Source of the DNA: a virus
DNA length: 42,436 nt
Reading direction: 5' to 3' (one strand)
IMG/VR virus record: IMGVR_UViG_3300045284_000326
Location: 1 to 42,436 of that record
Shown: positions 1 through 42,436 of the stretch, piece by piece
Position numbering within the stretch: position 1 is the stretch's first letter
How the letters are laid out: each line of letters begins with the position of its first letter
Translations under genes and position numbers: made by a program
The notes under the pieces: generated by a model
Told to the model about the DNA's origin: nothing
The model's database searches: none
What the model saw: only the letters and a program-made list of their open reading frames with translations

Positions 1-881
1 CTGAACTCGCCGGTATCGGGATCGTGGTTGGGGTTGAAGTCGCCTACTTCTTGATCTTGGGATTGTTGAAGTCGGCGGGTCCAACGATCCCGTATGTCCT
101 CCCAGACATGTCCAACTTCGCCCCCGGCGGCCCGACTAATTTCGTCTTCGTAGACGCGCCGGGCGTCGTCCCTTTGCTCTCGGTCGGTGGCTTCTCCGTT
201 TTCGAGCTTTGTGCCAATGAACTCTCCCTTGCCCGGCGTCCACGACATCTCGGCGTTGTGCGCCTTGGCCGCATCGCCTACCTTGTCGAGTGTCTCTTGG
301 TCCTGACCGTAGACATACACCACGGTGCCCTCGGATGTGGGGCGCAAGGTGTGGAAGGCAAGGCCGCGCTTTAACAAATCTTCATGCACGGCAACGACAT
401 CGCCCTCGGCGGTGAAGCGTGCGATGAACTCCTCGGCCTGCGTGTCGGGCTGGAAGTAGAGCACCGATTTCTGGTCGGCGATGTAGCCTTCCATGGCCAA
501 GGCGGCGCGCTCGACGGCGGGGTTCTCGCCGGACCACGAGAGCATGATGCTGTTCTCGGCACCATCTGACCACGCGCCCACGACCGGCGCTTGGTTGACC
601 TTCAGCCCAAGCGCCGAATTTATTTCACGGCTGGCCTCGTTGAGCAGCTTCTGACGGGCTGATGAGGTGATGGCGTTGGCCGCCTGCTCGATCTGCAGGT
701 CGTGGATATTCGGGGAGACAAATCCGGTGCTGCCGCCGGATTTACCGGATTTACCGGATTTACTGCTGGAGCCGCCGCCACCGGGCCCGAACTGCCCGGC
801 GTTGTTGGGTTGACCGCGCGGGTGGTCGGCCTCGTTCCACTCGTCTCCTACCAGTCGGATGCCGGTGTAAGGGTTGAAGCG
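1..881 (-). CDS. Partial -1-frame continuation of the portal polyprotein (cargo module), runs off left edge
   Basis: This minus-strand frame is open from the window edge to about position 881, with no stop and no good ATG/GTG start near its beginning. It overlaps the end of the portal gene (stop at 848-850) in the -1 frame, so it is best read as a frameshifted extension. It opens with RFNPYTG, then HPRGQPNNAGQFGPGGGG, nearly identical to a linker inside the portal protein (residues ~1108-1125), then three KSG repeats. A domain of about 200 residues that I do not recognise follows, with helical and alpha/beta-looking segments. The frame ends at the edge with FNPNHDPDTGEF, matching the portal linker around residue 536 (HDPDTGLF), so yet another module probably follows. 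GC-rich third positions support real coding. It could instead be a separate gene with an unusual start, or a remnant after an indel. Confidence 0.7.
736..762. repeat. Three tandem 9-bp units encoding Lys-Ser-Gly repeats
   Basis: The unit ccggattta is repeated three times in direct tandem. In the minus-strand -1 frame it encodes the KSG repeats of a flexible linker just after a GGGGSSS stretch. Tandem units like this are prone to slippage, so the linker length may vary between relatives. Confidence 0.85.
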
Positions 882-3800
882 AAAGGGCGGTGGGAGCCGT
901 GCGTCACCGCATCCTTCTTGGTTGTCTGCTTCTGCTCTTCCTTCGGCACCATTGCGCCGACGCCCGCCTGCGGGATGCCCATCTCGCGTGCGAAGGTGTT
1001 GCTGATCTCCAAGAGCTCAAGGATCGAGGCGTTGATGCGCGCCACCGGCATCTTGATGTCGCCGGACTTGTTGTCGTCGTAGTCCACCGCGACGTTGGCG
1101 GCCCAGCGGTGGTGACCGTCCACGATGTAGTTGTCGTCGCTGACGAAGATGCGCTCCTCACCGATCTTGCCCGCGCGGATCGCGCTCGCCATACCGGCGA
1201 TCTTTGCACCGTTCAGTTCGTTCTGGCTGGCCTTCAGGTGGTCGGCACGCACGTCGGTGTCGTCGATGGTCAGGCCGATCTCTTCGAGGTGATCGCGGAA
1301 CGCCTGCGTGAGATCGACCTCGCCCTTCTTGTTGGCGGGCAGCTTCGAAGCGGGGCTGTTGGGCTTCGGCACACCCTTCAACTGCGGCATCTTCACACGC
1401 GGGATGCCCTTGCTCTCGGCGCAGAACAAGTTGGTGCCCTCGACCGTGACGTTGCACAGATCGAAGGTGCGGTCCTTGCCCTCACCCTTCGACTTGGCCA
1501 TGCGGCTGGCCACCTTGCCCACCTTGTCGATGGCGATGGCGACCTTGTCCTCGGAGCAGAGGTTGACCTTGCGGCCCTCGTAGAGCGCGCGCACGACATC
1601 CGTCACGTCGTCGGTGTGGATGATGCCGTCCTCGTCCTCGACGGCGCGCCCCGAGTAGCCGTGGCCGGGGTGCTTGCCCTCGCCGCTCTCCAGCAGGCTC
1701 TGGTAGGTGTGCTCGCGCTCGCCCGGTGTCTTGCCGATCTTCTTGCGCGTCTGCAGCACCTCGCGGTAGCTGCTCTTGGCGCTCTGCGACGGCTCGCTGC
1801 GCTTCGACTTGGCAGACGATCCACCACCGCCCGGACCCCACTGGCCAGCGTTGTCTGGCTGCCCACGCGGCTGGTCGGGGCTGTAATCGATGCTGTAGCT
1901 CTCGCCAGCCTCGTAATCGACGTGGCCGCTGAGCGGGTCAAGCCGCTGACCCGCCGCATACTCGATGCCGCGCGTGATGTAGGGGTCTTCGGCGTCGAGC
2001 GCGTGCAGCATGTCCACCGACTGATCCCAGTCGGCGAAGGTCATCTTGCCGGGCTTGTCGGGCGGGTCTGTGCCGCCGAGTATCGAGCGCCCACGCGCGG
2101 CATCACCGTGCCGCCTGCGGAGCTCGGCAAGCTGCGCCCGCAGGCTCTCGTTCTCGCTCGCCAGCCGCTCGTTCTCTTGGTTGAGCTTCGCTTGCTCCTC
2201 CTCGGGCACCGCGATGCGGCGCGTCCATGCGGAGGTGTGCGGAGAGTTGTCGCCGCGTGCGTAGGCGAGCGCCTGCTGGGTCTGGTATTTGAACACGCCG
2301 ACGACGGAGGTCTGGCCCTCGGCACCGGAGCGTTGCACGCGGCCGGGCGGATCGGAGCGTGCATCGCCGGGAACGAACACGCCGGGCATGGTGGAGCGCA
2401 GATCGACATCAGCCTTGATGTAACCCTTCTCGTCGCGCTCGATGCTGTCGGGCAGCCACGATGTGTCGGGTGCCTGTCCAAGATACAGCCCGACGCTGTC
2501 GGCGGGCAGCCGCTTGCCGCCCTTGGTGATGATGGCCACCGGCTTGCCATCGGCGTCACGCTGTAGCTCGGCGATCTCGTCGCCCTCGACCACGTTGATG
2601 TTGGTGCGCTGCTTGGCGCGAATGACCTTCAACGGATCGGCACTCATCTTGCCCGTCTCGCCGCCAATGGGGGAGCGCGACAGGATGGTGACCTTCAGCC
2701 CGGCGTTGGAGGCGCTGATCGCGGCCTGCGCCGCGCCATTCGAGCCGCCGACGATGACGACGTGGCCGGGGCGGTTCTGCGCCCGGCCTGCCGCCTTCGC
2801 CTCGTTGAGCAGATCGTTGTGGCCGCCGAAGTGCACGCCAGTGCCCTCCGAGCCCTTGAAGTTGATCACCTTGAACTGCACGCCGGTCGCGATCACCACG
2901 TTGCGGGCAGTGATCGTCTCACCGTTGTCGAGGTGGATGGTCTTCAGGCCGGTAGTCGGATCGTAGGTGAGGTTGCGGACCTTCGACTGCGTGCGTATCT
3001 CGCCGCCGTTGGCGGTGGCGAGGTTGGCGAGGCGTTCGAAGTAGGCCTTGCCACGCGTCCCGTATTTGGTGCCTGCGACGTTCTTGATGCCGCCGCTGGT
3101 GCGTGACTGGCCGCCAATGTCCGAGCCGCCCTCCAGCAGCGTGGCGTCCATGCCCTCGTAGGCGGCATTGACCAGCGCGTTGAGGCCTGCGGGACCGCCG
3201 CCAATGATCACCACGTCGCGGTGCCCGCCCGGCTTGCCGAAGCCTTGCAGGCCACCCGGATCGAGGCGCAGGCGGCGTATCTGCTTCATCAGGTCGCGGT
3301 GCTCGACCATCAGGTTCTTGATGCGCGTGCTGTCCGGCTTCTCCTTGTAGCGGTCGAGCTCGCCCAGCACGCGCCCCATATCGCGTTCCAGCTTGTCGGC
3401 CATGCCTTGGTCTTCAGCGCGGAACACGCCGTGCTCGCCACCGTGCAGGCGGCCGTGCGCCGCCGACATGATCTCGGCACCAAAGCCGGTCGCGCCCTCG
3501 GACTGATACGGATCGCTCGATCCAGACGAGGGGCCGCTGTAGCTGGTGCCACCCTCGCCGCAGAACAGGCCGGTATCCGGGTCATGGCACTCGTTGTAAT
3601 CGCGCGCCACAGAGGCGAGCCATTCGGCGCGGCGCTTGAAGATCGGGGTGCTGCGTGCCTTCTTGAGGCGGCGGCCGACGGCAAGTGGTCTGCTGTCCTT
3701 CTTCTGGAACGGGTTGCCCTTCTTCTGCGGTGCCTTGCCACGCTGGAACGGATTGCCGCCACCATTCGGCTGGCCCGGCTGGCCCGGCTGTCCCGGTTGA

Positions 3801-5194
3801 CCGGGGCCAGCCAGCGCCGCCTGCTTCTCCATCTCGGCCTGCGCTTGCGCATCCTGCTCCTCGGGAGACAGCATGCTCTCCATGTCGAGTTGGTCTTGTT
3901 GCTCCAGCGCCTGCTCAAGGCCGGGGTAGGTGCCGTCCTCGATCAACTGGTTCTGCCGCCCGATGCGCAGCGCCTCGGCATCGACAGCACCGGCCATGAT
4001 GTCCACGTTGAAGGCTTCCGCCTTCTGCTTGGCGACCGCCGCCTTCTCGGTGGCGGGCATCTGCCACAGCGGGTTCCAGATATAATACAGACTAGGATCG
4101 CGGTCGCCCAATGCAGAGCGGATCAATACATCGTCAAGAGCAGCAAGGGCGGGAGACAATACGTTGGTTTGATCGCTGTTAATTCGGTCGTAGTAGTTAC
4201 GGACATCACTCTCTCCAGTAGACTGTAGTCCAGCAGGGGACTGCCCGAGCATACGTGTAGCGGGGATGTCTGCTGCACCGGAGGCGATGAGGAGATACAT
4301 CTGCAGGACATCGGGGAGTTGCGTGAAATTCGCATTGATGCGCTCCCACTCCTCTTCCTTGTCGAGCAGCAGCGTGTTGATCACGCTCTTCACCGAGTTG
4401 GCATACACAAACCTCGCCGTGAGCCGGTTCTGATACTCGGCGGTGGCGATGTTCTGCGACAGGTCAGGGATTTTGATAATGTCGAACTTGCTCTCGGTCA
4501 CCAGCGTGGCGATGGACTGGGTGACGAGGGTGGCCGACTGCACCGCGTCCTGCACATTCTGCAGCACGCTGTCGCCCCAGATTTCTCCCTGCATCACCGG
4601 GTCCGGCATGTTCATGCCCTTCAGCATGATGACGCGGCTCGGGTGTATCTGGAACTCGGCCGCCGTCTGGTTCTGGCCGATGTCCATGTTGCGGGTGAAA
4701 TACTCGGGCTTGCCATACATCGGGTCCATCGGGTCTTTGACCAGCGGACCCGTGCCGAGCGCCCAGCGCGAGACGGCGGCGATGAACTCAAGGCCGCCCT
4801 TCTCGACGCTCTCGTAGTCGAGCGGCGTGTTGTTGCTCGCGCCCTTGACGCCGAGCAGGATGGCTGCGCCGCCGTAGAGGCGCGACATGATCAGGGCGTT
4901 CTTCAGCACCACCTGCACGTCGAGGCGCGTCTCCTCCTCTTCGAGCAGCTCCACCACATTGGTGTCGGCCTGCCACGCACGCCACGCGCGCGTGGCGTCC
5001 TGCGCCGGGATGTCGATCAGCTTGCGAGCGATCCAGTTGGCCCGGTAGGCGCTTTCGAGCTCATACTGCGACAGCGGGGTGAACTGCCAGAACGACGCGC
5101 CGCTGGCCGCCTTGTCGCGGCCCGGCACGCCGAAGCCTGCCATGAGGTTGATCAAGCTGTCCTTGATCGCAGCAACGTCGAACGGTGCGCCCAT
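848..5194 (-). CDS. Portal protein fused to flavoprotein-reductase-like and ParB-like domains
   Basis: This 1448-residue protein is about three times the usual portal length. Residues 1-460 match phage portals of the DUF1073 type (RANWIARKLIDIPAQDATRAW near 51-71). A GQP-repeat segment (464-476) and a linker with HDPDTGLF (537-544) follow. Residues ~658-985 look like the FAD/NAD(P) part of thioredoxin reductase: FAD loop VVIIGGGPAG at 661-670, NAD(P) loop VVIVGGSNG at 812-820 and a PGVFVPGDA segment at 937-945, but no CxxC at the usual place. A coiled coil spans ~998-1028 and a second linker (QPRGQPDNAGQWGPGGGG) ~1108-1125. A ParB/Srx-like domain (~1310-1405) contains VDGHHRWAA at 1358. The N-terminal part should form the packaging and ejection channel; the C-terminal domains may be virion-borne cargo, which is inference. 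Some databases label DUF1073 portals 'anti-CBASS Acb1 family'; I see no basis for that activity here. Confidence 0.85.
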   Translation of the reverse strand: MGAPFDVAAIKDSLINLMAGFGVPGRDKAASGASFWQFTPLSQYELESAYRANWIARKLIDIPAQDATRAWRAWQADTNVVELLEEEETRLDVQVVLKNALIMSRLYGGAAILLGVKGASNNTPLDYESVEKGGLEFIAAVSRWALGTGPLVKDPMDPMYGKPEYFTRNMDIGQNQTAAEFQIHPSRVIMLKGMNMPDPVMQGEIWGDSVLQNVQDAVQSATLVTQSIATLVTESKFDIIKIPDLSQNIATAEYQNRLTARFVYANSVKSVINTLLLDKEEEWERINANFTQLPDVLQMYLLIASGAADIPATRMLGQSPAGLQSTGESDVRNYYDRINSDQTNVLSPALAALDDVLIRSALGDRDPSLYYIWNPLWQMPATEKAAVAKQKAEAFNVDIMAGAVDAEALRIGRQNQLIEDGTYPGLEQALEQQDQLDMESMLSPEEQDAQAQAEMEKQAALAGPGQPGQPGQPGQPNGGGNPFQRGKAPQKKGNPFQKKDSRPLAVGRRLKKARSTPIFKRRAEWLASVARDYNECHDPDTGLFCGEGGTSYSGPSSGSSDPYQSEGATGFGAEIMSAAHGRLHGGEHGVFRAEDQGMADKLERDMGRVLGELDRYKEKPDSTRIKNLMVEHRDLMKQIRRLRLDPGGLQGFGKPGGHRDVVIIGGGPAGLNALVNAAYEGMDATLLEGGSDIGGQSRTSGGIKNVAGTKYGTRGKAYFERLANLATANGGEIRTQSKVRNLTYDPTTGLKTIHLDNGETITARNVVIATGVQFKVINFKGSEGTGVHFGGHNDLLNEAKAAGRAQNRPGHVVIVGGSNGAAQAAISASNAGLKVTILSRSPIGGETGKMSADPLKVIRAKQRTNINVVEGDEIAELQRDADGKPVAIITKGGKRLPADSVGLYLGQAPDTSWLPDSIERDEKGYIKADVDLRSTMPGVFVPGDARSDPPGRVQRSGAEGQTSVVGVFKYQTQQALAYARGDNSPHTSAWTRRIAVPEEEQAKLNQENERLASENESLRAQLAELRRRHGDAARGRSILGGTDPPDKPGKMTFADWDQSVDMLHALDAEDPYITRGIEYAAGQRLDPLSGHVDYEAGESYSIDYSPDQPRGQPDNAGQWGPGGGGSSAKSKRSEPSQSAKSSYREVLQTRKKIGKTPGEREHTYQSLLESGEGKHPGHGYSGRAVEDEDGIIHTDDVTDVVRALYEGRKVNLCSEDKVAIAIDKVGKVASRMAKSKGEGKDRTFDLCNVTVEGTNLFCAESKGIPRVKMPQLKGVPKPNSPASKLPANKKGEVDLTQAFRDHLEEIGLTIDDTDVRADHLKASQNELNGAKIAGMASAIRAGKIGEERIFVSDDNYIVDGHHRWAANVAVDYDDNKSGDIKMPVARINASILELLEISNTFAREMGIPQAGVGAMVPKEEQKQTTKKDAVTHGSHRPFASTLTPASDW
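881..887 (-). other. Candidate -1 ribosomal frameshift site (C CCT TTC)
   Basis: On the minus strand the portal gene reads ..CGC CCT TTC GCT.., which presents C CCT TTC in the X XXY YYZ arrangement of -1 slippery sites. Slipping to CCC TTT places the next codon, CGC, at the point where the -1 frame becomes coding-like (RFNPYTG, then the recurrent linker). Without slippage translation stops 10 codons later at 848-850. I did not identify a clear stimulatory pseudoknot. A true indel or sequencing error at this place would look the same. Confidence 0.5.
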
Positions 5195-5239
5195 GTCAGT
5201 TACTTACCGTCGCAATGTCGGTTGCAAATTGCATATCGA

Positions 5240-5329
5240 TCACACCTCGCCATCGTCGCCGCAGCGCCACGCCTGTGAGACGAGGAAGCCGACGATCACG
5301 CCAGCCATGAAGACCAGCGCCTCAAACAC
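5240..5329 (-). CDS. Tiny membrane ORF 2 downstream of endolysin
   Basis: A GTG-initiated frame of 29 codons (MFEALVFMAGVIVGF...) overlaps the last bases of the preceding tiny ORF by 8 nt. It has one hydrophobic stretch of about 15 residues followed by a short charged tail (WRCGDDGEV). Its size and position next to the endolysin would suit a small lysis accessory such as an antiholin or spanin fragment, but nothing in the sequence proves this. It has no strong Shine-Dalgarno of its own and may depend on translational coupling. Confidence 0.4.
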   Translation of the reverse strand: MFEALVFMAGVIVGFLVSQAWRCGDDGEV

Positions 5330-5432
5330 CGTAGTGCTGCTGTGCCCACATGATGCCGACGACCACGCCGATCACCAAGCCGCCAAACATGGCGAGCACA
5401 GCGAACAGCGTGCACAGCGCGGCGACTGTCAC
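5322..5432 (-). CDS. Tiny membrane ORF 1 downstream of endolysin (candidate holin)
   Basis: This 36-codon frame starts at a GTG that overlaps the endolysin stop as GTGA. It is almost entirely a single glycine/valine-rich membrane segment with a short WAQQHYGV tail. Single-span proteins overlapping an endolysin gene are typical of phage lysis cassettes, so a holin or antiholin role is a fair guess. The tight overlaps on both sides support real coding. There is no family-level motif to confirm it. Confidence 0.45.
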   Translation of the reverse strand: MTVAALCTLFAVLAMFGGLVIGVVVGIMWAQQHYGV

Positions 5433-6121
5433 AGCATTCCCTGCACTTCACGCCGCAGCTTGTCGCCGCACTCCCTCGCGCCCTGCACATTGCTGTCGAA
5501 GGCGAGCCGCGTGTAGTCCCACTTGCCTTCCTGCGCGACGCCACAGTTGGCCTGCACCTCGGCGTGGCTGAGCACCGTGGTGAGCGTGACCGGGATGTTG
5601 TAGAAGGCACAGAGATCGGCGACCACCGCGACCAGCGTCTCCCACTGATCCTCGGTCATCGGGTAGTCGCCAGCGTCGAACGGGCTTTCCTTTGCGCCCG
5701 ACATGCAGCACAGCGACACACCGATGGAGCCGGTGTTGAGGTTTTTCGTGTGCGCCGCGTAGGTGCCGTCGCTGGTGCTGACGTTGTCCTTGATCGAGTA
5801 GGAGCCGCGCACGAGGGTGCCGTCACCCTCGATCAGGATGTGGTAGTGCGGCGTGTCGCCACCGCCCGCCTTGTGCGTGCCTGCCGTCCAGTGGCAGATG
5901 ACGCGCTCCATGTTGCAGTCCGGCATCCACGACGGCGGCACAATGCCGGGGACAGGGGTGCCTTCACCGCCCTCCTCGACCTCGGGCGGCGCAGGCAGCG
6001 GCGCATACTCGTCGAGCATGTCGAAGATCGCATCCTCGGTGAGCGGCCCATACATGCCGTCGCTGGGGCCGGGGTCGAAGCCCAGCGAGCGCAAGCGGTC
6101 CTGTAGCTCATCGGTTCGCAT
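5429..6121 (-). CDS. Endolysin: N-acetylmuramoyl-L-alanine amidase with peptidoglycan-binding domain
   Basis: The protein should cut the amide bond between N-acetylmuramic acid and L-alanine to release progeny. The first ~45 residues resemble a PG_binding_1 repeat (LQDRLRSLGFDPGPSDGMYG). After a proline/glutamate-rich hinge comes an amidase_2 (T7 lysozyme-like) domain. Probable zinc ligands, numbered from the upstream in-frame TTG, are His79 (ICHWTAG), His188 (LSHAEV) and Asp204 (KWDYTRL, replacing the Cys of T7 lysozyme). I chose the ATG at 6121 because a GGAGGG lies about 8 nt upstream; a TTG two codons earlier is less likely. It is the first gene of the lysis cluster and overlaps a tiny membrane ORF at its stop. 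No signal peptide is visible, so a holin is expected. Confidence 0.92.
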   Translation of the reverse strand: MRTDELQDRLRSLGFDPGPSDGMYGPLTEDAIFDMLDEYAPLPAPPEVEEGGEGTPVPGIVPPSWMPDCNMERVICHWTAGTHKAGGGDTPHYHILIEGDGTLVRGSYSIKDNVSTSDGTYAAHTKNLNTGSIGVSLCCMSGAKESPFDAGDYPMTEDQWETLVAVVADLCAFYNIPVTLTTVLSHAEVQANCGVAQEGKWDYTRLAFDSNVQGARECGDKLRREVQGML

Positions 6122-6220
6122 CAACAATCCCTCCGCATTTGTTGGTGGCCTCCACCCGAAGGGGTCCAGTGAACCATCAACCGGCTGGGGGCGATGGGAA
6201 GGAACACCCTCGGGTGAAGC

Positions 6221-6502
6221 TCAGTGTGACAGTGTCGTCGGTGTCGCCTTCTGCACGACGCACACCTTGACGATGTCGAGCACGTTCGTGACCAGCCCGA
6301 CGCGGCTCGTCTCCAGCGTGGCGAGGAAGTAGGCGGCGGCCACGACGAAGGCGAGGTTCAGCAGCACGATGAGGAGCAGGACAGGCTGCGCGCCGAGCGA
6401 GCCTATGGCATCATGCGCGACCGCAATCCCGGCCTGCACCGCACCTGCTGGGTGCGCGGCGAGGATGACCTGATTGTTGCCGTTGGTGGGGGGCTTTCCC
6501 AC
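6221..6502 (-). CDS. Single-span membrane protein, candidate holin
   Basis: This 93-residue GTG-initiated protein has a strong hydrophobic helix at about 53-73 (PVLLLIVLLNLAFVVAAAY) between a soluble N-terminal half and a C-terminal half. Its position just upstream of the endolysin suggests a holin-like role or an inner-membrane lysis protein. It lies 13 nt downstream of the preceding gene with no clear Shine-Dalgarno, so the start is uncertain. No conserved holin motif is visible, and another small phage membrane function is possible. Confidence 0.6.
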   Translation of the reverse strand: MGKPPTNGNNQVILAAHPAGAVQAGIAVAHDAIGSLGAQPVLLLIVLLNLAFVVAAAYFLATLETSRVGLVTNVLDIVKVCVVQKATPTTLSH

Positions 6503-6515
6503 TGCATGCAGGCGC

Positions 6516-6842
6516 TCAGCCGCCGTATGAAAAGCTGACGCTGGCGCTGCCGCGCATCACGGTGACCTCGGTGTCGCCGCTCTCCGACTTGACCCACAGG
6601 CGCTCGCCCTCGACCGGGTCGAAGCCTTGCACGGTCATGGCGCTGCCACGCGCTGACGAGCCGCTCGGGCCAGTGACACGTGCGTATTTCTCGGTGGCCG
6701 GGTCGGGCACGCCGGGTCCGCCGATGCTGACGCGCAGCGCCTGCCCGCTGGCAACCACCAGCGTGCAGTTGAGGTTGCCCTCGCCGCTCACGTCGGTGTA
6801 GGCGTCGGTGTTGACCGCGATGCGGTGCGTCGTGGTGCCCAT
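6516..6842 (-). CDS. Small beta-rich phage protein, unknown function
   Basis: The 108-residue product is rich in Thr, Ser, Gly and Val in alternating patterns (VVASGQALRVSIGGPG, TEVTVMRGSASVSFSYGG), suggesting an all-beta fold as in head-decoration or tail-accessory proteins; that is inference from composition and position. I start at the ATG at 6842 because it has a strong GAGGAG about 6 nt upstream. An in-frame ATG 26 codons earlier would overlap the upstream gene in low-complexity sequence. No family recognised. Confidence 0.7.
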   Translation of the reverse strand: MGTTTHRIAVNTDAYTDVSGEGNLNCTLVVASGQALRVSIGGPGVPDPATEKYARVTGPSGSSARGSAMTVQGFDPVEGERLWVKSESGDTEVTVMRGSASVSFSYGG

Positions 6843-6853
6843 GCTGATCTCCT

Positions 6854-7120
6854 CTATGCCTTGGCCTCGGCTGCCTCGGTCTTCGCTGCCTGCCCAAGCT
6901 GGTAGGGCATCCAAGCGCACCAGAACGCACCGCCTTGCGGCTTGTCATCGTCCTGCAGAAGCTGCACGGAGGTCTGGCCGTAGGGGTCACCGTCCGCATC
7001 GACCACCATGAGGTTGACCATGCGGTCGCTGTGCACGTGCGCGATCATGGCGGCGAACGCCTTCTCCGGGGCCTTGCTGCTGTAGAACCAGACGACGCGT
7101 CCGACAGTTGGCTTGATCAT
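6854..7120 (-). CDS. Conserved small phage protein (PTVGRVVWFY type)
   Basis: This 88-residue protein begins MIKPTVGRVVWFY and continues with a VHSDRMVNLMVVDADG segment. I recall this pattern from short proteins in many phage genomes, often in structural or late regions, with no assigned function. The Shine-Dalgarno AAGGAG lies 8 nt before the ATG. It is the first gene after the structured non-coding segment 7121-7359 and may be controlled by it. The C-terminal tail is alanine/glutamate-rich. Confidence 0.75.
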   Translation of the reverse strand: MIKPTVGRVVWFYSSKAPEKAFAAMIAHVHSDRMVNLMVVDADGDPYGQTSVQLLQDDDKPQGGAFWCAWMPYQLGQAAKTEAAEAKA

Positions 7121-7144
7121 TGGCTTGAGCTCCTTGAAAAGGGC

Positions 7145-7218
7145 GGCGACCTACACGCACGCTCTCGCGGTCCAAGGCTCAGGGAGGAACCCAGAACTCA
7201 GTGTTGGTGTAGGTCGCC
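7145..7218 (-). promoter_or_regulatory. Structured leader: perfect 12-bp inverted repeat
   Basis: GGCGACCTACAC at 7145-7156 pairs perfectly with GTGTAGGTCGCC at 7207-7218, enclosing 50 nt that contain further short complementary stretches. On the minus strand it is followed by GCCCTTTT and, about 10 nt later, the Shine-Dalgarno of the gene starting at 7120. It could be an attenuator, an RNA regulatory element or an RNase III processing site. It does not match a riboswitch class I know. Confidence 0.5.
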
Positions 7219-7292
7219 TAGTCCGGTGTAGCGCTAGGACGGTCGAGGGGCGGGGAGGTGTTCACCCCTGCCACGCTAACCGGGATCAGGTC

Positions 7293-7319
7293 GGGGCCGG
7301 GATTGCAACTCCCGGCCCC
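7293..7319 (-). terminator. GC-rich hairpin, possible terminator or processing site
   Basis: GGGGCCGGGA and TCCCGGCCCC form a perfect 10-bp stem with a 7-nt loop, 40 nt downstream of the gene ending at 7360 on the minus strand. There is no T-tract after it, so an intrinsic terminator would be atypical. mRNA stabilisation or factor-dependent termination are alternatives. Confidence 0.45.
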
Positions 7320-7359
7320 ATACGTCCGCGCTTGCTTTTGCCGAGCCACGCGGGCGTGA

Positions 7360-7611
7360 TCAGTCGTCTTCGTCGTAGCCGTAAAAGGCTATCTCACCCC
7401 AGTCAGGGTCATCGACGTCTCCGCGTTGCCACGGCGGCTCCTTGGTGAGCCGGTAGCCGAACTCGGGGATGAACTCGACGAACCAATTGGCGGGCGCGTG
7501 CGCGTTGGCCACGCCCCGCTGCCCCCACTTCAACTCACAATGCCAACGGAGCTCGTGCGGGTGGATAGCGCCCGCCTGCGCGGTGAACCGCGCATCGTCC
7601 CACTCGGACAC
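7360..7611 (-). CDS. Hypothetical acidic phage protein
   Basis: This 83-residue acidic protein is rich in Trp, Glu and Asp and ends GYDEDD. No domain is recognised. It starts 3 nt downstream of the gene ending at 7615 and so is likely co-transcribed with the terminase. Possible roles include a head-completion or terminase accessory protein, but only position suggests this. Confidence 0.65.
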   Translation of the reverse strand: MSEWDDARFTAQAGAIHPHELRWHCELKWGQRGVANAHAPANWFVEFIPEFGYRLTKEPPWQRGDVDDPDWGEIAFYGYDEDD

Positions 7612-7614
7612 GGC

Positions 7615-7827
7615 TCAATTCTTGAACTTCGGCATACCGGGACGGTCGAGCCCGACATCGGGCAGTGGTTGATCGGGCCTCGGCGTCGGGCGCACCGAGC
7701 GGGCCGCCTTCATGCGCTTCGCCATCTCGCGGATGAACTCGTGCCGGGTCAGGCCCATCGCGTCCCACGGCGTCTGCTTCTTGTCACCCGTCGCGGGCTT
7801 CGCGGCGGTCTTTGCTGCTGCTACCAT
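7615..7827 (-). CDS. Small basic protein next to terminase, unknown
   Basis: The 70-residue product is basic and proline-rich (KTAAKPATGDKKQTPWDAMG, RPTPRPDQPLPD) with one predicted helix around HEFIREMAKRMKAA. Its start overlaps the terminase stop by 7 nt, indicating translational coupling. I do not recognise the family. A small DNA-binding or scaffold-like function is conceivable. Confidence 0.65.
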   Translation of the reverse strand: MVAAAKTAAKPATGDKKQTPWDAMGLTRHEFIREMAKRMKAARSVRPTPRPDQPLPDVGLDRPGMPKFKN

Positions 7828-9335
7828 GGCCGTGCGCCTCCGTTTAGCTGCTGTGCCAAAACATTGTCGGGAACGTCACCCGTCGCCCACCGCATGCTGC
7901 TGTCATAGGTGCTGCCCAGCGTCAGCTTGGTGAACGCGCCTGCGGCGGCGTCCACCACATCGACGTAGGTGCCATTCGGGAACGTCTCGTGTTCGTTCAA
8001 AAAGTCCTTGTTCCACATCGCCGAGAGGATCGACACGTTGCCCGCCTGAACTTGCGCGGCGTAGGGATCGGCGCGGATGTGCTTGGCGTCGGTGACCTTG
8101 TCGGCCTCTGCCTTGTAGCCCGCGAGCATCCGCACGCTGCGCTCGGCGCTCTCCTTGCCGCCTGAGCCCGGCTCCTGCTCAACCACGGTCAAGACGTTGG
8201 GGCCGCTCTCCTGCCGGTCCATCTGCGCCGTCTGCAGGATCATGCGCTCGCGTTCGAGTGCCGACAATTGCTTGCGCCGCACATCGGAGACGATGAAGCC
8301 GCCGTCCGGCAGCTTGCCCATCTTGACGCCCGCCGTGTATGCGCCGCCCATCTCGGTGGCCGCCTTGTCCCAGTAGCGCACCCACTTGATGACGTTCTTC
8401 GGCACCGCGTTCACCACCGCGAACTTCTCGACGGGGAACATGCCGCCGCCAGCGATGATCGGGCTCTGCTGGTAGAGCGACACCCACGAGGCTTGGCTCA
8501 GGCCGCGCCGCCGCTCTTCGAGGAACTCCAGCGACTTGAACTCGGGGAACAGCGCCTCGCCCTTGCGGCGGTGGAGCTCATCCTTGGTGGCAATGGCCGG
8601 GTAGTCGAGCACCTCCGTCTCAGGAAATTTCTGCAGGAAGCGCCCGGCCGGATCGTCGAGGTGCCAGCGGGTCAGCGTCATCAGCAGCGCGGCGTGGTCG
8701 GAGAAGCGGGTGAAGAAATCGTCGGTGAGCCACGCCCACGTGGCGTCGCGCACGGTCGTGGAGTTTGCTTCACGCCTGCCCTTGATCGGATCGTCGATGA
8801 AGCCGAAGTCCAGCCCCTTACCAGTAACCTGTCCGTTCACGGTAGTATTGCGGAAGCTGCCCTTGAACGATCCAGTCCCGCCCATGTATTCCAGCAGGTT
8901 GTTGTTGCGCATGCCTGCAATGGAGCGGCCGAAGCTTGGCAGGCGCGGCCCGAACACCTGCTTGTATTTGTCGCTGTCCATCATGCGCTGCAAGTTGACG
9001 TTGACGCCCTGCCCGAGATCGTCGGAGTAGGACGTGAACAGGCACCTGAGCGAGGGGTTCTTGCCCGCCACCCACGCGATGAAGTCGGTGACGATGGTCG
9101 TCTTGCCGTGCTGCGGCGGTGCCATCAGCACCATCTTCGGCCGCTCACCATTCATAAAGCGCAGGTAGAAGCGCTGCAGGTGGTCGCATATCTCCTTCAA
9201 CCACCAGCCGATCTTCATGTCCTCGCGCATGTGGCAGCGGAACGAGTAGAAGTCTACTCTTGCCTCGGAGCGCGCGCACTCGTTGTAGAGCTCGAAGCTG
9301 CGGCTATCCTTGAGTTGTTCGTATGAAATGGGCAC
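7821..9335 (-). CDS. terL: Terminase large subunit (packaging ATPase-nuclease)
   Basis: This 504-residue protein drives DNA into the procapsid through the portal and cuts the concatemer. Walker A is APPQHGKTT at 72-80, Walker B ends FGFIDD at 177-182, and the RNase H-like nuclease carboxylates are probably Asp323 (YWDKAAT), Glu387 (VVEQEPGSGGK) and Asp458/Asp462 (YVDVVDAAAGAF). Length and motif order match full-length phage TerL. I use the GTG at 9335, which overlaps the GcrA gene; no better start exists before the conserved N-terminus. The portal gene lies about 2.6 kb downstream in the same direction, with lysis and small genes between them, which is an unusual order. Confidence 0.95.
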   Translation of the reverse strand: MPISYEQLKDSRSFELYNECARSEARVDFYSFRCHMREDMKIGWWLKEICDHLQRFYLRFMNGERPKMVLMAPPQHGKTTIVTDFIAWVAGKNPSLRCLFTSYSDDLGQGVNVNLQRMMDSDKYKQVFGPRLPSFGRSIAGMRNNNLLEYMGGTGSFKGSFRNTTVNGQVTGKGLDFGFIDDPIKGRREANSTTVRDATWAWLTDDFFTRFSDHAALLMTLTRWHLDDPAGRFLQKFPETEVLDYPAIATKDELHRRKGEALFPEFKSLEFLEERRRGLSQASWVSLYQQSPIIAGGGMFPVEKFAVVNAVPKNVIKWVRYWDKAATEMGGAYTAGVKMGKLPDGGFIVSDVRRKQLSALERERMILQTAQMDRQESGPNVLTVVEQEPGSGGKESAERSVRMLAGYKAEADKVTDAKHIRADPYAAQVQAGNVSILSAMWNKDFLNEHETFPNGTYVDVVDAAAGAFTKLTLGSTYDSSMRWATGDVPDNVLAQQLNGGARPW

Positions 9336-9780
9336 TCAGACCATGCCTTGGTTTGTTGTAGGCACGCTCGACATGCGCGGCACAATACACGTGCCCCGTT
9401 GCCTGCGGCTCACCACAGAAGAGGAAATCGCGGTCACCCTCTGGCCACTTGCACTGACCGTGCACAAGTTCAAGGATCGAGCGCGTGAACGGCACATTGG
9501 GCTGCTGCGGCTTGGGCGCTGGCGGCGGCTCCATCTTGAACCACCTGTCCGCGCCCTGCTTCTGCTTCCGGCTTGGCTGCGGCTTGGCTTGGTAGGATCG
9601 CTTCGTGCGCGCCACCTGCACGGGCCCGGCGACGGTCTTCAGGCGATACAGCTTGCCGATGACGGCGTTCTTGCTGACGCCAAGCAGCTTGGCGATATCG
9701 ACCGCCGAGTGGCCGTCAGCCTTCAGGCGCTTCAGGCGCTCGATGGCGGCGTCGTCCCATTCAAACGTCCAAGCGCTCAA
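9304..9780 (-). CDS. gcrA: GcrA-family cell-cycle transcription regulator
   Basis: In alphaproteobacteria GcrA binds sigma70-RNA polymerase and activates promoters with CcrM-methylated GANTC sites. Here residues 7-48 match the GcrA helix-turn-helix (WDDAAIERLKRLKADGHSA, GVSKNAVIGKLYRL), and the C-terminal part has CKWPEGD at 110-116 followed by Cys122, Cys133 and His136, resembling the family's C-terminal signature. The 158-residue length is typical. The start is a TTG that overlaps the upstream stop as TTGA. It lies directly before terL. This copy may redirect host polymerase to phage late promoters or mimic the host factor; since the window appears to lack GANTC, it cannot act at such sites within this segment. 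Confidence 0.9.
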   Translation of the reverse strand: MSAWTFEWDDAAIERLKRLKADGHSAVDIAKLLGVSKNAVIGKLYRLKTVAGPVQVARTKRSYQAKPQPSRKQKQGADRWFKMEPPPAPKPQQPNVPFTRSILELVHGQCKWPEGDRDFLFCGEPQATGHVYCAAHVERAYNKPRHGLSAHFIRTTQG

Positions 9781-10148
9781 TGGTAGACCCGGTCGATGAC
9801 GATGCCGCGTGCCGCGAGCTCGGCCTTCACCTCGTCAACCGAGCGGTAGGTCACCTCGGCGGTGTTGGTGTTGGTGACATGCAGCGGGATGACGCGCGCC
9901 AACAGCGCAGCGAAGGTGCGCGGATCGGTGCGGGCGATGTTGGTGAGGTATCCAACCAGCCCGTTGAGGCCCCTGCCGTCCTCGCCCACCTTCTGGGCGG
10001 CGTAGAGGATGGCGTCCTTCAGCACGGTCGTCGTCCGCATCTGGCCGCCCTTCTTGCGGCCACGGCTGTCGTAGCCGCGTTCGTCGCCGAGTGGCTGGTC
10101 AAGGGGATCGAGCTTCTCGCGCTCGACCTTCAGAACGGCTCGCTTCAT
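9777..10148 (-). CDS. Candidate small terminase subunit / terminase-adjacent protein
   Basis: This 123-residue protein is basic at its N-terminus (MKRAVLKVEREK, SRGRKKGGQMRTTT) and then has a helical region (VLKDAILYAAQKVG, LVGYLTNIARTDPRTFAALLARVIPL). I recall this pattern from proteins next to terminases in alphaproteobacterial phages. A TerS or DNA-recognition role fits the location two genes before terL, but there is no defining motif. The start is uncertain: ATG at 10148 has a weak ribosome-binding site, and a GTG at 10220 would add 24 residues of less coding-like sequence. Confidence 0.6.
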   Translation of the reverse strand: MKRAVLKVEREKLDPLDQPLGDERGYDSRGRKKGGQMRTTTVLKDAILYAAQKVGEDGRGLNGLVGYLTNIARTDPRTFAALLARVIPLHVTNTNTAEVTYRSVDEVKAELAARGIVIDRVYH

Positions 10149-10224
10149 TGCTACCGCAGCGGCACAGGGGTGCGCCGTCCTCAATTCGACGTTCTCAAAA
10201 CGATAACACCCCGACAGCACCGTA

Positions 10225-10728
10225 TCAGACAGCGGCCACCAATGTCACGGGGCAATGCACGCGGCTTTCGCGGCCCAAGATCGACAGCAGGATGGCGACG
10301 CGCTGCTGCGCGTCCATGCCCTCGACGATGCCGATCTGGTTCTCGAACGGTCCCTCGGTGATACGCACCGACTGGCCGGGCTGGTAGTAGTCCCTTGGCA
10401 AGCAGACGACGCCCACCTCGTCGGCCAGCACCTGATAATCCTCGATCACCTTCGGCCTCACCTCACAGGCTCTGGAGCCCATGCACAGCACACGTAGCAC
10501 GCCCATCGTGTTCTGCAACCAGTTGGCCGTGCCCTCGATGTGCACAAACAGATAGCCGGGGAATAATCGTAGGGACTTGCCCCAGCGGTCGTAGAAGAAC
10601 GGCGCGAACACGTCGCCGCCCTGCCGCAGGATGTGGCGCGTAGCACGCTGCTCGCACAGCGGCTGCGTCTGGGCGACCACCCAGCGCGGGTGGTCGATCA
10701 CCCGCTCCTCGGCGAGGTCGAACCGCAC
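10225..10728 (-). CDS. NusG/RfaH-like transcription elongation or antitermination factor
   Basis: Residues ~14-100 form a NusG N-terminal-like domain (WVVAQTQPLCEQRA, FAPFFYDRWG, LFPGYLFVHI), and residues ~116-160 a KOW domain (PGQSVRITEGPFENQIGIVE). Such paralogues bind the RNA polymerase clamp and suppress pausing or termination in specific operons. The 167-residue length is close to RfaH/NusG. The gene precedes the packaging genes, so it may help polymerase read through the terminators of the long late operon. It starts with GTG immediately after the preceding stop codon. Whether it is a general or an operon-specific factor cannot be read from the sequence. Confidence 0.88.
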   Translation of the reverse strand: MRFDLAEERVIDHPRWVVAQTQPLCEQRATRHILRQGGDVFAPFFYDRWGKSLRLFPGYLFVHIEGTANWLQNTMGVLRVLCMGSRACEVRPKVIEDYQVLADEVGVVCLPRDYYQPGQSVRITEGPFENQIGIVEGMDAQQRVAILLSILGRESRVHCPVTLVAAV

Positions 10729-10965
10729 CTACCAGCCGTCCTCGGACTTGACTGACCCGCCGTCCCTGAACGTCACGTCCTTGAAGTGCTGGCCGTCCTT
10801 GGTCTTGATGATGTCGCCGATCTCCAGCCCGCCGTAGGGCTCCTCGAGCACCTCGACGCACTCGAAGGTGCCGCGCTCCTCGTCGGCGATCTGGATCGGC
10901 GTGTCGCTGGTCTGCTGCACAGCGCCGTCCTTCAGCGTGATCTTGGCGTAGAGCTTGTCTCCCAT
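10729..10965 (-). CDS. Hypothetical small beta-rich protein
   Basis: This 78-residue acidic protein has a regular strand pattern (KLYAKITLKDGAVQQ, FKDVTFRDGGSVKSEDGW) and may be a small beta-barrel or SH3-like domain. It abuts the NusG-like gene with no gap and is the first gene after the non-coding stretch 10966-11040, so it may lead a transcription unit. No family recognised. The Shine-Dalgarno GGGAGGGA lies just upstream of the ATG. Confidence 0.65.
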   Translation of the reverse strand: MGDKLYAKITLKDGAVQQTSDTPIQIADEERGTFECVEVLEEPYGGLEIGDIIKTKDGQHFKDVTFRDGGSVKSEDGW

Positions 10966-11040
10966 GCGATCCCTCCCGTGGGTTGCATGGGCGAATGGTC
11001 TTATGTTCGTTTTCGGACAAAGGCAACCCCGTAGCTATAC
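10966..11040 (-). promoter_or_regulatory. 75-bp intergenic leader with imperfect palindrome
   Basis: This is the only gap before the NusG-GcrA-TerL segment. It contains GTTCG-TTTT-CGGAC (around 11003-11016), an imperfect inverted repeat, and TTGCCT followed by AT-richer sequence. A promoter or operator for the late segment could lie here, but I cannot assign a convincing -10 element. Confidence 0.3.
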
Positions 11041-11367
11041 CTAGGCGGCAGCGTCGGGGCCGTCGTCGTCGGGATCGATCCGCATCTCGTAAAAGCGCTC
11101 GATGTCCTCGATGTGCCCGAGCGCGCGTGGCGGGGCGTAGCCGAAGGCGCGCTTGAACTCGTTGAACGTGACGCCGTGCACGCCCCGCTCTTCGAGCAGG
11201 CGCTGCGCGATCACCGCCACCTGCAGATAGCGGAGCTCGCGCTGCATCTTCGGCCACGACTTGGTCTTCGGCACCAACCCCTTGGCGGCCAGCTTGCCAT
11301 ACTCGTGTTCGAGGAAAAAGCGGATGCCCTGCGGACTGCGCGGGATCAACCTCGTCACGGTGCCCAT
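11041..11367 (-). CDS. Hypothetical helical protein
   Basis: The 108-residue product is basic and helical (FFLEHEYGKLAAKG, MQRELRYLQVAVIAQRLLEERG) with a DDDGPDAAA tail. The GVTFNEFKRAFGYAPP segment could be a small DNA- or protein-binding helix pair. The start is the ATG at 11367 with AGGAGG 7 nt upstream; an earlier in-frame ATG lacks such a site and overlaps the upstream gene in another frame. Function unknown. Confidence 0.65.
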   Translation of the reverse strand: MGTVTRLIPRSPQGIRFFLEHEYGKLAAKGLVPKTKSWPKMQRELRYLQVAVIAQRLLEERGVHGVTFNEFKRAFGYAPPRALGHIEDIERFYEMRIDPDDDGPDAAA

Positions 11368-11378
11368 AAGGAACCTCC

Positions 11379-11654
11379 TTACTTCACCAGCTTCACCCGC
11401 GCCACGACGCTGCTGTTGAGCGCTTGCGTCGTGTGGCTTGGGTTGCGCCACGCTTGATGCCCAAGCCACCCCGCAAGCCCCCTGATGTCGATGCTGAGAG
11501 TGCATTCAGCGGGGCACGCCTCATCCTTTACCCAGACACTGATGCGCTGGGTGATGACGATGCGTGGGTGGCTTTCAACGTCGTTGTCCCCGAGTAGCTC
11601 GCCACTCTCGGCGTCGCGCACCTTCGGCTCGGGGAAGCTGATGGTCGTGGTCAT
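11379..11654 (-). CDS. Hypothetical phage protein
   Basis: This 91-residue protein has a predicted beta-rich middle (PRIVITQRISVWVKDEA, TLSIDIRGLAGWLGHQAW) and a basic end (VVARVKLVK). I do not recognise a family. It overlaps the upstream gene's stop as ATGA, placing it in the same translationally coupled run of small genes. Confidence 0.65.
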   Translation of the reverse strand: MTTTISFPEPKVRDAESGELLGDNDVESHPRIVITQRISVWVKDEACPAECTLSIDIRGLAGWLGHQAWRNPSHTTQALNSSVVARVKLVK

Positions 11655-11854
11655 GCAACACTCACCTTGGCACGGTAGCGCAACAACAGCACGCGCAGTT
11701 CATCGGAGGCACGGATCGTCTCGCGGTTGAGCAGCCCGCCGTGCAAGCTGTCGGCGTTCTGCACGGCGTGCACCAACTTCTCGGCGGCGCGCACCATCTC
11801 CAGCACGCGGTAGCGCACGAGCAACTCGGCCTCGCGGTCAGGCGTGGAAGGCAT
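11651..11854 (-). CDS. Small helical hypothetical protein
   Basis: This 67-residue protein is all-helical with evenly spaced Leu/Val (REAELLVRYRVLEMVRAAEK, SDELRVLLLRYRAKVSVA). The ATG at 11854 lies inside the end of the preceding gene (17-nt overlap). A longer upstream reading would be an artefact of the overlapping gene. Function unknown. Confidence 0.6.
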   Translation of the reverse strand: MPSTPDREAELLVRYRVLEMVRAAEKLVHAVQNADSLHGGLLNRETIRASDELRVLLLRYRAKVSVA

Positions 11855-12182
11855 GATCGGTGCCGAGCACGTGGTAGTCGCCGTCCTCATCCACCCACTG
11901 CCCGAGCACGGTCGGCTGCGTGAAGCCGAACGCCTCGGCGATGGTGACGACGGCGGCAGCGTCCTTGAGCAGCGATGCCTCCTTGCCGCGTGGTGCATGT
12001 GGCACCCGCACGGTGAGGTGCCGCGCCAAGCCGAACTCCTTCTGCTCGAAGGCGATGGTGCAGCCATACTTGGGTGGGATGGTGACGGTCACCACGTCAG
12101 GAGCTCGGCGCTTGCGCGCCTTGCCCAGCGCCAGCGCGATGGCGGCGCGCTCGTCTGGGCCGATCTCAGGAAGACGTGCCAT
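11838..12182 (-). CDS. Hypothetical phage protein
   Basis: The 114-residue product starts MARLPEIGPDERAAIALALG, with GGAGAAGG 4-8 nt before the ATG at 12182. It has a basic stretch KARKRRAPDVVTVTIPP and mixed alpha/beta character. It overlaps its neighbours on both sides (17 nt each), as is usual in this run. No family recognised. Confidence 0.65.
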   Translation of the reverse strand: MARLPEIGPDERAAIALALGKARKRRAPDVVTVTIPPKYGCTIAFEQKEFGLARHLTVRVPHAPRGKEASLLKDAAAVVTIAEAFGFTQPTVLGQWVDEDGDYHVLGTDHAFHA

Positions 12183-12297
12183 CGCGCCTTCTCCGGTTGC
12201 GCCGCCGCTCATGCATGAGCCACGCAAGGCGCGCGCACGCGATCCCGGCGAGGATCAGCATGCTGGCAGAGAACAACTGCAGGAACGCGTCAGCCAT
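12166..12297 (-). CDS. Small single-span membrane protein
   Basis: This 43-codon ATG frame lies between two overlapping genes. It has a hydrophobic segment (FLQLFSASMLILAGIACARLAWLM) followed by an arginine-rich tail (ERRRNRRRRD), a typical N-out/C-in single-span layout. Its ATG overlaps the previous stop region (TATGGCTGA). Position and topology support a real small membrane protein; its role is unknown and may be lysis- or superinfection-related. Confidence 0.5.
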   Translation of the reverse strand: MADAFLQLFSASMLILAGIACARLAWLMHERRRNRRRRDGTSS

Positions 12298-12496
12298 ATC
12301 GCCCCGTCAGGAAAGCCTCGGCCTCGTAGTCGCTGAGCCGCGCACGCAGCGTCAGGTAGTCGATGAGCATCGACACCGCCTCGCTGGCACGTGAGTGCTC
12401 TGGATGTGCATGCGCCAGCGTCTCGATCTGCAGCGCCAGATCGCGCAGGCCGTCGCCGGGAAGGCTTGCGCGGTCGATCTTTACGACAGCATCCAC
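12290..12496 (-). CDS. Small helical hypothetical protein
   Basis: This 68-residue protein is mostly helical (LRDLALQIETLAHAHP, AVSMLIDYLTLRARLSDYEAEAF). It ends LTGRYG and its stop overlaps the start of a small membrane ORF. No family recognised. About 50 bp of non-coding sequence separate it from the zinc-motif gene upstream. Confidence 0.6.
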   Translation of the reverse strand: MDAVVKIDRASLPGDGLRDLALQIETLAHAHPEHSRASEAVSMLIDYLTLRARLSDYEAEAFLTGRYG

Positions 12497-12547
12497 AACA
12501 GCCCTCCACGACAGAACAACAGGGGAAGCCGCAATCGCTGAAGCATA

Positions 12548-12799
12548 TCATAGTTTGGCGCGCACCAAGCTGACCGGTGTGCCACGCCTGCGCCAGCGGT
12601 CGTAGTGCACGCGGCACCAACCGTGCGCGAGGTGTGGCTCGCTGCAGTCGGGGATCGAGCAGAGCGGACGCTCGTAAGGCAGCTTGCGCGGGAAGTGGTT
12701 CAGGGTGCCACGCAGCGCCGCGCGCTGGTAGTGGGCGCGGCACAGGCCACGCGCGTTGGATGGATTGTCACAGCCCTCGACGGAGCACTTGGAGCTCAC
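12548..12799 (-). CDS. Duplicated Cys/His zinc-binding motif protein
   Basis: The 83-residue protein contains the same motif twice: CSVEGC..GLCRAHYQRAALRGT and CSIPDC..GWCRVHYDRWRRRGTP, i.e. C-x4-C-x(8-10)-C-x2-H followed by a basic helix. Similar modules occur in phage HNH-associated or nucleic-acid-binding proteins, but no HNH catalytic core is present here. The GTG start at 12799 overlaps the beta-helix gene's stop as GTGA. Likely a small zinc-stabilised nucleic-acid-binding protein; this is inference. Confidence 0.7.
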   Translation of the reverse strand: MSSKCSVEGCDNPSNARGLCRAHYQRAALRGTLNHFPRKLPYERPLCSIPDCSEPHLAHGWCRVHYDRWRRRGTPVSLVRAKL

Positions 12800-13872
12800 G
12801 CGGCCTCTAGCTCCGGGTAGTAGAGATTGTCGAGCAACGCGTAGCCCTCCATGTCGCCCACGAAGTGCGGCGCACCCGTGGTGGAGATGAAGATGCTGTC
12901 GCGTATCGTGTTGTCGCTGGCACCGCCCTTCTCGATCCACATGCCCGCCGCCACGCTGTTGGCGATCAGGTTGCGTTTGAAGCTGGCACCCACCAGCCCG
13001 CTGTCGCGCTTCTGGATGAAAAAGCTGATGCCGTAGTGGCAGCCCAACAGGCTGTTGTCCTCGCAGACGATGCCCTCGATATGCCCGGAGCCAGTCTCGC
13101 GCGCGAGGGTGATGCCGGTGGATTTGAGCTTCTCATTGTAGGTCAGGTATTTCTCATTGCCGGTGCAGTAGCAGAGATTTTTCTTGATCGTCGCGCCGTC
13201 CACCGGGCTGTCGATGTAGATGTTGATCTTGTAGTTGTCGAAGGAGACGTTCTCCAGCGCCGAGCCGCCGACGTGGCCTTTCATTATGCCAAGGCCCTCG
13301 CCCTTGTTATTGAAGATGTAGTTGCGGCGCGCAATCCCGCCCTTGCCTTTGCTGAGAGAGATGCCCTGCCCGTAGCCCGGTTCACCGGTTAAGTTGTGGT
13401 TGGTGTTGCGGTGGACCGTGCAGCCCTCGATCAGCGTGCCGACATTGCTGTCAACGGTCGGCCCCTCGTTGATGATGCCCGTCTCCCAACAATCGTGCAC
13501 ATCGCATTCCAGCACCTCGACGTATTTCGCCGCGTAGATGGCGATGCCTTGGCGGGCGGATCGGGCAACCTCGATGCCCTTGAACGTGACGTAGTTGCCG
13601 TCGAGCATGATGAGCGGCGTGGCACCACCGGAGCCGCCACCACCATCGATCACCACTTGCGCACCGGGTGCTGGGCACACCGTGATGCGCTCGCCCTCAT
13701 TACCGGCGCGCGTGATCGTCTGCTGTGTCACGTGCTGGTGCACGCCGCTGGTGTAGAGGATCGAGCCACCGGCTCGCACCAAGTCGGAAGCGCGATTGAG
13801 CGTGTGCACAGGATGCAATTCGTTGCCGGAAGCGATGTCCTCGCCATCCGGGGAGACATAGACGTCACTCAT
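12796..13872 (-). CDS. Right-handed parallel beta-helix protein (tailspike/polysaccharide-lyase-like)
   Basis: This 358-residue protein has the repeating turns of a pectate-lyase-like beta-helix: an N-terminal YVSPDGEDIASGN..HPVHTLNRASDLV segment typical of DUF1565-like helices, then repeats such as NYVTFKGIEVARSARQGIAI, GGIARRNYIFNNKGEGLGI and VGASFKRNLIANSVAAGMWI. In phages such folds make tailspike depolymerases or polysaccharide-binding fibres. No head-binding or trimerisation domain is evident, so it may act alone or attach to another tail protein. It sits among small unknown genes, not in a tail module. Catalytic residues cannot be assigned by eye. Confidence 0.8.
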   Translation of the reverse strand: MSDVYVSPDGEDIASGNELHPVHTLNRASDLVRAGGSILYTSGVHQHVTQQTITRAGNEGERITVCPAPGAQVVIDGGGGSGGATPLIMLDGNYVTFKGIEVARSARQGIAIYAAKYVEVLECDVHDCWETGIINEGPTVDSNVGTLIEGCTVHRNTNHNLTGEPGYGQGISLSKGKGGIARRNYIFNNKGEGLGIMKGHVGGSALENVSFDNYKINIYIDSPVDGATIKKNLCYCTGNEKYLTYNEKLKSTGITLARETGSGHIEGIVCEDNSLLGCHYGISFFIQKRDSGLVGASFKRNLIANSVAAGMWIEKGGASDNTIRDSIFISTTGAPHFVGDMEGYALLDNLYYPELEAA

Positions 13873-14086
13873 TGGTGTGCTGCTCCTTCAAAGCGCGAAT
13901 GGCGGCGGCGATGACCGCGCCTTCAGCAACCTCTTGACCGTATGCCACCACCCACCCCTCTGCCAACTGCGCCGCCTCCTCCAGCGCGTTGGCGCGGATC
14001 AGCGGCGCGAATTTGTCGAGAAAATGCTCAAGCGCCCGTGCCACTGCTTCAATGCTTTCTTTGCTGGTCACGGCTGGATCGCTCAC
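13865..14086 (-). CDS. Small helical protein, paralogue 1 of 3
   Basis: This 73-residue protein has the pattern PLIRANALEEAAQLAEGW..AAAIRALKEQ, closely resembling the C-terminal halves of the next genes upstream. I recall similar short proteins with EEAA and IRALK motifs in several copies in rhizobial-type phages, with no known function. It overlaps its neighbours by 4-8 nt. Confidence 0.65.
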   Translation of the reverse strand: MSDPAVTSKESIEAVARALEHFLDKFAPLIRANALEEAAQLAEGWVVAYGQEVAEGAVIAAAIRALKEQHTNE

Positions 14087-14373
14087 GGCTGCTCCTTGAA
14101 GGCGCGGAGATACTCAGCGGCTCGGGAGAGCGTTGCGCCGTCGAGGTTGCGCTCCTCGCGTGCCAGTTCCAGCATTCTCTTCGCCGCCTCCTCCAGCACT
14201 TGGTCGCGGATCAGCGGGGTGAGGGTGGCAAGGACTACTTTAGCAGCCGCACGGCCTTCAAGCAGTCTCGTCTCAGTGGCGGGAGGCCCTAGGTAGGGAT
14301 AGAGCGCCCGTGCCGCAGCTTCGCTGATGTCGCCATCCGCCCATGCCGCCGCCCATACCACGCGGGTAATCAT
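14083..14373 (-). CDS. Small helical protein, paralogue 2 of 3
   Basis: The 96-residue product carries LTPLIRDQVLEEAAKRMLEL and ends YLRAFKEQP, matching the signature of the adjacent 73-residue gene. The N-terminal half (WAAAWADGDISEAAARAL) is extra. Start and stop overlap the neighbours as ATGA. The tandem arrangement suggests gene duplication followed by divergence. Confidence 0.65.
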   Translation of the reverse strand: MITRVVWAAAWADGDISEAAARALYPYLGPPATETRLLEGRAAAKVVLATLTPLIRDQVLEEAAKRMLELAREERNLDGATLSRAAEYLRAFKEQP

Positions 14374-14618
14374 GGCCGCTCCTTGAGGTCGCGAATGCGG
14401 GCGGCAATTCGCTCTTCCAAGTTGGCGCTGTCCGCCCCCTTCGCGGCCTCCTCCACCGGCTCCATCCGGGCGAGAGCCGCAGCGGCGCGCTTCTGCTGGG
14501 CCAGAAATAATGGCAGCAGAAGCAGATTATCCTTGTTGCTGCAGTCGATCAGAGCAACCAGCTTGCCAATCTCCTCCAGCGCCGCCTTGATCTCGGTCAG
14601 GCTGTCAGTCTTGACCAC
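14370..14618 (-). CDS. Small helical protein, possible paralogue 3 of 3
   Basis: This 82-residue protein ends EERIAARIRDLKERP and includes PVEEAAKGA, a weaker match to the motif of the two genes downstream. The GTG start at 14618 lies inside the end of the gp49-like gene; a longer upstream reading would be in the wrong frame for that gene. All-helical, function unknown. Confidence 0.55.
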   Translation of the reverse strand: MVKTDSLTEIKAALEEIGKLVALIDCSNKDNLLLLPLFLAQQKRAAAALARMEPVEEAAKGADSANLEERIAARIRDLKERP

Positions 14619-14994
14619 TGTATATCCGCCGCTCCCGCCAGACGTTGTCCTTGTCGTAGCTGTCGCTCCACAAGCGATCACGCAGTGCGTAGCCCATGAG
14701 CGGCCACAACTGGCGCACGGCGTCCTCGAAGGCGAAGCGCTTGCCAAGGTCGCGGTCGTAGTTCTCCTCGGCGGCGGGTGCGCTCTTGCCGATGACGGTG
14801 AAGCCGTTCTTCGTCACCAAGATGCAGATGGACAGCACGTTGAGGCTGGCCGGTGGGTCAACACCAAGATTGGCGATGGCCTGTGCGGCGGTGAGGTCGA
14901 AGCGGTGCGCAATGTTGCGCTCAATGTCGAGCAGGCTCACGCGTGGTGCCTTGGCTACAGCGGCTGCGGATGCGTCGGTGTCTTGCAGGCTCAT
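14605..14994 (-). CDS. Phage gp49/gp66-like conserved protein
   Basis: This 129-residue protein matches the Phage_gp49_66 pattern: an N-terminal IERNIAHRFDLTAAQAIANL helix pair, then SICILVTKNGFTVIGKSA, and FAFEDAVRQLWPLMGYALRDRL at the end. Family members are widespread in phages of diverse hosts and their role is unknown. It lies just downstream of the tRNA gene in transcription order and overlaps the next small gene by 14 nt. Confidence 0.8.
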   Translation of the reverse strand: MSLQDTDASAAAVAKAPRVSLLDIERNIAHRFDLTAAQAIANLGVDPPASLNVLSICILVTKNGFTVIGKSAPAAEENYDRDLGKRFAFEDAVRQLWPLMGYALRDRLWSDSYDKDNVWRERRIYSGQD

Positions 14995-15015
14995 GGCGGG
15001 TTTTCCTTGTGAGGC

Positions 15016-15091
15016 TGGTGCTCCCGCGAGGATTTGAACCCCGGAATGTCGGTATGTAAAACCGATGCCTTAACCACTTGGCGACGGGAGC
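15016..15091 (-). tRNA. tRNA-Val (anticodon UAC), CCA encoded
   Basis: The minus strand folds into a full cloverleaf: acceptor GCTCCCG (15091-15085) pairs with CGGGAGC (15026-15020), followed by discriminator A and an encoded CCA (15018-15016). The D-arm is GCC-AAGTGGTTAA-GGC, the anticodon arm TCGGT-TTTACAT-ACCGA and the T-arm CGGGG-TTCAAAT-CCTCG. The anticodon is UAC, reading GUA (Val). The body (D-arm, TCGGT anticodon stem, CATTC variable loop) looks more like bacterial tRNA-Gln, so identity by body and by anticodon differ. The T-loop end reads CAAATCC where GAATCC is common, which avoids a GANTC site. Confidence 0.93.
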
Positions 15092-15122
15092 CTCTCCCCA
15101 GTAAGTATGCGCCGCACATCCG

Positions 15123-15353
15123 TCAACCATCCGGCGCATTCGGGATCGGCATCCAGAATGTCGGCACACTCTCGGCGACGGCGCTGTCCTGCATCTCGCG
15201 CCACGCAAAGCGCCCAAACGGTCCTGCCGGATTTGGGCTATCAACCCAGCGCACAACGGTCGGCTCACAGCCATTCGCAAATTGGCAGAGCACTAGGATG
15301 CGCGTGCCGTCCTTCGGCGCTGTCGCGATGGGCCGCCACGAGCTATCTCTCAT
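15123..15353 (-). CDS. Small phage protein of the W-PI-TAPKDG type
   Basis: The 76-residue product begins MRDSSWRPIATAPKDGTRIL and ends VPTFWMPIPNAPDG, the pattern of short DUF551-like phage proteins. The family's function is not known. The ATG at 15353 has AAGGGGGAG upstream and lies inside the end of the preceding gene. It is the last gene before the tRNA. Confidence 0.75.
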   Translation of the reverse strand: MRDSSWRPIATAPKDGTRILVLCQFANGCEPTVVRWVDSPNPAGPFGRFAWREMQDSAVAESVPTFWMPIPNAPDG

Positions 15354-15522
15354 TTGGCTCCCCCTTTTCAAGTGCGTCGGCCATCGCCTGCAACAGGGCT
15401 TGCAGGTTCTCGTCATACACAATGATGCGCCGCCCGTCGTCAAGGACCGCGACGCGCAGCTTGATGTCGCCAACCTGCATGAACTCTTCGGCGATGGCCT
15501 GCGGCAGTTGTTCGTCGGGCAA
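15343..15522 (-). CDS. Small hypothetical protein with TTG start
   Basis: This 59-residue frame is easily missed because it begins with TTG (15522); its first ATG is 15 codons in. It reads LPDEQLPQAIAEEFMQVGD, then strand-like KLRVAVLDDGRRIIVYDENLQ and a helical ADALEKGEPNER end. Codon use is GC3-rich throughout, it fills the only gap between two genes, and it overlaps the next gene by 11 nt. Function unknown. Confidence 0.6.
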   Translation of the reverse strand: MPDEQLPQAIAEEFMQVGDIKLRVAVLDDGRRIIVYDENLQALLQAMADALEKGEPNER

Positions 15523-15525
15523 CGG

Positions 15526-15822
15526 CTAATCCTTGTCGGGCGTGAAGCCGTAGTAGAACCTCGGGCTGTGCTGAAATTCAAGTGTCCCGAGCCTGCCGTT
15601 GGGACCGTGCTCCTCGACGACGACGAAGGGTGCCATGAAGGCCTTGACCCGGTAGCGGGCGCTCATCTCGGCGGTGTCGAACACCTCGCCGTGCACGGCG
15701 GCAAGCTGTTCGCGGGTGAGCGGGCCGACGATCCGCTGCTCGGCGATCATGGCGCGGCGCGTGGCCTCGGTGGGATCGCTGGGGAATTGTTCGAAGTGCT
15801 CTGCGTCGTGTCCGTTGCTCAT
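15526..15822 (-). CDS. Hypothetical phage protein with cassette ribosome-binding site
   Basis: This 98-residue protein starts at the second ATG of GGAGAATGACC-ATG (15822). It contains LTREQLAAVHGEVFDTAEMS and VKAFMAPFVVVEEHGPNGR, mixed alpha/beta. It is the first gene after the promoter-like hairpin region 15862-15903. No family recognised. Confidence 0.65.
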   Translation of the reverse strand: MSNGHDAEHFEQFPSDPTEATRRAMIAEQRIVGPLTREQLAAVHGEVFDTAEMSARYRVKAFMAPFVVVEEHGPNGRLGTLEFQHSPRFYYGFTPDKD

Positions 15823-15861
15823 GGTCATTCTCCTGCTGCGGCCTTGCTGGCCACAGCCAGT

Positions 15862-15890
15862 AATATAAGTTGCGGGCGCGGTGTGTTCAA
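15862..15890 (-). promoter_or_regulatory. Promoter-like site TTGAAC-N17-TATATT
   Basis: On the minus strand, TTGAAC (15890-15885) and TATATT (15867-15862) are 17 nt apart and are followed by ACTGG. The same TATATTACTGG string recurs at the promoter-like site near 33675. It would drive the genes from 15822 leftward and the tRNA. The -35 element lies in the loop of the inverted repeat 15871-15903. Confidence 0.55.
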
Positions 15891-15903
15891 CACCACGCCC
15901 GCA
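15871..15903 (-). terminator. Long GC hairpin overlapping a promoter-like site
   Basis: TGCGGGCG and CGCCCGCA (8 bp) continue, after one C/A mismatch, into GGTGT/ACACC (5 bp) around a 5-nt loop. It follows the gene ending at 15925 on the minus strand and would be a good terminator stem, but no T-run follows (AACTTATATT). As it overlaps the -35 to -10 spacer, it could also be an operator. Confidence 0.5.
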
Positions 15904-15924
15904 GGGGACGCACACAGGCTACGC

Positions 15925-16101
15925 TTAACGCTGCGACTGCTGGCCGCTCTTGCCGCCAGAGGTGTCCTCGGCGATGTGCCCTTGAGCAATCTGCTCCTGC
16001 ACCTCGGCCTCGGAGCCGGTGTAGGTCTGACCGGTGCGCCAGTTCTTGCCGCCAGCGTCGTTGAAATCTGACACGACCTTGTAAGTCTTTTCCTGTGCCA
16101 T
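15925..16101 (-). CDS. Small hypothetical protein
   Basis: The 58-residue product (MAQEKTYKVVSDFNDAGGKNW..) starts at an ATG with AAGGA about 11 nt upstream. It contains a short beta-like segment and a Gln/Ser-rich end (TSGGKSGQQSQR). It has the look of a small capsid-decoration or accessory protein, but no family is recognised. Confidence 0.6.
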   Translation of the reverse strand: MAQEKTYKVVSDFNDAGGKNWRTGQTYTGSEAEVQEQIAQGHIAEDTSGGKSGQQSQR

Positions 16102-16158
16102 TTGGTATACATTCCTTTTTCTGGATGACACCCCGCGCATAAACAAGTGACGCACAGT

Positions 16159-16311
16159 TCAGTTCCACGACCAGATGTATACCAATGCAAAGCCCACGAT
16201 GATCCACAAGACAGTGCAAAGGATGAAGATGGTGGCAAAGCCGAGCACCACGAGATGATCGATCAGCCGCTCGCGCTTTGCATCGCGGCGTTCTGGCAGC
16301 CGCGTGGGCAT
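16159..16311 (-). CDS. Small membrane protein (50 aa)
   Basis: This short ATG frame reads MPTRLPERRDAKRERLIDHL, a basic start, followed by about 27 hydrophobic residues (VVLGFATIFILC, IIVGFALVYIW) that span the membrane once or twice. It starts 3 nt after the upstream gene's stop and fills the gap exactly. The positive-inside rule predicts a cytoplasmic N-terminus. Function unknown. Confidence 0.6.
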   Translation of the reverse strand: MPTRLPERRDAKRERLIDHLVVLGFATIFILCTVLWIIVGFALVYIWSWN

Positions 16312-16314
16312 CCA

Positions 16315-16596
16315 TCAGTGCTTCTTCTCGTGGTTGGGTGCATCCTCGATGCGGAAGTCGGGACGCTTGCCGGTCTGCGCTTGGATGAGGTCGGCAACGA
16401 AGCCCGACATCAGGTCCATGAAGGCCTGCTTGCGCTTCTCGTCGGCGACGACGGCCATGTGCACCTTGGCGAGGCGTTGCGCCTTGTCCATGCTGTCGGG
16501 CTGCGCGTAGTAGGCGCACCACCACTGGCCCTCGACGCGCAGCGCGAGGCGGCCAACTTGATGCATGCCGGTCTTCGGCGTGTCAGTCACAGTCAT
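16315..16596 (-). CDS. Hypothetical phage protein downstream of primase
   Basis: This 93-residue protein has an N-terminal beta-like region (MHQVGRLALRVEGQWWCAYY) and a helical C-terminal region (DEKRKQAFMDLMSGFVADLI). It overlaps the primase stop by 14 nt and is probably translated from the same message. No family recognised. Confidence 0.65.
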   Translation of the reverse strand: MTVTDTPKTGMHQVGRLALRVEGQWWCAYYAQPDSMDKAQRLAKVHMAVVADEKRKQAFMDLMSGFVADLIQAQTGKRPDFRIEDAPNHEKKH

Positions 16597-17569
16597 CCTC
16601 CGCGCGGTGTGGCTCGATCAGGAAGTCGATGTTGTCGAGCTCTGCCGGGTCTTTGACGTTGGGTGGCAGCGTGCCCACCAGCATGCGCCCCGGAAAGCCC
16701 TGTGACAAGCGGTGAGCGTTGTGCTCGTTGCCTCGGTCGAACAGCGCCACGGTGCGCTTGAAGCGCGGCATGAGGCTGTAGAGCTTCGAGCGTTGCGTGT
16801 CGCTGAAGCTGGAGGTCATGCAGCAGGTGGCCCAGATGCCGTAGGGCTTGCCGAGCAGGTTGAGCTTCAGCGCATCGAACGGTCCCTCGCAGAGCACCAG
16901 CGTGTTGGACTTGGTGGGGAAGCGGTCGGCCCAGATCAGGTGCTGATCGACCGGGCCCTCGGCGAGGTAGCGCGGCTGCAGGCGCTGGCCCACGGCGCGT
17001 GCGGTGAGTGCCACCAGCTTGCCCTTGTCGCGCACACCGAACAGGATGCGGCCGTGGAAGCGCTCGTCACGGTGATCGTAGAGGATGTCCCAGCGGTCGA
17101 GGTGATTGAGATCGGTGATGCCCCGGCCGCGCATGTAGAGTTGGTAGGGGATGGCGGTGCGGCTCAGGGTGTTCAGTGGTTGGGCTGATTGCGGGAACTC
17201 GATTAATTTCGGTTGCGCGGTGCGTGTAGTCGGCGCTTGCAATAAATTGTTCACCTGCTCGACCAGTAACTCGGCTTGCACGGGTGGCTGTGACTGGTAG
17301 CCTTTGCCGGTGCCGGTGATCGCTGCCGCGTCGGACCACGAGATGTTGAGCATGGCGGCAACGAGGCGTGTGGGGCTGATGCCTGCGTGGGAATTGTCGC
17401 GCCAGCAGTGCCAGCCCTTGCCCTCGGTCGATATCGACATGTGCATGCTCTGGTCGGATGAGCCGCAATAGGGGCAGTGGGTGACGACGTGATCCTTGCC
17501 GACGTTGGGCCCGCTGTCGGCATACTCGATGCCGTAGCGGTCGAGGAACAGCAGCCAGTCAAATGCCAT
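16583..17569 (-). CDS. DNA primase (zinc-binding plus Toprim)
   Basis: This 328-residue protein should synthesise RNA primers for lagging-strand replication. A CHC2-like zinc module uses Cys32, Cys35, Cys55 and probably His61 (HCPYCGSS, WHCWRDNSH). The Toprim-like core has VLCEGPFDALK at ~225-235 (Glu228, Asp232) and ALFDRGNEH near 275-283, where the usual second DxD is degenerate. No helicase domain is fused, unlike T7 gp4; the DnaB-like helicase is encoded separately at 27275-28756. The start at 17569 overlaps the upstream gene by 11 nt; a longer reading in this frame would run through that gene out of frame. Confidence 0.88.
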   Translation of the reverse strand: MAFDWLLFLDRYGIEYADSGPNVGKDHVVTHCPYCGSSDQSMHMSISTEGKGWHCWRDNSHAGISPTRLVAAMLNISWSDAAAITGTGKGYQSQPPVQAELLVEQVNNLLQAPTTRTAQPKLIEFPQSAQPLNTLSRTAIPYQLYMRGRGITDLNHLDRWDILYDHRDERFHGRILFGVRDKGKLVALTARAVGQRLQPRYLAEGPVDQHLIWADRFPTKSNTLVLCEGPFDALKLNLLGKPYGIWATCCMTSSFSDTQRSKLYSLMPRFKRTVALFDRGNEHNAHRLSQGFPGRMLVGTLPPNVKDPAELDNIDFLIEPHRAEDDCD

Positions 17570-18143
17570 CGGGATCAGCGTTGGTGAACAGCTTGAAGTC
17601 GCTGTCACGCATCTTGCTGGCCCAGCGCCGCAGGCGCAAGGAGCGGCGCAGCGCGTCGATGTCGGCAGCACCGGCAAGGATGAACATCTCGATGGGGCTG
17701 CGCGTGGCGGGTTGCTTCTGCAAGAGTTGGTTGATGCGGACGCGGCTGACGCTGAAGCGCTTGGCGATGCTGTTGGTGTCGATGCCGAGTGAGCGCATGC
17801 GATGGATTTGGCGGGCGCGCTCCCAGCAGGCTTGCCGGTGTGCGACGTTGGCGGGCAGGATGCAACGCCAGCGCCACTCGCCGGGGAATGGATAGAGGTC
17901 GCGCCGCTCCTTGATGTCGTCGTCGGGGAGCGTGCGTTCGAGCACGTAGCGGACCAGCGAGGCGGATGGGTATGGGATATACCACTGGTCAGGCCATGGG
18001 GTGCCGTCGGCAGTGCGTAGCTTGCCCTGCTGCTGCCGGATGTTGTCACCGATGGCGGTGGCGATGTCGAGCGTGCTCAGGCCGTCGGACCACATGCGGT
18101 GGATTTCGGCGAGCCAAGGCTTGAGGTAGCCGTCGTAGCGGAT
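17559..18143 (-). CDS. Two-HTH DNA-binding protein with probable ATC start
   Basis: The recognisable protein contains two helix-turn-helix-like segments (MWSDGLSTLDIATAIG, and RMRSLGIDTNSIAKRFSVSRVRINQLL). Coding character clearly extends 16 codons upstream of the first ATG (18095): IRYDGYLKPWLAEIHR precedes MWSDG in frame. The only initiation-like signal there is GAAGG-N9-ATC at 18157-18141, resembling the genome's GGAGAATGACC-ATG cassette with ATC in place of ATG. I therefore propose an ATC start at 18143, or an ATG-to-ATC change. It may be a replication-initiation or regulatory protein, as it overlaps the primase gene. Family not identified. Confidence 0.6.
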   Translation of the reverse strand: MRYDGYLKPWLAEIHRMWSDGLSTLDIATAIGDNIRQQQGKLRTADGTPWPDQWYIPYPSASLVRYVLERTLPDDDIKERRDLYPFPGEWRWRCILPANVAHRQACWERARQIHRMRSLGIDTNSIAKRFSVSRVRINQLLQKQPATRSPIEMFILAGAADIDALRRSLRLRRWASKMRDSDFKLFTNADPDGI

Positions 18144-18157
18144 GGTCGTGGGCCTTC
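18141..18157 (-). promoter_or_regulatory. Cassette-like ribosome-binding site before an ATC codon
   Basis: The minus strand reads GAAGG-CCCACGACC-ATC, the same spacing as AAGGAGAATGACC-ATG elsewhere in this genome, but with ATC at the start position. It supports initiation of the two-HTH gene at 18143 rather than at the ATG 16 codons further on. A single-base error (ATG read as ATC) is also possible. Confidence 0.45.
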
Positions 18158-18258
18158 GGGTTGGAGTTGGTTGGGTGACCTTTCAACGGCCCCTGTCTCA
18201 GGCTAAGGCTCGCTCGGGGACAGGTTTTGCGGTGGCTCGTAATCACCCGTGAGGCGGG
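18144..18258 (-). other. Short intergenic region with two small hairpins
   Basis: Two short inverted repeats lie here: ACCCG-CCTCA-CGGGT just downstream of the gene ending at 18259, and CCTGTC...GACAGG further along. Neither is followed by a T-run. They may mark a weak terminator between two transcription units. No gene or clear promoter is visible. Confidence 0.4.
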
Positions 18259-18672
18259 TCAGCGCTTCGGCACGAAGCCCATGGGCTGATTGCTGGGCGC
18301 GATGTCGGCTGTGGCCGGGATGTCCGCCAAGCGCTTGAGGTCATCCTCGACGCGGTCGGCAAGCTTGTCGATGGGCATGCCGCGCACGATGGCGGGAGTG
18401 ACTGGCGGCTTGGGTGCATCGCGCTTGATCAACTGCTCGACCAACTGCGTCTCCATGACGATCAGGCCACCCTGCCGGTCCAGCCGGTCGTGGCAGTCCT
18501 TCAGGGCTTTCTCGATGCGCTGCAGCGCAGCGATCTCTTGGCCGATGTCGCCGATCAGCGCATCGATGCGCTTCAGGTGGGCAGCGAGCCCCTCCCTGAT
18601 CGGCTCCCGCGCTGGCGGCGCTGGTTGGCGTTCGATGCGCGTCGGCGCGGGTGTCGGATTATTCGTGTCCAC
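18259..18672 (-). CDS. Coiled-coil hypothetical protein
   Basis: This 137-residue protein has a proline-rich N-terminus (PTPAPTRIERQPAPPAREP), a long helix (AAHLKRIDALIGDIGQEI, ALQRIEKALKDCHDRLD) likely to form a coiled coil, and a Pro/Ala-rich C-terminal region. I start at the GTG at 18672, preceded by GGAG; an upstream ATG reading would run through the previous gene in a shadow frame. Function unknown. Confidence 0.6.
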   Translation of the reverse strand: MDTNNPTPAPTRIERQPAPPAREPIREGLAAHLKRIDALIGDIGQEIAALQRIEKALKDCHDRLDRQGGLIVMETQLVEQLIKRDAPKPPVTPAIVRGMPIDKLADRVEDDLKRLADIPATADIAPSNQPMGFVPKR

Positions 18673-19036
18673 TGCTATTCTCCGTTCCGGTAGCTGCGTT
18701 GGTCCGGTCGCCACCATGCCAGTAATCGTCGTCCTCTGCCAGCGGCTCGCCGCTGTCGGCGTCCACGTCATAGGTGTCGGCGATGTAGTCGCGCGCGAGC
18801 TCTTCGGAGGCGAAGGGTCCGCCCCAGTCGGTGCAGTCGAGGTAGCCGTTGGCGCTGAGGCGCGCCCACCAGCCCTTCTCACAGGTGACGGTGTAGCTCT
18901 CGCCGGGAGCAAACTCCTTGTCGTCGTCGATGGCGCAAGTGGCATCGGTGAGCTCATCGAACAGCGTATCCTCGCCGTTGGGCTTGGTGAGCGTCCACTT
19001 GGTGGTGTTCTCGTAGTGCGGGGTCATGTGTGCCAC
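18659..19036 (-). CDS. Acidic hypothetical protein
   Basis: The 125-residue, strongly acidic product contains TVTCEKGWWARLSANGYLDC and a segment similar to host-interaction proteins only in its acidity. I use the GTG at 19036 because AAAGGAG lies 8 nt upstream; an ATG 21 codons earlier lacks a site. It overlaps the next gene by 14 nt. No family recognised. Acidic DNA-mimic proteins are one possibility, without direct support. Confidence 0.6.
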   Translation of the reverse strand: MAHMTPHYENTTKWTLTKPNGEDTLFDELTDATCAIDDDKEFAPGESYTVTCEKGWWARLSANGYLDCTDWGGPFASEELARDYIADTYDVDADSGEPLAEDDDYWHGGDRTNAATGTENSSGHE

Positions 19037-19098
19037 GGTCGTCTCCTTTTGGGTAAGCGGGATGTCGTTCTCCCAAGCGATTGGGTGCAGGTATCGCA

Positions 19099-19410
19099 TC
19101 AGTCGATCCTCGCCACCTCGAACGTGCCGTCCTTTTGCAGGATCATCAGGAAGGCGCAGTCGTAGAACACCAGCACCTCGTCACGCAGCGTGCTCATGGC
19201 AAGCGGCCGGTAGGGCGGGTCTTCCGGGTAGTTGAGGTTCATGGTCTTGGTGTCGAGCGTGAAGCCCGACGCCGGACGCCAACCACCGCCGTGACGGTAG
19301 TTGGCGTCGATCTGCTGCTTGGCCGGGCGCTCGTCGGCCTCGCTCAGGAAGCTGGGGATGAAGCCGAGCGTCTCGGGCTCGAACTTCGGATGTATGCCGT
19401 GCCAGATCAT
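19099..19410 (-). CDS. Conserved phage protein (HGGGW type)
   Basis: This 103-residue protein has the pattern IPSFLSEADERPAKQQIDAN..HGGGWRPASGFTL..YPEDPPYRPLA, which I recall from uncharacterised proteins in many phages of proteobacteria. The C-terminal half looks beta-rich (EVLVFYDCAFLMILQKDG). No function is established. It overlaps the upstream gene's stop as ATGA. Confidence 0.7.
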   Translation of the reverse strand: MIWHGIHPKFEPETLGFIPSFLSEADERPAKQQIDANYRHGGGWRPASGFTLDTKTMNLNYPEDPPYRPLAMSTLRDEVLVFYDCAFLMILQKDGTFEVARID

Positions 19411-19607
19411 TGCATGTTCTCCCGTGCATCCTTCATCGCCTCGAAGAGCTCCCGCAGGGTGCGGTTCCGCAGACCGGCCTCCGGGTTCTTCCCACCCATG
19501 CGCGCCAGTGCCGCGTCAACGTCGTAGTCGGCTTCGGCAAGCACGGTGAGCAGCACATTCTCAACGCGTGTGGCCAACTCCTCGTCGGCTTGTTGCTCGT
19601 CAGTCAT
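19407..19607 (-). CDS. Small helical hypothetical protein
   Basis: The 66-residue acidic, helical protein starts MTDEQQADEELATRVENVL. The preceding AAAGGAGAATTGACC-AATG is a near-copy of the cassette ribosome-binding site. It overlaps the frameshifted gene upstream and the HGGGW gene downstream. Function unknown. Confidence 0.6.
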   Translation of the reverse strand: MTDEQQADEELATRVENVLLTVLAEADYDVDAALARMGGKNPEAGLRNRTLRELFEAMKDARENMQ

Positions 19608-19808
19608 TGGTCAATTCTCCTTTCAGGGGGTAGAACTCGCGTGCGTCGGCAATGATCTCCGCGAGCATGAGGAAGCGCGCTGTCTCGATGTTGTCACGGC
19701 GCTCGCGGCTCATGGGCACCCGCATGTTGGCGACGCGCTCGACGAAGCGTTGATGCGGCGCTGATAAGCTTCGCGGCTGTAGTTGGCATTCCTGTTGTTG
19801 CCGGTCAT
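19600..19808 (-). pseudogene. Small gene split by a one-base frameshift
   Basis: An ATG at 19808 with the cassette ribosome-binding site opens a frame reading MTGNNRNANYSREAYQRRIN; around 19744-19748 coding character switches by one base to FVERVANMRVPMSRERRDN.. and runs to a stop at 19600, inside the next gene's start. Without correction the first frame stops early (~32 codons). Joined, it would encode about 69 residues. It is either a true pseudogene, a sequencing error, or a rare frameshift; no standard slippery site is present. Confidence 0.55.
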
Positions 19809-19810
19809 GG

Positions 19811-20059
19811 TCATTCTCCCTTCGCGTTCAGCGCGTTGAAGGCCTGCAATGCCTCCTTGGCGAGGTCGGCCATGCGCGCCGCATAGTCGCGTGCCTCGTT
19901 GAAGTTGGCCTGCTCGATGGCAGCGCTCTTGTGGGCTGCATCAGCCACGTAGGCTGCCCTGCGTGCTTGCTCGTGCGCCCTGTCCCGCTCGCGGTTGGCG
20001 TTGGTCAGTGCGAGTGCGGCGGCGACGATCTTGTCGTCGCTGGTCGATGTAATGGTCAT
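19811..20059 (-). CDS. Small helical hypothetical protein
   Basis: The 82-residue product (MTITSTSDDKIVAAALALTN..) is alanine-rich and entirely helical, with EARDYAARMADLAKEALQAF at the end, suggesting a coiled coil. The start is the second ATG of GGAGATGACC-ATG at 20059. It is one of a block of short genes with this cassette. Function unknown. Confidence 0.6.
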   Translation of the reverse strand: MTITSTSDDKIVAAALALTNANRERDRAHEQARRAAYVADAAHKSAAIEQANFNEARDYAARMADLAKEALQAFNALNAKGE

Positions 20060-20078
20060 GGTCATCTCCTTGCAAACT

Positions 20079-20348
20079 CTAGTTACCGGGGTATGCCGTC
20101 AGGGCATTGACGCCGTCACGCGCCATGCCATCGGCCCAAGAGCGGCGACCGCTGGTGTAGTCGCCGCTGTCGTAGTGGTCCATGACGTTGGCAGCGTCGA
20201 AGCTGTCGCGGTCGGACTTCCAATACTCGCCGCTGATGCCACGGTCGTGATCCATGAAGGTCACGATACCATCGTCGTGCAACGTGGCTACGATGCGCTG
20301 GCCGGAAGACGTGTAGCCCCGGCCGGTGTTGAAGCGAATGGTGGTCAT
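20079..20348 (-). CDS. Small hypothetical protein
   Basis: This 89-residue protein starts MTTIRFNTGRGYTSSGQR after a GGAGATGACC cassette. Strand-like segments (QRIVATLHDDGIVTFMDHD) and an Asp/Tyr-rich C-terminal half suggest a compact alpha/beta fold. It is in the group of early-type small genes upstream of the Rad50 operon end. No family recognised. Confidence 0.6.
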   Translation of the reverse strand: MTTIRFNTGRGYTSSGQRIVATLHDDGIVTFMDHDRGISGEYWKSDRDSFDAANVMDHYDSGDYTSGRRSWADGMARDGVNALTAYPGN

Positions 20349-20357
20349 GGTCATCTC

Positions 20358-20558
20358 CTAGTCAATCATGGTGCGGACATCGGCGATCTCGGCGTCGGTG
20401 AGCTCGGCGATGTGTGCCAACTCTTCGAGGTCTGCGCCCCTGCTACTGACGTTGGCGGCGATCAGCCAGAGGAGCTCGCCCCGGTCGTAGAGCTCGACAA
20501 AACCGGGGCGCTGCCTGTCGATGGCACCGTTGCCGCTGGCAACAAGCTTACTCTTCAT
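20358..20558 (-). CDS. Small hypothetical protein
   Basis: The 66-residue product begins MKSKLVASGNGAIDRQRPGF, with AGGAGAACGGCC just before the ATG, a variant of the cassette site. A strand-turn-helix pattern (VELYDRGELLWLIAANV, then acidic helix LEELAHIAELTDAEI) is visible. An upstream in-frame start would overlap the next gene in a poor frame. Function unknown. Confidence 0.6.
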   Translation of the reverse strand: MKSKLVASGNGAIDRQRPGFVELYDRGELLWLIAANVSSRGADLEELAHIAELTDAEIADVRTMID

Positions 20559-20568
20559 GGCCGTTCTC

Positions 20569-20856
20569 CTAGAAGTCCGGGCTCTCACCCAGATTGTCGC
20601 GGTCGTAACCATCGGGATCGACGCTCGGGCGCTCAAAGATCGCACCGGTCGTCAGGTTGAGGCGGGCGACGGCCGCCTCGATGGCAGTCCACTTGTCGCT
20701 CGTGGTGCGGATGATCTTGAGGTTCTTGGCGCGGACGCCGTGATCGCGGAAGTCGTCGCGCTCGGCCTTGACCGTGTCCGGGTCATAGTCGCCGAACTGG
20801 ATCGTCCAGAGCTCGCCGGGGGCGTCGCGTTCAACCAGTGTGTAGTAGGTTCTCAT
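20569..20856 (-). CDS. Small hypothetical protein, first gene after a promoter-like site
   Basis: This 95-residue protein starts MRTYYTLVERDAPGELW at the second ATG of AAGGAGAATGACC-ATG. It has a beta strand-rich start and a helix around KWTAIEAAVARLNL. The promoter-like TTGAAT/TATATG pair at 20903-20876 lies only about 20-45 nt upstream, so the message would have a very short leader. No family recognised. Confidence 0.65.
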   Translation of the reverse strand: MRTYYTLVERDAPGELWTIQFGDYDPDTVKAERDDFRDHGVRAKNLKIIRTTSDKWTAIEAAVARLNLTTGAIFERPSVDPDGYDRDNLGESPDF

Positions 20857-20874
20857 GGTCATTCTCCTTGAAAA

Positions 20875-20903
20875 GCATATAAGTTGGTATATGCGGCATT
20901 CAA
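20875..20903 (-). promoter_or_regulatory. Promoter-like TTGAAT-N16-TATATG with palindrome over the -10
   Basis: Minus-strand TTGAAT (20903-20898) and TATATG (20881-20876) are separated by 16 nt. The -10 lies in a perfect 7-bp inverted repeat, GCATATA-AGTTGG-TATATGC (20875-20894), which could be an operator. It sits in the 66-bp gap between the Rad50-like gene and the next small gene. Confidence 0.5.
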
Positions 20904-20922
20904 GGGGATTACTGCATGGAAG

Positions 20923-22629
20923 CTATGCGAGGGTGACGTTGCTCCCGGCCCTTGTCAGGGTGACCGTGCTGTCAACGGCGAGGTGCCGCTGATCGGTCAG
21001 GAAGATGCGCCTGCCCTCGGCCTCGGCGTGCAGGCTGAGGAAGGTGGTGAGCTCGTCCAGCCCTTCGGTGCTCAGGTGGGCGCTGGGCTCGTCCAAGGCG
21101 AGGAGGTCGAAGTTCAGGCCCGCCTCGACCAGCAGGCTGGACGACAGCGCCAGCGAGGCCGCCAGACGCAGGCGCTGCGCTTCCCCGCCTGACCATGCCT
21201 CCAGCTTCTCAACCGCGTCCACGGTCATCTGGATGCCGCTGACGGTGGTGCCGGACTTGGTGGTGCGGTCGATGCTGAAGCGCACGTCGCACGGCAGTCC
21301 GAGCTCGTTGGCGTAGCTGGTGGTGAGCACGCTCAGCGAGGCAAGCACGTCTTCGAGCACGATCAGCCGGATGTCGCGAAAACCGTCGATCCATGGATCG
21401 AGGGTCTGCCGCTCGGCCTCCAGCACGTCGCGGCGCGCATCGATCTCGGCGGCGCGCTCCTCTAGCTTGGCGCGGCGCTTGGTCAGGGCGTCGCCCTGTG
21501 CCTCGTGCGGGTTGACCCGCCCCTGTAGCTCGGCGAGCGCGGTCTTGAGACTGATCAACTTGACAAGGGCGCTGCGCTCATCGTTGAGCAGGCTCTCGCA
21601 GTCGTTGGCCACCTCACGGTAGCTGGCCGCCAGCTTGCCGTGCACCTCGGCCAGCGTGTCGTAGTTGCTCTCGGTGACCAGCCGCTCGGCTTCCTCGGCG
21701 ATGCAGGAGCGTGCCTCCTTGCTGACCGGCTGTCCGCACTGCGGGCAGTTGGAGCCGACGGTCATGCGACCGGCCTTGATGCGTAGCTGCACGCCCATCT
21801 GGTAGCTGGCCATCGCCTTGGTCATCGCCACCGATGCGTCGGACACTTCGAGGTAGGCGGCATCGCGGTCGATCTTGGCGGCCATGACCTTCGTCTCGAC
21901 CGTGCCAAGGTGGCGCTCGGCCTCGGTGACGCGCGCCTTGAACACCTTGAGCGCGGCGTTGCGCTCGGTGACGAACTCACGCGCCTGCTTCTGCACGCTG
22001 TCGAGTTGCCGCTCCACCTCGGCCAGTTGCCCCTCGACCGTGGAGCGGGCGATCTGCAGCGTGTGGTCTTCAAGCTTGATCGTGCCGACGCGGTTCTTGG
22101 CGGCGATGGCATACATCTCGAAGCGCGTCAGGTTGAGCACGTCGGAGAGCAGTTCAAGCTTCTCACGCGGTGCGAGGTCCAAGAACAGCGGAGCTCCCTG
22201 CGCGAGGATCACGGTGTGCATGAACATGTCCATGTCCATGCCGAGCAACTGGTTGATGTGCTCCTGTGAACTGCTGGAGACGATGCGCCCTTCGCTGGAG
22301 ATCATCAGCGCATGCGGCCACGCACGTCGCTCGATCTGGTAGGGCGTGCCGTCGATGCTGAGGTCGAGCGTGACCTTCGGATTATGCTGCGTGCCGTAGG
22401 GCACCACGTCTTGGCTGCGCAGCTTCTTTGCCGTCTTGCCGAACAGCACGAACAGCAGCGCATCCCAGAGAGTGGACTTGCCGGTGCCGTTCGAGCCGAG
22501 CCTCGGGGTCACCATGTTGACGCCCCGGATCGAGTGGCAGCCGGGTCCGAACTTGGAGAAGTCGAAGCTGAAGTCGGAGTAGACCTTGAAGCGCTCGGCG
22601 TGCAGCCGCTGAAAATCAATGCTGCGCAT
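20923..22629 (-). CDS. Rad50/SbcC-like (T4 gp46-type) SMC-family ATPase
   Basis: This 568-residue ATPase should pair with the Mre11-like nuclease encoded at 23358-24350 to process DNA ends for recombination. Walker A is GSNGTGKS at 45-52, the zinc hook CPQC at 295-298 sits between two coiled-coil arms, the ABC signature is WSGGEAQRLRLA at 479-490, and Walker B LLALDEPSA at 509-517. The size matches T4 gp46 (about 560 residues) and is much shorter than bacterial SbcC. The ATG at 22629 is chosen since upstream codons in this frame belong to shadow sequence of the overlapping gene. It ends a long co-oriented operon. Confidence 0.92.
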   Translation of the reverse strand: MRSIDFQRLHAERFKVYSDFSFDFSKFGPGCHSIRGVNMVTPRLGSNGTGKSTLWDALLFVLFGKTAKKLRSQDVVPYGTQHNPKVTLDLSIDGTPYQIERRAWPHALMISSEGRIVSSSSQEHINQLLGMDMDMFMHTVILAQGAPLFLDLAPREKLELLSDVLNLTRFEMYAIAAKNRVGTIKLEDHTLQIARSTVEGQLAEVERQLDSVQKQAREFVTERNAALKVFKARVTEAERHLGTVETKVMAAKIDRDAAYLEVSDASVAMTKAMASYQMGVQLRIKAGRMTVGSNCPQCGQPVSKEARSCIAEEAERLVTESNYDTLAEVHGKLAASYREVANDCESLLNDERSALVKLISLKTALAELQGRVNPHEAQGDALTKRRAKLEERAAEIDARRDVLEAERQTLDPWIDGFRDIRLIVLEDVLASLSVLTTSYANELGLPCDVRFSIDRTTKSGTTVSGIQMTVDAVEKLEAWSGGEAQRLRLAASLALSSSLLVEAGLNFDLLALDEPSAHLSTEGLDELTTFLSLHAEAEGRRIFLTDQRHLAVDSTVTLTRAGSNVTLA

Positions 22630-22924
22630 GGGACGGTTCGTGCGCCTCCAAGGTATCGCGCGACGCCTTGAGAGCGTAGCGCAGGCTGCGCACGGCGTTC
22701 TCCTCGCATTTGCAATTGTGCGGCGGCGCACCGTGGTGATTGGCCACGACGATGTCGGCGACAGCGCGCAGCGTGGCGTCAAGGATGATCGACGGATCGA
22801 TGGTGTCGTTGTCACGCACGGTCAGCGCGTGATCCAAGAAGGGTTCGAGCGTGTCGAGCACCGCCGCGCACACCTCAGCATAAAGCTTGCGCTCGGCGGG
22901 GGTGGGATCGCGTTCCTCGTTCAT
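22616..22924 (-). CDS. Hypothetical protein between Mre11 and Rad50 genes
   Basis: This 102-residue acidic helical protein starts at 22924 (MNEERDPTPAERKLYAEVC). It has HNCKCEENAVRSL, a Cys-rich turn that may bind metal. It overlaps the gene upstream as ATGA and the Rad50-like gene by 14 nt. Its location suggests a recombination accessory role, but this is context only. Confidence 0.6.
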   Translation of the reverse strand: MNEERDPTPAERKLYAEVCAAVLDTLEPFLDHALTVRDNDTIDPSIILDATLRAVADIVVANHHGAPPHNCKCEENAVRSLRYALKASRDTLEAHEPSHAQH

Positions 22925-23355
22925 TTGATCCTCTTGGGCTTGACCGCCTTTGGTGGCGGCACTGGCTTCGGTGGCGGCGGCGTCCACACCACGTCCTGAT
23001 CCGGATGCTTCCAGTAGTTCACCAGTTGCCGCCCACGGCTGTAGATGCAGGCGCGCGTCTTGTAGCGGATTTTCTTGCGCAGCACGTCGTCGCCCGTGAT
23101 GATGCCGATCTCGTTGCCGTCCTTGTCCACCTCGATGCGGTAGGCATACTTGCGGCGCACCAAGGTCTTGAAGCGCGGGCTGATGCTGTCGGGCTTCATG
23201 GGGTGCAGTTCCTTCTTCGCTTCGTCCCACGTCGCGCTTCGGTTGTTGGGCATGCGGTAGAGCATCTGCCACACCGTCAGGTTATGGCCCTCAATGTCGT
23301 TTGAACTTATCGCCGAGTGTGAGGTTGGCGGGTCATTGCGTCGGGCCTGTGCCAT
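22921..23355 (-). CDS. Putative winged-helix/HTH phage protein
   Basis: The 144-residue protein starts MAQARRNDPPTSHSAISS, a pattern I associate with phage proteins bearing a winged-helix domain (DPPTSHxA..TVWQMLYRMPNNRSATWDE). The central part resembles a helix-turn-helix (SPRFKTLVRRKYAYRI), and the C-terminal end is proline/lysine-rich (PPPKPVPPPKAVKPKRIK). Start is the second ATG of the GGAGAATGACC cassette; the first ATG overlaps the Mre11 stop as ATGA. A nucleic-acid-binding role is likely but unproven. Confidence 0.65.
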   Translation of the reverse strand: MAQARRNDPPTSHSAISSNDIEGHNLTVWQMLYRMPNNRSATWDEAKKELHPMKPDSISPRFKTLVRRKYAYRIEVDKDGNEIGIITGDDVLRKKIRYKTRACIYSRGRQLVNYWKHPDQDVVWTPPPPKPVPPPKAVKPKRIK

Positions 23356-23357
23356 GG

Positions 23358-24350
23358 TCATTCTCCTTTCACGATGTCCAGTCCCGCCTTGATGACCGGC
23401 TGGGCGAGGCTGCGGGAAGCGCCATACTGGCGCACGAGGTCGGCGTCGGATCGCGACACCGGTCGAGTGGGAACGGGGGCGCGGTCGCGCGTGTTGTTGC
23501 CCACGTCGATGCTGTAGAGGGTGGCGTTGCGCTCCTTGATGGCGCGGTCGAGGTTGGCACGCATGTGCGCCATTGACGGTATCTCGCCGTGGAAGGAGAC
23601 GCGCACCTTGACGATATCACCCTTGTTGACGGCGCTGATGCCGTGCCAAGTGAGGTCGCCATCGGCGTGTGCCTGCACATCGACCAGCCGCTTGGTCGGG
23701 CCGCCAATGGGCCCGGAACGCACGATTGGAGCGGTGGCGAAGGACAGGTCCATCAGCAGCACGCGCGGCTTGTAGGTGTCGCCGAAGCGCATGAGCGTTG
23801 GAGCTCCAATGTAGGTCACCATGCCCTGCCGTTGTGGCACATGCACGTCCCCACTAAATATCGGCCCGCTGACGAGAGGCAGCCGCAGACCGTTGAGGGT
23901 AGTGCCGTGCTCCGCTTTAGCTCCTGCGAATGTCTGATGTGCAAACACCATGTCGAAGCCGTCGGGGAGTGGTTGTGGCCACGCGCCGTTGGGCACCATC
24001 AAGACGCGGTGCCCCTCGGCCTCCCAGCCAATCAACTCGGTGACGTAGCGGCAGCCGGGGATGCAGTTGATGAAGCGAAAGAACGGCACCGAAGGATCGG
24101 AGGCGTCATGGTTGCCGCGCAGGATGTGCACATGGCACACGACGCCGATGGCCGCCAATAGCTCGACGATGCGGTTGGTGAAAGCGGCTGAGTGACCGCC
24201 GGGGTGATCGGTGAGGTCACCGAGAATGAACAGATCATCGACGTGGTTCTCGCTGATCAGCTTCCTGATCTGCTCCACTGCTCCGAAGCGGTAGGCGTCG
24301 CGAGGATTGTCCGACAGATGCCAGTCGCAGGTGAGGAGCAGTCTACGCAT
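23358..24350 (-). CDS. Mre11/SbcD-like (T4 gp47-type) metallophosphoesterase nuclease
   Basis: This 330-residue protein shows the calcineurin-like phosphoesterase motifs in order: CDWHL (Asp9, His11), GDLTDH (Asp45), RGNHD (Asn80, His81), FAHQTF and SGDVHVPQ. It should form a complex with the Rad50-like ATPase of 20923-22629 and resect double-strand ends. Length and motif layout match gp47/SbcD. Two small genes separate the two subunits. The stop overlaps the next cassette start as ATGA. Confidence 0.92.
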   Translation of the reverse strand: MRRLLLTCDWHLSDNPRDAYRFGAVEQIRKLISENHVDDLFILGDLTDHPGGHSAAFTNRIVELLAAIGVVCHVHILRGNHDASDPSVPFFRFINCIPGCRYVTELIGWEAEGHRVLMVPNGAWPQPLPDGFDMVFAHQTFAGAKAEHGTTLNGLRLPLVSGPIFSGDVHVPQRQGMVTYIGAPTLMRFGDTYKPRVLLMDLSFATAPIVRSGPIGGPTKRLVDVQAHADGDLTWHGISAVNKGDIVKVRVSFHGEIPSMAHMRANLDRAIKERNATLYSIDVGNNTRDRAPVPTRPVSRSDADLVRQYGASRSLAQPVIKAGLDIVKGE

Positions 24351-24861
24351 GATCCCTCAGAGGTAGGCGTGGGATGGTGTAGGGTTGATCAAGCATGTCT
24401 TTCAGCAGGTAGATGAAGCACTCGTGCTGCGGGATGGTGAGCAGCGGCTCGTAGTAGAGGTAATATTGCAGCAGCGTGATCTCGGGCATCAGGTTCTGCC
24501 TGACGATCATCATCGGCAGCTTGTGATGGCTGACAGCCTGCCGCTTGCAGCGCTTCCACTCGGTGGCCATCCAGCCGCTGCCCTTCAGCGCGAAGCTGGT
24601 GAGGTTCATGGCCTTCACGTGCTTCGCTTCGATGTGCCACCAGTTGGTGAGCACGTGCCCGCCGGGAGCCACCGCACAGATGTCGCCGCTGACTTGCTGC
24701 GCTCCGCGCGTGAGCTCCCGACGGGTTCCACGCCCTCCCGACATGGCCGATCTCCACAGGAGATCGTCGTGCTTGCCGCCACTGATCCACAGCGACAGCG
24801 AAGTGCAAATACTGCGCTCGAAGGATGAGCCCTTACGCTTGCTACCCGCACCCATCATCAA
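24343..24861 (-). CDS. Putative PD-(D/E)XK nuclease-like protein
   Basis: The 172-residue protein begins GSKRKGSSFERSICTSLSLW, then SGGRGTRRE, GDICAVAPGG and WHIEAKHVK. The order of an N-terminal Glu helix, an Asp (GD, ~61) and an ExK (~78-80) fits the PD-(D/E)XK fold of Holliday-junction resolvases and other phage nucleases. It sits next to the Mre11-like gene, consistent with DNA repair or recombination. The remainder is helical. The ATG run MMM at the start leaves the exact start open by two codons. Confidence 0.6.
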   Translation of the reverse strand: MMMGAGSKRKGSSFERSICTSLSLWISGGKHDDLLWRSAMSGGRGTRRELTRGAQQVSGDICAVAPGGHVLTNWWHIEAKHVKAMNLTSFALKGSGWMATEWKRCKRQAVSHHKLPMMIVRQNLMPEITLLQYYLYYEPLLTIPQHECFIYLLKDMLDQPYTIPRLPLRDHA

Positions 24862-25448
24862 TCGGCCTGTGGGCGGTTGTTGAGGTAGGCGACATCCAGC
24901 CGTAGGTTTGCACCCCGGTGCGATGGGTCACGGACACCCGTGCTCACGCGTGCGCCGTGCGGCCGATCCTCCTCCGAACGCTTGCGATAAGGTCGCAGCG
25001 TCACCGTGATGGGACCGTTGTCCGCGATGCGTTTGAGCAGCACCTCTAGGCCGTCGGGAGTATCGTTCAACCGGGCGATCCCGCTGCTGTGCTCGTAGGC
25101 GACGCACTCGCTTGGCAGGCCAAGCTTGTCGGTCTTGGTGACCACGAAGGCGCGGCTGTAATTCCAATCGACGTGCCCCTCGATCTTGTGGGGAAAGGCC
25201 TCCTGTTGCTGATAGCAGCAAATCGCCATCGTGCAGCGCGACGTGTTGCCGATACCGCCCACGGCAATTGCGCGCCGGATGTGCTCCTCCGTCACCGTCA
25301 GCGTCACCGGCTCGGTAGCCATGACCACCTTGGCCCACACCCGCTTCACCACGGTGGTGCCATCGCCGCGCGTGATGCTGAACAGGAACGGGTGCCGCAC
25401 TGTGGAAAACTTCGATTTCGGCTTCTTTGGCTTCTTTGAGTTGGTCAC
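24858..25448 (-). CDS. Hypothetical conserved phage protein
   Basis: This 196-residue protein begins with a lysine-rich tract (TNSKKPKKPKSKF) and continues with strand-like repeats (TTVVKRVWAKVVMATEPVTLTVTEEH). A CxMAICCYQQQ segment and KIEGHVDWNYSRAFVV follow. I do not recognise the fold. Overlap of its stop with the next gene (ATGA) places it in the recombination operon. Confidence 0.65.
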   Translation of the reverse strand: MTNSKKPKKPKSKFSTVRHPFLFSITRGDGTTVVKRVWAKVVMATEPVTLTVTEEHIRRAIAVGGIGNTSRCTMAICCYQQQEAFPHKIEGHVDWNYSRAFVVTKTDKLGLPSECVAYEHSSGIARLNDTPDGLEVLLKRIADNGPITVTLRPYRKRSEEDRPHGARVSTGVRDPSHRGANLRLDVAYLNNRPQAD

Positions 25449-25473
25449 TGATTTATTCCTCCTCTAGGGTAAA

Positions 25474-27024
25474 TCACAGCTTGAAGCTACCGTCTAAGAT
25501 TGCCTTGAACAGATCGGCCCCCTGTGCGTGGAATTGCAGGATCGCCTCGTCAACCGTGTCGCGCACGACAAGGTCGATCTTGACCACCTTCTGATGCTCG
25601 GAGCCGGGGCGGATGAAGCGGAGCTCGGTCTGCTTGCGGATGATGACCGGGACCGGGCTCTCGTAGAAAACCCCATACTTGGCGCACTGCAGGTTGACGC
25701 CAAAGGCACCGGCCTGACTGTTGAGCAACAGCACTTGCTTCTTGCCCTGAGTGAAATCGTCGTAGGCGCGGTTCACCTCGCCGCTGCTGACCTTGCCGTT
25801 GATGATGCAGTTGCTCACCTTCATCTCGTCGAGCGCCGCCTTGAGCACCTCGCCGCTGTGGATGAAGTCGTGGTAGATCAGCACCTGACCGTCCAGCGCG
25901 CCGATCTGTGACTTGACCCACTCAAGCTTCGGGTTGTCCTTGAACTCCAGCCGCTCACGCTCTCCGGTGTCGGGGTTTTTGAGGTTGATGAAGCCGCTGG
26001 AGATTTGCCGCATCCGCATGAAGGCGTTCTTGCACAAATCGTAGTTGCCACGGCTGGCGCGTAGCTGCTTGACGGCTGCCTCGTATAGCTGGCCAGCATC
26101 GATGGCGAGGTCGAGGTGCACGACGATGGGCGTGACGGCCGGAAGGTCAGCCTGATCGAGCGCGAAGCGGATGGAGCGGTGCGCGATGTGCCGGTGCAGC
26201 AGCGGCGTCTGCTTCTTCAGAAAGACGTGGCTCAGGCCGCCGAAATAATTCTGCTCGGTGCGGAAGAACGTGGCGCGGAAGATGCCCAGCGTCTCACCCA
26301 GCGTGTAGCCTTGGTCGAGCAGCTTCATTTGGCTCCAGAGCAAATGCGGGTCACGGCCGAACGGCGTGCCGGACAGCAGGAACACGCACAGCTTGGCGGC
26401 GTCGGCGTGCTCGGCGATGTCGGTCACCACCTCGGTCTGCAGGCTCTTGTGATGCCCGATGGCGCTGCTCTCGTCGAGGATCAGCCCATCGAGCAGCTTG
26501 GCCATGCGCTGCACCATGGCCGGATCGGGGACCATCTTGCTGCGGCCCTGCTTGGCACACATGCGCGCGAAGCCTGCGTATGTCTCGATGTAGAGCAGCG
26601 CGTCGCTGCTCTCCAGCGTGGCAAGCTTCGCCTCCATGTTCGACGGCAGCGCCACCGCCTTGACCTCGGGGGCGTGCTTGTTGATCTGGTCGAGCCAGCC
26701 ACGCAAGTTCACCCGGTTGGGCACCAGCACAAGGAAGCGCTTCGCGCCCTCGGCCTCGGCATAGTAGGCGGCGATGGCCATCGCCACGAATGATTTGCCG
26801 GTGCCCATGTCGTTGAAAAAAGCGAAGCGCCGCATGTGCGCTCCGATGGTGACGCATATCTGCTGCGAGCGGCGCAGCCGCGCGAAGAACGGCGGGTGCA
26901 CCGGCAGCTTCGCGACGGCCTTCTCGATGTCCAGCGCCTGCCAGTCGAGGCAGGTGCGGAAGTCGCGGCGCTTGCGCTCGACAAACGCCTCGACGCCACG
27001 GTTGATGCGTGGCTGGTAGGTCAT
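25474..27024 (-). CDS. SNF2/DEAD-type superfamily 2 helicase
   Basis: This 516-residue protein has the SF2 ATPase motifs: Walker A DMGTGKS at 72-78, motif II DESS at ~184-187 (in place of DEAH), motif III SGTP at ~218-221, and a C-terminal RecA-like lobe with QTELRFIRPGSEHQ as motif VI. Phages use such helicases in replication fork restart or branch migration, like T4 UvsW. The ATG at 27024 overlaps the upstream stop as ATGA; an earlier ATG reads shadow sequence. It is part of the helicase-nuclease operon. Exact function is inferred from motifs. Confidence 0.88.
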   Translation of the reverse strand: MTYQPRINRGVEAFVERKRRDFRTCLDWQALDIEKAVAKLPVHPPFFARLRRSQQICVTIGAHMRRFAFFNDMGTGKSFVAMAIAAYYAEAEGAKRFLVLVPNRVNLRGWLDQINKHAPEVKAVALPSNMEAKLATLESSDALLYIETYAGFARMCAKQGRSKMVPDPAMVQRMAKLLDGLILDESSAIGHHKSLQTEVVTDIAEHADAAKLCVFLLSGTPFGRDPHLLWSQMKLLDQGYTLGETLGIFRATFFRTEQNYFGGLSHVFLKKQTPLLHRHIAHRSIRFALDQADLPAVTPIVVHLDLAIDAGQLYEAAVKQLRASRGNYDLCKNAFMRMRQISSGFINLKNPDTGERERLEFKDNPKLEWVKSQIGALDGQVLIYHDFIHSGEVLKAALDEMKVSNCIINGKVSSGEVNRAYDDFTQGKKQVLLLNSQAGAFGVNLQCAKYGVFYESPVPVIIRKQTELRFIRPGSEHQKVVKIDLVVRDTVDEAILQFHAQGADLFKAILDGSFKL

Positions 27025-27278
27025 CCGGGGACGTGAAAGCCCTCTTCGCGAAGCACTTCTATTGTATTGCGCCATCTTGCCCTCGTTGAACGCACGTAAT
27101 CCTTGGTCACATCGATCCCATACTCGGCGCACACCAACACCATCGTGTCGAGGTCACGGTCGGGCTCCTGAATAAGTTGCCGCCACACCGCACCACGGCG
27201 GGCCGCATACTCATCCTCCTCTGTAGTAATGTCGTCAGGCGTCCAGATCGGCTTCGCCTTGCGTGGCTTCCTGCTCAT
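27021..27278 (-). CDS. Small hypothetical protein between two helicases
   Basis: The 85-residue protein begins with a basic tail (MSRKPRKAKPIWTPDDI) and is otherwise charged and helical (YAARRGAVWRQLIQEP, STRARWRNTIEVLREEGFH). Its position between the DnaB-like and SNF2-like genes, with 4-nt overlaps at both ends, hints at a replication accessory role such as helicase loading. No family is recognised. Confidence 0.6.
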   Translation of the reverse strand: MSRKPRKAKPIWTPDDITTEEDEYAARRGAVWRQLIQEPDRDLDTMVLVCAEYGIDVTKDYVRSTRARWRNTIEVLREEGFHVPG

Positions 27279-28756
27279 TCGAATGGCCCTTCCTCGTCGT
27301 CCGGCACATCATCGTCGTCCGGCGCTGCTTCCACACCGGGACGTTGATGCGGGGAGCGAGCCTCCATGTAGTCCAAGTAGTTGGGCGGGATCAACACGGC
27401 GGACAGGCAATATTGGCCGATGTCGTAGTTCTGCGACACGATCAACGTCTTGCCCTTTGCGCCGGGCACGCGCGCTTTCTCGATGTGCAAGCGCGCCAGA
27501 CCGAAGGCCTGCTCGCTCTCGGTGGCCGAGTAGGCAAGCAGGAAGTCTGAGGTCTGCACCACGCTCCAATCCTCGGCGATGTGCGTCATGCCGACGCTCT
27601 TCGACTTGGCCCCGGCGCGGCTCGATTGGTGCACCATGACCATTGCACAGTTACGCTCGATGGCGATGCGCCGCAGGTGCTCGACGTTCTGGCCGAGCTC
27701 CAGCCGGTAATGATTGACCGACGCCTTGAGCAGTTGCGGGTAATCGACAAGGATAATGTCGGGTTGGAAATGTCCCATGTCGGCAAGCGTGTCGAGGTAG
27801 GCCTCGATGCTGTCGATGCTGGCGACGCGTGGCGGCCACGAGCGGATGCGGAGGTTCTCGGCGGTCGCGCCGATGTGGGTCAGGCGCACAGCGAGCTCGG
27901 TGTGGAGCTCCGGGTTGATCTGGCCGTCATGGCGGAAGGCGAAGGCCGGGTCCACCTCGGTCTGTGGGCTGGCGGTGACGCGGCCGGTGTGGTCGGTCGT
28001 GAGCGTGGTGATCAGGTGCTTGACCTGATGCTCGCTGGCCGTGAACATGCTCTGGTAGTAGCGCGACAGCACCGACGGCGCGTCGATCTCAAGGCTGATG
28101 TGCACGACGCGCAGGCCCGCCCTGAGAGCCTGCTTGCCGCAGTGCACGAGGAACCAAGTCTTCCCTCTCCCGGCCACGCCCAGCTTGCAGAACAGCGTCT
28201 TGCGCGTCGGGGTGATGCCGATCATGTCGAGCGGCGGGATGCCGATCTTGAAGCCGCGCTCGATGTTCATGTAGGCCATGAACTCGTCGAGGTTGCCAAG
28301 GCCCAAGCCCGCATCGAACTCGATCTCGCGCGAGCGCAGCAGCGTGGACAGCATGCTCTCGGCGTCGGCAAGCGTCGTGTCATCCTCGCGTGACAGGCGG
28401 CCCGCCACATCGAGCACCGCCTGCCGCATGGCGGTCAGGCGGCGGAAGCTGGACATGCGCCCGATGACGTAGCCCGCGTTGATGCCGTCCTTGAGGCTCT
28501 GCATCTGGCCAAGGATGGAGCGCAGCGCGATGGCACGCGGATCGTCGGAGCGCGACAGCACGTCGTCGAAGAGGTCGGGGAGGTGCAGCGCGGGCGGGCT
28601 GTTGTGCTGCTTCCAGTAGCCCCGGCAGCGCGACGCGATCAGCCCATACTCGTTGGGCAATTCCACGCCTTCGAGCATCCGGCCGATGACATTGCCATGC
28701 GGGCTCCAGCCCAGCATGGTGACGACGTTCTCGATCATCGGATCGGTGAGGCGCAT
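27275..28756 (-). CDS. DnaB-like replicative helicase
   Basis: This 493-residue protein has the RecA-fold core of replicative helicases: Walker A GVAGRGKTW at 193-201, Walker B IILVDYPQLL at 334-343 and a sensor-like VMVHQSS near 373. The N-terminal ~150 residues are helical, consistent with a primase-interacting domain, and the C-terminus is acidic (DDDDVPDDEEG). It is the first gene of the leftward operon, following the divergent promoter region 28757-28985. It works with the primase at 16583-17569. Confidence 0.9.
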   Translation of the reverse strand: MRLTDPMIENVVTMLGWSPHGNVIGRMLEGVELPNEYGLIASRCRGYWKQHNSPPALHLPDLFDDVLSRSDDPRAIALRSILGQMQSLKDGINAGYVIGRMSSFRRLTAMRQAVLDVAGRLSREDDTTLADAESMLSTLLRSREIEFDAGLGLGNLDEFMAYMNIERGFKIGIPPLDMIGITPTRKTLFCKLGVAGRGKTWFLVHCGKQALRAGLRVVHISLEIDAPSVLSRYYQSMFTASEHQVKHLITTLTTDHTGRVTASPQTEVDPAFAFRHDGQINPELHTELAVRLTHIGATAENLRIRSWPPRVASIDSIEAYLDTLADMGHFQPDIILVDYPQLLKASVNHYRLELGQNVEHLRRIAIERNCAMVMVHQSSRAGAKSKSVGMTHIAEDWSVVQTSDFLLAYSATESEQAFGLARLHIEKARVPGAKGKTLIVSQNYDIGQYCLSAVLIPPNYLDYMEARSPHQRPGVEAAPDDDDVPDDEEGPFE

Positions 28757-28835
28757 TTATTCTCGTTCTCCCGGCCGGGACAGATGGCATGCTTCGAGTT
28801 TGCACACAAGCGAAAATGACAGATTGTCGCAGGGC

Positions 28836-28849
28836 TAAGTGCTTGTATA
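28836..28849. promoter_or_regulatory. Operator-like element, copy 1 (TAAGTGCTTGTATA)
   Basis: TAAGTGCTTGTATA occurs here and, with one difference, at 28921-28934. The core TAAG-TG-CTTA/G is an imperfect palindrome. This copy overlaps the likely -10 of the leftward promoter (minus-strand TATACA, 28849-28844), so binding of a repressor here would block it. Confidence 0.45.
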
Positions 28850-28870
28850 GCAACAACCCAGTCTTGTCAA
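28844..28870 (-). promoter_or_regulatory. Leftward promoter-like TTGACA-N15-TATACA
   Basis: Minus-strand TTGACA (28870-28865) is a consensus -35; TATACA (28849-28844) is 15 nt away, slightly short. It would drive the DnaB-like helicase operon starting at 28756. The spacing is the weakest point of the call. Confidence 0.5.
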
Positions 28871-28906
28871 ATCACCCCGTTTTTATGACCTAACGTGTTG
28901 GTCGAT

Positions 28907-28934
28907 TTGACTTATTGATATAAGTGCTTATATA
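28907..28934 (+). promoter_or_regulatory. Rightward promoter-like TTGACT-N16-TATATA
   Basis: TTGACT (28907-28912) and TATATA (28929-28934) lie 16 nt apart, about 52 nt upstream of the ATG at 28986. The -10 lies in the second operator-like element. This would give a divergent early promoter for the two plus-strand genes ending at the terminator 29844-29879. Confidence 0.6.
28921..28934. promoter_or_regulatory. Operator-like element, copy 2 (TAAGTGCTTATATA)
   Basis: This is the second copy of the 14-bp element, 85 bp from the first, with TAAG-TG-CTTA as a perfect half-site pair. It contains the -10 of the rightward promoter. Both divergent promoters could therefore be controlled by one factor. 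Confidence 0.45.
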
Positions 28935-28985
28935 TGTGTAGTCGGCAACGTCGCCGCCTGTTCTTTGACAACTTGGAGAATGACC

Positions 28986-29180
28986 ATGAGTAAGAGACGA
29001 CCACGCTCTGACGCGTGGATTTATCTGCAGGACCAGTGCCCCCGCATTGGCTCTGGCACGCGCGGGGTGCAACTCATCTCGCGCGGTCGCAAGTGGGTCT
29101 ACTTCCGCGAGACGGCCACCAAGGTGCAGGGCAAGCTGCCGCTGCGCGACTGGGACCGGCTCACCTCGGGGAGGGGATGA
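28986..29180 (+). CDS. Small early-type protein
   Basis: The 64-residue basic product begins MSKRRPRSDAWIYLQDQ, with the cassette GGAGAATGACC directly before the ATG. It contains GTRGVQLISRGRKWVYFRE, a strand-like basic stretch that could bind nucleic acid. It is the first gene of the rightward early-type unit and overlaps the next gene as ATGA. Function unknown. Confidence 0.65.
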   Translation: MSKRRPRSDAWIYLQDQCPRIGSGTRGVQLISRGRKWVYFRETATKVQGKLPLRDWDRLTSGRG

Positions 29181-29839
29181 TGCTGTGGCCAGTCCAGAAC
29201 GACACCGGCAGGCGGGTCTACTACTGCGGACCCGCCGCAGTGTCCGCCCTCACCGGCACGCCGCTCACGCGTGTGGAGAAGATGATCTTCCGCGTGCGTG
29301 ACGACTGGTGGCGCAGCCAGCGCAGGAAGCCCAGCAAGCGGCGGCGACCGTTCCCGAAGAGCACCAGCACCTACGAGGTGACGGCGGTGCTGGAGCGCCT
29401 CGGCTGCAAGGTCACGGACTACCCCACCACTGACCTGAAGACACTGGGGCAGTTCGTGGACGACACCCAGCACATGCCGGGTGCCTTCCTCGTCAACGTC
29501 ACCAAGCACTGGGTGGCGGTGTCGAGCGGTCACGTCGCCGAGACGATTGGCGGCGGCGTGGTGAAGTGGGTTGAGACGGATCGCCGCAAGGTCAAGTCGG
29601 CGTATCGGGTGTTCGCACCTGAGACGCCGAGACAGCCCACCGGCATCGCCAAGCGGACGCGCACGCCGAAGACACCGGAGCAGGTGTCGGAGCGGCGTGA
29701 TGCGACGGTGCTGAAGCGGGCGAAGGCGGTGCGGCTGCAGGTGACCGAATGGGAGGCGCGGATCAAGCGAGCTCAGACGGCGCTGAAGAAGCTGCGGCCT
29801 CGGCTGCGCCGCTACCAGAAGCTTGGCCTCGTGGCCTGA
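29177..29839 (+). CDS. Putative papain-like (C39-type) cysteine peptidase domain protein
   Basis: This 220-residue protein has a CGP motif near the start (YYCGPAAVSALTG, Cys17) and a KHWVAVSSGHVAET segment (His111, Glu122 or nearby acid), the order of catalytic residues in papain/C39-fold enzymes. The remainder is rich in Arg and Lys, ending in a basic helix (RIKRAQTALKKLRPRLRRY). Related papain-like domains occur in phage polyvalent proteins and small phage effectors. It is transcribed rightward with the small gene before it and ends at a strong terminator. Activity and target are unknown; early expression is inferred from the promoter. Confidence 0.6.
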   Translation: MMLWPVQNDTGRRVYYCGPAAVSALTGTPLTRVEKMIFRVRDDWWRSQRRKPSKRRRPFPKSTSTYEVTAVLERLGCKVTDYPTTDLKTLGQFVDDTQHMPGAFLVNVTKHWVAVSSGHVAETIGGGVVKWVETDRRKVKSAYRVFAPETPRQPTGIAKRTRTPKTPEQVSERRDATVLKRAKAVRLQVTEWEARIKRAQTALKKLRPRLRRYQKLGLVA

Positions 29840-29843
29840 CAAG

Positions 29844-29879
29844 AACCCCCGCCGGATGACCGGCGGGGGTTTTCGTTTT
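29844..29879 (+). terminator. Strong intrinsic terminator
   Basis: AACCCCCGCCGG and CCGGCGGGGGTT form a perfect 12-bp stem with a 4-nt loop, followed by TTCGTTTT. It ends the plus-strand unit at 29839 and lies at the convergent junction with the minus-strand gene ending at 29878, so it may also serve that gene in reverse. Confidence 0.9.
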
Positions 29880-30549
29880 ACTCGTCGCTGTCTTCGTCTT
29901 CACCGTTGTCGTCTTCGACGTCGAGGTCGTCACTGCCGTTGGCGTCTTCGCCGCTGGTCAGCAGAAGCTGGTTGTCATGGTCCAGCTTCTCCAGCCGCAG
30001 CCGCAACTCCTCCAAGTTCTCGATCAGCATGGTGGCGTCCAGACTGACGCGCCGCCGGAAGTTGCCGATGCCCCGGTAAGTCTCCTCACAGAGGAAGCGC
30101 ACCTCCACCGGCAGCTTGCCGTAGTCGGGCCCCTGCAGGAGATGCTCAAGCTGCTTGCGGTAGGTGACAGTCAAGCGGTCGAACTTGATCGCCAGCCGCC
30201 CACGCATCGCTTCCTCCGACGCGGCGCGCACGATGTATTCCCCCGGCTCACGCTTGCTGGCGACGAGAGCATACGGCGTTGACACGCGCGGGTGCGTCGT
30301 GGTCTTGAAGAAGCCCTTCAACACCTTCTGCCGCCGCTGATTGTGTGCGGTCCATTCGTCGCACGAATGGTTGGCCTGCGCCTGCGGGCTGATGCTTGGC
30401 AGCATGCCATGCGCCCAGCACCACGGATCGAACTGCGTGTCCATGATGACGTAGCTGCCGATGGGGAAGTCCTTAAGGAACGGCTCGGCGTATTTAGCAT
30501 AGACCAACCCGCGACGCGGGTTGGCATTACCCCACAACAAATTTGACAT
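29878..30549 (-). CDS. Hypothetical protein with acidic C-terminal tail
   Basis: This 223-residue protein begins MSNLLWGNANPRRGL and has a long acidic tail (DDLDVEDDNGEDEDSDE). Such tails occur in phage SSBs and other replication proteins that recruit partners, though no OB-fold motif is visible here. I chose the second ATG (30549), 10 nt after GGAG; an earlier in-frame ATG pair is too close to the GGAG. It lies downstream of the ParB-helix gene. Function unknown. Confidence 0.65.
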   Translation of the reverse strand: MSNLLWGNANPRRGLVYAKYAEPFLKDFPIGSYVIMDTQFDPWCWAHGMLPSISPQAQANHSCDEWTAHNQRRQKVLKGFFKTTTHPRVSTPYALVASKREPGEYIVRAASEEAMRGRLAIKFDRLTVTYRKQLEHLLQGPDYGKLPVEVRFLCEETYRGIGNFRRRVSLDATMLIENLEELRLRLEKLDHDNQLLLTSGEDANGSDDLDVEDDNGEDEDSDE

Positions 30550-30563
30550 TTGGTCCATTCTCC

Positions 30564-32261
30564 TCACTCGATGCCCAGCAGCTTGGGCACGGTCGTTCCC
30601 CTCTTGCGGGCTGCTTCGTGCAAGAGGTCAGCAGCATTGTGCCGCTCACCCTCGTTGGAGTTGCTGAGGTGAGCGACCATCTTGTGGTAACGCCCGTTGA
30701 CGCTGGTGCGCGTTGCACGCACCACATCATCCTCGCCCTCCCAATTACTGAACCCCTGCTTGCGGCACTCCTCCATCACCTCCAGCATCGCGTCGATGCA
30801 CTGCCGGAAGGTGATGTGCTGTGCCGGGTTCATCTTGGCTTCCTCGGCAAGCCGCACCAGCCCGAAGAACTGCGACCGGGCTGAGCGAATGCCGCTCCAG
30901 AACATCTCCAGCTTCTGCTCTGCCTGCCGATACTTGTCGGCGCGCTGCGCTTCCTTCTCCTGCGCGCGTGTGATGCCTGCCTTCTCCTTCTGCATGGCGA
31001 CGGCCAGCGTCAGGACGAACTCCCGCATGAAGCCGGGGAAGCGGGTGGGATCGTCGCGGCGGTGCTTGAAGCGGTCTTCCGGCTCCTGCTTCGCCGCCTT
31101 GACCAGCCGCTTGGCGAGCTCTGCCTGCTCGTCGCGCCCGACGTAGGGTGCGACACCGATGCCGGTCACCAGTTCGCGGAACAGGGTGACGTAGTTGGCG
31201 TCCTTGAGCACAGCGGTGACGCCCTCGAAGTCGAACGCCTTGCGGTCTTCGCGCAGCTTGCGCTCCTCCTCCTTGGAAGCGGCCTTCGCCTTGTCGGCCG
31301 CCTCCTTCTCGGCCTTCGCCTTGGCGGCGCGCTCGGCGCGCTCCTTGGCTTCGGCATCGGCCCGCTTGCGGTGCTCGGCATCAGCCTTGGCGCGCTCCTT
31401 GGCGCGCTCCTCGTCGGCCTTGCGCTTCGCCTCGGCGCGCCGCTCGCGATCAGCCTCGCGCGCCGCCTCCTCGCGCAGCCGCTGCTTCTGCTTCGCCTCT
31501 TTCTCGGCGGCGATCTCGGCGTCACGCTTCGCCTTGGCGGCACGCGCCGCCTCGCGTTCCTTCTCGCGCTTCTCGGCTGCCACAGTGCGCTCGAACTCGG
31601 CGCGCACCGCAGCTTCGGCCGCGCGCCGCTTCTCGGCCTCTGCCTCGGCAGCCGCCTTGCGCTCGGCCGCCTCGATGGCGGCGAGCTCAGCCTGCACCTC
31701 ACCGATCAGCCGGTCGTAGATGCCGGATGACTTGAGGTTGATGATCTGGTCGCGGATGGTGCCGTTGTTGATGCCGGGGATGTCGCCCAAGAACCCCAAG
31801 ATGACCTTCTCACCGACACCGTTGTCGAGCAGGTTCTTGCTCAGGGTGGCCTGCTGCGCCGCCGAGAAGTCACCACCAATCAGCGACCAATTTTCGGTGA
31901 GGATGGCGCGTGCGATATACTTGATGGCCGACGCCACCGATCCGGCGACGGCCGCGCCATGGTCGCCACGGTGCGTGGCATTCTCGGTGGCGTAGATGCG
32001 GATCGCGTCGTGATCGGTCATCTTGCCCTTCGGCGCGACGTAGATTTCTGCCGTCACCTTGCCTGCGGCGATGGCGGCCTTGATACGGTGCCAGCCAGCG
32101 GCAACTTCGATGCCGTCGTCGGTCTGGCGGCTGACGACGCCGCCCCAGAAATCGTTGGTCTTGATGGACTTGGTGAGGGTGGCGACTTGCGCTTCATCGA
32201 CGGGATCGACGGCGAAGTCGCGAAATTGATTGGGCTTCAACTCTTTCAACTTGACTTGCAT
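30564..32261 (-). CDS. ParB-like N-terminal domain plus long charged helix protein
   Basis: Residues 3-~95 look like a ParB/Srx nucleotide-hydrolase fold (VKLKELKPNQFRDF, VAAGWHRIKAAIAAG), as used by ParB CTPases and some nucleases. Residues ~190-350 are an exceptionally charged, Ala/Lys/Glu/Arg-rich helix that probably forms a long coiled coil or single alpha helix. The C-terminal ~200 residues are helical and unrecognised. Length (565) far exceeds canonical ParB. The start is the second ATG of the GGAGATGACC cassette. With no ParA gene in view it is probably not a plasmid-type partition system; a DNA-binding or host-takeover role is possible. Confidence 0.75.
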   Translation of the reverse strand: MQVKLKELKPNQFRDFAVDPVDEAQVATLTKSIKTNDFWGGVVSRQTDDGIEVAAGWHRIKAAIAAGKVTAEIYVAPKGKMTDHDAIRIYATENATHRGDHGAAVAGSVASAIKYIARAILTENWSLIGGDFSAAQQATLSKNLLDNGVGEKVILGFLGDIPGINNGTIRDQIINLKSSGIYDRLIGEVQAELAAIEAAERKAAAEAEAEKRRAAEAAVRAEFERTVAAEKREKEREAARAAKAKRDAEIAAEKEAKQKQRLREEAAREADRERRAEAKRKADEERAKERAKADAEHRKRADAEAKERAERAAKAKAEKEAADKAKAASKEEERKLREDRKAFDFEGVTAVLKDANYVTLFRELVTGIGVAPYVGRDEQAELAKRLVKAAKQEPEDRFKHRRDDPTRFPGFMREFVLTLAVAMQKEKAGITRAQEKEAQRADKYRQAEQKLEMFWSGIRSARSQFFGLVRLAEEAKMNPAQHITFRQCIDAMLEVMEECRKQGFSNWEGEDDVVRATRTSVNGRYHKMVAHLSNSNEGERHNAADLLHEAARKRGTTVPKLLGIE

Positions 32262-32352
32262 GGTCATCTCCTTGCCAGACGCATTGAGGTCCGGCTGCCT
32301 GCTTAGGTGTGGCTATATTGGCTGGGCGGCAAGCCCACTTACTCAACTTATT

Positions 32353-32775
32353 TTAGGCCATGTCGAAATCGACGCTGGCCTGCTGCAGCAGCGCGACAAA
32401 CCACTCCCATTGCTTTTCCGAAAAGGTGATGAGCTCGTAGCTGTCGGCGCGGTCTTCGAGGCTGTCGAGGAAGCCGGTGGCCTTGGCTGACAGGTAGCAG
32501 CCGGATTGCCGGATGTTGTGCACGAGCTCGATCACATACTCGCTGTCGATGGCTTGCCCGCGCGCGTCGCGCTGTGGCCGGTGGGCAGGCTTCGGCTGCA
32601 CTGCGGGCACGCTGGTGAGCACGGCAACGAGGTCGTGCCAGTCACGCTCGGCTGCCTTCAGAGCTCGGCCGATGGCGGCGGCAGTCGCCGTCACCTCACC
32701 CGGTTGGTCGGACGACAACAGCGGCAGCAGCCGCGCTAGGCGCTTGCACAGATCGATGGATAGTGACCGCGCCAC
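32353..32775 (-). CDS. Conserved phage protein with SSDQPGEVTATAAAIGRAL motif
   Basis: This 140-residue protein has the segment LSSDQPGEVTATAAAIGRAL followed by DWHDLVAVL near the N-terminus. I recall this combination from uncharacterised phage and proteobacterial proteins. The C-terminal half (SGCYLSAKATGFLDSLEDRA) is helical. No function is established. It lies between the ParB-helix gene and the terminator at 32803-32843. Confidence 0.65.
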   Translation of the reverse strand: MARSLSIDLCKRLARLLPLLSSDQPGEVTATAAAIGRALKAAERDWHDLVAVLTSVPAVQPKPAHRPQRDARGQAIDSEYVIELVHNIRQSGCYLSAKATGFLDSLEDRADSYELITFSEKQWEWFVALLQQASVDFDMA

Positions 32776-32788
32776 ATGGCCCCCTCAT

Positions 32789-32843
32789 TCAAAACAAAAG
32801 AACACCGGCCCCCACGAAGCAGGAAGGAGACAGGGGGCCGGTG
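32789..32843 (-). terminator. Intrinsic terminator (minus strand)
   Basis: CACCGGCCCCC (32803-32813) pairs with GGGGGCCGGTG (32833-32843), an 11-bp perfect stem with a 19-nt loop. On the minus strand it is followed by TTCTTTTGTTTTG, a T-rich tract. It lies 49 nt downstream of the gene ending at 32892, which would be the last gene of a unit starting at the promoter-like site near 33702. Confidence 0.8.
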
Positions 32844-32891
32844 CCATTGCTGCCGTGCACAAGGAGGTGCGCTCCAAGGCGGCAGGCAATC

Positions 32892-33389
32892 TCATGCATT
32901 CGGTATCAGCAGGTGCAACATGCCGACTGCACCGTAGCCGGGGAACGCGCGGTCGAGGCGTGCCGGAAGCTTGTGTATGTTGCGCGCAAGGACGTAGGGC
33001 GTCACCAAGAAGTCGCCCTTGGTATCGGCCCACTCACGCATCCAGCGGATCAACAACTGCATGCCGATGCGCAGGATGCCGTCCTGCACGCGGCGGTCCT
33101 GATGCTGCTCATCGAGGAAGGCGCAGACGTGCTTGGCCTTCTCGGCGAAGCCGCGCCGGTTGCGCATACGCTGGTAGCTGACGTTGTGCATGTCGATCAG
33201 CCCGGCAAGCTGCATCTCCTCGCACAGGATGCGGAAGACGCGCCGTGCCTCGCTGCTGTCGTCATCGGTGCTCTCGCCGCCCCACGCGCCCAGCGAACGC
33301 ATGGCGGTGATGTGCTTGAGCACATGCTCCACCTCGCCGGGAGGCAGGCTGCCCAGCGAGGTGATGATGCTCTCGGCTGTTGCACTCAT
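32892..33389 (-). CDS. Hypothetical helical protein
   Basis: The 165-residue product starts MSATAESIITSLGSLPPGEV with GAAAGG about 8 nt upstream. It is helical throughout with charged surfaces (ARRVFRILCEEMQLAGLIDM, GILRIGMQLLIRWMREW). No family is recognised. It is followed by a strong terminator, so it ends its operon. Confidence 0.6.
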   Translation of the reverse strand: MSATAESIITSLGSLPPGEVEHVLKHITAMRSLGAWGGESTDDDSSEARRVFRILCEEMQLAGLIDMHNVSYQRMRNRRGFAEKAKHVCAFLDEQHQDRRVQDGILRIGMQLLIRWMREWADTKGDFLVTPYVLARNIHKLPARLDRAFPGYGAVGMLHLLIPNA

Positions 33390-33399
33390 CTCGGACCTT

Positions 33400-33633
33400 T
33401 CAGGCCGATGCACACACCGGCTCTGCGTCAAGAAGACGTAGCATGTGGCGTTTATTTGTCCGCTGCTTGTCGTAGGGAGCCATGATCTGGCTCACGCGGG
33501 CTTGGGTTATTCCAAGGATGTCCGCGATTTCCGGCTGGTTGTAGCCCTGCTCGCGCAGTTCGACAACCTGCTCGCGCCTGTTGCCTGCGAGCTCCCAGCG
33601 GTCGGGAGGGCGGCGTAGCTTTAGTCTCTTCAT
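33400..33633 (-). CDS. Small HTH DNA-binding protein
   Basis: This 77-residue protein contains a clear helix-turn-helix (REQVVELREQGYNQPEIADI, LGITQARVSQIMAPY) as in small phage regulators or ParB-/MarR-like mini-domains, with a basic N-terminus (MKRLKLRRPPDRW). I start at the ATG at 33633. It is the first gene downstream of the promoter-like TTGAAG/TATATT pair (33702-33675) and could be a regulator of this early-type block. Specific target unknown. Confidence 0.75.
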   Translation of the reverse strand: MKRLKLRRPPDRWELAGNRREQVVELREQGYNQPEIADILGITQARVSQIMAPYDKQRTNKRHMLRLLDAEPVCASA

Positions 33634-33674
33634 GGGGCTCAGAACTCCTGCGAGCGGGATTTTGGTTCCCCAGT

Positions 33675-33702
33675 AATATACGTGGTTACCGAATTTCTTC
33701 AA
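33675..33702 (-). promoter_or_regulatory. Promoter-like TTGAAG-N16-TATATT, followed by ACTGG
   Basis: Minus-strand TTGAAG (33702-33697) and TATATT (33680-33675) are 16 nt apart. The extended -10 string TATATTACTGG is identical to that at 15867-15857. It overlaps the end of the gene 33686-33991 and would drive the HTH gene at 33633. Confidence 0.55.
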
Positions 33703-33991
33703 CATCTTGATGAACACCGAGAGCGTTGAGCTCTGCCGCGTTGAGGGTGACCTCGTCCACCTTCTCGTTGATGTAGAACCTCCACACCTGCTTCCTGAAG
33801 CGGTCCTTCTTGCTGAGGTATGCGTGTTCGAAAGCGTTGCCGCCACACTTGACGAAGATGCGGGTGAGGGATGGCTCCATCGCCAGCATGGTCTTGAGGC
33901 ATAGCTTTCGAGAGTAGGTTTTCGACGAGGTGTGATACTGCCCCGTCCTGTTGGTCACTGTGTGTGAGAACAGCCTCAGCCTCTTAACCAT
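33686..33991 (-). CDS. Hypothetical basic protein
   Basis: This 101-residue basic protein starts at the ATG at 33991 (VKRLRLFSHTVTNRTG..), with AAGGA about 9 nt upstream. It has strand-like segments and a CLKTMLAMEPSLTRIFVKCGG middle. Base use is less GC-rich than its neighbours, which may indicate recent acquisition. It is the first gene to the left of the non-coding region 34034-34349. Function unknown. Confidence 0.55.
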   Translation of the reverse strand: MVKRLRLFSHTVTNRTGQYHTSSKTYSRKLCLKTMLAMEPSLTRIFVKCGGNAFEHAYLSKKDRFRKQVWRFYINEKVDEVTLNAAELNALGVHQDVEEIR

Positions 33992-34111
33992 GGCTCCCAT
34001 TCCTTCTGTCAGGGGAATTTCCAATTTCAACATCCAATGCCCCCTATCAGATCAAATTACCAATTACAACATACACCAACCATCTTACGCGCGCCTGTTC
34101 TCAAAGAACTA

Positions 34112-34144
34112 CTCCAACAGGCTCGCTTCGCTCGCCTGTTGGAG
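34112..34144. repeat. Hairpin with GCTCGCTTCGCTCGC loop
   Basis: CTCCAACAGGC and GCCTGTTGGAG form a perfect 11-bp stem around an 11-nt loop, TCGCTTCGCTC. The loop sequence recurs in the adjacent hairpin at 34146-34194. It is not followed by a T-run, so alone it is a weak terminator. Confidence 0.7.
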
Positions 34145-34145
34145 A

Positions 34146-34198
34146 AGAAGCCCTGTTCGTTCGCTCGCTTCGCTCGCTCCCTCACAGGGCTTCTTTTT
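34146..34198 (+). terminator. Terminator-like hairpin pointing rightward
   Basis: AGAAGCCCTGT (34146-34156) pairs with ACAGGGCTTCT (34184-34194), an 11-bp stem followed by TTTT on the plus strand. There is no annotated plus-strand gene immediately upstream, so it may end a small transcript initiated in this region or block read-through into the pol operon. Confidence 0.6.
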
Positions 34199-34349
34199 CA
34201 CCTACAAGTTTTTCAGTCTCTGAAAAGAATGGTGGTAGCCTTAGACATTGAAGTCCGCGCGCCTGCGCGCGACCCTCGTCATCGAATAAATTCGGGGCTT
34301 GCGCAATCGATCCGATGCGCCTAGCTTCGCCATCCTTTTGGAGGTAGCG

Positions 34350-35186
34350 ATGCCAACGAGCAAATTGGAAATGGAACTGATCAAGGCGACAAAGGTCAAG
34401 CAGGGAGCCGGGGAGAGCAGGCCACAATATTTCGTCCGCATGCTGAAGGACGGTCAGAAAATGACCTCGCAGTCATGGGACGCTCTCTCGGGGGAAGCAC
34501 AGGCTTGGTATAACGACAGCGTCAAACTCTATCAGGCGCACACAAATCCCAACGACATCAAAGAGTTTTCCGATCACGTGCCCACCACGGCACGCGCCAC
34601 TCTGAACGTAGCGCCCGCTGCGCCGGTCGAGGAAGACGAAGCGCCGGTCGAGGCGGAAGAGGCCCCGGCACCGGTCGAGGAGGAAGCCCCGGTCGAGGCC
34701 GAAGACGAGCCGCTGGAGGCCGCAGAGGCCGAGCCGGAAGAGGCTGAGGTAGAAGACGCACCGGTCGATGCAGAGGAGGTTGCGTTCGAGGAAGACGAGC
34801 CGCCGGTAGAGGTCGAAGAGCCCGTCGTGGCCGCCGCTCCGAAGCCGAGCCAGAAGCCCGCCGTGAAGACGCCTTCGAAGGCCCCGGTGCGCAAGCCGCC
34901 GCCCGCCGTGAAGACGCCTTCGAAGGCACCGGTCAAGTCGATCAAGGCGAAGGACGACGGCGAGGTGACACGCCCACCGAAGCCTGCGGCCCCCGGTGCC
35001 AGCACCACCATCAAGCGGATGATGATCCGCAACCCGGATGTCACCAACGCCGAGTTGATGGAGAAGCTGAAGGAAAAGCACATCGACGTGACACCGATTT
35101 CGGTGAGCACCATCCGCTCGGACTTCAAGCACTCGATCAAGGTGCTGCAGGAAGCGGGCTTCTGCCAAGAGATGCCCGCGCCGTAG
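34350..35186 (+). CDS. Low-complexity acidic/basic protein with winged-helix-like C-terminus
   Basis: This 278-residue protein has an N-terminal helical part, a central acidic region rich in PVEEDEAPVEAEE-type repeats, a basic region with two AVKTPSKAPV repeats, and a C-terminal domain (MMIRNPDVTNAELMEKLKEK..STIRSDFKHS) that resembles a helix-turn-helix or winged helix. The layout is reminiscent of histone-like or linker proteins but no homologue is evident. The ATG at 34350 has GGAGG 6 nt upstream. It starts the pol operon. It may bind DNA and act at the replication fork or nucleoid. Confidence 0.7.
   Translation: MPTSKLEMELIKATKVKQGAGESRPQYFVRMLKDGQKMTSQSWDALSGEAQAWYNDSVKLYQAHTNPNDIKEFSDHVPTTARATLNVAPAAPVEEDEAPVEAEEAPAPVEEEAPVEAEDEPLEAAEAEPEEAEVEDAPVDAEEVAFEEDEPPVEVEEPVVAAAPKPSQKPAVKTPSKAPVRKPPPAVKTPSKAPVKSIKAKDDGEVTRPPKPAAPGASTTIKRMMIRNPDVTNAELMEKLKEKHIDVTPISVSTIRSDFKHSIKVLQEAGFCQEMPAP
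34856..34933. repeat. Two 33-bp repeats encoding AVKTPSKAPV
   Basis: The 33-bp string starting gcccgccgtgaagacgcc occurs at 34856-34888 and 34901-34933 with one mismatch. Both copies are in frame, 45 nt apart, and encode the basic KTPSKAP repeats. Such a duplication suggests recent in-frame expansion. Confidence 0.8.
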
Positions 35187-35189
35187 TCC

Positions 35190-37679
35190 ATGGGCTTCAT
35201 GCCACCCGACGCGGCCAAGCCGAAGACGCAGCGCAAGCCGCGCGATCCCTTCCACGGGATCGATCCCGCCGCCCTGATGGCTGCGGGCTGCGTCGGGTGC
35301 CCGCTGGAGATGTCGCCGAAGGCGGGCCCGTCGGGTGCCATGCCGTGCGATGTCTACATGCTCGGTGAAGCGCCGGGGGCGGTCGAAGCTGCGGAGGGCA
35401 GGCCGTTCGTCGGCAAGTCGGGGCAGATGCTGCGCTCGATGATACCGCCCGCATGGAAGCCGTCGGTGCGCTTCAACAACGTCGTGCAATCTTGGCCACC
35501 GAAGATCGGCAAGCAGACGGCACCCTCGCCGCTCGCCATGATGCACTGCCGTGGCTACCTGATCGACGACATCGAAGCAGCGCAGCCGAAGGCGATCTTC
35601 GGCTTCGGCAACACCCCGCTCTTGGCGCTGACCGGGCAGACCGGCATCACGCGCTTCGCTGGTCGCAAGATGCCGATCCAGATCGGCAAGCATGTCTGCT
35701 GGTATTTCGCTTTCGTGCACCCCGCCTCGATCCTGCACGCCTATGAGCGCGACCAAGATGCGCTGAAGGCGTCGCTGCGGCACCAGATCGAGGTGGCCTT
35801 CTCGCGCGTGGACAAGCTGCCGCCGCCGACAATCGAAGGTGCCGACGACGCGCTCGCCGGGGTCAGGACGCTCAACAAGGCGGGTCAGGTGATCGACTGG
35901 CTGACGTTGGCGACCGACGCGTGTGAGCGCGTCGGGTTCGACTACGAGACGACCGGCCTGTCGCCATTCGCGCCCGGAGCTCGACTGCTCAGCGCCGGGC
36001 TGGCCATCGGTCAGGAAGCGATTGCCTTCCCGCTCGACCACCGGGAGGCCACATGGTCGGAAAGCGAGCGTAGCGCCATCCTAGGGGCGCTGCAGCGCTT
36101 CCTCGAAGCGCCGGTCGTCAAGGTGGCGCACAATGCATCGTTTGAGATGCTGTGGACGCTGCACTTTTTCGGCAAGCGCGCCGTGCGCCCGGCGCTGTGG
36201 GCCGACAGCCTCGCGCAGGCCTTCCTGCTCGACAGCCGCCCTCGGGCGCACTCGCTCGACCATCTGTGCCTCGTGAACTACGGGCTGCCGTTGAAGAACG
36301 TCTCGGCGCTCGACGTGACCAACCTCGACAACGAGCCGCTCGATCAGGTGCTGACCTACAACGCGATGGACGCCAAATACTGCCTGCGGCTCTGGGAGAA
36401 GCAGGAGGCGTCGATCCGCAAGCAGGGCTTGCTCCCGGCCTACCGCCACCACATGGCGAGGGTGGCGGCGCTGGTGCACATGCAGCACCGTGGGCTGCCG
36501 TTCGACAGCGCCGTCAACGCCGAGCTCACGGCGCAGTATCGGGGCAAGCTTGACCGCATCGAGCGCAAGCTGGCGAAGCTGCCTGCGGTGCAGGAGTTCG
36601 AAGCCGACGGCACGAAATTCAACGTCGCGTCGCCGAAGCAGGTGGCGACGCTGCTCGGCATCGACACGACGCACAAGTTCACCACCGATGAGCCGATGCT
36701 GCTCGGCATCGGCTCGACCGCCGCCAAGTTGGTGCTCGAATGGCGCGGCATCGCCAAGGTGCTCGGCACCTACCTGACGCCCTTCGGGCCGACAGCCAAG
36801 AAGCCGTTGGTGTATGACGGCATGCTGCACCCGGTGATCGGCACCACGGGGACGCGGACGTGGCGCACCAATTCGAATGAGCCGAACATCCAGAACTTCC
36901 CGACGCGCGACACCGACGCCAAGGTGGTGCGCTCGCAGATCGTGGCGCGGCCGGGCACCGTCATGGTGTGCGTCGATTACTCTGGCATCCAAGCCCGCAA
37001 CGTCGCGATGGAGAGCAAAGACCCGGCGCTGGTGCAGGCCTTCCTCGACCACTACGACATCCATGGCGATTGGTCGGAGCGCATCCAGCGGCGCGTCCCA
37101 AGCTGGGCCAAGAAGCGCGACGCGAAGGAACTGCGCAGCGTCGCCAAGAACCGGTTGGTGTTCCCGCTGTTCTTCGGCTCGCAGCCCGCATCAATCGCCG
37201 GATATCTCGGCGTCGATATCGAGCACGGCTACAAACTCTACGAGGAGTTCTGGAGTGAATTTCCCGACGTGAAGCTATGGCAGGACAGGCTGCACCAATT
37301 CTATGCAAAGCACCATTTCGTCACCGGCTTGAGCAAGTTCAGGCGCAGGGCCCCGATCACCGAGAACCAGATCGTCAACTCACCGATCCAAGCCGACGAG
37401 GCGCTGCTCGTGTGCGAGGCGATGGTCAGGCTGTCGCAGTATGAAGACGAGGACTTGCAGCCGGTGATGCTGGTGCACGACGATCTCGGTTTTTTCATCC
37501 GCGAGGAGCGCTTCGACGAGTGCGTCGAGATCATCCTGCACGAGATGCTGCGGATGGAGCACCTGTGGCTGAATGTCCCGCTTGCCGTCGAAGTATCGAC
37601 CGGCTACGACTGGTGCAATCTCAGCAAGGTAGGTCATTTCGAAAGCACGGGTGATGGCGGGTTTGTTCAGATAGCTTGA
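35190..37679 (+). CDS. Uracil-DNA glycosylase-DNA polymerase I fusion
   Basis: This 829-residue protein joins two enzymes. Residues ~30-205 look like a family-4-type UDG: Cys34/Cys37 (CVGC), GEAPG at 59-63, PFVGKSGQ, and HPAS at 177-180, but one of the four Fe-S cysteines is missing (Ser101 in NVVQSWPP; Cys120 is present). Residues ~245-400 form the 3'-5' exonuclease (DYETTG with Asp251/Glu253, NASFE, Asp394). Residues ~420-829 are the family A polymerase: motif A DYSGIQAR (Asp596), motif B RSVAK...FFG (~649-663) and motif C VHDD (His763-Asp765). Gln601 occupies the position of the steric-gate Glu in E. coli Pol I. Excluding uracil while copying DNA is a plausible purpose. Confidence 0.93.
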   Translation: MGFMPPDAAKPKTQRKPRDPFHGIDPAALMAAGCVGCPLEMSPKAGPSGAMPCDVYMLGEAPGAVEAAEGRPFVGKSGQMLRSMIPPAWKPSVRFNNVVQSWPPKIGKQTAPSPLAMMHCRGYLIDDIEAAQPKAIFGFGNTPLLALTGQTGITRFAGRKMPIQIGKHVCWYFAFVHPASILHAYERDQDALKASLRHQIEVAFSRVDKLPPPTIEGADDALAGVRTLNKAGQVIDWLTLATDACERVGFDYETTGLSPFAPGARLLSAGLAIGQEAIAFPLDHREATWSESERSAILGALQRFLEAPVVKVAHNASFEMLWTLHFFGKRAVRPALWADSLAQAFLLDSRPRAHSLDHLCLVNYGLPLKNVSALDVTNLDNEPLDQVLTYNAMDAKYCLRLWEKQEASIRKQGLLPAYRHHMARVAALVHMQHRGLPFDSAVNAELTAQYRGKLDRIERKLAKLPAVQEFEADGTKFNVASPKQVATLLGIDTTHKFTTDEPMLLGIGSTAAKLVLEWRGIAKVLGTYLTPFGPTAKKPLVYDGMLHPVIGTTGTRTWRTNSNEPNIQNFPTRDTDAKVVRSQIVARPGTVMVCVDYSGIQARNVAMESKDPALVQAFLDHYDIHGDWSERIQRRVPSWAKKRDAKELRSVAKNRLVFPLFFGSQPASIAGYLGVDIEHGYKLYEEFWSEFPDVKLWQDRLHQFYAKHHFVTGLSKFRRRAPITENQIVNSPIQADEALLVCEAMVRLSQYEDEDLQPVMLVHDDLGFFIREERFDECVEIILHEMLRMEHLWLNVPLAVEVSTGYDWCNLSKVGHFESTGDGGFVQIA

Positions 37680-37690
37680 GGACAGGGAGG

Positions 37691-38203
37691 ATGAATAAAT
37701 GGGTGAAGCGAATGGTTGAGCGCGCGACCATGGGCAACGGCGCACCGACAGCACGCCACGAGCCGACGTTCACCGAGCTCGAAGCAGCGATCCGCATCGA
37801 CACGCTCGACCTGATGCAGGCCGATGCCAGCCAGCCGGAATTATTCTATCGCGTCGCCAAGATGCTCGCCGCCGCGAAGGCCGAGCACGACAACCTGCGG
37901 CTGGCGCTCGACGAGGCCAAGGCACGGCGGCTGCAATCGGTGCGGCTGGGAGCCGAGACGAGGATGACGGTCGGCGAGGCCGACGCCTACGTGACGCTCG
38001 ATCCAAAGGTGCAGGAATACAGCCTGCTGATGGTTGACGTGACCAAGAAGATCGGCGAGGTTACCGCTCTCAAGGAAGCTTACTCACAACGCAAATCGTC
38101 ACTCACAGACCTAGTGGAATTACAGAGGCAAGCAGGAGGAGCAATCGATCCAGCAGTAGTCAAAGAGAAGCTAATGGAAAAACGCAGGACATATAGGAGA
38201 TAA
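37691..38203 (+). CDS. Helical protein between polymerase and SSB (possible recombination mediator)
   Basis: This ~170-residue protein is charged and helical (FYRVAKMLAAAKAEHDNLRL, VDVTKKIGEVTALKEAYSQR) with likely coiled-coil segments. It lies just before the gp32-like SSB gene, where T4-like phages have mediator or loading proteins, so a UvsY-like or helicase-loading role is possible but not shown. The start is uncertain: ATG at 37691 has its GGAGG almost touching it; TTG at 37676 or GTG at 37703 are alternatives. Confidence 0.6.
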   Translation: MNKWVKRMVERATMGNGAPTARHEPTFTELEAAIRIDTLDLMQADASQPELFYRVAKMLAAAKAEHDNLRLALDEAKARRLQSVRLGAETRMTVGEADAYVTLDPKVQEYSLLMVDVTKKIGEVTALKEAYSQRKSSLTDLVELQRQAGGAIDPAVVKEKLMEKRRTYRR

Positions 38204-38208
38204 AAGAT

Positions 38209-39156
38209 ATGCCATCTTTTCACAATCAACAACAACAGCCCCGTAGAGCCGCCTTCAAATACCAAGAGAGATCAGTCGAGCACCTGAAAGAGCGGGTAGA
38301 GCGCAAGACCTCACGCTTCGACAGCGTCTTCAAGGCAGGCTTCGACACGTGGCGGCCCTCTGATGGTTACAACACGATCAGATTTTTGCCTCCGACGTGG
38401 GACAACGCCCGTCACTACGGCTACACGTTTTGGCAGCACGGCTGGATCGGACCCGATCAGGGGTCTTACCTCTGCCTGACCAAGATGCGGGGCAAGCCTT
38501 GCCCGATCTGCGACGAAGCACGCAAGGCGCAGATGGCGGGTGACGACAACGAGTATTACAAGCTGAGCGCCAAGGAACGCGTCCTGTCTTGGATACTCGA
38601 CCGCGAGAGCGACGAGCCCAACAAGCCGCTGCTCTTCCATATGAGCGGCACGCAGGATCGTGACATCGCCTCGCTCTGCTACAGCCGTAAGACCGACGAG
38701 CCGATCTGGATCGACAATCCCGACATTGGGTTTGACGTATCGTTCCAGAAGACCGGCAAGGGTTTGCTGACCAAATACATCGGTCACCAGATCGCCCGCG
38801 AGGAGAGCCCGCTGTCGGAAGACACGCGGGTGCAGCAGGCCATCCTCAACTGGGTGGAAGACAACCCGCTGCCGACGACGCTGCAATACTACCCGGCTGA
38901 GTATCTCAACAAGGCGCTGCTCGGCACCACGCAGGCGGTGGTGGACGATGGCGCTGGCGATGCGCTGCTGGCAGCACCGGCCACTCCTGCACGCACGCGG
39001 CGCGCCGATCCCTACGAGGAGGAGGAGGTCACGCAGGAGGCGACCGCCGACGCTGAGGACGACGACTACAATTACGAAGGGCTGACCGGTGGCAAGCCGG
39101 AACCGCAGCCTCAACGCCGTCAGCAACAGCCGCGCGCCACGCTGCGCACGCGCTGA
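38209..39156 (+). CDS. gp32-like single-stranded DNA-binding protein
   Basis: This 315-residue protein resembles T4 gp32: a basic N-terminus with Gln-rich start, then NTIRFLPPTWD, and a zinc motif with ligands His77, Cys89, Cys98 and Cys101 (QHGWIGPDQG, CLTKMRGKPCPIC), close to the H-x12-C-x9-C-x2-C spacing of gp32. The C-terminal region is acidic (PYEEEEVTQEATADAEDDDY), as expected for a partner-binding tail, with a short basic end. It should coat ssDNA during replication and recombination. The gene overlaps the next one as ATGA-type (stop/start share bases). Confidence 0.88.
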   Translation: MPSFHNQQQQPRRAAFKYQERSVEHLKERVERKTSRFDSVFKAGFDTWRPSDGYNTIRFLPPTWDNARHYGYTFWQHGWIGPDQGSYLCLTKMRGKPCPICDEARKAQMAGDDNEYYKLSAKERVLSWILDRESDEPNKPLLFHMSGTQDRDIASLCYSRKTDEPIWIDNPDIGFDVSFQKTGKGLLTKYIGHQIAREESPLSEDTRVQQAILNWVEDNPLPTTLQYYPAEYLNKALLGTTQAVVDDGAGDALLAAPATPARTRRADPYEEEEVTQEATADAEDDDYNYEGLTGGKPEPQPQRRQQQPRATLRTR

Positions 39157-39383
39157 TGCTCGATAACCCGACGGGCGACGAGCCCGCCTTCCCCGCTGCC
39201 ACGGGTGCCGTGTTCAAGGGGATGAGCCTGCGCGACTACTTCGCCGCGCAGGCGCTCAGCGGGCTGCTGGGGCGGCGCATGTCACCACCAACCGAGTTGA
39301 CCTACCGGGCGCTGGCCGATCACGCCTACAGCGCCGCTGAGGCCATGCTGGTGGCACGGGTGCAGCGTGGCGAAGCGGAGTAA
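39156..39383 (+). CDS. Conserved small phage protein (GMSLRDYFAAQAL)
   Basis: The 75-residue protein contains the string GMSLRDYFAAQALSGLL followed by YRALADHAYSAAEAML, a pattern I recall from many phages as an uncharacterised small protein. It sits between the SSB and RecA-like genes and overlaps both (start and stop). No biochemical function is known to me. Confidence 0.8.
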   Translation: MLDNPTGDEPAFPAATGAVFKGMSLRDYFAAQALSGLLGRRMSPPTELTYRALADHAYSAAEAMLVARVQRGEAE

Positions 39384-40329
39384 GCCGAAGCCCGAGCCGG
39401 TGGAGCCTGACAGCCTCAGCTTCACCGGCTCGGGCTGCACGGTGCTCGACCGGGCGCTCGGCGGTGGCTGGGCGCTCGGCCGGATCAGCAACGTGGTCGG
39501 CGACCGGAGCTCGGGCAAGACGCTGCTGGCCATCGAGGCGTGTGCCAACTTCGGCATCGCGCATCCGGGCGGCAGCATCTGGTATCGCGAGAGCGAGCAC
39601 TCCTTCGACGAGCACTACGCGCGCAGCCTTGGGCTGCCGGTGGAGCGCATCAAGCTGGATCACCTCGACACCGTCGAGGATTTCTACGACGACCTCTCAC
39701 GCGTCATCGACGAGGCACCGAAGCCGGTGCTCTACATCGTCGATAGCTTGGACGCGCTCGGCGACATCGCCGAGAAGGAACGCGATTTCCGCAGCGCCAC
39801 CTACGGCACCGACAAGGCTGCTGCGCTGTCGGAGCTCTTCCGGCGGCGCGTCGGCGACATGGCGAAGGCCAACGTCACGCTGATGATCGTCAGCCAGACG
39901 CGTTCGAGGATCGGCGGCTATGGCAAGGCGTGGGTGCGTGCCGGTGGCAAGGCATTGGATTTCTACGCCAGCCAAGTCGTGCACCTGACACAGACGAGCC
40001 TCGTGCGCCGCGAGGTGAAAGGCATCGAGCGGATCACCGGCATCACGGTCAAGGCGCGGCTCGAAAAAAACAAGGTGTCGCTGCCATTCCGCGAGTGTGA
40101 ATTTGAAATCACCTTCGGCTACGGCGTCGATGACCACAAGGCCTGCGTCGCTTTCCTCGACGCACACGCGGCGCTGAACGACGAGAAGCCTGCGGCGCTG
40201 CTCAAGGCGCTGCGCTCCGATGCCGCCGCTGCCGTAGAATTGCGTGCGGCGGTGCGGCAGCGGGTCACCGACAAGTGGAACGAGATCGAGACATCGTTCT
40301 TGCCGACGAGCCGCAAGTATCCCACCTGA
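39367..40329 (+). CDS. RecA/UvsX-like recombinase
   Basis: This 320-residue protein has the RecA core: Walker A GDRSSGKT at 45-52, the segment WYRESEHSFDEHY with the likely catalytic acid, Walker B VLYIVDSLDAL at 121-131, and QTRSRIGGYGKAW as an L2-like region. The GTG start overlaps the previous gene. Together with the SSB, Rad50/Mre11 and the SNF2 helicase it supports recombination-dependent replication. The N-terminal linker KRSKPKPEPVEPD is short, as in phage RecA-like proteins. Whether it is UvsX-like or RecA-like in detail needs alignment. Confidence 0.88.
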   Translation: MAKRSKPKPEPVEPDSLSFTGSGCTVLDRALGGGWALGRISNVVGDRSSGKTLLAIEACANFGIAHPGGSIWYRESEHSFDEHYARSLGLPVERIKLDHLDTVEDFYDDLSRVIDEAPKPVLYIVDSLDALGDIAEKERDFRSATYGTDKAAALSELFRRRVGDMAKANVTLMIVSQTRSRIGGYGKAWVRAGGKALDFYASQVVHLTQTSLVRREVKGIERITGITVKARLEKNKVSLPFRECEFEITFGYGVDDHKACVAFLDAHAALNDEKPAALLKALRSDAAAAVELRAAVRQRVTDKWNEIETSFLPTSRKYPT

Positions 40330-40335
40330 AGCGCC

Positions 40336-40394
40336 GCGCCCGCCCCCTAGGTCAATTCCCCCGCCCCCCTCGACGACCGTGGATCGGCGGGCGC
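40336..40394. terminator. Weak long-loop inverted repeat at convergent junction
   Basis: GCGCCCGCC (40336-40344) and GGCGGGCGC (40386-40394) form a 9-bp perfect pair with a 41-nt loop, in the 69-bp gap between the convergent genes ending at 40329 and 40399. There is no T-run. It may act as a crude bidirectional terminator. Confidence 0.3.
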
Positions 40395-40398
40395 ACCA

Positions 40399-40671
40399 TC
40401 AGGTCACGCGCCGCGTCGCCCCTTGCACCTGTCCCGTCGCCCAGTCGATGGAGTATTGCAGGACGCGCTCGGCCGCATCGTCGAATGGCTCTTCCGGTCG
40501 GCGCAGCTTGACGACCATGGCGTAGATTTGCTCGTTCATGTTCACCTCCCACAGGTCGCTGGTGCGCTGCTTGCGCACGTAGTCATGCAGGCGGAAGGGC
40601 GCGACGCTGGTCAGCATGGCGAACTCGTAGAGCATGTCGATCACCCGCCGCCTGACGAACACCGTAGTCAT
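40399..40671 (-). CDS. Hypothetical helical protein
   Basis: The 90-residue product starts MTTVFVRRRVIDMLYEFAML at 40671, overlapping the upstream stop as ATGA. It is helical with basic patches (YVRKQRTSDLWEVNMN) and ends QGATRRVT. An upstream ATG reading is a shadow of the zinc-type neighbour. Function unknown. Confidence 0.6.
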   Translation of the reverse strand: MTTVFVRRRVIDMLYEFAMLTSVAPFRLHDYVRKQRTSDLWEVNMNEQIYAMVVKLRRPEEPFDDAAERVLQYSIDWATGQVQGATRRVT

Positions 40672-40883
40672 CCGAGCAGCCTCCTGCGCTTTTTCATCTC
40701 GCGGCGCATCGCCGCTGTTGCACGCTCGTTGCGCTCGACCGCCACGCCGATCACCCGGCCCTTCGGGCTGGCCACCATCAGCATGTCGTGCACGAGGCCG
40801 CAGTCGCAGCACGAGAAGCGGAACTTCTCGTGGCTGCGCACCGTGAAGTCATCGACCGCCTTGAGCGTGCGGTAGTGGCTCAT
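40668..40883 (-). CDS. Small Cys-rich phage protein (CCDCGLVHDM)
   Basis: This 71-residue protein carries SCCDCGLVHDMLMV, a pattern I recall in small phage proteins that probably bind zinc, and a basic C-terminal helix (NERATAAMRREMKKRRRLL). Function is not established. It is part of a short block of leftward genes at the right end. Confidence 0.7.
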   Translation of the reverse strand: MSHYRTLKAVDDFTVRSHEKFRFSCCDCGLVHDMLMVASPKGRVIGVAVERNERATAAMRREMKKRRRLLG

Positions 40884-40890
40884 TGCAACT

Positions 40891-41142
40891 TCATTGCAGC
40901 GTCTTGGCGTGCTCGTTGACGATCCGGCGCATCACCGGCAGCCCCGACTTGATCAGGTCGCGCACCACATCGAGCATCGCCTCGTCATTCCCCGGCGGCA
41001 ACAGCGACATCACCCGCGTCATGGCGTGGATGAGGCTGATCACGACGAAGCTTGGCTGGTTGGCGAACGGCTGGTAGAGCCCCATGACCTTGTCGGCCAT
41101 GTCGCGCGCCGCGTCCAATTCCTGCTTGGTGAAATCTCTCAT
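40891..41142 (-). CDS. Small helical hypothetical protein
   Basis: This 83-residue protein begins MRDFTKQELDAARDMADKVM and is all-helical, with FVVISLIHAMTRVM and AMLDVVRDLIKSGLPVMRRI. It starts as an ATGA overlap with the larger gene upstream. No family is recognised. Confidence 0.6.
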   Translation of the reverse strand: MRDFTKQELDAARDMADKVMGLYQPFANQPSFVVISLIHAMTRVMSLLPPGNDEAMLDVVRDLIKSGLPVMRRIVNEHAKTLQ

Positions 41143-42356
41143 CGCGTCACCGCATACTCGGTAGTGGCAACGCCCGGTCCCCCGGTGCGGAACGCTTCGG
41201 TCCACGTCCGCCGCTGCAGGCACAGGCTACACCAATAGCGCTTGTAGTCGCCCGACAATGTGCGCTCGGCCCCGATGGGCTCCCACGCCATGCGCTGGCC
41301 GCCGGGGAAGTGATGGTCGCAGTCGGTCGCCTTGTTGAAGTGCTTCCAATGTCCCATCACGTCATGGTTCACCGGGCTCTTGCGGTCGGTGAGGTTGAAG
41401 ATGTCCCTGACCCTGACCGGCCGGTCGCTGACGTGCAGCGTGACGACGTGGTGCTCTTGGAACACCTTGCGCGCGCCCCGCCACAGGCCAACCGTGCGCG
41501 CCACCGGCTGCATGCTGACGAACTTGCTCGGCTGGTTGAGCAACAACAGCAGCGTCACCAGCGTCAGCGGATCGCCGCCCCCCATGAAGCAGAGCTCTGA
41601 GAACTCGCGCCCAGGTGTGTCGCGCAATTCACCGAAGTGCGTCACGGTGTTGAAGGTCGGCTGCAGATCAAAGTGGCTGGCGATCTGGCCATGCGTCCAC
41701 GCGCCCTTGAGCTCAGGCATGGTGATGCCCGCTCCGAGCTCGCCGCGCATTGACCCTTGGTCGATGCTGATCGGACCACCATGCGGGTGCTTGAAGACGC
41801 GCGGATCGTTGAGGTCGATCTGCCGCTGGCCGCCGAACACGTAGGCGTCGCGGATGCGGGTGGCGTCCACCTCGTTGTGGCCGGTGAGCCGCGTCAGCGG
41901 GATCGCCTGCGGCCGGTTGATGCGGAAGCAGACGCCGCCGAAGCCTGCACCCGGCCACAGCGCCGAACGCACCGTGTTGGGGCGCTTGCCGTTCGACAGG
42001 ATGACCACGGTCCCCTCGTGCACGAGGTAGCCGACGCGCTCGTCGGAGGTGAGCGAGTGCGGCTGCTCGGGCCGCCACGCCGCCCACATGGCGCGGGCAT
42101 CGAACTCGAAGTAGCAGGTGGGGAAGGGCGTTCTCGCGAACTCGATGTTATCGACCAGCAAGTCGGTGTGCCCGTTGAGCATCTCGCCGACGCGGCGCGA
42201 GGCCTCGCGGTCGAACACGAAGCGGCGTGCGTTGGAGCGCTGCGCCCAGACGGCGGCGATGCTCGGGCGCAACCGCAGCCCCCGGCGCGGGTGGTCGTCG
42301 GTGGAGGCAATGTCGAGCAGCGTCAGGCGCGGATCGTCGGTCGTTGCGTCCTTCAT
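41139..42356 (-). CDS. Large conserved-looking protein of unknown function, Cys/His C-terminus
   Basis: This 405-residue protein starts at the second ATG of the GGAGAATGACC cassette. N-terminal sequence is arginine-rich (HPRRGLRLRPSIAAVWAQRS), followed by segments such as MWAAWRPEQPHSLT and a C-terminal Cys/His region (DCDHHFPGG, YWCSLCLQRRTW) that could bind zinc. I recall a similar C-terminal pattern in phage proteins without function. It might be a virion or DNA-processing protein. Length and composition make a real gene very likely. Confidence 0.75.
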   Translation of the reverse strand: MKDATTDDPRLTLLDIASTDDHPRRGLRLRPSIAAVWAQRSNARRFVFDREASRRVGEMLNGHTDLLVDNIEFARTPFPTCYFEFDARAMWAAWRPEQPHSLTSDERVGYLVHEGTVVILSNGKRPNTVRSALWPGAGFGGVCFRINRPQAIPLTRLTGHNEVDATRIRDAYVFGGQRQIDLNDPRVFKHPHGGPISIDQGSMRGELGAGITMPELKGAWTHGQIASHFDLQPTFNTVTHFGELRDTPGREFSELCFMGGGDPLTLVTLLLLLNQPSKFVSMQPVARTVGLWRGARKVFQEHHVVTLHVSDRPVRVRDIFNLTDRKSPVNHDVMGHWKHFNKATDCDHHFPGGQRMAWEPIGAERTLSGDYKRYWCSLCLQRRTWTEAFRTGGPGVATTEYAVTR

Positions 42357-42358
42357 GG

Positions 42359-42436
42359 TCATTCTCCTTTGTCGTGCTTCAGATCGTCAACTGCTTTCTC
42401 GATGCGGGTGAGGGCCGCAGGATAATCCAGCGGCTC
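42359..42436 (-). CDS. Partial gene at right edge (C-terminal 25 residues)
   Basis: The frame reads EPLDYPAALTRIEKAVDDLK.. to a TGA at 42359-42361, which overlaps the first ATG of the next gene as ATGA. It is the end of a helical protein whose start lies beyond the window. Too little is visible to assign a function. Confidence 0.6.
   Translation of the reverse strand, partial: EPLDYPAALTRIEKAVDDLKHDKGE

Follow-up and report, generated by a model that had tools for sequence, protein, structure and literature searches.

A tailed-phage portal protein continuous with a thioredoxin-reductase-fold domain and a ParB/Srx-fold domain

Introduction

The late genes of one tailed phage include a portal gene whose reading frame runs on into a FAD/NAD(P)-binding domain and a ParB/Srx-like domain. 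Is this fusion real, what are the fused domains, and what could they do on a portal? We addressed these questions in an IMG/VR virus record of 42,436 bases, classed as linear, which was analysed at its full length and is called the window below.

Results

The portal-fusion gene and its setting

The gene occupies 848-5194 on the minus strand and is a single ORF with an ATG start, 1448 aa, and no internal stop, as the initial annotation had placed it. Its translation (P0001) contains, in this order, a portal, a linker, a helical hairpin, a Pyr_redox_2 flavoenzyme, a coiled coil, a linker, and a ParB/Srx fold (Table 1). The four domains that had been proposed (portal, FAD/NAD(P) domain, coiled coil, and ParB/Srx-like domain) were confirmed to share one frame; the proposed architecture was incomplete, as it missed the conserved hairpin and a third cargo module in the -1 frame.

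The gene is situated where the contig breaks off. Upstream on the same strand is the large terminase gene (7821-9335), and between the two are an endolysin gene (5429-6127, same strand) and small ORFs. Other window genes code for a primase, SbcCD-like, helicase, DnaB-like, DNA polymerase, SSB, and UvsX-like proteins, and the window virus is a tailed phage. The fusion is encoded among portal-terminase late genes, and portal, flavoenzyme, and ParB-like domain place at least two disparate activities in its one ORF.

Table 1. Features of the portal-fusion locus in window coordinates
Feature	Position	Strand	Basis
Portal domain, P0001 residues 1-460 (PF06381/DUF1073 type)	3815..5194	-	PF06381, PHROG 146, and 8hds matches
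Linker 1, residues 532-549 (DYNECHDPDTGLFCGEGG), behind Pro/Gln-rich portal tail	3548..3601	-	same motif NECHDPETGKFCGEGG in L009 portal
Two-helix hairpin, residues ~593-644	3263..3418	-	A6 alignment and predicted model
Flavin/NAD(P)-dependent reductase domain, residues 658-975	2270..3223	-	PF07992, alignments, fold, Cys list
Coiled coil, residues ~992-1032	2099..2221	-	leucine heptads; weak HALZ/DivIC matches
Linker 2, residues 1105-1125 (SPDQPRGQPDNAGQWGPGGGG)	1820..1882	-	71% identity to linker 3, same contig
ParB/Srx-fold domain, residues ~1173-1410	965..1678	-	phrog_2859, A4 alignment, model, Foldseek
CCCTTTC heptamer	881..887	-	in-phase X_XXY_YYZ at the coding-frame change to -1
Linker 3, -1 frame (ADHPRGQPNNAGQFGPGGGG)	738..830	-	without in-frame ATG/GTG/TTG upstream
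Third cargo module 'VSPN' (VSPN...GAWsDGAENS), -1 frame	81..728	-	profile of relatives, E 9.5e-91
Further linker, start only (FNPNHDPDTGEF), ended by contig edge	3..37	-	-1 frame translation

The N-terminal part is a DUF1073-type portal, as had been annotated. The Pfam profile search matched PF06381 over residues 44-396, which covers profile positions 1-356 of 357 (E 2e-102); PHROG 146 matched residues 9-454 (E 2e-118), and the TIGR01555 score exceeded its cut-off. A solved relative is the portal of phage Pam3 (8hds, E 3e-95), which consists of 12 chains, and by analogy with solved relatives of this kind the window portal would be expected to assemble as a dodecamer at the packaging vertex. 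Classification of the window protein as a MuF polymorphic toxin was rejected, as P0001 has no match to PF04233 (MuF). That family is present in the relative L129, and in L242 it scores below the cut-off.

A thioredoxin-reductase fold without the disulfide mechanism

The initial annotation had called the next domain (~658-985) thioredoxin-reductase-like. Its match to FAD/NAD(P) reductases was highly significant (PF07992, Pyr_redox_2, residues 660-960, E 3e-34), and the best Foldseek matches to its AlphaFold model (pLDDT 83) were thioredoxin reductases and AhpF, with E values down to 3e-27. The model has the fold of two dinucleotide-binding domains, with the FAD and NAD(P) motifs of TrxB, and the GGGPAG, GGSNGAAQAA, and GDAR motifs are kept. 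The name held for the fold and not for the mechanism. CxxC was absent from the reductase in the alignment, and the window domain has no cysteine at all, the only cysteines of P0001 being at 536, 545, 1213, 1247, and 1258 (none from 546 to 1212). Therefore, the domain shares the thioredoxin-reductase fold and lacks the disulfide mechanism, and the missing redox-active CxxC of the NADPH domain rules out thioredoxin reductase function. With TIGR01292, whose cut-off is 343 bits, P0001 scored 102.9 bits. The PHROG label 'ribonucleotide reductase large subunit' (phrog_6397) was judged to be a mislabel, since Pfam and the fold indicate a flavoenzyme.

The nearest cellular relatives found, on bacterial plasmid records, likewise have no CxxC; they are annotated as FAD-dependent oxidoreductase or as cyclic nucleotide-binding domain-containing thioredoxin-disulfide reductase. 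Directly before the reductase is the hairpin, which was aligned in all six rows of the A6 alignment and modelled as helices at model positions 35-57 and 65-86 (pLDDT mostly 73-92).

The ParB/Srx-fold domain

The identity of the ParB/Srx-like domain was borne out and its extent was revised. It had been placed at ~1310-1405; phrog_2859 matched residues 1240-1434 (E 2e-20), and a profile built in this analysis placed the larger domain given in Table 1. No Pfam match was obtained for this region. The top 24 Foldseek matches of its model (pLDDT 80) were all ParB/Noc, sulfiredoxin, or Atu1540 chains, with probabilities up to 1.00 and modest E values of 0.006-0.6, and the model has the ParB/Srx alpha+beta fold.

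In the A4 alignment, the window domain has a DGHHRW motif and two invariant cysteines (1247 and 1258), and the family motif is DGHH[R/H/A/T]W, which is cysteine-free. In sulfiredoxin, the catalytic cysteine lies within a GCHR motif. Sulfiredoxin function was rejected for the ParB-like domain because this cysteine is missing from DGHH[R/H/A/T]W. The invariant cysteine pair was also dropped as a candidate electron acceptor of the reductase, as the same cysteines are invariant in ParB-like domains without a reductase.

An A4-family ParB-like domain was found in the same chain as the reductase or within a few kb in 6 of 11 reductase contexts (window, L129, L211, L212, L213, and L240) and in 2 of 80 portal loci, sets that differ in sampling and contain rows sharing descent. 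We therefore treat the pairing of the two domains as a lead.

The reductase recurs in head-gene contexts

A single-sequence scan of viral contigs found no relative of the reductase, and tblastn against isolated phages gave weak matches only, in unannotated contig records. Alignment-based scans (A2, A3, and A6) of 2.9 million viral contigs, together with one scan of bacterial genomes, yielded 10 further distinct head-gene contexts after merging of near-duplicates. The reductase is fused to a PF06381 portal in L244, which comes from another metagenome and has the same order of portal, linker, and reductase as the window, and to a portal with a weak PF06381 match in L128. It is fused to a PF06074 portal together with MuF in L129/L130 and together with Zeta_toxin in L238/L239/L241/L243, while L242 is a MuF fusion. 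Polyvalent proteins contain it in L211, with Acb1, and in L240, with a ParB-like domain and an ADP-ribosyltransferase. It is a separate gene adjoining a PF04860 portal gene in L212 and a PF06381 portal with ART in L237, and in L213, a 12-kb contig of an Actinomycetota MAG, the adjoining ORF has the ParB-like domain. Effector-like modules in the same chains as the reductase were Acb1, ADPrib_exo_Tox, and Zeta_toxin. Because the reductase recurs in 10 other head-gene contexts and because L244 repeats the order of portal, linker, and reductase, the fusion is not an artefact and chance is excluded. The concern that the gene could be an assembly artefact had been raised with the initial annotation, and the repeat of the fusion in independent contigs such as L244 speaks against it.

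In a maximum-likelihood tree, one branch with support of 100/99 split 13 head-linked rows from 19 other sequences, and profile scores were 347-606 bits for the head-linked rows versus at most 265 for the others. FAD and NAD(P) motifs are conserved throughout the head-linked group, GGSNGAAQAA is found in most members, and the hairpin is specific to this group and common to its phage members. On sequence evidence, the head-linked reductases are one clade, distinct from cellular enzymes. The portal-fused state requires at least five changes on the reductase tree, in which several inner forks are weak; therefore, it is probable that the module changed carriers more than once. The most divergent member is the window reductase: its branch is the longest (1.9), and its ENxPGFP loop near the flavin is gone, for which reason this copy may be altered or decaying.

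Cargo differs between closely related portals

Many DUF1073-type portals fetched by portal sequence had long C-terminal tails with differing cargo: Acb1 (L014 and L016), ART (L017), VSPN (L012, L018, and L031), or a ParB-like domain (L019 and L026). The closest comparison was L010, which is collinear with the window from about position 14.5 kb to position 3743, with long matches of 79-93% DNA identity. Protein similarity between the two ends at about residue 516, and behind the L010 portal tail is a RelA/SpoT-like domain, recognised by eye and without a Pfam match. The linker DNA directly behind the L010 portal is 78% identical to window 845-763, that is, to the third linker of the window. The reductase-ParB block of ~2.7 kb therefore lies between the portal tail and this linker, and cargo was gained or lost at this point.

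Short linker motifs such as HPRGQPxNAGQFGPGGGG, NECHDPxTGxFCGEGG, HPRDxxGKFxxGGG, TPGGHEHDQxSH, and GGxGSGxxGHxGRPG were found before the cargo, both where it is fused to a portal and where it belongs to a separate protein, there close to the N-terminus, and variants of the linker-2 motif were seen in many other phage head proteins. Of 49 linker occurrences counted, all but linker 3 of the window have a start codon upstream. In isolated phages, a search with a linker peptide, a partly arbitrary and low-complexity query, found nothing. The linkers may be flexible spacers only, or may serve as recombination anchors, packaging signals, or cleavage sites.

A third module in the -1 frame

Near 880, coding statistics cease to favour the ORF frame and favour the -1 frame instead. 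This frame has no stop between 1016 and the contig edge, its coding region is 880-3, and it encodes the VSPN module, which has no Pfam match and whose relatives include the portal-fused L012, L018, and L031 as well as L211. In L211, reductase, ParB-like domain, and VSPN follow one another in the same order as in the window, all in one frame. The -1 frame has no ATG, GTG, or TTG before 581, a position inside the VSPN domain, which rules out 3-845 as a downstream gene of its own with a normal start. Since coding continues with a third module to the contig edge, the 1448-aa ORF falls short of the actual product or gene pair, and a fourth module probably follows the linker that the edge cuts.

At the frame switch, CCCTTTC is the only in-phase X_XXY_YYZ heptamer in 1448 codon positions; at this rate, ~0.04 would be expected by chance within the 56-codon overlap. 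No stimulatory RNA structure above shuffles was detected downstream of the heptamer (z +0.65), and no relative with the same frame junction was found. The frame change may be due to programmed -1 frameshifting, to an indel error, or to a recombination scar.

Discussion

Observed here are one reading frame, the identities of its domains, 10 further head-gene contexts, and an exchange of cargo between close relatives. On balance, we lean towards reading the protein as a tailed-phage portal with a virion-borne NAD(P)H flavoenzyme effector, a cargo delivered together with the DNA, and the packaging, release, injection, catalysis, and purpose that we infer for it would run as follows. The N-terminus would form the portal ring, and the C-terminal modules, among them the disulfide-free NAD(P)H flavoenzyme and the ParB/Srx fold, would be held off by stereotyped Gly-rich linkers and placed inside the capsid. 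The C-terminus of a portal is expected to face the capsid interior, and for this reason a cargo site inside the head is likelier than the capsid-membrane interface, where twelve copies had been proposed to act. The modules would enter the host along with the DNA, perhaps freed at a linker, and the flavoenzyme would there move electrons from NAD(P)H to an acceptor, in the service of takeover or counter-defence. Portals normally remain at the vertex; delivery would need cleavage, or else the cargo would act only within the head. No protease could be assigned to such a cleavage on a contig that stops at the fusion gene. Packaging and injection of portal/MuF fusions have been predicted in work on polyvalent proteins (PMC5512222, PMC9503650).

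A narrower version, which we hold to be doubtful, is that the reductase and its frequent ParB/Srx partner counter a host defence based on redox or nucleotide signals, in the way that Acb1 on sister portals is expected to act against CBASS. The reductase has the same position as Acb1 in the related portals L014 and L016, near-identical phages differ in their cargo, as expected for an arms race, and the ParB-like domain is in or near the reductase contexts more often than in the portal loci. However, these co-occurrence sets differ in sampling and share some descent, each of the two domains may be no more than a common module of polyvalent proteins, and no defence system with a matching substrate was identified.

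It is unlikely that the reductase is instead a structural or assembly module retained in the virion, namely a folded FAD/NAD(P)-binding scaffold or redox sensor with a part in assembling the portal, retaining the DNA, or timing ejection, and not an injected enzyme. Its fusion to a protein that stays at the vertex, the conserved hairpin as a possible adaptor, and the weakened flavin loop of the window copy would fit such a module. Yet the reductase also occurs in proteins without a portal, beside enzymatic effector domains (L212, L237, L240, and L211), and it is missing from the near-identical L010 portal, which indicates that it is dispensable for portal function.

That the reductase-ParB segment is a chimeric assembly or a recent out-of-frame insertion in decay, as the break of L010 homology at the portal tail, the out-of-frame third module behind the sole linker of 49 without an upstream start, and the long branch of the window copy could indicate, is very improbable, because portal-reductase fusions are repeated in L244 (PF06381 portal, linker, and reductase, in another contig) and again in L129, L128, and L238, the ORF is open with phage codon usage all along, and the cargo order matches L211.

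Returning to the effector reading, we tentatively propose a broader form of it, in which PF06381 and PF06074 portals and neighbouring head proteins would be a modular cargo platform, the Gly-rich linker (HPRGQPxNAGQFGPGGGG and variants) would mark, and perhaps release or package, each cargo, and the dedicated CxxC-less flavoenzyme clade would be one widespread cargo. If true, these would be the first virion-borne redox effectors to be described as a class, often with a ParB/Srx-fold partner. The recurrence of this enzyme family on portals and other head-gene proteins of unrelated phages suggests a previously unrecognised class of particle-carried enzyme. The effector enzymes listed for portal/MuF proteins have nucleotides, nucleic acids, proteins, or NAD+ as their targets, and a monophyletic flavoenzyme cargo on two portal Pfam families and MuF would extend this early-infection toolkit to redox chemistry. 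The pair of window and L010, with the recurring linkers, is concrete material for testing head-cargo exchange, packaging, and delivery.

Comparison with known systems

The initial annotation knew of no described portal with this architecture. This stands in so far as no flavoenzyme portal cargo was found in titles and abstracts of the open literature; it is too wide for fused effectors in general, since portal/MuF fusions with 2H, PBECR, pyrophosphatase, Nudix, and ART domains have been described (PMC5512222, PMC9503650). A gene of Rhizobium phage RHph_I72 beside the portal, annotated as FAD-oxidoreductase, was rejected as a precedent; it gave no tblastn match and by eye resembles another family.

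MuF and 'polyvalent' proteins had been named as the nearest precedent, rightly so. Polyvalent proteins (Iyer et al. 2017, PMC5512222; PMC9503650), like the window protein, combine several unrelated, mostly enzymatic domains per chain in the terminase-portal block, and ParB/Srx domains are listed among them; unlike the window protein, they include no flavoenzyme (PMC5512222), and in the text of that paper FAD, flavin, and oxidoreductase are absent and 'reductase' occurs once. MuF polymorphic toxins (Jamet et al. 2017, PMC5576092) likewise are head proteins with exchangeable C-terminal effectors, whereas the MuF domain is absent from the window protein and present in its relatives L129 and L242; the word 'reductase' is absent from the text of PMC5576092. 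PF06381 portals with Acb1, a 2H phosphoesterase (L014 and L016), share the portal family and the C-terminal place of the cargo, and differ in carrying a phosphoesterase where the window has reductase, ParB-like domain, and VSPN. With low-Mr thioredoxin reductase and the CxxC-less cellular relatives, the window reductase shares the fold, the FAD/NAD(P) motifs, and 30-35% identity, while an N-terminal hairpin of its own, GGSNGAAQAA in most members, and a separate branch set the head-linked clade apart. Portal-effector fusions are known as a kind, and what is new here is the type of cargo, its recurrence, and the module structure.

Further portal cargo and possible ParB-type segments

In L010, a collinear relative of the window, the portal was 85% identical to that of the window and carried a C-terminal domain that looked RelA/SpoT-like by eye (DVLRATVAFDD...VKDRF...GYRDLMLN...ELQFNTHALLEYK). 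No Pfam match was found for this domain.

A similar short N-terminal domain opened separate putative cargo proteins in L094 and in L212, the locus with a reductase gene beside a PF04860 portal gene. Examples are MRPRISMYGREGVVKYLDD...KVFFDDGG and MIERHTIEGRRAVVQYL...VLFDDGE. It was followed by a Gly-rich linker and then by an effector-like domain, and it could be a head-targeting tag.

Immediately ahead of the reductase in the PF06074 portal-reductase fusions L238, L239, L241, and L243, a segment looked by eye like a further ParB-type domain (RVLSGNTRMDIGF); it was not matched by A4, the profile of the ParB-like domain family of the window protein and its relatives. The N-terminus of a 567-aa ORF in the window also resembled a ParB-type domain (VKLKELKPNQFRDF...AAGWHRIKAA), and this ORF had no match in Pfam or PHROG.

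Upstream genes and other flavoenzymes

The beta-helix gene of the window shared 93% DNA identity with L010, and its product is possibly a depolymerase or a tail-spike part.

Features in the window and related loci
Feature	Location	Strand	Remarks
Right-handed beta-helix protein	window:12796-13872	-	PF13229; upstream of packaging genes
NusG/KOW-type transcription antiterminator	window:10225-10728	-	PF02357, phrog_6386; just upstream of terminase genes
567-aa ORF	window:30564-32267	-	
Portal	L010:10001-12373		
Putative cargo protein	L094, 652-aa ORF		linker close to N-terminus
Putative cargo proteins	L212:7530-9236, 9137-11779, 11895-13034		
Portal-reductase fusion	L238:461-6664		
'FAD dependent oxidoreductase'	L003:7097-9682		flanked by portal and MuF genes

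The flavoenzyme domains of the head-linked reductase clade were matched by phrog_6397, whose PHROG label, ribonucleotide reductase large subunit, looks wrong. The gene annotated 'FAD dependent oxidoreductase' in Rhizobium phage RHph_I72 (L003) apparently belongs to a different family from the reductase of the window, and possibly represents a second type of head-linked flavoenzyme.
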